NCBI GenBank assembly: GCA_001778905.1
Contig: MFIQ01000013.1
Location: forward strand, 1 to 38,347
Length of the DNA: 38,347 nucleotides
Reading direction: 5' to 3'
From: Candidatus Giovannonibacteria bacterium RIFCSPLOWO2_12_FULL_44_15
GTDB taxonomy: Bacteria; Patescibacteriota; Minisyncoccia; JACPKW01; UBA11713
This document shows, piece by piece, positions 1-38,347 of this stretch. The first letter of the stretch is position 1, and every line of letters begins with the position of its first letter. The position numbers and the translations under genes are program-made. The notes under the pieces were generated by a model. It was not told where the DNA came from. It made no database searches and worked only from the letters and a program-made list of their open reading frames with translations.

Positions 1-1689
1 TTACGGCAATTTCTCCGGTTCTGTCGTGACGACAAATAGCCTCTTCCAAAAGCGGTCGCGAAACGCGTCGTAGAATTCAGAAAATTCCTGGTTCTTGAGA
101 AACGCCAAAATTATTGCCCCGAAGATAATACCGAAGATCCCAGCAAAAAATCCCTGCGCGAATATTCCCATAAAAGTGTCGAGGTCAAAAAATCGCGCAA
201 GAATCTTCAAGGAATAATAAACCACTACGCCCAAAGCGGCGCTTGAAACGACGGAATCACGCAACGACCTTCCTATTTTCGATGAAATATCGCGTATTTC
301 AAAAGTTCTCCTGAAGTACATGGCAAGCAGGAATAAATTTATAACACTGCTTAGCGAAAGCGCTAAAGGCAATACCAATACTCCCCCTTCGGAAATATCC
401 CCGACGCGAAGCAAAGTCAAAAATAAATCCCTGAACTGTAAAGAATTTTTAAAAAGATTCAATAGCCACCATGCTGAAGCAACGCTTACAATGGACGAAA
501 ATAAATTCATAACGACAGGCAAATACGTATGCCCGGAAGCATAAAACGCCCTGATATAGAGCATCAGAAGGCCCTGCGACAAAATCGAAAGAGAAAAAAG
601 AAGTAAGGCCGCGGCCGTAAGGCGAGTATCTAGCCATGAAAAGGCGCCAGCGCCCAAAACCACCCTTACTATCTGCGCCCGGAGCACTATGAACAAGACG
701 GTGGCTGGCAGAGACCAAAAGATAATATGCCGCAAGGCGAGCGAGAAATGATCAAGAAAATCCTTCGTTCCATTCTTAACATACAGGGCGGCCATGGTCG
801 GGAAAGCGGATACAGAATACGAAAGGCCGATGACAGAGAGGGGCACAGACTGAAGGTTGGCCGCGAAATTAAAAACAGACACTGCTCCCGCCCCCATGGT
901 GCTTGCCATAGCTGTTATCACGCTTATGACAATTTGATTTAAAGAAAGGCCAAGGGTTCTTGGGAAAGAAAGCTTAAGAGATCCAATGACATCAGCCGAA
1001 ATTCTCGGAAGACGCGGAGTAATTGAGAAGCCAAGGGAAAACACCGTGGGAAGTTGTATTGCAAGATGCATCAAAGCGCCCAAAATAACCCCCCATACTA
1101 TCCCATACAAGCCGTATTTCGGCATTAAAAATAATATCCCGATTATGATTCCTAAATTATAAAAAAGAGGGGATGCGGCATATACATAAAATCTCCGGAA
1201 TGATTGGACAACGGATGAAACAAGATTGGATAAGCCCAGGAGAAGCGGAGACAAAAGGAGTATGCGCGCCAAATTAATCGCCGTTTCTTGCTCTGCCACG
1301 GAAAACCCCGGCGTGAAATACGGCATCAGCACCGGCATTAAAAAGTAGGCGGCGATTACCATAAAAACTGTACCAACAAAAAAAAGCGAAAAAATATTTC
1401 CAAAAAATTTCTCCGCTTCTTTGTTATTTTCGGAAAATTTTTCCAGGAGAGTTGGGATAAGGGCAGTGGATGCGGCAAAAAAAAGTGAAACCGTATATAT
1501 TAGGTCGGGAATCCGAAATGACGCGTAATAGATGTCGAGGGCTCTGGAGGCGCCGAAATCTGCGGCGAGCAAGCGGTCCCTAAAAAGGGAAAGGATATCG
1601 GCCAATATTCCCGCAGCTGCTAAAACGGCAGCGCTCCGAGTGACGCTCCTTAGCTCACTTCCAAAGATGGAGAGGAGATAATTCACCAT
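1..1689 (-). CDS. murJ: Lipid II flippase MurJ/MviN-like (MATE-like polytopic membrane protein)
   Basis: 562-aa polytopic ORF; N-terminus ARDxLxAxxFGAS-like (RDRLLAADFGASRALDIYYASFRIPDL) typical of MurJ; start overlaps stop of upstream gene (TAATG). Confidence 0.9.
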   Translation of the reverse strand: MVNYLLSIFGSELRSVTRSAAVLAAAGILADILSLFRDRLLAADFGASRALDIYYASFRIPDLIYTVSLFFAASTALIPTLLEKFSENNKEAEKFFGNIFSLFFVGTVFMVIAAYFLMPVLMPYFTPGFSVAEQETAINLARILLLSPLLLGLSNLVSSVVQSFRRFYVYAASPLFYNLGIIIGILFLMPKYGLYGIVWGVILGALMHLAIQLPTVFSLGFSITPRLPRISADVIGSLKLSFPRTLGLSLNQIVISVITAMASTMGAGAVSVFNFAANLQSVPLSVIGLSYSVSAFPTMAALYVKNGTKDFLDHFSLALRHIIFWSLPATVLFIVLRAQIVRVVLGAGAFSWLDTRLTAAALLLFSLSILSQGLLMLYIRAFYASGHTYLPVVMNLFSSIVSVASAWWLLNLFKNSLQFRDLFLTLLRVGDISEGGVLVLPLALSLSSVINLFLLAMYFRRTFEIRDISSKIGRSLRDSVVSSAALGVVVYYSLKILARFFDLDTFMGIFAQGFFAGIFGIIFGAIILAFLKNQEFSEFYDAFRDRFWKRLFVVTTEPEKLP

Positions 1690-3989
1690 TATTGATTGAC
1701 GGGAACGCTCGGTCTCTTTTCAGGGGCCGGAGGCGCGATTTCGAAAAGCGGGTCCTTGCCGGCGGATAAGTTTGCGATTATTTTTTTTACTTCAGCATTA
1801 GTCGGGTTTAACACTTCTATGTTGCGAAATTGTTCGAGGGCCTTGTCTCTATTCCCCTGTCTGGCATAAGCAAGCCCGAGGAAATAACGGGCATTTGAAT
1901 AGCTCGGAATAATGCTGACCGCCCGCTCTAAAACAATTTGGGATTCAGCTATCTGATTATTCTGGTAATAAAGCAACCCGAGCTGGAACAAGACGCCTAC
2001 ATCATTCGGCGCAAGGTAAGCGGTATTTTCGGCGCTCTTAATGGCACCTGCGATATTTCCTCTAGTCGCCTCTATTTGCGCCAACAAGAAATGCGCTTCC
2101 GCATAATCTTTCTTTATGCCGATTGCTTTATCCAAAAAGTCCTTGGCCTTCGGCAAATCATTCTTAAGAATTTCGACGCGAGCCGAAGCAAGATATGCCT
2201 CCGGGCTTGTCGGAGCGACTTCCGAAGCTTTAGCGTAAGAGCTTTGGGCCAACTCAACTACTCCCTGGATCTGAAAAGGAATCACAGCTTCGTAAACCTT
2301 GCCTAAATTCATCCAATTCAATGAATCTATTGGATTGATATTGCTTGCTTCCTGGGCTTTATCAATCGTGTCCGCGAGAACACTTTGGAATTGCGTTCTT
2401 TTTTCATCATCCGTCGCCGAAGAATTTACAACTCTTTGAAGTTTTAGCAGTCCGAGGTCGGTGTAACTTCTTAAATAGATATCGCGCTTATCGAACTTAA
2501 TTGCCCTCGTAAATGCGTCCCCGGCGCTATCCAGATTTCCCGCATTCGCATATACAGATCCATCCCCATACAAAATCGAAGCGTAATATTTCTGGGCTAA
2601 TATCGATACCCAAGAAGCGCCTAGAACAATGAGGAGAATTATAAGGAGGGCTCCTACGAAACCCGCAATTGACCTCTCAAAAAGAGATATTTCAAATTCC
2701 TCCATAATCCCTTTTTGCATGGCAAGCCCGAAAAATAATCCGGTCAAAAGAAAGGTTGGGAAAATAAGCGCAAACCCGCCGGAATAAAGGAACGCGAAAA
2801 CCCACATATATAGCGCCCCTCCGAAAGTCGCCAAAATCAGAAAGGAAGAAGAGGGAGTAGATTTTACCAACCCCTTAAAGCCGTAATATAGGAGGAACGC
2901 GAGAAAAACCAAAAGCGAAAGCGCGCCGACAAGTCCTGTTGTGACAAGGAGCGTCGGGACAAACCCATATCCGGCGTTAAATCTTGCCTGCCAAAAAGGA
3001 GTTGATAGGATTTCGAGCGGACGGTGTTTAGCCCAAGAATATGCGAAAGCATTCGGGCCATAACCGAAAGCCGCGTTTTCCGATAAGGCGCCAGACGCGG
3101 TCTTAAGGGTGAACTCAAGATTTGGGCGAACTTCAATAAATTGTATTTTAAGCTGGTCTCCGATATCGGTTATGAGTTTTCCGGAAAATAGCATGACAAG
3201 CGATACAAGCAAGACAACAAAAGTTACCCGGAAAATATTCGAAGTGCCTCTGCCCTGGGAATAATGGTACGCGAGTAAAATTACCAGAATCCCCGCCAAC
3301 GTCCACCAAACTAGACTAAGATTAACAAGCGCAGTTAATACCAACGAGGCAATCAAAATGACCCACAGTGCCATTTTGAGATAAGACTTCGGAAGAAATT
3401 CGAGAAAAATTGAAGAAAGCAAAACTATAAGTCCAGAAAAAATTCCGAGCTCATTCCATGATCCCAATAAGTTTGCGGTTGTCTCAACTCCCATTGAAGG
3501 CCAGAGAGGAATTTTAAGCAATGTCTGAAAAATCTGAAAAACAACCAAAACCAAAAACGATCCGAAGAACGCCAGCATCGTCCTGAAAGTTTTTTCCTCT
3601 GAATCCATCACCAAAAACGCAAAGATCAGAGTCAGCGCAAAAATACCTATCGCGGAAAGTGTCCCCGGCTCGGAACCTAGTCCCGAAAAAGAAACATGCG
3701 GAGATTTCGAGAGAAGGCCGGAAACGGCGACGCTCGCAATAAAAACCAGGAGAAAAATTCCCATAAGGCTCTTAGGAATTTTTATCTTCCCTGATTGAAG
3801 AGAGGTAATCAGATATATGATGCCAATTATTAAAATCCCAAAATAAACCAGATAGCTTTTATTAAGAGAGGATGGAAAAACCGTTAACGGCAAAACAAAG
3901 AACGGGAAAATGAACGCGAGAGCATAAAATAACCATTCGCTGGCCTTAGAACCAAAGCCCGCTACTTGTTCTCTAAATCCTTCTGGCAT
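1689..3989 (-). CDS. O-antigen ligase/polymerase-like (Wzy_C) membrane protein with C-terminal TPR repeats
   Basis: 766 aa; multiple TM segments in the N-terminal part, then TPR-like repeats (AEAHFLLAQIEATRGNIAGAIKSAENTAYLAPND; ARYFLGLAYARQGNRDKALEQFRNIEVLNPTN). Confidence 0.75.
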   Translation of the reverse strand: MPEGFREQVAGFGSKASEWLFYALAFIFPFFVLPLTVFPSSLNKSYLVYFGILIIGIIYLITSLQSGKIKIPKSLMGIFLLVFIASVAVSGLLSKSPHVSFSGLGSEPGTLSAIGIFALTLIFAFLVMDSEEKTFRTMLAFFGSFLVLVVFQIFQTLLKIPLWPSMGVETTANLLGSWNELGIFSGLIVLLSSIFLEFLPKSYLKMALWVILIASLVLTALVNLSLVWWTLAGILVILLAYHYSQGRGTSNIFRVTFVVLLVSLVMLFSGKLITDIGDQLKIQFIEVRPNLEFTLKTASGALSENAAFGYGPNAFAYSWAKHRPLEILSTPFWQARFNAGYGFVPTLLVTTGLVGALSLLVFLAFLLYYGFKGLVKSTPSSSFLILATFGGALYMWVFAFLYSGGFALIFPTFLLTGLFFGLAMQKGIMEEFEISLFERSIAGFVGALLIILLIVLGASWVSILAQKYYASILYGDGSVYANAGNLDSAGDAFTRAIKFDKRDIYLRSYTDLGLLKLQRVVNSSATDDEKRTQFQSVLADTIDKAQEASNINPIDSLNWMNLGKVYEAVIPFQIQGVVELAQSSYAKASEVAPTSPEAYLASARVEILKNDLPKAKDFLDKAIGIKKDYAEAHFLLAQIEATRGNIAGAIKSAENTAYLAPNDVGVLFQLGLLYYQNNQIAESQIVLERAVSIIPSYSNARYFLGLAYARQGNRDKALEQFRNIEVLNPTNAEVKKIIANLSAGKDPLFEIAPPAPEKRPSVPVNQ

Positions 3990-4036
3990 AGAATTTTATT
4001 AACAATAATAGATAAATAATAGCATAATCTTAAATT

Positions 4037-4243
4037 ATGTCTAAAAGCGTGTCTAGTGCATATCTGAAGATAAAAGATGCCGCGATTTTTCTGGGGGTCA
4101 GTCCAGAAACATTGAGATCTTGGGAGAAAAACAAGAAGCTTTTGTGTACGCGCGACCCTAAGAATAGATACAGGCTTTATAAAATTGGAATACTTCAAAA
4201 ATTCAGGGAAAGTCGAAAGAAAAAATATCACAAAAGCGGATAG
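4037..4243 (+). CDS. Small MerR/excisionase-like helix-turn-helix protein
   Basis: 68 aa, YLKIKDAAIFLGVSPETLRSWEKNKKLLCTRDPKNRYRLYK = MerR-type HTH pattern. Confidence 0.75.
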   Translation: MSKSVSSAYLKIKDAAIFLGVSPETLRSWEKNKKLLCTRDPKNRYRLYKIGILQKFRESRKKKYHKSG

Positions 4244-4244
4244 G

Positions 4245-4272
4245 TTGACTTTGAGGTAATTCTGTGCATAAT
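4245..4272 (+). promoter_or_regulatory. Candidate promoter for rnpB
   Basis: TTGACT (4245-4250), 16-nt spacer, CATAAT (4267-4272), with TG just upstream of the -10; about 8 nt upstream of the RNase P RNA 5' end. Confidence 0.6.
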
Positions 4273-4278
4273 AAGGAT

Positions 4279-4650
4279 GAATGCGTTGGGTGATCGCTCC
4301 CGTCTGATTGCGAAGCTTTCGTCGGGGGAGGAAAGTCCGAACACCCCTTAAATTTTTAAGGATGTAGGCAGTGGGTAACGCCCACCTTCCGAAATAATAT
4401 TCGGAACGGGACAGTGCCACAGAGACAATACTAACCGCGATTAATATCGAGGTGAAAGGTGAAAAGTATCCTTCAAAAGGATTCGCTCCGAACGCAAGGT
4501 CGGAGCGTGGAAAACCCTGCCTGGTGCAAGGCCGTGCTCCGACCTATGTCGGAGAGTGCCGCTTCAGACCCGCCGTAAGACGGGATCGAGATAAATGATC
4601 ACACATCTGCCGAAGAGGCAGAGGACAGAATTCGGCTTATAGACGCATCT
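4279..4650 (+). ncRNA. rnpB: RNase P RNA (bacterial class A-like)
   Basis: 5' conserved P4 block GGGGGAGGAAAGTCCGAACACC (about 4324), 3' block ACAGAATTCGGCTTATAG (about 4625-4642); terminal P1 pairing atgcgt/acgcat. Confidence 0.95.
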
Positions 4651-4652
4651 CT

Positions 4653-4690
4653 AAATCAAAAATCGCTCGTAATGGAGCGATTTTTGATTT
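4653..4690. terminator. Bidirectional Rho-independent-like terminator between rnpB and ftsZ
   Basis: aaatcaaaaatcgctc..gagcgatttttgattt inverted repeat with T-rich arms on either strand. Confidence 0.8.
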
Positions 4691-5802
4691 TACAGTTTTT
4701 TTGAGCGCCTCAAGAAAGCCGGGATCGAATCCCATTCGGAACTCTCTGGTTCTTTATCTTGAATATTTTCTTCGCTTTTTGTTCCTGTTTTATCGGAGCG
4801 GATGGATTTAGAGCTATCAGTGAATAGAGACGGGCTCCGGCCCAATCCGACGGGAAAGCCCGAGGCGATAACGGTAACTTTTACCTGCCCGGATTTTAAT
4901 CTTTCGTCGCGAACTGCTCCGAAAATTATCTTCGCTTCCCGATCCACATTTTCTGTAATAATTTTTGCGGCCTCCTGCACCTCCCACATCGAAAGATCAT
5001 CTTTGCCGGAGATCGTAAATAAAACTCCCTTGGCTCCTTCCGCGGAAACTTCGAGTAGAGGCGAATGGACAGCCATGCGCGCCGCCTCCTGCGCCCTTGA
5101 TTTCCCTTGGGCAAGGCCTATCCCGATTATTGCCGAGCCGGAATTAGATAAAATAGTTCTGACATCCGCAAAGTCCACATTGACTATGCCCGGCGTTATT
5201 ATCAAGTCCGCGATACCTTCAACCGCCTGCCTCAAAACTTCATCGCACATCGCGAATGCCGCCAAGAAAGAAGTATCCCTCTCAACAATGCTTAAAAGAC
5301 GGTCGTTGGGGATAACTATCATAGCGTCAACGGCTTTCCTGAGCCGCACCAAACCTTCCTCCGCAATATTTTTTCTGACGTCCCCTTCAAATGAAAACGG
5401 CTTCGTGACAATTGCAACAGTAAGTATTCCTAAATTTTTCGCAATCTCCGCGACAGTTGGAGCCGCGCCGGTTCCCGTTCCCCCTCCGAATCCGCAAGTT
5501 ACAAAAATAAGATCGGCCCCACGTACCATTTCTTCGATTTCTCTTTTTGATTCCTCCGCAGCCATCCGGCCAAGATCGGGATTCATCCCCGCGCCGAGCC
5601 CTCTCGTTACTTCTTTCCCAATATGGAATTTTTTTGACGAGAGCGAATTATGCAAATCCTGCGCGTCAGTATTTATGGAAATAAAATCAACGCCCTTAAC
5701 TTTAGACCGAATCATGTGGTCCACCGCGTTCTGTCCCGACCCTCCGACTCCGATGACTTTTAGGCGGGCGGATGTCTCAAATTCTGGCTTAACCTGGGGC
5801 AT
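4690..5802 (-). CDS. ftsZ: Cell division protein FtsZ
   Basis: GGxGxNAVDHM, GGGTGTGAAPTVAEIAK tubulin signature, C-terminal conserved peptide SIPAFLRRSKK. Confidence 0.98.
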   Translation of the reverse strand: MPQVKPEFETSARLKVIGVGGSGQNAVDHMIRSKVKGVDFISINTDAQDLHNSLSSKKFHIGKEVTRGLGAGMNPDLGRMAAEESKREIEEMVRGADLIFVTCGFGGGTGTGAAPTVAEIAKNLGILTVAIVTKPFSFEGDVRKNIAEEGLVRLRKAVDAMIVIPNDRLLSIVERDTSFLAAFAMCDEVLRQAVEGIADLIITPGIVNVDFADVRTILSNSGSAIIGIGLAQGKSRAQEAARMAVHSPLLEVSAEGAKGVLFTISGKDDLSMWEVQEAAKIITENVDREAKIIFGAVRDERLKSGQVKVTVIASGFPVGLGRSPSLFTDSSKSIRSDKTGTKSEENIQDKEPESSEWDSIPAFLRRSKKL

Positions 5803-5884
5803 AGTTATACCTAAGACTATACTCGAATAATTTGAGGGTCAAGCCCTAGATAAATAAAGGTTTATGGTAAAATTAGGCTATTTT

Positions 5885-6415
5885 TTACTTAATCAAATGT
5901 TCCTGCCCACGATTTGGACTTGTTGTGGTTCTCAAGAACCATGTAATCGGTTTCCCAATTTCTTTGGATTTTTTCTGGACCTCTTCTATGTCCGGAAAGC
6001 CTTCATAATCTAAAAACCCTAGATTTATTTCATTCTGGTTATCATCTGGAACATTATAGTAATTATATAGTCGATTAAGCATAGTCGCGTGCGGCAATCT
6101 GCCATCGATATACCAAGCACTCTTTTTTTCGCCCTCGTTTCTGGTTATAACGCAAAAGGCTCTATGATTCCTTTGTCTTGACACAATTTTATTATCGACA
6201 ATAAAAATATGGTTTTCCTTTCTGCTTGCTTCTTCGTCTTCTTCTGTCGTAAATGGAACTTCATAATACTTGGCTATTTCCTCTCTGGTCTCGTCGTACT
6301 CTGGCTCCCCATTTTTAAAAACTGCCTCTTCTCTATAATTTTCAAAATGCCCCCTTAGATGCGGGGAGTGCGTATTAAAAGTTTCTGGGGCGTTCTCGGG
6401 AATTCTTTCAAGCAT
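5885..6415 (-). CDS. Hypothetical protein
   Basis: 176-aa ORF in the ftsA-ftsZ island; no family recognised. Confidence 0.6.
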   Translation of the reverse strand: MLERIPENAPETFNTHSPHLRGHFENYREEAVFKNGEPEYDETREEIAKYYEVPFTTEEDEEASRKENHIFIVDNKIVSRQRNHRAFCVITRNEGEKKSAWYIDGRLPHATMLNRLYNYYNVPDDNQNEINLGFLDYEGFPDIEEVQKKSKEIGKPITWFLRTTTSPNRGQEHLIK

Positions 6416-6430
6416 AAATTAAACTTAGTA

Positions 6431-6730
6431 TTACTGTACCAAAACCGCCTTTAATCGCGAAATCTCCTCCTCAACCGCGCGTTCGATTTTGAGGGCGAGA
6501 TTGGGAACGCCTGCGGAAATTTCTGCAACGACCTCCTCCAAATCCGCGCCTTCTTCATGAAGCGCTTTCTGGATTTTCTGGGCGTCGTCGTCTGAAATAT
6601 TCGCGACCAAAACTCCAATCAAAACTTCCTCAAGCCTTTTATTGACTTTCGCCAATATTTCTTCCCGCTCTTCTTCGGGAAAGTTTTCTAATCCCAGTGC
6701 TTTTGATAATTCGTTTTTGCTACGCGACAT
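6431..6730 (-). CDS. Hypothetical small acidic helical protein
   Basis: 99-aa ORF overlapping the upstream gene; charged helical composition. Confidence 0.65.
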   Translation of the reverse strand: MSRSKNELSKALGLENFPEEEREEILAKVNKRLEEVLIGVLVANISDDDAQKIQKALHEEGADLEEVVAEISAGVPNLALKIERAVEEEISRLKAVLVQ

Positions 6731-9386
6731 TTTGTTTTGAATTATCTTCTTTATCTTTACTTAACTTTTCGCCAAGACCTCTAACCATATCAGCTCTATA
6801 ATCGCCAGCTCTCATTTTCTCTTCCCGTTCGACTCTCAAAATCGTTTCCTCCTCTGACTCCCCAGCATCTATCCTAGGATATCTCAAATCCTCCGGGGGT
6901 TCTCGTTTGGGTAGCCTATATTCCAGGAGTTGTGTCTCGGGGTTTAATTTTCCAATTACTTCTTCATTTTTCTCCTCAGATTTTCTTGGAGTTTCGCTTA
7001 TAGCTGGTTCCCTAACTCCAAACATTTGCTTAACATATCTATCTACAACGGCGTTGAGATTTTTCCTGGATGATATACTGTCTTTATCATTTAAAAAATC
7101 CTTAAGTGCTTCCGGTAAATCTAGTTTTATTGGCGCTACTTTGGCGTTAAGTTCCTGATCCCAAAGCCAAGCTTTTCTCCTTTGCGGAAGTCCGTTGAAC
7201 CAGCCGCTCATTTCTTTATAACTCTCGAATTTTTCATATCCGTCAGGAGTTTTAACGACATATTTAATATCCCCCTCTTTGACATCAAACCTCTTCTCCG
7301 CCAAATATTTATAAATCGGGTCCTCTGGAAATCTTTTCTCGACTCTCTCTTTTTTTGGCTTAGGTTCTGCTTTTGGCTCTGCCCTCTTCTCCGGTTTGGA
7401 TTCTTCAAATTCTGAATCTGGATCTTCAACATACTCGTAATTATCCAGTCCAATTGGCTTTACGTGCGTTCGGTTATCTTTTTCCGCTTCTGTAGGTTCA
7501 ACAATGACGGCTTCTTCTTTCAAGTCAATATATTCCATTTCTTTCTTTTTTATTTTTCCTTTGATATATTTTTCGACGGCATGACCCTCTCCGGCAAGAT
7601 AAGCCGCGCCAACAGTTGAAAATATATCGTCGAAGAAACTATTTTTGCCCTTCTCAGCTGCTTTCAGCGCGGCTTTATCTTTTATAAAATCGTAACTCCT
7701 TTGAAAAGCATCTGAGCCTGTCGGTTCTGTAAAGTCATTAGCCGAGATAGCCGCTGTCGCTTTTTCTTCCGCTTCTTTCAAAATAGTTTCTGAAAAATTA
7801 TTGCTTGGATTAAGCTCTGCTTTATAGTCTAAAACTCTCGCCCATTCGTCTGGTGAAACATTAGGAACAAAATTTTTTGCTAAATCCGTTTTCCCAAGTT
7901 CGCTCAATCCATCTGCCTTCCCCAACGCCGATAATATATCTGTGCCATGCAAGCTAAATGTGCCGCCAGGATGAATCTCTTTCGCAGAAATTAAATTTTT
8001 AAGATGGTCCTCCGCGTAGATAAGTTGGCTTTTGTCGTACGAAATATCAACCCCGGTTTTTCTGACTTCGGTAATTAAATCGTGGATCAAATTTCTGGCA
8101 ATATTTGTTGCCCCGTCTCCTGTCTTTGCCGTCATTTTAAACTCCTGCATATCCAGATTCGCCAATCCAGCGGCAACGGATTTTTCATAAGTCTTCGAAA
8201 ACACATCCGTTGCTTCTCCTTGAATTTGCTCGAACGCTTCTTTTCCTATCGCTTTTTTTGCATCCTTAAGCGCTGCTCCCGCTTCTTTTGGTCCATGAAA
8301 ATACTCTCCAAGATAATTTCCGACTATTCCTCCGAGAGCCCCACCAAGTCCTCCCATAATTGCTCCTTTTAGTGCACCTTTCTTCACTTTCTGCCATCGC
8401 TCCGAATTTAGCCCCATCTCTTTCAATATCTCTGCGTAAACTTTGTTTTTTCCTTCAGCCATGCCAACTTCCTCTTCGATTTTTATTAGATCAAAATACT
8501 TATCAAGTTTTTCTCTAAGATTAATATTTTTTTCTTTTCCAATGGCGTCCGCTTTGTTATAAAGTTCTTCCTTTCTCGCAAATAACTCCCGGTGCTTTTT
8601 TGTTTCGCCTCTGTATGCTTTAATTCCTTCCCAAGTTCCCCCGGCAATGGCACCGGAAGCGGCGCCGACAAAAACTCCCCCGGCAAGTCCAGTCGCCCAT
8701 TTTACGGAAGCCCGCGTCACCGCGCCGACAGCCATGCCGCCCAAGAAATTCTTAGTTTTCGCCCCGAAAAGTTTCTTCTTGTCGAATTTTGATAGTATTT
8801 CCTTCGGATTTAAATTGATTCCCCTAAACTTTTCTTTATTAGCTTCAAATACCTGCCCAAGAACGCTTCCCAAAATTTCCGCGGCTTTCTTTGCACCAAC
8901 CGGTTTTGCGTCTGGTGAAAATGCATCCGAGATTTTTTCTTTTTTTCCAAAAATTTTTTCCCGATATTTAGAAAGGTCGATTATTTTTTCACCTTCTTTC
9001 GAAATCTCCGCGCTTACTCCCGTCCCTCTTTCATTCAATTTAAAGGGGCCGATTTTATACTTTTTATCGCGCGTGGCAAATTCGCTATATGCGAAAATCT
9101 TCTCCCTATCCGGATCCGTAAAATTTTTGTCCAAAACAGAGAGTTCGAGTTTTCCGCTTTGCGCGGCTTCTTCTAGTTGCCCAGATATAATTCTCTCAGT
9201 ATCTTTCTTTATAGCATCCGCATTTTTCGGATCAGGATTTTCGGCTTTGATTCTATCCCAATATTTTCCAGACCAAACCTCCTCCGGAGATTTGGGTTTT
9301 TCTGCTGTTTTTTCAGGCCCGGAAACTATTTGGGCATCCTCCGATTTGGACGTGTCAAATTTTCTCGCTGCGTTTTCCATCGCCAT
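6720..9386 (-). CDS. Large hypothetical protein with glycine-zipper segments
   Basis: 888 aa; glycine/alanine-rich stretches (TGLAGGVFVGAASGAIAGGTWEG; GAIMGGLGGALGGIVGNYLGEYF) flanked by long charged regions. Confidence 0.8.
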   Translation of the reverse strand: MAMENAARKFDTSKSEDAQIVSGPEKTAEKPKSPEEVWSGKYWDRIKAENPDPKNADAIKKDTERIISGQLEEAAQSGKLELSVLDKNFTDPDREKIFAYSEFATRDKKYKIGPFKLNERGTGVSAEISKEGEKIIDLSKYREKIFGKKEKISDAFSPDAKPVGAKKAAEILGSVLGQVFEANKEKFRGINLNPKEILSKFDKKKLFGAKTKNFLGGMAVGAVTRASVKWATGLAGGVFVGAASGAIAGGTWEGIKAYRGETKKHRELFARKEELYNKADAIGKEKNINLREKLDKYFDLIKIEEEVGMAEGKNKVYAEILKEMGLNSERWQKVKKGALKGAIMGGLGGALGGIVGNYLGEYFHGPKEAGAALKDAKKAIGKEAFEQIQGEATDVFSKTYEKSVAAGLANLDMQEFKMTAKTGDGATNIARNLIHDLITEVRKTGVDISYDKSQLIYAEDHLKNLISAKEIHPGGTFSLHGTDILSALGKADGLSELGKTDLAKNFVPNVSPDEWARVLDYKAELNPSNNFSETILKEAEEKATAAISANDFTEPTGSDAFQRSYDFIKDKAALKAAEKGKNSFFDDIFSTVGAAYLAGEGHAVEKYIKGKIKKKEMEYIDLKEEAVIVEPTEAEKDNRTHVKPIGLDNYEYVEDPDSEFEESKPEKRAEPKAEPKPKKERVEKRFPEDPIYKYLAEKRFDVKEGDIKYVVKTPDGYEKFESYKEMSGWFNGLPQRRKAWLWDQELNAKVAPIKLDLPEALKDFLNDKDSISSRKNLNAVVDRYVKQMFGVREPAISETPRKSEEKNEEVIGKLNPETQLLEYRLPKREPPEDLRYPRIDAGESEEETILRVEREEKMRAGDYRADMVRGLGEKLSKDKEDNSKQNVA

Positions 9387-9396
9387 ACCCTAATTA

Positions 9397-9427
9397 AAAC
9401 ACGGATTTTAAGTTAAGTCAGCTAAAT
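9397..9427. repeat. Degenerate copy A of island palindromic repeat
   Basis: aaacacggattttaagttaagtcagc; first 14 nt identical to copy B, plus shared tcagc. Confidence 0.45.
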
Positions 9428-9794
9428 CTGAGTTTACTCCATCCTTTAACGCATCCAGCTCGGCGGCCGGAACTGACAAAAGTGAACTGAAAAATTCAAT
9501 CTTCTCTTCTTTTTCGAGCGCGGAATTGGAAAGAAGCATGGCTAACTCCGCCCGCTTCCCCTCAAAAACATAAGCTCTGAATCCTTGGGCGCGCAAATTC
9601 TCAATAACCGCCCAAAAATAACTTGGGTCATTCGGCAAAACAGACTCTTGAACCAAAAATTCTCCATCGTGACGCAAAATTACTGGCGAATCTTTAATAT
9701 ATGTTTTCATCAGATAATTTCGAGATAAATCATCATTTTTTGCAAATGACCCGAGATATTCGCCGTCTTTTTTAAAAATGAAAGCTGTTTCCAT
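9408..9794 (-). CDS. Hypothetical protein
   Basis: 128-aa ORF packed directly 3' of the zincin gene (1-nt gap). Confidence 0.65.
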   Translation of the reverse strand: METAFIFKKDGEYLGSFAKNDDLSRNYLMKTYIKDSPVILRHDGEFLVQESVLPNDPSYFWAVIENLRAQGFRAYVFEGKRAELAMLLSNSALEKEEKIEFFSSLLSVPAAELDALKDGVNSDLADLT

Positions 9795-9795
9795 A

Positions 9796-10806
9796 TTAAT
9801 ATTCTCCCTTAACGATACGAAGCGGGGGGGTTTTTTCTCTTGCTGGTTTTTTCAATTCGGGGACATCCTGTGCAGTTTCGCGATCCAAGTAGTCGTCGAC
9901 CAATTCGCGATCTTTTATTGGTAAATTCCGCAAATCAACTGTTCGAGCTTTTACGATCTCTGCCCAATATTCCGCCGTTTTTATAAAAAGTTCCAATCTT
10001 TTATCTTTGTTGCTTATTGCTTCGACATACCCTGAACGATATCGATCCTCGGAATTAACCCTATTCAAAGTTCGGTACATCAAATCAACTCGTTCGGGCA
10101 TAGGCCGCCGCGGATTTACCCAGTCGTTCAAATGCGCCATTTCGTGCGTTAACACAGAGACTGCCCCGTACCCAGTCTGATTATAAGAGTTCTTAAAATA
10201 AGATATGTTGCCATTTTTCCTGTCAGCTTGGGCAGCAACCTCTCTCCCCTTGAGGCCGTAATGCTTAGGAGCTTCCTTGATCTCATTTATAAATCTGATT
10301 TGTTCTATACTCTCAACCCACGAATGGGGCATGGAATCCAGTACCATATTAATGGGCCGGGTATCAATTCCGATTCTGCGAGCGTCTTCCTTGGGCACGT
10401 TCGGATGCATAACAACTTTATCGCGAAATTTTTCTCGCGCCTTTTCGTCTTCGCCCGCTTTACCAAAGTATCGATCAAGATAATTCCTTCCTAATTTCTT
10501 TTCCAAAAATTTTTCTTGCTTTGCCATCTTAAAAAGTTTTTTTCTCTCTTTGGCATCCATCTCTCCCTCCTTCGCGGCTTTATCCGAGTTTTCTATATAT
10601 TCCGAAATCTTTGGTCCGCCTTTCAATAATTCCCGAACATCTTTCTTAGAGAATGCAATCAAGTCCGGATTCCCCAATGTTCCGGATATAATCGCAGGCG
10701 CCAAAAAAGCCGTAATGGCCTTCGCAAACCTTCCTCGAATCGACGAAACCGCTTTATCTTTCCTTTCTTTTTTCGGATCGCCACTTTCGAAAGAAAATTT
10801 CTCCAT
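9796..10806 (-). CDS. Predicted zinc metalloprotease-like protein (HExxH zincin)
   Basis: 336 aa; VLTHEMAHLNDW (HExxH) with a downstream acidic helix TAEYWAEIVKA; an apolar segment near the N-terminus. Confidence 0.65.
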   Translation of the reverse strand: MEKFSFESGDPKKERKDKAVSSIRGRFAKAITAFLAPAIISGTLGNPDLIAFSKKDVRELLKGGPKISEYIENSDKAAKEGEMDAKERKKLFKMAKQEKFLEKKLGRNYLDRYFGKAGEDEKAREKFRDKVVMHPNVPKEDARRIGIDTRPINMVLDSMPHSWVESIEQIRFINEIKEAPKHYGLKGREVAAQADRKNGNISYFKNSYNQTGYGAVSVLTHEMAHLNDWVNPRRPMPERVDLMYRTLNRVNSEDRYRSGYVEAISNKDKRLELFIKTAEYWAEIVKARTVDLRNLPIKDRELVDDYLDRETAQDVPELKKPAREKTPPLRIVKGEY

Positions 10807-10818
10807 ATACCTAAATTA

Positions 10819-10851
10819 AAACACGGATTTTACTCCGTGTCAGCGAAAAAC
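10819..10851. repeat. Island palindromic repeat copy B
   Basis: aaacacggattttactccgtgtcagcgaaaaac; internal inverted repeat ACACGGA/TCCGTGT; 30/33 identical to copy C. Confidence 0.85.
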
Positions 10852-10855
10852 TATT

Positions 10856-11107
10856 TTAGTATGCCTTGCTGCGATGCATTATTCGATAAATTTTTACCTC
10901 TTTTCTCGCGTCAGAAATTTCATAAAGAATACGCCAATCTCCGACTCTCAATCTCCAGGCATTCTTTGAACCTTCAAGCTTTTTCGTTCCCTGTGGTCTA
11001 GGGCGACTTTGCAAAATTAAAATTCGCTCGATTATTCTTTTATATATAACTCGATCAAGTGCATCTAAATCCTTCCGAGCCCTCTCTTCAAGGAGAACTT
11101 TATACAC
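10856..11107 (-). CDS. RelE/ParE-family toxin
   Basis: 83 aa; MYKVLLEERARKDLDALD...GTKKLEGSKNAWRLRVGDWRILYEI...IMHRSKAY typical of RelE. Confidence 0.9.
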   Translation of the reverse strand: MYKVLLEERARKDLDALDRVIYKRIIERILILQSRPRPQGTKKLEGSKNAWRLRVGDWRILYEISDARKEVKIYRIMHRSKAY

Positions 11108-11294
11108 GTTCCTTTATATATTCTTTGAGTTCTTTAAAATTAGTAGTGCTTTTTTTAATTTTTTTCAATTCCAAAAGATCTTCTTTATTCTCCACAAGTT
11201 CTAATAATTTCCGATATTTCTCAATATCAAGCACGACGGCCTTCGGTCTGCCATTTTCTACAATTATTTGAGGTTTTCCTAAAGTAGTAGACAT
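11100..11294 (-). CDS. Phd/YefM-like antitoxin
   Basis: MSTTLGKPQIIVENGRPKAVVLDIEKYRKLLELVENKEDLLEL; overlaps toxin start. ATG at 11294 preferred over the TTG-extended 11330 start because of the upstream promoter. Confidence 0.8.
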   Translation of the reverse strand: MSTTLGKPQIIVENGRPKAVVLDIEKYRKLLELVENKEDLLELKKIKKSTTNFKELKEYIKERV

Positions 11295-11300
11295 ATTATT

Positions 11301-11330
11301 ATCATAGACAAAAAATCCACCCAAAGTCAA
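11301..11330 (-). promoter_or_regulatory. Candidate TA-module promoter (leaderless geometry)
   Basis: Minus strand TTGACT (11325-11330), 18-nt spacer, TATGAT (11301-11306), then 6 nt to ATG. Confidence 0.6.
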
Positions 11331-11361
11331 ACACGGATTTCATTCCGTGTAAGCGAAAAAC
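11329..11361. repeat. Island palindromic repeat copy C
   Basis: aaacacggatttcattccgtgtaagcgaaaaac; 30/33 identity to copy B. Confidence 0.85.
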
Positions 11362-11389
11362 CGTGATAAACTTTTACTTTTCCGTGAGA

Positions 11390-11836
11390 TTATCCTTGTA
11401 TTTGTTGTTCAATCTTTGCTTTTTCCTCTTCTAATTTAAAGATTCCAAATTTTGTATCAGCTATTCTTCTTTCTAGCGAAGCAATCTGTTGTTTATTTGC
11501 TTGCTTACTTGTATCTACAGCCCTTGCCCATTCTTCATATTCACCCTTCCTATTTGGATTTGTGGAATCAATGGGAGATATAGAACCATTAAGCTTATAT
11601 TGTTGATCTAAAAGTTTTCTCATTTCCGAACGATTCGGATCATCAGGATTTGTTATTGGCTGATTGCCCGGAATTCCTTCCATTGATTTTAAAGCATTTT
11701 TTAAATCGTCCAGCTTTTGATTAGTTTCTTGCAATCTTTGCTCTAAACCACGCTTATCCTCTTTCGATTCGTTTTTAGTCTCTTTGACCTCGGGTTTTAT
11801 TGATTTATCCTCCGGCGTTGGCATTTTTTCACTCAT
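11390..11836 (-). CDS. Hypothetical coiled-coil protein
   Basis: 148-aa ORF with heptad-like charged helices; own candidate promoter upstream. Confidence 0.65.
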   Translation of the reverse strand: MSEKMPTPEDKSIKPEVKETKNESKEDKRGLEQRLQETNQKLDDLKNALKSMEGIPGNQPITNPDDPNRSEMRKLLDQQYKLNGSISPIDSTNPNRKGEYEEWARAVDTSKQANKQQIASLERRIADTKFGIFKLEEEKAKIEQQIQG

Positions 11837-11842
11837 GCCTCC

Positions 11843-11870
11843 ATCTTACTGCCCCCCCCCAACGCGTCAA
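11843..11870 (-). promoter_or_regulatory. Candidate promoter with poly-G spacer
   Basis: Minus strand TTGACG (11865-11870), 16-nt spacer containing G9 (C9 at 11852-11860), TAAGAT (11843-11848), 6 nt to ATG. Confidence 0.5.
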
Positions 11871-11875
11871 GTGGA

Positions 11876-14299
11876 TTACGAACCAGCATGCCTCCTTCTA
11901 ATCTCTTCCTCCACTTCCTCCCTTGGGCGGGCGAATTTGGAGCGGGATAATTGCTTAATATATTCCGCCATCTCGGGATTGCCTTTCTCTGGCGCAATAG
12001 TTTTGATGTTAAACGGCTTTGAGGTTTGCCCATCAACGAGAAGTTTTAAATACGCGTTTCGGTTGTCGATATTCAATAAATCCGGAGCGGTGAAGGTCGG
12101 CGCGAATTGCTTCTCCATATATTCTCCGTCGTCCGAGCCAATCCTAAACGAGCAAATGGAGCCGACGTTTCCGAAAACTGCTTTTTGAATATCTTCTTCG
12201 AGCTGTCCTATGAATTGATGCGTGATTATCAAATCTAATTTATATTTCCTCGCCTCCGAAAGAATCGTCGCGATTGATTTCGTCGTCACATTTTGAAACT
12301 CGTCTATATATAGATAGAAGTCCTGCCGCAGTGCCTCGTCTTTAATATCGACGCGAGATAAAGCCGCGAGCAGAATTTTTCCGACCATAATCAACCCCAA
12401 AAGGCTAGAGTTAAGCTCACCCAATCTCCCTTTTGAAAGGTTTAAGAGCAAAATCTTTTTATTATCCATCGCTTCGCGGACGTTGAAAGAAGATTTCTCC
12501 TGCGCGATTATCGGGCGCATGATATCGTTCGCGAGAAATGTATCGAATTTCGAGACAACGTACGGAACCATATTTTGGAGGCTGGCCTCGCCTCCCGCTT
12601 TCTCCGCGATCTGCCGCCAAAACATATCGACGACAATATTTTTCGATTTGGATAATTTGTAATCCCTAAAAGATTTATCCGCCAATATTTTCTCGATCTC
12701 CAAAAGCGTATTCCCGGATTCAGGATCTTCCATGACAAGCAAAGCCGCGTTCCTAAAATACTGCTCGAACATCGGCCCGCCAGCAGTGGCCATATTAAAA
12801 AGTTTATTAAAAATGTCCAGAAGCTCGTTTACAATCAAAGTCTTATGCTCCGGGAATTTCGGATCATATTCGAGCATGTTGAGCCCCATCGGATACGCGG
12901 TGTCCCCTGGATCAAAATAAATTACGTCTTCCGCCCGCTCACGGGGGACAAGCTCAAGAATTTTCTCAATTAGCTCCCCATGCGGATCGATTACAGCGAC
13001 TCCCTCGCCTGCTCTGATATCCTGCACAATCATATTTTGGAGCAAGACGGATTTACCTGTTCCAGTCTGCCCAATCGCATAAAAGTGCCGACGCCTGTCG
13101 TCTTTTTTAATCCGGACATCCTTTTCTTCTCCCCGAAAAGCGCTTTTGCCAATCAAAATTCCGTCCTTGGGCAGATTTACGGGCGGGGTTGCTTCGCGGG
13201 ATTTCAGCATCCGGACTTGCGGTGCCGCCTTTTTGGAATATGGGAAATGGTAAACCGAGGAAATTTCTTCGACGTTCAATGGAATTGCCGCCCCGGAATC
13301 AAAAAACCTAAATGAAAATTTTTCCGCTAAATCGCGCAGGCTTGTCCCAAAAAAGTTCTGAATTTTGAATGAATTCGCCTCCGGGCTCGAGAATTGGTAG
13401 AAACTTGCTTCAAATTCCTTAATAATCCGATCAACTTCTTGGGCCGTCTCGGCGGAGACTATCAGGCGAATATTTGCATAATAAATAGTTTTCGACGATT
13501 TCTCTTCGAGTAGTTTGACAAGTTCTTCATCATAGACAATTGGCTTATTTTTTTCCTCCGGGCGCAAATGCTTGGGAGTTTTGAAAGTATCAATTGTCGT
13601 CTCAGCAATATTCCTTTCCCCCAGCGCCTCTTTTCGAGGAGTTCCTTTCTTCAAGCGCTCGATGATTTTATGGATTGGCTCCGCGAGTTTTTCGCCTCCC
13701 GAGCGTAAAACAATCTGCAGGGCCGCCCCTTCCCCATATTCCTTAATTTTCGAAAATGCCGAGGTTATGGTCTCAACCGGATCGGACTCAATTTTTTGGT
13801 AAGTTTTTATCGGCAGGAAATTATTTTTCTCGAGAGTAAGCGTCGCTCCGCGGGAAACGCCAGACGGATGGAAAATATTGTAATCTTGGACTTTCTCGAC
13901 TTTCGCTTCCGGGAATGCTCCATGCAACTGGGATTGCAGAAGATTTTCGAATTTCCTCGAGAAGGCGATATAGAAAAAAATCTCCGAACCGTCATTATGC
14001 GCTGCAAGCTCCAACGCAAAAGACGGCGCGCCGCCAAAAAGCCTGAAAAAACTTTCGTCCTTCATTCCGGAAAGGCCAATCAGAAATTTTTCCATCTGGG
14101 CGATAAAATTTTTTCTAGCCTCGTTGGGATTTTCTTTTTCATCCGGCCTTGATTCCGGTATGGATACCAAAAAAAGCTGGAGGGATAAACTCGAGGATAC
14201 GTTATGAATCTTTAAGCGCCTTAAATAAAAATAGAAAACTATCAAAACCGGCAAGGCCCCGAAAAATAAAACTGCAAGAAAAAATTCCCAGAAACTCAT
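11876..14299 (-). CDS. TraD/VirB4-like type IV secretion/conjugation ATPase (membrane-anchored)
   Basis: 807 aa; N-terminal TM; Walker A GQTGTGKSVLLQNMIVQD; VIDPHGELIEKIL; Walker B-like FYLYIDEFQNV; typical of the TraG/TraD/DUF87 superfamily. Confidence 0.9.
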   Translation of the reverse strand: MSFWEFFLAVLFFGALPVLIVFYFYLRRLKIHNVSSSLSLQLFLVSIPESRPDEKENPNEARKNFIAQMEKFLIGLSGMKDESFFRLFGGAPSFALELAAHNDGSEIFFYIAFSRKFENLLQSQLHGAFPEAKVEKVQDYNIFHPSGVSRGATLTLEKNNFLPIKTYQKIESDPVETITSAFSKIKEYGEGAALQIVLRSGGEKLAEPIHKIIERLKKGTPRKEALGERNIAETTIDTFKTPKHLRPEEKNKPIVYDEELVKLLEEKSSKTIYYANIRLIVSAETAQEVDRIIKEFEASFYQFSSPEANSFKIQNFFGTSLRDLAEKFSFRFFDSGAAIPLNVEEISSVYHFPYSKKAAPQVRMLKSREATPPVNLPKDGILIGKSAFRGEEKDVRIKKDDRRRHFYAIGQTGTGKSVLLQNMIVQDIRAGEGVAVIDPHGELIEKILELVPRERAEDVIYFDPGDTAYPMGLNMLEYDPKFPEHKTLIVNELLDIFNKLFNMATAGGPMFEQYFRNAALLVMEDPESGNTLLEIEKILADKSFRDYKLSKSKNIVVDMFWRQIAEKAGGEASLQNMVPYVVSKFDTFLANDIMRPIIAQEKSSFNVREAMDNKKILLLNLSKGRLGELNSSLLGLIMVGKILLAALSRVDIKDEALRQDFYLYIDEFQNVTTKSIATILSEARKYKLDLIITHQFIGQLEEDIQKAVFGNVGSICSFRIGSDDGEYMEKQFAPTFTAPDLLNIDNRNAYLKLLVDGQTSKPFNIKTIAPEKGNPEMAEYIKQLSRSKFARPREEVEEEIRRRHAGS

Positions 14300-14688
14300 T
14301 TCAATTTTCGCGCATCCTGAAGTTTTTGATAATAACGATCCGCTAAAGTATCGTGGAACTCGTCTATGATGTGCGGATTTTTGAAAGATTCCGCGACTTT
14401 CAAGGCCGAGGCGAGATTTTTTGCGAGGGCGATATTTACGAGCTCATTGATTATCTCGTGGTGTTTTTTCTCCTCAAGCTCTCCCGCTTTTTTCTTGGCA
14501 TCATCGTCCGAAAGGCTTGGCGTTGGAGCTGGGGGCGGTGTCGGCGCTTGCGGGGCTTCTTTTATAATGTCTTTGACAACCTCGCGTTCTTCTTTCGCTT
14601 CCATTCCCCCTCCCGCAAGCTCGCGCTTTTTTGCCTCAAGCTGCCCCTCGAGCCATTTTATATCTTCATGTATCCCTTCCTGCGCCAT
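14296..14688 (-). CDS. Hypothetical coiled-coil/Pro-rich protein translationally coupled to the ATPase
   Basis: 130 aa; overlaps ATPase start by 4 nt (ATGA); PQAPTPPPAPTPS linker. Confidence 0.7.
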   Translation of the reverse strand: MAQEGIHEDIKWLEGQLEAKKRELAGGGMEAKEEREVVKDIIKEAPQAPTPPPAPTPSLSDDDAKKKAGELEEKKHHEIINELVNIALAKNLASALKVAESFKNPHIIDEFHDTLADRYYQKLQDARKLK

Positions 14689-14715
14689 GCATTTATTTTA
14701 GCATGGCGAGAAATC

Positions 14716-14748
14716 TTTCCGAAGTTCGCCTTCGGAAAACTTCGGAAA
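14716..14748. terminator. Intergenic hairpin (tttccgaagtt/aacttcggaaa)
   Basis: 11-bp inverted repeat with 11-nt loop; only a weak T tract. Confidence 0.4.
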
Positions 14749-14771
14749 ATCATCTTTTTCAAAATATTTTA

Positions 14772-15767
14772 TCACCGCAATTCTTGCCTCTTGAGTCGCG
14801 CCTCATCTTCAGCTTCTTCAATGGTTTTTTTCTCGTTAGAATTTAATAGATCGCCTTCGTTCACTTCGTTTCTATTTCCGGTCGTCCCACTAATTTTAAC
14901 TTCCATGCTTGTTATGTATAGCAGTTTTTCTTTTCCGGGATTTTCTACGGCGGCAGTATTAATATCCCACCCGAGTTTCAAATGCATCTTGCTACCTTTT
15001 TCAATATACCTTTTCACTTCGTGCGAGTGTGTCATGGTATATTCAATTTTTGAAGCTAGAAGTTTTTTGGCTAACTCTCCATTTTTTGCTTCCCCAAATT
15101 TAGAATCCTCGGTTGCATGCTGAACTGTTTTTTCGATAAATTTATCTACAGCTTTCTCTCGAGCTTCTTTTAGCTTTTCTTCATCTGCTTCTCCTTCCAA
15201 AGATTCTTCAACATAGTCATCCAAAATTTTATCATTCACCTCAACACTATTCGAATCTTCTTCTCCTTCTTTCATTTCCCTCTCTGGAACTTCCAAATAT
15301 TGCCGCTCGAGCTTCACAATGTATACACTTTCCTTCACTAACCTTTTCTCGGCATCTTCAAGAGCTCTTTGGCGTGCAGTTATTTCATTATTGGGGGAAA
15401 ACGCCTTAGATTCACGCAACTCTCTCAACTCTTTAAGAGAGTTTTCTACTTCTTCTCTAAGTTTTTCATTTCTTTCAGTAAGATCTGCAAGTTTGTTGCG
15501 CTCTTCATTTAAGCTTGCTAACTCTTTATCTTTTGGGCTTTCTGGTTTTTCTTCGACAGTTTCTCCTCTTTCAATCTTTCTTACATCTTCAAATGTTCCA
15601 GGAGCGTCAAGCGTATCATGTACGGATTCATTTTTACTTGCTTTATTGTTCTGTTCCTCCAAAAGCTCAGCGTAACGAGGCCTTCCTTGCTCGTCGAAAA
15701 CATCCTGTGCATCTCCCTGTTCCTTTTGGATTTTTGCTACCTCTTCTGACGACAATGGTTTTTCCAT
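14772..15767 (-). CDS. Hypothetical coiled-coil protein
   Basis: 331 aa, highly charged, no TM; within the ftsA-ftsZ island. Confidence 0.7.
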   Translation of the reverse strand: MEKPLSSEEVAKIQKEQGDAQDVFDEQGRPRYAELLEEQNNKASKNESVHDTLDAPGTFEDVRKIERGETVEEKPESPKDKELASLNEERNKLADLTERNEKLREEVENSLKELRELRESKAFSPNNEITARQRALEDAEKRLVKESVYIVKLERQYLEVPEREMKEGEEDSNSVEVNDKILDDYVEESLEGEADEEKLKEAREKAVDKFIEKTVQHATEDSKFGEAKNGELAKKLLASKIEYTMTHSHEVKRYIEKGSKMHLKLGWDINTAAVENPGKEKLLYITSMEVKISGTTGNRNEVNEGDLLNSNEKKTIEEAEDEARLKRQELR

Positions 15768-15775
15768 ACTCGTAT

Positions 15776-16045
15776 TTAAACTTCCGTATTAAGCTTTTCT
15801 CTAATAATCTTTTTCATGCGGTCGTGTTCCGCCTTCATAGTTACCCAATCTAAAGTCTGCCTCAAAAGTTCGGGAAATTCGTCTCTGCTTGGTTTTTTAC
15901 TTAGTTCTTCGCTTACCCTATTAAGATCCCCGCTTACCCCGTTAAGCTTATCTGTAATATTATCGAGCTTTTTCTCTACGTTCACATGGTCGTCCGCCGT
16001 GGCGAATACTTTCTGCATTTTTTGGATATCCTTGTCTGTGATCAT
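15776..16045 (-). CDS. Hypothetical small protein
   Basis: 89 aa; VEKKLDNITDKLNGVSGDLNRVSEELSKKPSRDEFPELL helical repeat. Confidence 0.65.
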   Translation of the reverse strand: MITDKDIQKMQKVFATADDHVNVEKKLDNITDKLNGVSGDLNRVSEELSKKPSRDEFPELLRQTLDWVTMKAEHDRMKKIIREKLNTEV

Positions 16046-16057
16046 TGATATATTATA

Positions 16058-17224
16058 CTACGGGATCAGCGATCTTAGCCACGCGGAGATTTTTTGCCTA
16101 AGTATAGACGGGGATTTTATGGATTTTGCCGATGCGGTTTCTTTATCCAAAACCAAGAGCGCGGCGCCCACGGCCGTCGCCCAAACCGGGTCCTGAATGC
16201 GGTGCCCGGTATCCAAGTCTGCAAACTTCCCCTTGCCCGAAGGCAGGCGCAAAATATTTTTCGAAAATTCGTCAATCCCGACTATCTTCGCGGACCCCCC
16301 CGCCAAAACAACTCCCCCGGGCAGGAGCCCCTGCCTCCCGATTTTTTTCAAATGGTTTTCAACAAGCTCGAACATATCTTCCAATCTTGCCTCGACTATA
16401 TTTTGAAATTTATTTTTCGATTTTGAATTTTCTTCGGGCAGCCTCATAGTTGTTTTTATCTCCTCGGCGCTGTCCAGGCCTACCTGAAATCCAAGCGCGA
16501 TATCGTTCGTAATATGGGCACCGCCAAAAGGAAATACCGCAATCGAAAAGGGAAGATTTTCTTCCATAACCGCGAGATCAGTCGTCTCCGCTCCAATATC
16601 AAGCGCCAAAGCTCCGGCCTCGCGCTGTCGCGGGGTAAGGATTGCGCGTGCGGAGGCAAGCGGGGCTGGGATAACGTCGTTTATAGCAACTCCGACTTCC
16701 TCGACAACGGATACCATTTCGCGCAAAGGCTTTAATAAAGAAGTGACAAATAAAACTTCCGCTTCCAGATTTTCTCCCTTCATCCCCAAAGGGTCCCGCA
16801 TTATCATCTCCGAATCTACGGAATAGTTAAGGCCGAACGTGTCCAGAATTTCTCTATTTTGAAGATCCCTCGAAGAGGGCCGAGCCTGCGCCATAACGCG
16901 TTCAACATCGTATGTTCCAACTTCCCCGGAGGCCTGCGCGACAGCAACTCGCGCCCTTACTTTGGATGCGCCCAAAGCCGGAGTCCCGAAAGTTAAATAT
17001 GCTTCTTTGAACGGGATCCCGGAAAAACGCTCCACTTCCGAAACCGCCATTCTAATTTTTTTAGCGAGAAGATCGGGGTTGCTAACCATTCCTCTGCGAA
17101 CTCCCTCGGCCGGAACTGCGGCTGCGCCCAAAATATGTATCCCTGTATCCGATTTTCTCTCCGCCGCCAAAGCTTTAACGCTCTTTGAGCCTATATCCAA
17201 AATATGCACTATATTCCTCGGCAT
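16058..17224 (-). CDS. ftsA: Cell division protein FtsA
   Basis: ILDIGSKSVKALAAER, ALALDIGAETTDLAVMEE, GGVVLAGGSAKIVGIDEF; C-terminal amphipathic helix ILRQKISAWLRSLIP. Confidence 0.95.
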   Translation of the reverse strand: MPRNIVHILDIGSKSVKALAAERKSDTGIHILGAAAVPAEGVRRGMVSNPDLLAKKIRMAVSEVERFSGIPFKEAYLTFGTPALGASKVRARVAVAQASGEVGTYDVERVMAQARPSSRDLQNREILDTFGLNYSVDSEMIMRDPLGMKGENLEAEVLFVTSLLKPLREMVSVVEEVGVAINDVIPAPLASARAILTPRQREAGALALDIGAETTDLAVMEENLPFSIAVFPFGGAHITNDIALGFQVGLDSAEEIKTTMRLPEENSKSKNKFQNIVEARLEDMFELVENHLKKIGRQGLLPGGVVLAGGSAKIVGIDEFSKNILRLPSGKGKFADLDTGHRIQDPVWATAVGAALLVLDKETASAKSIKSPSILRQKISAWLRSLIP

Positions 17225-17559
17225 AGTTTTTTCTCCATTATCTCCATGCCTCGGCTATGGGTAAATCCCTGAAGATGCAAAAGCCCGTGGACGTATAAAG
17301 CCCAAAGGTGGTCTCGAAAGCTTCTATTATACAAAGGGGCTTCCTTTTTTATTAAATTCGGCTCGAGAAAAATTTGCCCTTGTGCACCCGAGAGATTAAA
17401 TGATAGAACGTTGGTATTTTTTCTATAAATTTTTTTTATCATGGCGGGGGTCGCAAATATTACTTCAAGATCATACTTTCCCCCTAAAACTTTTTCCATC
17501 ATGGCGTGATAAGGGAATCTTGGTATCTTCGCTTTACTTATTTTAACAATAGAAAGCAT
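17209..17559 (-). CDS. ybeY: Endoribonuclease YbeY-like (divergent)
   Basis: YRKNTNVLSFN and HGLLHLQGFTH metal-binding motif (variant of HGxLHLxGxDH). Confidence 0.8.
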   Translation of the reverse strand: MLSIVKISKAKIPRFPYHAMMEKVLGGKYDLEVIFATPAMIKKIYRKNTNVLSFNLSGAQGQIFLEPNLIKKEAPLYNRSFRDHLWALYVHGLLHLQGFTHSRGMEIMEKKLCRGI

Positions 17560-18017
17560 TAAAGAGAACCCAAAAGCTTCTTCAGCGCTGCCGAAACCCT
17601 GTCTCCGGAAGCTTTCCCCTTCAAAATCGGCATCGAGGCCTTCATTACTTTCGCAAAATCCTTCTCTCTTGTTGCCCCTGCTTCCCTGATACCATCCTTT
17701 AAAATGCGTTCGAGGTCTTCATCCGAAATCTCGGCAGGCAAATATACCTTTAGTATCTCCATCTCGGCCTTCTCCTTTTCTGCGAGCTCCGTCCGCCCTG
17801 CTTTTGTAAATTCTTCTATCGAGTCTTTGCGTTTTTTTGCTTCGCTTTTTATGACGTCTCCTATTTCCTCATCCGAAAGGCCAGCGTCCTTTTTTAAGAG
17901 CTGTATCTCTTTATTTTTTATGGCACTTTGGACCATTCGAAGAGTTGACACCTTAAGGGCTTCACCCGCTTTCATAGCGATCTTTATCTCCTCCTCGATT
18001 TTTTTTGCTAATGTCAT
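17559..18017 (-). CDS. GatB/YqeY domain protein
   Basis: LAKKIEEEIKIAMKAGEALKVSTLRMVQSAIKNKEI...KASGDRVSAALKKLL typical of YqeY. Confidence 0.95.
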   Translation of the reverse strand: MTLAKKIEEEIKIAMKAGEALKVSTLRMVQSAIKNKEIQLLKKDAGLSDEEIGDVIKSEAKKRKDSIEEFTKAGRTELAEKEKAEMEILKVYLPAEISDEDLERILKDGIREAGATREKDFAKVMKASMPILKGKASGDRVSAALKKLLGSL

Positions 18018-18063
18018 AATGCTAATCTACAAATTATATTCGAATGATGCAAATTGGTTCATA

Positions 18064-19026
18064 TTATCTCTTCTTGGTCGCATTTTCTAATAAGTTGCCT
18101 ATCCTCCAGTCTATTTCTTGGTCAGGTTTGTTTTGACTAATTGCACGTACCATTCTTTTGACAAGCTGGCCGGTATAGAAAAACTCAAGTTTTTCATTCA
18201 GCTCGCTGCGCTGAAACGTCTCTGGCATAACATTAAAGGCCTCGTCAAAAAACTCTTCGCCCCACATTTGCCTGACTCTCCAGAGATCATAATCTGGATC
18301 CCCTATATGAATCCCTCCCCAATCAATCACTCCGCTAACGTCTTCCGAATCGGTATCCCAAAAAATGTGCTGGCCATCGATGTCGCCATGCAACAAGGAC
18401 GGCTTATAATTGAAGTGGTCTCCGTCTAGGTACCATCTGAAAGAAGATTCAGTAAAACGTTTTATGTCATCTTCCTGTTGTGGAAACTTCTTTGCAAATA
18501 GTGGGTAAATATATTCCCGAGCATTTGCCAACCAATCAGAGTACCTAGCTCTTAAATCTACCTCCGGTACGCCCAACTTTTTCGGAATTTCGAGGTCAAT
18601 GGTATGGAGTTGGGTGAGAAATTTTCCAAAATTTTTACCCCATAAATTTTTCTCTGTCTTTGGAATTGCACTCAGAGTCGGTTCGAATTGAGCGCCACTG
18701 ATAAGCTCATACCCGCCGAAAGGCACATTTGTATTTGGGACAACTCCGCGATAAATATAATCCGGGACACGCGCCGTAAGATGCTCTTTGAGAAATGGAA
18801 GCGTGTCCATTTCTCTTTTTAGATTCTCCCCGCTTTCACGATCTCTCGCAAAACGAAAAGCAAGCTTGTCGTTTACAAAAAAGACGTAATTAGACATGCC
18901 CTCCTGTTGCTCGTGGATGGTTTCAATTTTTAAAGAAGGGTAGAATTCTTCGATAGCGTTCTTAGCCGAAGCTTCGGTGATTCCTATTAGGAAATCTCTG
19001 GGTTTATTTTCTGGTTGCAGCTCCAT
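18064..19026 (-). CDS. APH-family aminoglycoside phosphotransferase-like protein
   Basis: 320 aa; LLHGDIDGQHIFWD...VSGVIDWGGIHIGDPDYDL (APH catalytic and DFG-like motifs). Confidence 0.9.
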   Translation of the reverse strand: MELQPENKPRDFLIGITEASAKNAIEEFYPSLKIETIHEQQEGMSNYVFFVNDKLAFRFARDRESGENLKREMDTLPFLKEHLTARVPDYIYRGVVPNTNVPFGGYELISGAQFEPTLSAIPKTEKNLWGKNFGKFLTQLHTIDLEIPKKLGVPEVDLRARYSDWLANAREYIYPLFAKKFPQQEDDIKRFTESSFRWYLDGDHFNYKPSLLHGDIDGQHIFWDTDSEDVSGVIDWGGIHIGDPDYDLWRVRQMWGEEFFDEAFNVMPETFQRSELNEKLEFFYTGQLVKRMVRAISQNKPDQEIDWRIGNLLENATKKR

Positions 19027-19054
19027 ATGACCTCCTCGCGGATTTGTATTGAAT

Positions 19055-19273
19055 TTACTCTATTTTACCTAATTTCCTCTGCTTATCCATGTCGCGTTGC
19101 CAGGTGATTCTTCGAAGGGCTTCTTTTTTCTTTTTGAATCCCGACTTAGTTCTTGCCCTGTATTGGCGCGACCTAGCATTGATAAGGACTTTGGAACGCT
19201 GAATCTTTTTCGTGAACCGGCGCAAAAGCCCGCCGACTGATTCCGAATCCTTTCTTTTTACTTCAACAGCCAT
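19055..19273 (-). CDS. rpsU: 30S ribosomal protein S21
   Basis: 72 aa basic protein; SVGGLLRRFTKKIQRSKVLINARSRQYRARTKSGFKKKKEALRR. Confidence 0.88.
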   Translation of the reverse strand: MAVEVKRKDSESVGGLLRRFTKKIQRSKVLINARSRQYRARTKSGFKKKKEALRRITWQRDMDKQRKLGKIE

Positions 19274-19276
19274 AAT

Positions 19277-19585
19277 TTATTTTCCTCCCATTAAATGAAG
19301 GTGTAGATGGTCTATTTCCTGCCCGCCTTCTCGACCAACGTTAAACAATAATTTGTATCCGTCTAAATTTTTCTCTCCCGCAATCTTTTTTGCGGCCATA
19401 ACCATATCCCCGGCCAGCTCCGGATTTTCCAATTCTTTTACCGAAGCCACGTGCGCTTTAGTCACAACCAAAATATGGACTGGGGTTTTCGGATGAATAT
19501 CGTCAAAGGCAATAAGCTCTTCGTTTTCCAAAACGAGCTCTTTTGGTATTTCTTTATTCGCTATTTTGCAGAAAATGCAATCCAT
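19277..19585 (-). CDS. HIT-family nucleotide-binding protein
   Basis: CIFCKIANKEIP...DHLHLHLMGG histidine triad. Confidence 0.97.
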   Translation of the reverse strand: MDCIFCKIANKEIPKELVLENEELIAFDDIHPKTPVHILVVTKAHVASVKELENPELAGDMVMAAKKIAGEKNLDGYKLLFNVGREGGQEIDHLHLHLMGGK

Positions 19586-19586
19586 T

Positions 19587-20903
19587 TTATTTTATTTTCA
19601 TTTTTAATCTCTCAATTGCGCGCAAGATCGGCAGAGTTTCCTGCATGCCCGAATCCATGTCCCTAATAATAATGCTTCCCTCAAGAGCTTCCTTTTGCCC
19701 CATAATAAGACTGTATGGAACGCCGAGCTTTGCGGCAAGGCGCAATTGCCCCCTGATCGAATCTTTGGAGAGCGATTGCGCTAGGGGAATCTTAGCTTTC
19801 CTGAAGTCTTCCATCAAGCCCAAGGTTTTTCTTTTGGCGGCGATGCCGAGCTGGATTAAAAATACCTTCGGCTTCTCCGCTTTTACAAATTGGTCGAAGT
19901 TTTCGTCATCCATGCCCTCGGATAGAATGGAGACAACTCTATCAAGCCCGATTCCGCCTCCCGCTCCCGGCAAATCCTTGCCGGATAAAACCTGGCCGAG
20001 ATAATCGTATCTTCCTCCTCCGGCAACGGCAAGACTTTTATTTTCCTCCGTTCCGTCTTCTTTTATAGTTTTAATTTCCGCGATAAATTCGAAAACCGTG
20101 CGCGTATAATAATCAAAACCGCGAACAAGGCTTGGATTCAATTTATATGGGATTTCGAGAGCGTCCATAAATTCCAGGACTTCCTTGAAATGCGCCTTGC
20201 ATTCGTCGCAAACATATTCAAGCATCTGCGGGGCTTTTGCCTTAAACTCCTGGCAGGATTGCTCTTTACAATCAAGAAGCCTTATCGGATTTTCCTTAAA
20301 CCTTCTTTTGCAATCTTTGCAAAGTTTTTCCAGGTGCTTTCTATAATACGACGTCAGTTCTTTGCGCCACGATGCCCTGCACTCTTTATCGCCCATGGTA
20401 TTCAATTCTAAACTCGCATCAATTCCGAGCTCTTTTAGAATCAGCCCGAAAACCCGGATAACTGTTGCCTCGGCTACAGCTAAATCCTCGCCCAAAATTT
20501 CAAGATCAAATTGCCCGAATTCGCGATATCTTCCTTTCTGCGGAGTTTCGTGCCTGAAAAAGGAACCATTCTCATATAGCAGTACTGGCTGCGGTAAAGA
20601 TTGCATACCTAGCTCAAAATAAGCGCGCACTATCGGAACGGTCGCTTCCGGACGCAAAACAAGCGAGTCTCCCCCACGAGTGCGGAAAGAATACATTTGT
20701 TTCTCCACAACTTCGGAAGTCTCGCCCAATGAGGCGGAAAAAAGCTCGGAGTGTTCAAAGTGCGGGGTCCTGATTTCCTCAAAGCCGTAATAGGAAGCTA
20801 TCTCCTCGCATATGTCCGTAACCCTCTTCCAGATCAAAAGTTCAGGCCCGATAAGGTCTCTTGTTCCCCTTGGAGTTTGTAATAAATCTTTTTTAATTTT
20901 CAT
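19587..20903 (-). CDS. hisS: Histidine-tRNA ligase
   Basis: TPRGTRDLIGPE, LRPEATVPIVRAY, LVRGFDYYTRTVFEF. Confidence 0.97.
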   Translation of the reverse strand: MKIKKDLLQTPRGTRDLIGPELLIWKRVTDICEEIASYYGFEEIRTPHFEHSELFSASLGETSEVVEKQMYSFRTRGGDSLVLRPEATVPIVRAYFELGMQSLPQPVLLYENGSFFRHETPQKGRYREFGQFDLEILGEDLAVAEATVIRVFGLILKELGIDASLELNTMGDKECRASWRKELTSYYRKHLEKLCKDCKRRFKENPIRLLDCKEQSCQEFKAKAPQMLEYVCDECKAHFKEVLEFMDALEIPYKLNPSLVRGFDYYTRTVFEFIAEIKTIKEDGTEENKSLAVAGGGRYDYLGQVLSGKDLPGAGGGIGLDRVVSILSEGMDDENFDQFVKAEKPKVFLIQLGIAAKRKTLGLMEDFRKAKIPLAQSLSKDSIRGQLRLAAKLGVPYSLIMGQKEALEGSIIIRDMDSGMQETLPILRAIERLKMKIK

Positions 20904-21438
20904 ATTGATAAAATCCAGGCAAGAAATTTATTTTGGACGGAGGCCAGAGCCTGACAATTGCTCTGCCGATTATCAAATTTTCTGGAAGCGTTCCCCATCT
21001 CCTTGAATCTGAAGAATAAAGGCGGTTGTCTCCTAGCATAAAATATTCTCCTTCTTTCAGGGTAATGATCTCGTCCGGCGTTGTTAAAGCTTCGGCCAAA
21101 AACGGTTCTTTCAATTCGGTCTTGGTATCTCCCTTTACCAAGAAAAGCTTATTGTCCCGTATTTCAATCGTCTCTCCCGGAAGGCCGATAACTCTTTTTA
21201 TAAAAAATTTAGACGGGTCCTTCGGGTACCTGAACACCAAAACCTCGCCCCTGTCCGGATCCCTGAATTGGTACGTAAGCTCGTCTATTATAATATATTC
21301 CCCATCGTCGAAAGTCGGCTCCATTGATGCCCCCCGAACTAAAAAAGGCTGGGCAACCCAGGTCCTAATCGGGATAATGATGATGGCGGATATGATTATA
21401 AACCTAAGAAAATCTCTCCAAAATGAATTTTGCGGCAT
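20893..21438 (-). CDS. lepB: Signal peptidase I
   Basis: GASMEPTF (Ser), FIKRVIGLPGE (Lys), GDNRLYSSDSRRWGTLP. Confidence 0.96.
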   Translation of the reverse strand: MPQNSFWRDFLRFIIISAIIIIPIRTWVAQPFLVRGASMEPTFDDGEYIIIDELTYQFRDPDRGEVLVFRYPKDPSKFFIKRVIGLPGETIEIRDNKLFLVKGDTKTELKEPFLAEALTTPDEIITLKEGEYFMLGDNRLYSSDSRRWGTLPENLIIGRAIVRLWPPSKINFLPGFYQYEN

Positions 21439-21493
21439 AGAATATACGAAGTGTACTGGAATTTTGGTTCAAAAGCAAGTATTCTGACGTAGT

Positions 21494-21997
21494 ATGGCGG
21501 CATACTATATAGTAGGTCTCGGGAACCCAGGCCCCGAATATGACAGCTCTCCTCATAACGCAGGGAAGCTAATGGCTTCCCTTTTTCAGAAGAAATACGA
21601 AGGAAATAAAGCAAAAATAATCCTACCGACTGTTTTCATGAACCAGTCCGGGAAGGCAGTTAAGGGGATCCCCGCAAAATGGCTTATTTTACTTCATGAT
21701 GATATCGATTTGCCTTTGGGCAAGTTTAAAATCGTTTTCAATAGGGGTTCGGGCGGACACAAAGGGGTTGAATCCGTAATACGCGCCGTCGGATCGGAAA
21801 AATTCGTCCGCATTAGAATCGGCATTTCGCCAAAGAAAAAGCCAAGCCACACGCAATTAATGAAATTCTTAACTCACAAGTTTAAACCCTCCGAATCAAA
21901 CGCAATCAAAAAAATTTCCAAGAAAATATTGGAAGCCCTGGAGGTCATCATCACCGAAGGCCACGAGAAAGCAATGAGTTTGTATAATAAAAATTAA
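21494..21997 (+). CDS. pth: Peptidyl-tRNA hydrolase, compact form
   Basis: YIVGLGNPGPEYDSSPHNAG, PTVFMNQSGKAV, HDDIDLPLGKFKI..GSGGHKGVESV; shorter linker than the canonical protein. Confidence 0.9.
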   Translation: MAAYYIVGLGNPGPEYDSSPHNAGKLMASLFQKKYEGNKAKIILPTVFMNQSGKAVKGIPAKWLILLHDDIDLPLGKFKIVFNRGSGGHKGVESVIRAVGSEKFVRIRIGISPKKKPSHTQLMKFLTHKFKPSESNAIKKISKKILEALEVIITEGHEKAMSLYNKN

Positions 21998-22014
21998 ATT
22001 GCTATCATTTAATT

Positions 22015-22179
22015 ATGACTGCCGTAAAAGAAAAAGCGATACTCGAGGAATTGAAACAATTGAAAACCAAAATGCAACTTTTGGGTTCTTTGCGTCGTTT
22101 CAAAACACTATCACAAAAAGGAAGAGCATTCGCAAAGGCAAAAAAAATTAAGCCTTCCGATGTTCTTAAAAATGATTAG
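22015..22179 (+). CDS. Putative antitoxin of PIN-domain TA module
   Basis: 54-aa ORF MTAVKEKAILEELKQLKTKMQLLGSLRRFKTLSQKGRAFAKAKKIKPSDVLKND overlapping the PIN ORF by 8 nt (not in the supplied track; read from sequence). Confidence 0.75.
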   Translation: MTAVKEKAILEELKQLKTKMQLLGSLRRFKTLSQKGRAFAKAKKIKPSDVLKND

Positions 22180-22570
22180 GGCAGTTCTTGATACTAACGT
22201 TTTTATCTCAGCTTTATTTTGGACTGGTTCTCCTCACAATGTTTTAGAGAAAACACTTGAAGGCGGATTCATCTTAGTCATCTCCGGCGCAATTTTGGAA
22301 GAAATCGAAGAAAGATTATTAAATAAATTTAAATTTCCGATTGCGGATGTCATGTCTTTTTTGGAAATTATCGTTCTGAATTCACACATTGCCAAACCGA
22401 ATATCAAATTAGAAGCAGTATCGCAAGACCCAAATGACAATAAAATTATCGAATGCGCGGTCAGTGGCAACGCAGATTACATTGTGACTGGCGACAAAGA
22501 TATTCTCGAATTGAAAGCATTTCGAGAAATAAAAATCCTAACGCCAAATCAATTTTTAAAGATTTTATAA
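22172..22570 (+). CDS. PIN-domain toxin (VapC-like/COG1569-like)
   Basis: MIRAVLDTNVFISALFW...DPNDNKIIECAVSGNADYIVTGDKDIL acidic PIN motifs; start refined to 22172. Confidence 0.9.
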   Translation: MIRAVLDTNVFISALFWTGSPHNVLEKTLEGGFILVISGAILEEIEERLLNKFKFPIADVMSFLEIIVLNSHIAKPNIKLEAVSQDPNDNKIIECAVSGNADYIVTGDKDILELKAFREIKILTPNQFLKIL

Positions 22571-22849
22571 ATCGAATCCCCAAAGAAAGCAATGACGCTA
22601 TATAACCAGTAAATGAAAATGGAGCCTTCGGAATTTAGAATTTACCTCGGCTCCATATTCTTGTGTCGCTCTAGGCGACAATTTGTGCGCTCTTCGCGCC
22701 CGTGTGCGGCTTCGGACCGCGATCTGTAATGGCTATCCAATCGGGTGGCGTAAGCCAAAGTCCTCCTTTTCCTTTTTTTCTAGTGGCCTCCTTTGTTCTT
22801 ACATTAATACTTCTGCTATTATACGTAAAGCCCGATATGCACATGATGA

Positions 22850-24781
22850 ATGGACCCACCTAAAACGCACAAAGTAATAATGATTGCTGGACCAACCCCG
22901 TCTTTTCTAGAACGGGGCGATTTAACGTTGGACCGCGACCTCGAAAATTTTAAAAAACTGCGCATTCATAATAATTTCTGGCGGAGAAATACTATTTTTA
23001 TAGAAATTGAAGAAATAAAAAAGCCGTCGGAACTCATTCGCGAATTAACAAATATGGGATACGCGCGTCATATGGGAGACCTGCATAAAGGCGAGTTTTT
23101 TCAGCAAGGCGGATCTATTACGATCTATCCGATCAATAGCGAAATCCCGATTACGATAGAATTTGACGGAAATATTATCGCAGGAATCCGCGAAGCGAAA
23201 ATAATTCCGCACGCTGCAAGACACTCGGTGTTAAATGGTCAACACCGAGTGTCGGACATCCAGCCCGGAGACTACGTTGTCCACGAAGATCACGGGATAG
23301 GAATTTATCGCGGGAAAAGCCAAGATAAATTTTTAATCCTCGAATACGCTCCGGCGAGAAAAGGCGGGGATCCTGACAAATTATTGGTTCCTGAAGCCAT
23401 AGAGAAAAAGATTTCCCCTTATTTGGGACTTAAAAATCCAAAAATAAGCAGGCTTGGAACGCCTTTATGGTTCGAAACCAAAAGAAAAGCCAAAGAAGAC
23501 ATTATAAAATTTGCCCAGGAACTTTTGATATTGTATAAAACCCGCTCGGAAGTCCGGCGGCCGCCGTATGAGCCGTCGCACTTTGAGAAAAGCGTTTGGA
23601 ATAATTTTGAATTCGAAGAAACGCCGTCGCAGAAAAGCGCTATCGAAGATATTTTTCTCGATATGGCTAAAGCCGAGCCGATGGAAAGGTTGGTCGTGGG
23701 TGATGTCGGATTTGGGAAAACGGAAGTTGCTCTCCGTGCCGCTCTGCGCGCCGTTCTAAACGGAAAACAGGTTGCCCTACTTTCGCCCACAACAGTGCTC
23801 GCAGACCAGCACTCGCAGACTTTTAAAAAAAGACTTGAAGGCGAAGGAATAGAGATAGAAAGATTGACAAGATTGGAATCTAGAGAAAAAACTAGAGAAG
23901 TTTTAAGGAATTTAAAAGACGGGAAAATCGATATTATCGTCGGCACGCACCGTATTTTATCCAAAGACTTGGATTTTAAAAATCTAGGGCTCCTTATAAT
24001 AGACGAGGAGCAAAGATTCGGCGTCCGGCACAAGGAAACTCTCAAGAAAAAATATCCGGAAGTCGATATTTTATATCTATCCGCGACTCCCATCCCAAGG
24101 ACTCTCGCTTTTTCACTCTCAAAAATAAGGCCGCTCTCGCAGATAACCGATCCCCCGGAAGGGAGAATCCCCATTAAAACTTTCGTTATGCCCCGAACGG
24201 ATAAAATAATCGAGGAGGCTATTTCGGAAGAATTAAAAAGAGGAGGCCAAGTTTATTTTCTCTCGCCCCGCATAATGAAAATGCCATTCATAATGAAAAA
24301 ACTCGATAAGCAATTTCCAAAAATTAAAAAAGAGATATTACACGGAAAAGTCGGCGAGAAACATCTGGTCCGGACGATGCGGGAATTTAGAGAAGGGAAA
24401 ATTAAAATTTTGGTCTCGACAACTATTATCGAAAACGGGCTCGATATCTCGTCTGTCAATACTTTAATCGTCGAGGACGCAACTCGCTTGGGCCTCTCGC
24501 AATCGCACCAGCTTAGAGGGCGCGTCGGCCGGACTAATATTCAAGCCTTCGCGTATTTTCTCTATCCTTCCCAGAAATTAACGCCGAGAGCCGAAGATCG
24601 CCTCGAAGCGCTATTATCTTTTCAGGAATTAGGCGCTGGAATGGAAATTGCCAAGCGCGACCTCGAACTCCGGGGCGCGGGCAATATCCTCGGCCGCGAA
24701 CAAACCGGGGTCCTAAATCGCATCGGCTGGAATTTGTATTTTGAAATGCTGGGCCAAACTTTAGAGGAGTTAACTGAATAA
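22850..24781 (+). CDS. mfd: Transcription-repair coupling factor Mfd, shortened form
   Basis: QPGDYVVHEDHGIGIYRG (RNAP-interacting domain), GDVGFGKTEVALRAA, DEEQRFGVRHKE, SATPIPRTLAFSL, HQLRGRVGR; only 643 aa. Confidence 0.92.
   Translation: MDPPKTHKVIMIAGPTPSFLERGDLTLDRDLENFKKLRIHNNFWRRNTIFIEIEEIKKPSELIRELTNMGYARHMGDLHKGEFFQQGGSITIYPINSEIPITIEFDGNIIAGIREAKIIPHAARHSVLNGQHRVSDIQPGDYVVHEDHGIGIYRGKSQDKFLILEYAPARKGGDPDKLLVPEAIEKKISPYLGLKNPKISRLGTPLWFETKRKAKEDIIKFAQELLILYKTRSEVRRPPYEPSHFEKSVWNNFEFEETPSQKSAIEDIFLDMAKAEPMERLVVGDVGFGKTEVALRAALRAVLNGKQVALLSPTTVLADQHSQTFKKRLEGEGIEIERLTRLESREKTREVLRNLKDGKIDIIVGTHRILSKDLDFKNLGLLIIDEEQRFGVRHKETLKKKYPEVDILYLSATPIPRTLAFSLSKIRPLSQITDPPEGRIPIKTFVMPRTDKIIEEAISEELKRGGQVYFLSPRIMKMPFIMKKLDKQFPKIKKEILHGKVGEKHLVRTMREFREGKIKILVSTTIIENGLDISSVNTLIVEDATRLGLSQSHQLRGRVGRTNIQAFAYFLYPSQKLTPRAEDRLEALLSFQELGAGMEIAKRDLELRGAGNILGREQTGVLNRIGWNLYFEMLGQTLEELTE
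23220..23253. repeat. Perfect 13-bp inverted repeat within mfd coding sequence
   Basis: gacactcggtgtt-aaatggtc-aacaccgagtgtc. Confidence 0.95.
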
Positions 24782-24821
24782 ATTATTTTAGAAACACGCG
24801 ATTGAAATGTATACTATAAAT

Positions 24822-25274
24822 ATGAAGATCCTATTTATCTGCAAGGGAAATATGTTTAGAAGCCAGATGGCCGCGGCTATTTATAACAAGATGACAAATA
24901 ACCATGATGCTATTTCGGCGGGTACATATGTTGGAGCGCCAGATGAACCGGAGGGGCGTCTAATCCAAGATTTATTCCCAGCAAACGACCCAGTTCAAGA
25001 AATACTAGAAGAAAATGGAATGACTATACGAGAAAATCACACGACGAAATTAACTCCAAAAATGCTTGATGAGGCCGATATAGTAGTTTCAATGGCTGAA
25101 GAACCTTTTATCCCTGAATTCTTGAAAAAAAACAAAAAAGTAATCTGGTGGGATATTGCTAATCCTGATAATGCAACTCCAGAATTTGTTGAAGAAACAT
25201 ATAAAAAACTCAGCGTGCTTGTTCGCGAACTTGTAGAGAAACAAAAAATCCCAAGTGGAGACCACTTGGGGTGA
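24822..25274 (+). CDS. Low-molecular-weight phosphotyrosine phosphatase/ArsC-like protein
   Basis: MKILFICKGNMFRSQMAAAI (C-x5-R-S active site); start refined from 24807 to 24822. Confidence 0.85.
   Translation: MKILFICKGNMFRSQMAAAIYNKMTNNHDAISAGTYVGAPDEPEGRLIQDLFPANDPVQEILEENGMTIRENHTTKLTPKMLDEADIVVSMAEEPFIPEFLKKNKKVIWWDIANPDNATPEFVEETYKKLSVLVRELVEKQKIPSGDHLG
25249..25271 (-). terminator. Terminator hairpin for the convergent minus-strand gene, overlapping the LMW-PTP 3' end
   Basis: cccaagtgg-aga-ccacttggg; on the minus strand followed by ATTTTTTG. Confidence 0.7.
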
Positions 25275-25296
25275 AATAGGCCGAAAATTTATTCGG

Positions 25297-25662
25297 TCAA
25301 TTTTTTTCTTCGGGCCAAAGAGTGTTGGAAAGTTTCCTATGTGCGGCTTGCGATCCATTAAGAGTCACTTTGCCATGAATCTTTCCATCATCTGACTCGC
25401 GCCATACAGCGACAAGATCGTCATCTTTAGCGTTAAGATGGACAGTCGTGATATACCCAGGGAATTCAGTCGTCATCTCATTGACAGAAATCGTCATAAG
25501 TCTCAGCTTATCTGTCGACTCGACAACAATTTGAAACCGCTCGTCTTCGGTAACTTCATCGTCCGGTAATTTCTTGTATGAAATTACCTTGCCACGAAGT
25601 TGCATGGTTTTTGGTATCTGCGCCATCCACCGATCAAGGAACTCCTTCTGCTTTTGGTCCAT
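25297..25662 (-). CDS. Hypothetical protein
   Basis: 121 aa, preceded by Shine-Dalgarno-like TTAGGAGGT. Confidence 0.7.
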   Translation of the reverse strand: MDQKQKEFLDRWMAQIPKTMQLRGKVISYKKLPDDEVTEDERFQIVVESTDKLRLMTISVNEMTTEFPGYITTVHLNAKDDDLVAVWRESDDGKIHGKVTLNGSQAAHRKLSNTLWPEEKN

Positions 25663-25723
25663 AAAACCTCCTAACTGAAATTTTCTCCATTATATCACTA
25701 TTTACCTCTTTAGTCAAGCACTC

Positions 25724-25749
25724 AAAAAGCCCTAGAAATAGGGCTTTTA
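25724..25749. terminator. Bidirectional terminator
   Basis: aaaagccct-agaaat-agggctttt. Confidence 0.8.
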
Positions 25750-25767
25750 GCACGATCTATTAAGTCT

Positions 25768-25837
25768 TTAGTTTTCGGTGGTTTTGGGGAGTTCCGGGGC
25801 TTTGGCCTGCCTCACCTCTGGCGGCGAGTCAATGGGG
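25768..25837 (-). pseudogene. Possible relic of S1-gene 3' end
   Basis: Minus-strand frame ...APIDSPPEVRQAKAPELPKTTEN* resembles the S1 tail GEDAKAPEVPRAEI*; 12-nt exact match ttccggggcttt plus nearby cctcacc. Confidence 0.4.
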
Positions 25838-25840
25838 GCA

Positions 25841-26086
25841 TTATTTTGGATGCGAGCGTATGGAGTGCAGAATATATGTATCGCCTTCGATAGTAAAATA
25901 AAAGCGCCAATCTTGAGTGATGCGCGCTTGCCATAAATCCTGCCTTTCATCATATTTCTTGGCTCGCAATGAAGGATGACGAAGATTTTGCAGGAGCAGT
26001 TCTAACTTTTTATCAAATGCCTTCTGGATAACTACTGGGGCTTTCGCATAAACTCCGTCGAATTGATGCGTTGTGCGAGCTTTCAC
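25841..26086 (-). CDS. RelE-like mRNA interferase toxin
   Basis: 81 aa; LRHPSLRAKKYDERQDLWQARITQDWRFYFTIEGDTYILHSIRSHPK. Confidence 0.8.
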   Translation of the reverse strand: MKARTTHQFDGVYAKAPVVIQKAFDKKLELLLQNLRHPSLRAKKYDERQDLWQARITQDWRFYFTIEGDTYILHSIRSHPK

Positions 26087-26349
26087 TTTGACTTTTTCAA
26101 TTTCCTTGCTTCACGATGGAGATGACGAATGAGGTCGCGCGCAGAAGAAAAAGCTGGAGAAACTTTTCCTTCGCGATATTGCCGGAGTGAGATTTCAATA
26201 TCGCGGTCAACGAGGCTTTGGGGCGTAAGGGTAATTTTCTTTCCTTCGTTCTTAACTTCGAGCAGATCGCCTATTTCCAAGCCGGCCTCGGCGCGAAGCC
26301 TAGCGGGAAGCGTTACCTGATATTTACCTTTTATTTTGACTAATGACAT
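26083..26349 (-). CDS. SpoVT/AbrB-type antitoxin
   Basis: VKIKGKYQVTLPARLRAEAGLEIGDLLEVKNEGKKITL; overlaps toxin start by 4 nt. Confidence 0.9.
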   Translation of the reverse strand: MSLVKIKGKYQVTLPARLRAEAGLEIGDLLEVKNEGKKITLTPQSLVDRDIEISLRQYREGKVSPAFSSARDLIRHLHREARKLKKSK

Positions 26350-26406
26350 AAGTTGGATAGTTAGAATTTCTAACTATTTCCAGTTTATATGGTGTTGGGA
26401 CTACTG

Positions 26407-27552
26407 TCAAATTTCCGCCCTTGGCACTTCCGGGGCTTTTGCGTCCTCACCAAGATAGGACAAAGTCATTCTGCGTTCTTTTGGTTCGAAAAGGGTTATT
26501 TGAAATGGGTATGTGTGTCCGATTTCAAGTTTTTCGCGCATTTTGTCTCCCGTGCTGAATTCCGAGATGTGGCAGAGGCCTGAGACCCCGTTTTCAATCT
26601 CAATAAGCGAGCCGTATTTATTAAACCTCAAAACTTTTCCCTGAACGATATCTCCTTTATTATATTTTTCGGCGACGCTCGTCCACGGGTCGGGCTTAAG
26701 CGCCTTAAGCGACAAAGAAACTCTCCCCGCCTCTATCCCGATTATCTTCGCAGAGACGCGCTCGCCGATTTTATAAAGCTCGTGCGGATTTTGAACCAAG
26801 GACCAATCGAGTTCGGATAAGTGCGAAAGCCCTTCGAGGCCTTCTTCCAATTTTATAAAAACTCCGAAATCAACAACGCCAGTGATATCCCCCTCGATTA
26901 CCTGGCCGATCTGATATTTAGAAGTAAGCGCCGTGAGGTCCGCGGCATCCGCCCCTTTCTCCGAAAAAATTATTTTATCCTCTTTAGGATCGATCGCGAT
27001 AATCGTGACCCCTAATTTCTGTCCATCGAGTTTCTTGAGTTCCGTAAAAATTCTTTCTTTATCCCCGCCTTCAACCCTCGGATAGTGCGAAGTCTTCAAC
27101 TGGGAGGCAGGCAGGAACCCTTTTATCTTTTTCCATTCCAAAACCAATCCACCTTTATTCGCCTCGATGACAGTTAGCTCCAAAACCTCCTTTTTCTTCA
27201 TCAATTCGTCGGCTTCCTTCCATACTATGTCCTTCCCGGCATCGCGCAAGGACAATTCAACGTATCCGTCCTCGTTCTCCAAATCCAAAACTTTCGCCAT
27301 GACGGCATCTCCCTTCTTCAAAGTTTTTATTATATCTTTTGCAAGAATGTATTCCCGTCCATAAACCTTGCCACAGCCCATCGTTCCCAGTTCAAAAAAC
27401 GCTCTCGCCCCCGATTTCTCAAGAAATTTCGCCTCGACGATGTCATCCACCCTCGGCAAAGAAATTGAAATCTTTTTCCAGAGATCATCCATCACCTGGC
27501 TTTTCTTCTTTTCAGGCAATAGAACGGCTGTATTTGCGTATATATTGGACAT
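26407..27552 (-). CDS. rpsA: S1 RNA-binding domain protein (30S ribosomal protein S1-like)
   Basis: Four S1-type repeats, e.g. GQVIEGDITGVVDFGVFIKLEEGLEGLSHLSEL and GDIVQGKVLRFNKYGSLIEIENGVSGLCHISEF. Confidence 0.88.
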   Translation of the reverse strand: MSNIYANTAVLLPEKKKSQVMDDLWKKISISLPRVDDIVEAKFLEKSGARAFFELGTMGCGKVYGREYILAKDIIKTLKKGDAVMAKVLDLENEDGYVELSLRDAGKDIVWKEADELMKKKEVLELTVIEANKGGLVLEWKKIKGFLPASQLKTSHYPRVEGGDKERIFTELKKLDGQKLGVTIIAIDPKEDKIIFSEKGADAADLTALTSKYQIGQVIEGDITGVVDFGVFIKLEEGLEGLSHLSELDWSLVQNPHELYKIGERVSAKIIGIEAGRVSLSLKALKPDPWTSVAEKYNKGDIVQGKVLRFNKYGSLIEIENGVSGLCHISEFSTGDKMREKLEIGHTYPFQITLFEPKERRMTLSYLGEDAKAPEVPRAEI

Positions 27553-27559
27553 AGGGAAA

Positions 27560-27588
27560 AGTATACTCCACCGCTACTAAGCAGTCAA
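27560..27588 (-). promoter_or_regulatory. Promoter of S1 gene with leaderless geometry
   Basis: Minus strand TTGACT (27583-27588), 17-nt spacer, TATACT (27560-27565), 7 nt to ATG. Confidence 0.75.
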
Positions 27589-27636
27589 TCTTGCTGTTAA
27601 CCCCTAACTACAAATTTTAATGCTGTGGATAAACCC

Positions 27637-27664
27637 TTGACTTTTTCCTATAATTTGATATATT
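27637..27664 (+). promoter_or_regulatory. Candidate promoter for a small RNA
   Basis: TTGACT, 16-nt spacer, TATATT; an alternative TATAAT lies at 27649-27654. Confidence 0.45.
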
Positions 27665-27670
27665 GAAATT

Positions 27671-27735
27671 ACAAGTAAATCCTCGTGCGTGGGCTTCCGG
27701 ATGGTTGCTCATCACAGCGCACGGGGTTTTGTTTT
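27671..27735 (+). ncRNA. Candidate small RNA ending in a terminator-like hairpin
   Basis: 9-bp stem cctcgtgcg/cgcacgggg (27681-27689/27718-27726) with internal stem gatg/catc, followed by ttttgttttt. Confidence 0.35.
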
Positions 27736-28376
27736 TATGGAAATAGTGAGCTTTCTTCTACAATCTTGCCATTAAATATATTGTAATAGCTGTCATCGCC
27801 TTTTTCATATTTTCTAAAAAACGCCCAACTGAGAAAATCTGTAGCTTGGAGGCATTTTTCTTCTGCTGGAGTCTTGATGGATATTTGAATCGTTCCTTTG
27901 TGGATTGATTTAACCTGTCGTCTCAAGTAATCTTTAAAATTCTCATTTAGGAACTTGTTCGTTTCCCGCCTAGAAGCTATCAGCTCAATTGATTTATCGG
28001 AAGAAATTATTTTTTTGACATAAATTCGATCGAGTAAAATGTTCGTCACATAATTATATAAAACTTGCTTTTCGTCCTGTAGGTTGGTAAAAACCTTCTT
28101 CTTGTTCAAATAAATCGTCATTACCAAACAATCCTTTTTGGCAATACCTTTTAAAATTCTTTGCCTGGTAACAGGTTTTTCATAAACTGCGTGAAGGACA
28201 CCGATTCGGCGTTTAAACTTTTTTGCCAATTGAGAATGAGTTTTTTTGATTATCTTTTCAATCGGCCCCTTAGAGCCCTCTATAAACAATAAAGTAATTA
28301 CAAAAAAGTTTGATGTACCCCTCTTCTTGAAATTAAATCCCAAGTCGCCACTTTCATCCAAAAATATGTATGCCAT
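27735..28376 (-). CDS. DUF3800-family protein
   Basis: N-terminal MAYIFLDESGDLGF motif; LQATDFLSWAFFRKYE near C-terminus. Confidence 0.85.
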   Translation of the reverse strand: MAYIFLDESGDLGFNFKKRGTSNFFVITLLFIEGSKGPIEKIIKKTHSQLAKKFKRRIGVLHAVYEKPVTRQRILKGIAKKDCLVMTIYLNKKKVFTNLQDEKQVLYNYVTNILLDRIYVKKIISSDKSIELIASRRETNKFLNENFKDYLRRQVKSIHKGTIQISIKTPAEEKCLQATDFLSWAFFRKYEKGDDSYYNIFNGKIVEESSLFP

Positions 28377-28572
28377 GATCTATATTTAACGATATTTTTT
28401 CTTTTATATTAAGCGTTAAATTATCTATATTTAGAATTCGCTTTTTAAACTCCAGCGCTTTGGGAAGAAAAAATCCAACGACAAACAGAGAAGCTATAAA
28501 AAATAAGCACGCGACAAAACCTATCACAAACCACAGAACTCTTTCTTTAATTTCGATACGCTTAGGATTCAT
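28354..28572 (-). CDS. Small single-TM protein overlapping the DUF3800 gene
   Basis: 72 aa with strong TM helix VLWFVIGFVACLFFIASLFVVGFFL; overlaps next start. Confidence 0.65.
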   Translation of the reverse strand: MNPKRIEIKERVLWFVIGFVACLFFIASLFVVGFFLPKALEFKKRILNIDNLTLNIKEKISLNIDHGIHIFG

Positions 28573-28613
28573 TTTCCGGGTTTTTATACAAAAAATAAAA
28601 AAATTTGGTTAAA

Positions 28614-29144
28614 TCAATTGTTTTGATTACGATAGCGGTTTAAAACTTTTTTTACACTACTCATAAACTTTTTCTTTGTAATCCCTAGTTTGGCATAATG
28701 TGGAATTTTATAAATAGAATATGTAGTAAAATTGGCGACCAAAATATCATAAGCTTTCTTGCCGATGACAACAATGAATGGACTTTTTGCTTTAACATCC
28801 TGTAGCTCGTTCCTAAAACGTTCAACATTTCTTGTAATATTACTGTTACTTAGATCTACTTCACTCTCTCTCACAGAAAAATCATTTTGAATTATATCTG
28901 TCATGTATGCTCCTCGGATAACACTTTCACCAAAAGCTTCGCGTAACCATGCATCTCGGCCTCCCCTATGTTTCTTGTGAAAATTCTCAAACGGTTTAAT
29001 TTTTGCAGATGCATTAAGACCAACTATTACTGCTCGCGAATGAAGCAGTTTTTTATTCTTTTCAATTGAACTATAACCCAAATCGCCATCCCAAATAGCA
29101 AAACTGGCACATCGATATTTTCTTTTAATTTTTGAGAGATTCAT
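28614..29144 (-). CDS. Uracil-DNA-glycosylase-superfamily-like / DUF1643-like protein
   Basis: 176 aa; AVIVGLNAS..., GAYMTDII, PFIVVIGKKAYDIL, IPHYA arrangement resembles the UDG fold. Confidence 0.45.
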   Translation of the reverse strand: MNLSKIKRKYRCASFAIWDGDLGYSSIEKNKKLLHSRAVIVGLNASAKIKPFENFHKKHRGGRDAWLREAFGESVIRGAYMTDIIQNDFSVRESEVDLSNSNITRNVERFRNELQDVKAKSPFIVVIGKKAYDILVANFTTYSIYKIPHYAKLGITKKKFMSSVKKVLNRYRNQNN

Positions 29145-29260
29145 TACTGTATTTATTATAATTCTCTACTATCTTAGGGCGATTTACAATTGACCGAAAG
29201 ATGTAAATAAGTTAAATGAATGTCCTCGAGGCGCAGCCTTTAAATTTATGTCAAAAATTA

Positions 29261-29291
29261 AGCCCCGGCAGAATTGAGTTCTGCCGGGGCT
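29261..29291 (-). terminator. Strong terminator hairpin
   Basis: Perfect 13-bp agccccggcagaa/ttctgccggggct with 5-nt loop; minus strand continues TAATTTTTG. Confidence 0.75.
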
Positions 29292-29312
29292 AGTTATGCT
29301 TGCGTCCTGCAC

Positions 29313-30113
29313 TCAAGCGGTTTCTTCACCAAGAATCCTCGAAACGACTTGCTCTGACAGGCTCAGCGCCTTGGCATTAAGATCAAAAATTTTTTTCTCC
29401 TCAAACTCCACTCGTAAATCCGCTGGGGCATGGAAACCGAAGATGGCAAATTTTTCAGCTAGCCTTTGGCAATAAAACGCCTTCAGCGTCGTTTCTCTTT
29501 CGGAATAATGGTTCGAACAAAGCAGAAATTTCTTTCCGAGGGAAATTCCGTTCTTCCGATCAAGATCTACTATAATATTGAACAACTTGGAGATGCCTCG
29601 AGTTTTGAACTCCGCGTCTTCTTTCAGGATTTCCCGGGAGTCGCTCAGCCCAACTCTGGAGCGAGAATACCTCTTTTCTCCTTCCTCTGGCCGCTCAAGA
29701 AATTCTTTTTTCATCATCGCAGAAAACTCGGATAGATAGTGGGCTAAAAATTCCTCAAGCTTTTTTTGGCCATAGCGCGCAAGCGGACTAAGAAGATGAA
29801 GATCGCGCGGAGATTCCCAGAATAACTTGTTGTCCGCATTGAATTGATTCACGGGCGGGCGCTCAGCGGACCGGTCGAAGCAAAGTCTGCAAAAGAGCCG
29901 CCAGGAAATAAAATTAGACCCGGAAATTGGGCCGATTTCTTTAACGGCGAAAGTTTTTTTCATACGTTCGCAGGCTATGCGGTAATCGTCGGGAGGCAGA
30001 AAACAATGCAACACGCGATTCAGATCTTCTTCCGGCCAAATGTCGCCATAGTCCACTATTTGTGGCCGCAATCCTTCTAGTTGCTGCAGGTGTTTAGTTG
30101 TTAAATAGCTCAT
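29313..30113 (-). CDS. Hypothetical protein
   Basis: 266 aa; preceded by SD-like AAGGAG; own terminator downstream. Confidence 0.75.
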   Translation of the reverse strand: MSYLTTKHLQQLEGLRPQIVDYGDIWPEEDLNRVLHCFLPPDDYRIACERMKKTFAVKEIGPISGSNFISWRLFCRLCFDRSAERPPVNQFNADNKLFWESPRDLHLLSPLARYGQKKLEEFLAHYLSEFSAMMKKEFLERPEEGEKRYSRSRVGLSDSREILKEDAEFKTRGISKLFNIIVDLDRKNGISLGKKFLLCSNHYSERETTLKAFYCQRLAEKFAIFGFHAPADLRVEFEEKKIFDLNAKALSLSEQVVSRILGEETA

Positions 30114-30198
30114 AAGTTCTCTCCTTTTTCTTTAAAAGCTTTAAAAGAATTGTATGAAAATACTCGATTTTTTGCAAGAAATACGCTATAATGTTCCA

Positions 30199-30849
30199 AT
30201 GGTTATTACTTATTACGGGCTTTCGTGTTTTAAGGTTGAATCGGGAAAATTGGCGATAGCATTCGACCCGCCTTCCAAAGATTCGGACTTAAAACCCCCG
30301 AGATTCGCGGCGGATGTCGTCCTTTCAAGCCACGACCACCCGCGCCATTCCGGGCTTCGCGAACTCTCCGGCGAGCCTTTTTTAATATCGGGTCCTGGGG
30401 AATACGAAGCGAAGGGGCTCATGATAACGGGGAGGCCTTCGTTTCACGACAAAAGCAAGGGCGAGAAAAAAGGGTTAAATACAATATATGCGGTTCAGAT
30501 GGAAAACATGCGCCTCTGCCACCTTGGCGATCTCGGAACTTCCGATCTTGACGCCGAAACTATCGAAGCGATCGGCGAGGTAGATATTTTATTCATCCCG
30601 ACCGGAGGGGACGACGTTTTGGATCCCGAAAGCGCGGCCAAGATCGTAAACCTGCTTGAACCGAAAATTGTCATTCCTATGCATTACGCCATCCTAAAAA
30701 CCTCGATTAAAGGTGAGAAAGTGGATGAATTTTTAAGCGAGATGGGAGAGAAAGGAGTTAAAAGCGAGGAGAAATTTACGATAAAGAAAAAAGAGCTCCC
30801 GGAGGAAGGGACAAAAATAGTCGTGCTCGAGCCCGCAATCAGCTTGTGA
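30199..30849 (+). CDS. MBL-fold metal-dependent hydrolase (UlaG-like)
   Basis: MVITYYGLSCFKVE...VVLSSHDHPRHSGL...CHLGDLG...IPMHY; start refined from 30154 to 30199. Confidence 0.9.
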   Translation: MVITYYGLSCFKVESGKLAIAFDPPSKDSDLKPPRFAADVVLSSHDHPRHSGLRELSGEPFLISGPGEYEAKGLMITGRPSFHDKSKGEKKGLNTIYAVQMENMRLCHLGDLGTSDLDAETIEAIGEVDILFIPTGGDDVLDPESAAKIVNLLEPKIVIPMHYAILKTSIKGEKVDEFLSEMGEKGVKSEEKFTIKKKELPEEGTKIVVLEPAISL

Positions 30850-30850
30850 T

Positions 30851-31063
30851 ATGGGAATTTTTGAAAAACTTGAACAGATTAGAGAGAAGCCTCGCGAGGT
30901 GCGAAAAAAACTTTTGATTATGTGGATGACTATCTCTATGACAGTTGTAATAATATTATGGATAGGAATACTTAAATTCGGGAGAAGCGAAGATAATAAT
31001 TCGGCGAGCGGCCCCTCCCCGCTTGAAGTGCTTAAAAATGGTTTTAATAATCTGACAAATTAA
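30851..31063 (+). CDS. Small single-TM protein
   Basis: 70 aa with TM helix LLIMWMTISMTVVIILWIGIL; tightly packed between the MBL and gyrA genes. Confidence 0.65.
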   Translation: MGIFEKLEQIREKPREVRKKLLIMWMTISMTVVIILWIGILKFGRSEDNNSASGPSPLEVLKNGFNNLTN

Positions 31064-31064
31064 A

Positions 31065-33503
31065 ATGGCGGAAGAAAATAAAAATATACACAAGCGCGAC
31101 ATAATTCCCGAGATGAGGGAATCTTATTTGGATTACGCGATGTCAGTTATTGTTGCCCGCGCACTCCCCGATGTCCGGGATGGACTAAAGCCGGTACACC
31201 GGCGAATACTCCATACAATGAATGAGATGGGGCTCCGCCATAATGCAAAATACAGAAAATCGGCGGCCGTCGTCGGAGATACTCTGGGGAAATATCACCC
31301 GCATGGGGATATGGCCGTTTACGATTCAATCGTCCGCATGGCCCAGGATTTCTCCATGCGTTATACACTCGTAGACGGACAAGGAAACTTTGGCTCGATA
31401 GATGGTGACAACGCCGCGGCTCCTAGATACACAGAGATCAGAATGACTCAAATTGCGGAAGAACTCTTGGGTGATATAGAAAAAGAAACGGTAGAATTCC
31501 GCGACAACTACGATGGGACGCGCCAAGAACCTGTCGTCCTTCCAGCAGCCCTTCCTAATCTTCTATTGAATGGGACCTTGGGAATTGCCGTCGGCATGGC
31601 GACGAATATCCCCCCGCATAATTTAGGGGAGGCTATAGACGCAATTTCGCACTTAATCGCGCACCCCAAAGTGACCACCGAGGACCTTATGGAATTCATA
31701 AAGGGTCCTGACTTCCCGACTGGCGGGCTAATTTTTTCGAAGAAAGATTTATTACAGGCCTATGCGACCGGGCGCGGATCGGTCCTGACTCGGGGCGAGG
31801 CGGAGATCGTCGAGAAATCAAAAGGAAATTTCCAAATAATAATCTCATCCATTCCCTACCAGGTTAATAAAGCCGAGCTTATCATAAAGATGGCGGATTT
31901 GGTGCGCGAAAAAAGGATTGAGGGAATCCGCGACATCCGGGACGAATCAGACAAGGAAGGACTGACCATCGCGATTGACTTGAAACACGACGCCGTTCCG
32001 GAAAAAATCCTCAACGGACTTTACAAATTTACGGACCTCGAGCGCGCGTTCCATTTCAATATGATCGCTCTCGTTGACGGCATCCAGCCGCAAGTTCTTT
32101 CGCTAAAAAGCATTCTTGAGAACTTCGTCTCCTGGAGGAAGATTGTCGTGGAAAGACGGGCAAAATTTGATTTAAAAAAAGCTGAGGAGCGGGCTCATAT
32201 ACTGGAAGGCCTCAAAAAAGCGCTCGATCATATTGACGCCGTAATCAAGACCATAAGGGCATCGGAATCCAAGGAGGATGCACATAAGAATTTGGTGAAG
32301 AAATTCGATCTTTCGGTGAAACAAGCCGATGCGATTTTGGAGATGCGCCTTCAGACTTTAGCCGGTCTCGAGCGACAAAGAATCGACAATGAACTCAGGG
32401 AAAAGCAAAAACTAATCCGCGAGCTAAAATCCCTACTCAAAGATCCAGACAAAATTGCGCAAACCGTCAAAGACGAACTCCAGGAACTGAAGAAAAAATA
32501 CGCGGATCCGAGAAAAAGCAAAATAATATCTTCTGAAGTCAAATCGTTTTCAATGGAAGATTTAATCCCCGAAAAAGAAACGATTGTTGTCTTAACGCAG
32601 GACGGCTATATCAAGCGTGTAAATCCGGAAGAATACCGCTCCCAGAAGCGCGGAGGCAAAGGAATCATCGGACACGAAACCAAAGAAGAAGATATCGTTA
32701 CAAACTTTTTCTCGGGAAACACACACGATGACCTTCTTTTCTTTACTTCGAAAGGAAAAGTTTTCCAGACAAAGATGTATGAAATCCCAGAAGGAAAGCG
32801 CGTATCTAAAGGAAAAGCAATCCAAAACTTCCTGCCAATAACGCAAGACGAGAAAATAACTTCCATCCTTCCGGTTACCAAAACCAAGAAGGGCGAAGTT
32901 TTATCCTTAGTCATGATCACAAGAGGAGGTATAATAAAGAAAGTAGATTCAAAACATTTTGAGGACGTCCGGAGATCCGGGATAATCGCGATAAAGCTCC
33001 AGAAAGACGATCTTTTGTTCTGGGTCCGCTTGGCGGAGAAAGGAGACCATATAATTTTGACAACCAAAAAAGGGCAGGCTATCCGCTTCAAGGAAACAGA
33101 TGCCAGGCAAATGGGGCGCGGAGCGCAGGGAGTCCGCGCGATGCGTCTAAAAAAAGGAGATGAGCTGGTGGGAGCGGACATCATCTCGGCTAAAGAAAAA
33201 GACACGCTCATCCTTGTTGTCTCCGAAAACGGGTTCGGCAAGAAAACCAAAGTAAGCGAATACAGGCTCCAAAAAAGAGGGGGGTCGGGCATAAAAACAT
33301 CCAAAGTGACTCCCAAAACCGGCAATCTTGTTTCCGCGAAAGTTCTCTCCCCCGACCTCGAAGAAGTAATCGCGATTTCTAAAAAAGGCCAGGTCATAAG
33401 GACCTCCCTTAAAGAAATCTCCCAGCTCGGCCGAGCTACTCAAGGAGTCCGCATAATGAGACTGGATTCCAAAGACCAACTCGCATCCATAACCTGCTTA
33501 TAA
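31065..33503 (+). CDS. gyrA: DNA gyrase subunit A
   Basis: 812 aa; DYAMSVIVARALPDVRDGLKPVHRRIL, YHPHGDMAVYDSIVRMAQDF, RYTEIR; C-terminal QKRGGKG GyrA-box and beta-pinwheel repeats. Confidence 0.95.
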   Translation: MAEENKNIHKRDIIPEMRESYLDYAMSVIVARALPDVRDGLKPVHRRILHTMNEMGLRHNAKYRKSAAVVGDTLGKYHPHGDMAVYDSIVRMAQDFSMRYTLVDGQGNFGSIDGDNAAAPRYTEIRMTQIAEELLGDIEKETVEFRDNYDGTRQEPVVLPAALPNLLLNGTLGIAVGMATNIPPHNLGEAIDAISHLIAHPKVTTEDLMEFIKGPDFPTGGLIFSKKDLLQAYATGRGSVLTRGEAEIVEKSKGNFQIIISSIPYQVNKAELIIKMADLVREKRIEGIRDIRDESDKEGLTIAIDLKHDAVPEKILNGLYKFTDLERAFHFNMIALVDGIQPQVLSLKSILENFVSWRKIVVERRAKFDLKKAEERAHILEGLKKALDHIDAVIKTIRASESKEDAHKNLVKKFDLSVKQADAILEMRLQTLAGLERQRIDNELREKQKLIRELKSLLKDPDKIAQTVKDELQELKKKYADPRKSKIISSEVKSFSMEDLIPEKETIVVLTQDGYIKRVNPEEYRSQKRGGKGIIGHETKEEDIVTNFFSGNTHDDLLFFTSKGKVFQTKMYEIPEGKRVSKGKAIQNFLPITQDEKITSILPVTKTKKGEVLSLVMITRGGIIKKVDSKHFEDVRRSGIIAIKLQKDDLLFWVRLAEKGDHIILTTKKGQAIRFKETDARQMGRGAQGVRAMRLKKGDELVGADIISAKEKDTLILVVSENGFGKKTKVSEYRLQKRGGSGIKTSKVTPKTGNLVSAKVLSPDLEEVIAISKKGQVIRTSLKEISQLGRATQGVRIMRLDSKDQLASITCL

Positions 33504-33517
33504 AAAATTTAAGACAA

Positions 33518-34048
33518 ATGTTCGTAAAGCCAGAAGCAATCGCAAAAATTTTGGACATCCTCCCAGGAATGAAGGTCGCAGACTTCGGTGCCGGTGCCGG
33601 CTTCTACACTATTCCAATTGCAAAAAAAGTTGGGGCCGCGGGCAAAGTGTATTCCCTGGACATAAGGAAGGAGGCTCTAGAACTTATTCGATCCAAGTCA
33701 CGGGAGATGAGATTATTGAATGTAGAAACTCTCCTAACGGACATTGAGGCGAACGAAGGGTCGCACCTGAAAGACGGGTCGGTAGATATGGTTATAATTT
33801 CAAATATTTTATTCCAGGTTGAAGGCAAGAAAAAAATCGCCGAGGAGGCGTTTCGGATATTGAAACCTTCGGGCAGGGTTGCGGTTGTTGAATGGGATGA
33901 GGAAAAAAAAGTTTTCGGGCCGCCCCTATCGCACCGCGTAAACAGGCAAGCGGCAGAAGATTTTTTTCTCAAGTCAGGCTTCGTATTTGAAAAAGAATTT
34001 AATGCTGGCGAAAGCCATTACGGCATAATTTTTAAAAGAACTAAATAA
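33518..34048 (+). CDS. Class I SAM-dependent methyltransferase
   Basis: MKVADFGAGAGFYTIPIAKKVGAAGKVYSLDI motif I/II. Confidence 0.9.
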   Translation: MFVKPEAIAKILDILPGMKVADFGAGAGFYTIPIAKKVGAAGKVYSLDIRKEALELIRSKSREMRLLNVETLLTDIEANEGSHLKDGSVDMVIISNILFQVEGKKKIAEEAFRILKPSGRVAVVEWDEEKKVFGPPLSHRVNRQAAEDFFLKSGFVFEKEFNAGESHYGIIFKRTK

Positions 34049-34053
34049 AAGAT

Positions 34054-35325
34054 ATGAAAATCGGAAAAGTTCAAATTATCATAACCGCATTAGCCATAGC
34101 GGCGGGGATTTTCGCGGTTTTGGTTTTTGCGGGCGTAATCCCGGGATTAAACAATTCCAGTTCAAAAAATAAAATATCGCTTACGATGTGGGGAACGATA
34201 AGCGGGAAAGCGATGCAACCTACATTGCTGGACTTAAAGGGCTCCGCATACAATATAGAAATTTCATATACGGAGAAAAATCCGGCAACTTTTGAAAGCG
34301 AATTCGTCGACGCCCTGGCGAGACAATCTGGTCCGGACATTGTAATCTTCCCATCAGAGATGATCCTTCCGGAACAAAACAAGCTCAAGGCGATACCGTT
34401 TGAAACCGTGGGAGAACGCCTATTCAGGGATACATTCGCTGACGGCACGGAATTACTGTTAACTGAAAAAGGAGTTTTGGGCCTCCCAATATTGATTGAT
34501 CCTATGGTTCTCTTTTGGAATAAGGATATTTTCAGGAACAAATCAATCGCCGATTCGCCAAAAACTTGGAATGAATTTTTGACCACATCTCAAACTCTCA
34601 CCGAATTAGGTAGCGACGGAAATATTTCCCGCGCGGGTTCGGCACTGGGAATCGAAACAAATGTTAATCATTTCAAGGAAATAATCTCTATTTTAATATT
34701 ACAAACCGGCTCGCCAATTATCGATTCAAAGACATTCAGGTTTGATTCCGGCGGGATGCGTGACGCTTTGAGGTTTTTTATAGAGTTTTCGGATCCACAA
34801 AAATTTTCCTATTCCTGGGCTAAATCTATGCCGAAATCCCAAGACGCCTTCTTAAAGGAGTCCCTCGCTATGTATTTCGCTTTTGGCTCGGAATATCCGT
34901 CGATCAAGGAGAAAAATCCCCATCTTAATTTCGACATATCGGAGGTTCCTCAAATTTTAAACGGGAAACTTTCATTGACTTACGGAAAATTCTATTCTCT
35001 GGGAATTGTTAATCAGACAAAAAATTACGCTGGCGCACTCCGGGCAATCCAAGCCATCGCTTCGAAAGAAGAAGTGCGTAAAATATCCGAGCTCTCCTTC
35101 ATGGCTCCGGCTCGTCGAGATTTATTGAGAGAAGGGACGAAAAGTGCCCCTCTACAGACAAATTTCACTCAAGCCATAAAGTTTAGAAGCTGGCTTGATA
35201 TAAATTATGAAAAAACTAATGAAATTTTTGCGAATATGGTAAAATCGGTATATACAAGAGTTAAAACAGAGGACCAAGCAACCAGAGATGCGAAAGATCA
35301 ACTTGACGTCTTATACAGCCGGTAG
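34054..35325 (+). CDS. Extracellular solute-binding protein (family 1-like), N-terminally TM-anchored
   Basis: 423 aa; N-terminal hydrophobic anchor without lipobox Cys; VLGLPILIDPMVLFWNKDIFRN...PKTWNEFLTTSQTL...LAMYFAFGSEYP. Confidence 0.8.
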   Translation: MKIGKVQIIITALAIAAGIFAVLVFAGVIPGLNNSSSKNKISLTMWGTISGKAMQPTLLDLKGSAYNIEISYTEKNPATFESEFVDALARQSGPDIVIFPSEMILPEQNKLKAIPFETVGERLFRDTFADGTELLLTEKGVLGLPILIDPMVLFWNKDIFRNKSIADSPKTWNEFLTTSQTLTELGSDGNISRAGSALGIETNVNHFKEIISILILQTGSPIIDSKTFRFDSGGMRDALRFFIEFSDPQKFSYSWAKSMPKSQDAFLKESLAMYFAFGSEYPSIKEKNPHLNFDISEVPQILNGKLSLTYGKFYSLGIVNQTKNYAGALRAIQAIASKEEVRKISELSFMAPARRDLLREGTKSAPLQTNFTQAIKFRSWLDINYEKTNEIFANMVKSVYTRVKTEDQATRDAKDQLDVLYSR

Positions 35326-35761
35326 CCCGATTATTTGGGGGATAATTTTTCTTACGCTTTTTTACGTTTTCTCTCCTTTGCCCGCGTCGGCCGCAATTGG
35401 GTTTAATGGTCCCCTTGTTCCTTGCGGCGGCACAAAACCTCCAGCAGACCACCCATGCCAAGTCTGCGACCTTTATACTCTCGCGCGTAATATAATAGAT
35501 CTCCTTCTCTGGGGAATCGCGACTCCCCTTTTGATAGTAGCTCTCTTGGCCGCTGGATTTTTCTGGCTGACTGCCGGAGGCTCAGAGGAAAAAATTTCAA
35601 AAGGAAGGAGTATCCTTTTCTCCGCAGTTGTTGGATTTATTATCGCTTTTGGAGCTTGGGTAATAATAAACACGATTTTGAGCACGCTTGCCTTTAAAAA
35701 CCCATTCGATGGAAGCGCCTGGAGTAATACTGGCTTTTGCAGCCAATCACCTATTAAGTAA
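35288..35761 (+). CDS. TrbC/VirB2-like T4SS pilin-like membrane protein
   Basis: 157 aa; signal peptide ...PLPASAAIG; two TM segments around FFWLTAGGSEEKISKGRSILFSAVVGFIIAFGAWVI. Confidence 0.75.
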   Translation: MRKINLTSYTAGSPIIWGIIFLTLFYVFSPLPASAAIGFNGPLVPCGGTKPPADHPCQVCDLYTLARNIIDLLLWGIATPLLIVALLAAGFFWLTAGGSEEKISKGRSILFSAVVGFIIAFGAWVIINTILSTLAFKNPFDGSAWSNTGFCSQSPIK

Positions 35762-35856
35762 TCTTATGTGGATAAAATACCGGAAGTATTGTATTATAAT
35801 AGAAAGGTAGAAATTTATTATTTTATAAAGGTCGTTCGGATAAATATATAAAATAC

Positions 35857-36216
35857 ATGAAACAAATCAAAAAAGCGCTTCCTTATATTACTGTGTCGGC
35901 AATGCCATTTCTGGCATTTGCTCAGGGGACGGGGGGTGTAAATAACATTGTAACTAACTTATCCAACTTGGTTAATAGAATAGTCCCGATACTGCTGGTA
36001 ATCGGCACGATAGTTTTTCTTTGGGGAGTTATTATGTTCCTAACAGCCGGGGCGGATGAGGAGAAAAGAGCCAACGCCAGATCGCTTATGATCTACGGCT
36101 TGGTTGGACTATTTGTAATGGTCGCTGCTTGGGGAATTGTGGGCCTTCTTGTTGGGTTTACCGGAACCGGAAACGTCCCGATCCCAACTAATATTGGTGG
36201 AATTAATCCGATATAA
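35857..36216 (+). CDS. T4SS pilin-like membrane protein, paralog 2
   Basis: 119 aa; signal peptide ...FLAFAQG; VFLWGVIMFLTAGADEEKRANARSLMIYGLVGLFVMVAAWGI. Confidence 0.8.
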   Translation: MKQIKKALPYITVSAMPFLAFAQGTGGVNNIVTNLSNLVNRIVPILLVIGTIVFLWGVIMFLTAGADEEKRANARSLMIYGLVGLFVMVAAWGIVGLLVGFTGTGNVPIPTNIGGINPI

Positions 36217-36230
36217 ATCCTAATTCCGCG

Positions 36231-36491
36231 ATGGTTGCATACGCAAAGACTATAGACGAAGTTATTGCCGTCATTACGAATGAAGTACTGCAGCCAATCG
36301 TCCAGTTGCTGTTCGCGCTTGCCACTATTCTTTTCCTCTGGGGTGTCGTCGAATTCTTAATTAGCCGCGACAATGAAGAGGAAAGGGATAAGGGCAAGCG
36401 CCATATGCTATGGGGGGCAATCGGGCTTGTAATAATGTTTTCGGTCAACGGAATTTTATGGGTCTTAATACATTTCGCAGAAAATTTTTAA
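36231..36491 (+). CDS. T4SS pilin-like membrane protein, paralog 3
   Basis: 86 aa; LFLWGVVEFLISRDNEEERDKGKRHMLWGAIGLVIMFSVNGI. Confidence 0.75.
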   Translation: MVAYAKTIDEVIAVITNEVLQPIVQLLFALATILFLWGVVEFLISRDNEEERDKGKRHMLWGAIGLVIMFSVNGILWVLIHFAENF

Positions 36492-36495
36492 ATAT

Positions 36496-36819
36496 ATGAA
36501 TTTTAATTTAATTCCAGTAGCGCATGCGCAGACAATCGGCGGAATTGTCGACTCAATAATAGATCTTCTGAATGATTATATAATTCCGATTTTATTCGCA
36601 ATCGCGACAATAGTTTTTCTTTGGGGAGTTATTCTCTATATAACTGCTGGTGGCGATGAAGAAAAAAGGAAAGAAGGACGGAATTATATAATATTCGGCT
36701 TGATTGGTCTTTTTGTCATGGTGGCTATTTGGGGAATTATTAATGTACTCCTGGATTTCTTTGATTTCACAAATGTCAGTGCGCCAAGCCTCCCCAATCT
36801 TCCAGGACGCACGCCGTAG
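36496..36819 (+). CDS. T4SS pilin-like membrane protein, paralog 4
   Basis: 107 aa; VAHAQTIGG signal-peptide-like start; VFLWGVILYITAGGDEEKRKEGRNYIIFGLIGLFVMVAIWGI. Confidence 0.8.
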   Translation: MNFNLIPVAHAQTIGGIVDSIIDLLNDYIIPILFAIATIVFLWGVILYITAGGDEEKRKEGRNYIIFGLIGLFVMVAIWGIINVLLDFFDFTNVSAPSLPNLPGRTP

Positions 36820-36828
36820 TATTAAAAA

Positions 36829-36921
36829 ATGCTTAAAAATTCGCTCAAATTTATATCGGGGTTTCTCGGCCTCATTGTCTTAGGTCTTGTAGTTTTGATT
36901 TTCTTGAATTATTTAAAGTAA
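36829..36921 (+). CDS. 30-aa single-TM microprotein
   Basis: MLKNSLKFISGFLGLIVLGLVVLIFLNYLK*, immediately downstream of the pilin cluster (too short for the ORF track). Confidence 0.45.
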   Translation: MLKNSLKFISGFLGLIVLGLVVLIFLNYLK

Positions 36922-36979
36922 CCCTTCGACAAGCTCAGGACGGAGTGTTTACACTGAGCGAGCAAAGCGAGTTGAAGTG
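36922..36979. repeat. Imperfect palindromic CTTCGACAAGCTCAG-type intergenic element
   Basis: cccttcgacaagctcagga...cactgagcgagcaaagcgagttgaag; arms cttcgac..aagctcag and ctgagc..gttgaag. Confidence 0.6.
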
Positions 36980-37050
36980 TGCGGCTAGCGAGAATCGAAC
37001 TCGCGTCTCGTCCTTGGCAAGGACGCATTCTACCACTAAACCATAGCCGC
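36980..37050 (-). tRNA. tRNA-Gly(GCC)
   Basis: GCGGCTATGGTTTAGTGGTAGAATGCGTCCTTGCCAAGGACG..GCGAGTTCGATTCTCGCTAGCCGC+A; anticodon GCC; CCA not encoded. Confidence 0.97.
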
Positions 37051-37064
37051 AATATCCAATAATT

Positions 37065-38267
37065 CTAGTATATAAATGGAATAAAAATCAAGAAAAATAA
37101 AAGCGTCAAACAGCAAATAATGATTGCTGGTTTTTTTATATTCCCGGGAGATAAAATATCGGAAACGATTTTGAATGTTTCGGGAATCAATAAATATCCA
37201 AAAATAAGAGCTGGAAAATATAGATACATATAGAGAGAGCGCGAAACCAAAAAAAACGGCAGGTAATTTAAAAAATAACTCGTGAGAATAAAAAATGTCT
37301 GCCTGGATCGCGTCCGAATCGCGAAGAAAAAAGATGTAATTATGGAAACTATGACTGCGGTCCATCCGAAAAGATTCGGCGATAGTTTTACAATATCGTC
37401 TTTCCCGTTTCCCCAGAGAATAAATTGCCTGTCGGCAAAAAGCCAAAGAATCGGAGAGGCGGTAATTTTTTCTCCGTCTGACCCTGGAGATTCAATAACT
37501 TTTGAATGTCCTCTGATCATCTCTTTAATCAACAAGGGCTGCGACGTAATAGCGCCTTCTGGCAGAAGGATCGTGTAAGGAAGGACATATCCAAAAAGGC
37601 AAAATATTATCAATATAGCTCCATATTTTATTTTTTTATAGATTATTAAATAAAGTAGCCCCGACGCCAAAAACCCGAGTCCGCTCCATTTGATTGAAGC
37701 CGTAAATCCCATCGATAAACCCGCCGCGGACAGTAAAAATAGTTTCGTTATATTATTTTTAAATTCTAACCCATGAAACAAGAGTAGGATTCCCAAAAAG
37801 CCGAAAAATAAAATATAAGTGTCCGGAAGGATATAGCGCGAATAAGAAACAAGCGCGCCGTCAAAAATTACCATCCAAGACGGGATTAGTGCCAGAACTA
37901 AATTATCGTAAAAGCGCCTTGAGATTAAAAAAACTATACCCGCCAAAAGCGATCCCGCCAAAACGGTCGCGAAACGAAGCGGGATATACGGGAAATCTCC
38001 ATAATTTTCTTTAAGGAATATTTTTCTGGATAGATCATTAAATGAAGTTGCCTTCAAAAACTCCGAAAAGAGATAACGGGCAAATGGCGGGTGCACATCG
38101 ATATTAACCTCCCCGCTTAATGTCCTTATCGCAAAATTTGTATAATGTACTTCATCAAAAGCCGGTTCTGGAGGATATGAAATATTCGGGATCCTTATTA
38201 AGAAAGCCAGCAAAACCAATCCCGCCGCCCAAAGGTAATCTTTTTTTGAAAAAATAACTTTCTCCAC
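37065..38267 (-). CDS. GT39/PMT-family dolichyl-phosphate-mannose-protein mannosyltransferase-like protein
   Basis: AFDEVHYTNFAIRTLSGEVNIDVHPPFARYLF = PMT N-terminal DE / DxHPP motif; polytopic. Confidence 0.88.
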   Translation of the reverse strand: MEKVIFSKKDYLWAAGLVLLAFLIRIPNISYPPEPAFDEVHYTNFAIRTLSGEVNIDVHPPFARYLFSEFLKATSFNDLSRKIFLKENYGDFPYIPLRFATVLAGSLLAGIVFLISRRFYDNLVLALIPSWMVIFDGALVSYSRYILPDTYILFFGFLGILLLFHGLEFKNNITKLFLLSAAGLSMGFTASIKWSGLGFLASGLLYLIIYKKIKYGAILIIFCLFGYVLPYTILLPEGAITSQPLLIKEMIRGHSKVIESPGSDGEKITASPILWLFADRQFILWGNGKDDIVKLSPNLFGWTAVIVSIITSFFFAIRTRSRQTFFILTSYFLNYLPFFLVSRSLYMYLYFPALIFGYLLIPETFKIVSDILSPGNIKKPAIIICCLTLLFFLIFIPFIY

Positions 38268-38271
38268 AATG

Positions 38272-38347
38272 TGCCGAGGGGGAGATTTGAACTCCCACGG
38301 GTTGCCCCACCAGCTCCTAAGGCTGGCGCGTCTGCCAGTTTCGCCAC
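38272..38347 (-). tRNA. tRNA-Leu(TAG), partial (about 6 nt of 5' acceptor strand beyond window edge)
   Basis: ..GTGGCGAAACTGGCAGACGCGCCAGCCTTAGGAGCTGG..variable arm TGGGGCAACCCG..GGGAGTTCAAATCTCCCCCTCGGCA; anticodon TAG; no encoded CCA. Confidence 0.93.

Follow-up and report, generated by a model that had tools for sequence, protein, structure and literature searches.

A probable relocated, relaxase-less coupling-ATPase module of Patescibacteria between ftsA and ftsZ in a lineage of Giovannonibacteria

The window analysed here, a stretch of 38,347 nucleotides from Candidatus Giovannonibacteria bacterium RIFCSPLOWO2_12_FULL_44_15 (contig MFIQ01000013.1), carries an insert between ftsA and ftsZ that is probably a relocated, relaxase-less coupling-ATPase module of Patescibacteria with a hotspot of cassette accretion. 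Its core consists of a 130-aa partner protein, an 807-aa ATPase (ATPase-A), an 888-aa glycine-zipper protein and a 99-aa protein, and this core is part of a class-wide Patescibacteria operon which is not tied to division. The zincin, serine-protease and toxin-antitoxin genes are exchangeable cargo. More tentatively, the module may represent a second translocation machine besides the dnaA-linked type IV secretion system (T4SS), a machine without a relaxase that is composed of a VirB4/VirD4-hybrid ATPase, its near-obligatory adaptor and a large scaffold in the membrane, in which the 3' end of the ATPase gene serves as an attachment site that collects toxin-antitoxin cassettes by recombination. 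Little has been described of either the gene set of this motor or its gene-collecting end, and no published account of the locus was found under Giovannonibacteria or ftsA/ftsZ.

The separation of ftsA and ftsZ

On the minus strand of the window, ftsA (16058-17224; Pfam FtsA 2e-22, SHS2) and ftsZ (4690-5802; Pfam Tubulin 6e-48, FtsZ_C) form the left and right borders of a gap of 10,255 bp, which holds twelve open reading frames of good coding score on the same strand, encoding from the ftsA side proteins of 89, 331, 130, 807, 148, 76, 83, 336, 128, 888, 99 and 176 aa. The initial annotation had recognised this separation by same-strand genes, which recurs in three further family assemblies, and had named a TraD-type ATPase with an overlapping partner, an HExxH protein, glycine zippers and a toxin-antitoxin pair, all of which were confirmed by Pfam matches and motifs.

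The genome of the window (G000; 745 kb, 32 contigs, 100% complete) is, like the others compared, a metagenome assembly, and genes beyond the window were predicted with a simple purpose-made caller. A chimeric contig is unlikely because four separate assemblies share the gene order. ftsA was located in G000 and in up to 54 other genomes of the class; a search of 30 genomes for ftsZ succeeded in 29. The comparison of related genomes that had been proposed as a check showed both genes to be adjacent (gap below about 0.8 kb) in 24 of these 30 genomes of the class and the insert to be confined to the window's family, where it is found in four of seven genomes (G000, G001, G004 and G006). Its size is 7.6 kb in G004 and 10.1 kb in G006, and in G001 it was judged from a contig that begins within the ATPase gene and extends beyond ftsZ. 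G002 and G003 are without the insert, their ftsA-ftsZ gaps being 94 bp and 52 bp, and in G005 the contig breaks behind ftsA and ftsZ is missing from the assembly. Outside the family, an unrelated insert of 2.3 kb is present in G036, and ftsA and ftsZ lie apart in G007. The gene directly after ftsA in G005 (L043 1-1257) belongs to a zinc-ribbon family (cluster c12) otherwise found near other VirD4-like paralogues.

The insertion point lies between the ftsA stop codon and the promoter-like sequence of ftsZ itself, which has been left intact. In the window this sequence is TTGACC-17-TAGTCT (5810-5850, minus strand); a sequence comparison of six genomes, some with the insert and some lacking it, showed that all retain it in the form TTGAC-17-TA[GC][TG]CT. 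No repeat was seen at the outer borders, and the GC content gives no clear border of the island. Directly downstream of ftsZ we observed a strong, terminator-like hairpin with a 16-bp stem (4653-4690), and between ftsZ and a 766-aa TPR gene a conserved 68-aa reading frame on the opposite strand (4037-4243), which is kept in G001, G003, G004 and G006.

The usual site of the module and its relocation

The partner and the ATPase are conserved class-wide, with the big protein and the 99-aa protein alongside in many genomes. Orthologues of ATPase-A at 41-55% identity occur in most of the class, the closest named relatives belonging to Candidatus Giovannonibacteria. The ATPase-A gene is usually preceded by serS, an FtsQ-type POTRA gene and two dolichyl-phosphate-mannosyltransferase genes and followed by gtrA-dnaX. 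This context was found on one side or both (mannosyltransferase, FtsQ-type gene or serS upstream, or gtrA or dnaX downstream) in 42 of 93 ATPase-A loci, including all four loci of more distant Giovannonibacteria. This old site is closed in every one of the seven family genomes, the mannosyltransferase and gtrA genes adjoining with nothing between them, and the module has therefore left it.

Three states are present in the family today, namely the insert between ftsA and ftsZ, a location upstream of dnaG-rpoD in G003, where homologues of the 89-, 130-, 807-, 888- and 99-aa proteins stand together, and the empty ftsA-ftsZ junction of G002. In a concatenated tree G002 is nested within the insert-bearing clade (G000, G001, G006, G004) with support of 96-100, and neither ATPase-A nor an 888 homologue was found in this genome, which is about 91% complete; its state reflects either a later loss of the insert or repeated moves. 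The identities of the ATPase to that of G000 (95, 79, 78 and 74% in G001, G004, G006 and G003) parallel those of FtsZ (95, 81, 86 and 75%), and inheritance has therefore been mostly vertical. The 89-aa helical protein (15776-16045, minus strand) has a 74% identical homologue adjoining the module at the dnaG-rpoD site of G003. The 331-aa charged coiled-coil protein (14772-15767) and the 176-aa orphan (5885-6415), both on the minus strand, belong to the variable part, and no homologue of either was found in the other loci fetched.

The initial annotation had considered a lineage-specific secretion or surface apparatus tied to division, in which the zincin and the 888-aa protein would act as effectors or belong to the structure. 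This reading is improbable to us, even though the ATPase is T4SS-derived, the usual site lies two mannosyltransferase genes from the FtsQ-type POTRA gene, two other VirD4-like paralogues adjoin a rodA/ftsW-like gene, as judged by sequence, and the 89-aa gene starts only 12 bp after ftsA. However, ftsA and ftsZ have stayed together in most of the class as well as in G002 and G003, ftsZ has retained its own promoter, and the zincin is patchy and elsewhere located away from ATPase-A. Furthermore, FtsK is encoded in all 20 genomes tested, and ATPase-A was therefore rejected as an FtsK substitute. With the insert restricted to this family and the usual site elsewhere, the tie to the division locus was not upheld, and the position of the module between ftsA and ftsZ looks incidental.

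The cargo zone and its signatures

The cargo zone between the ATPase and 888-aa genes, again on the minus strand, starts with a 148-aa coiled-coil orphan (11390-11836), to which a 111-aa protein directly 3' of ATPase-A in G041 is related. It continues with a Phd/YefM-type antitoxin (11100-11330, probable start near 11294; PF02604, 3e-7) and a ParE-type toxin (10856-11107; PF05016, 3e-11), so that both domains of a type II toxin-antitoxin system are found in one operon. These are followed by a 336-aa predicted membrane-anchored or exported gluzincin (9796-10806) and its 128-aa partner (9408-9794), a pair kept in G000, G004, G006 and G058. The gluzincin motifs (HEMAH at 221, EYWAE at 279) are conserved in G000, G004 and G006, and the protein, which has no family match, is a putative protease. 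It was found in eight of 286 class genomes as a patchy unit with the 128-aa gene, and in three loci checked outside the family the two genes do not adjoin ATPase-A, a distribution that does not bear out the proposed role of the zincin as an effector.

The content of the zone differs between genomes: Phd/ParE is followed by the zincin pair in G000, HicAB and a ParE pair accompany it in G004, which is without an 888 homologue, and a trypsin-like protease and a ParE pair in G006, while G001 carries a DUF433/DUF5615 pair, a PIN toxin pair and a trypsin-like protease, and G003 another RelE-like pair. The cargo proteases have a common layout of charged N-terminus, one hydrophobic segment and protease domain. 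Outside the island, at 25841-26349 and 22015-22570 of the window, two further gene pairs resembling toxin-antitoxin systems (RelE-like with AbrB-like; PIN-like) were noticed by eye.

A leader repeat of about 40 bp (family D1) with the hairpin ACACGGA-6-TCCGTGT is located 10-45 bp before cassette starts. In the window it precedes the toxin-antitoxin cassette (11331-11350) and, with a distance of 14 bp, the zincin start codon (10821-10840), and a degenerate third copy (9387-9429; 72% copy of D1) stands directly before the 888-aa gene, all three on the minus strand. Further copies are found at 1501, 2289 and 3052 in G001 and at 13309, before the 888 homologue, in G003, and a variant occurs in G006. 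The exact hairpin leader was seen in no fetched locus beyond the module loci, with 0 expected in shuffles.

In addition, copies of the final 51-66 nt of the ATPase gene were found behind toxin-antitoxin cassettes in G001 (90%) and G004 (82% and 91%), spaced in steps of 1239-1269 bp. The ATPase 3' end is duplicated also in distant Patescibacteria, in L126 (after 4031) behind an AbiE-like and in L134 (12337-13312) behind an MNT/HEPN-like gene pair, both recognised by eye, and the duplications in these two loci, G001 and G004 are 51-100 nt long. A downstream copy of the 3' end was detected for 4 of 75 ATPase-A genes versus 2 of 660 other long genes of the same loci, a comparison which is post hoc and includes partly interdependent loci. 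The island's own ATPase-A shows no detectable 3'-end duplication, and no integrase was seen in the cassette zone.

Could the island then be a conjugative or mobilisable element integrated between ftsA and ftsZ? The whole module occupies different positions in closely related genomes and is missing from the nested G002, the plasmid relatives of its ATPase adjoin a relaxase gene, and toxin-antitoxin genes and duplicated target 3' ends are present. We nevertheless regard such an element as unlikely, as there is no integrase or transposase among the Pfam and NCBIfam hits of the island, in agreement with the initial annotation, and no relaxase hit either. Replic_Relax, the sole relaxase family searched for, was found in none of 20 class genomes, the outer borders show no repeat, and ATPase identity tracks that of FtsZ, pointing to mostly vertical inheritance with a common site class-wide. 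The initial alternatives of a surface apparatus and an integrated accessory module are each correct in part, the island being composed of a conserved core and exchangeable cargo.

The ATPase

ATPase-A (11876-14299, minus strand) is composed of an N-terminal membrane helix (residues 6-22 in G000), a VirB4-type N-domain and a VirD4/TraD-type motor. The motor matches TrwB_AAD_bind (5e-8), T4SS-DNA_transf (4e-6), SXT_TraD (2e-12) and DUF87 and has conserved Walker A and B motifs (GQTGTGKS, LYIDEFQ); thus, both the RecA motor and the N-terminal membrane anchor of a T4SS coupling protein (VirD4/TraD) are found. The N-terminal 387 residues were modelled with AF2 from 58 sequences (pLDDT 87.6, pTM 0.84), and all 13 Foldseek matches to the PDB at E<=1e-3 were to TrwK/VirB4 of R388. 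No VirB4-type Pfam match exceeded the cut-off, and no VirB3, VirB6 or VirB8 neighbours were recognised.

Full-length relatives covering both domains (26% identity, E 1e-66) are encoded on plasmids of Streptomycetaceae and Bacillus, directly upstream of a 'replication-relaxation' (Replic_Relax) relaxase gene and near PrgI, TcpD/TcpE and VirB4-type genes. PHROG 5156 (824 aa, function unknown) also matches ATPase-A over near full length (E 6e-76). A phage origin was considered and rejected, since next to this one near-full-length PHROG there were only partial phage matches, by tblastn.

It is very unlikely that ATPase-A serves in DNA repair or defence as an ATPase of the HerA type and that the cluster represents a defence island. 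Weak hits to PADLOC mads_8 and to HerA motors were obtained, and a toxin-antitoxin pair and proteases lie close by, but the hits span the motor only, a VirB4-type N-domain with an N-terminal membrane helix is present instead of a HAS-barrel, no nurA was among the neighbourhood Pfam hits, and the gene is found nearly throughout the class, accompanied by a fixed partner. The N-domain fold in combination with the TraD/VirD4-like motor argues against HerA membership, and together with the full-length relatives on conjugative plasmids it identifies the ATPase as T4SS-derived and not as the generic HerA-like helicase that the initial annotation had allowed for.

The 130-aa partner

The gene of the 130-aa partner or adaptor (14296-14688, minus strand) overlaps that of the ATPase by 4 bp (ATGA). 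In 90 of 96 loci it is linked to ATPase-A, either within two genes upstream (71) or fused to the ATPase N-terminus (19); one of the other six loci lies at a contig edge and five have neither an adjacent nor a fused partner. The suggestion of a coupled, co-conserved partner is thereby well supported. The fusions were exposed when an iterative partner profile drifted into the ATPase. A partner profile also matches uninterrupted reading frames of 915-995 aa in genomes independent of each other and occurs outside the class, and in G048 the partner domain takes the place of the ATPase membrane helix. Natural fusion is the strongest evidence that both proteins may be physical partners.

Drift and rearrangement of unlinked neighbours, a very improbable account of the island as a whole, may apply to the 331-, 176- and 148-aa orphans, which like the cargo vary in every genome, but is contradicted for the core, where partner and ATPase are so widely linked and the partner-ATPase and 888-99 pairs move jointly between sites (G003 versus G000).

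The 888-aa and 99-aa proteins

The 888-aa protein (6720-9386, minus strand), with homologues in G001, G003 and G006, comprises a soluble N-domain, two glycine-zipper segments, a predicted b-a-a-b domain at about 415-480 and a C-terminal domain. The 99-aa helical protein (6431-6730, minus strand) has class-wide homologues near partner and ATPase genes, and in 33 loci or records its homologue is preceded by a protein of 475-1479 aa; 21 of these big proteins cluster together by similarity, and the six records from the family of the window make up a second group. The 888-aa family profile shows a weak link to the class-wide big proteins (hhalign, 84% over 52 columns) and no match to single sequences of them. 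The linking region contains a GD...PG motif and was modelled by AF2 as a LysM-like b-a-a-b structure with a mean pLDDT of 84. This region of the 888-aa protein had no PDB sequence hit and no Foldseek hit, and a marginal match to LysM (E 0.02) was obtained for only one class member; wall binding is therefore put forward as a hypothesis only.

Other T4SS genes of the genome

A separate T4SS locus adjoins dnaA (contig C12, 12500-32000; L193) and encodes PrgI, a VirB4-like ATPase (P-loop_TraG, 3e-24), a T4SS pilin and large membrane proteins that match no Pfam family. ATPase-A is thus not linked to a T4SS, virB4, prgI and this pilin being on another contig. The pilin-like genes at 35.3-36.8 kb of the window are indeed four T4SS_pilin genes (PF18895), but pilins lie near ATPase-A in only two of about 100 loci, and the suggested link between them found no support.

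A T4SS locus adjoining dnaA is described for the phylum in PMC12102498, which also counts 5,713 VirD4 homologues in 2,918 Patescibacteria genomes, only 148 of them near virB4, and considers exaptation. Two further VirD4-like paralogues are present in G000, L036 (contig C5) and L037 (contig C8). At L037 an N-domain like that of ATPase-A and the motor are encoded by separate genes beside a rodA/ftsW-like gene, an arrangement that recurs in other class genomes.

A model for the module

We propose that in one lineage of Giovannonibacteria, which are ultra-small bacteria, the module moved from between the mannosyltransferase genes and gtrA-dnaX to the point between the ftsA stop codon and the ftsZ promoter. 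The membrane-anchored ATPase-A would act as a hexameric translocation or coupling ATPase, to which the 130-aa partner may hand substrate or which it may dock, and the 888-aa membrane protein and the 99-aa protein might constitute an envelope scaffold. As no relaxase was recognised, the module was probably co-opted from monoderm conjugation and may move protein or DNA, either via the separate T4SS or alone. Toxin-antitoxin, protease and orphan cassettes would enter at the ATPase 3' end by recombination, sometimes duplicating this end, and the accreted cassettes would be bounded by the repeated hairpin leader.

Thousands of VirD4-like ATPases of Patescibacteria are listed in PMC12102498 as coupling proteins far from virB4 and without a known role. 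For one of them, the fixed partner, the natural fusions, the VirB4-type N-domain and the linked envelope proteins provide a testable parts list. The relocation and the cassette zone also show how, in a genome of about 0.75 Mb, a conserved operon can be shifted, even into ftsA-ftsZ, and decorated while the ftsZ promoter is kept.

Comparison with known systems

Stacked small toxin-antitoxin cassettes and a duplicated 3' end of the target gene are known from integron-like and 3'-end-targeting integrative elements. The cassette zone of the module differs from these in that no integrase was found and that its repeat is a hairpin leader with a 7-bp stem and not an attC site.

With the plasmid ATPases of Streptomycetaceae and Bacillus annotated as DUF87 or 'type IV secretory system conjugative DNA transfer' proteins, ATPase-A shares full-length homology over both domains; these, however, are linked to a Replic_Relax-type relaxase, PrgI/TcpD/TcpE and VirB4-type genes, and ATPase-A to none of them. 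The VirD4-type coupling proteins of Patescibacteria (PMC12102498) likewise have a TraD/TrwB/VirD4 motor and are encoded away from virB4 with no relaxase nearby. In contrast to the plain VirD4 layout, ATPase-A possesses a VirB4-type N-domain, a near-obligatory partner and the linked big and 99-aa proteins, and no mention of the partner, big and 99-aa neighbours was found in the consulted parts of that paper.

Finally, ATPase-A shares the fold of its N-domain with VirB4/TrwK of R388 (Foldseek probability 1.00, E 4e-7), although the identity is about 10%, the TM-score about 0.4 and the motor nearer to VirD4/TraD. Apart from ATPase-A with its TrwK-like N-domain, the genome of the window has a separate VirB4-like gene by dnaA.
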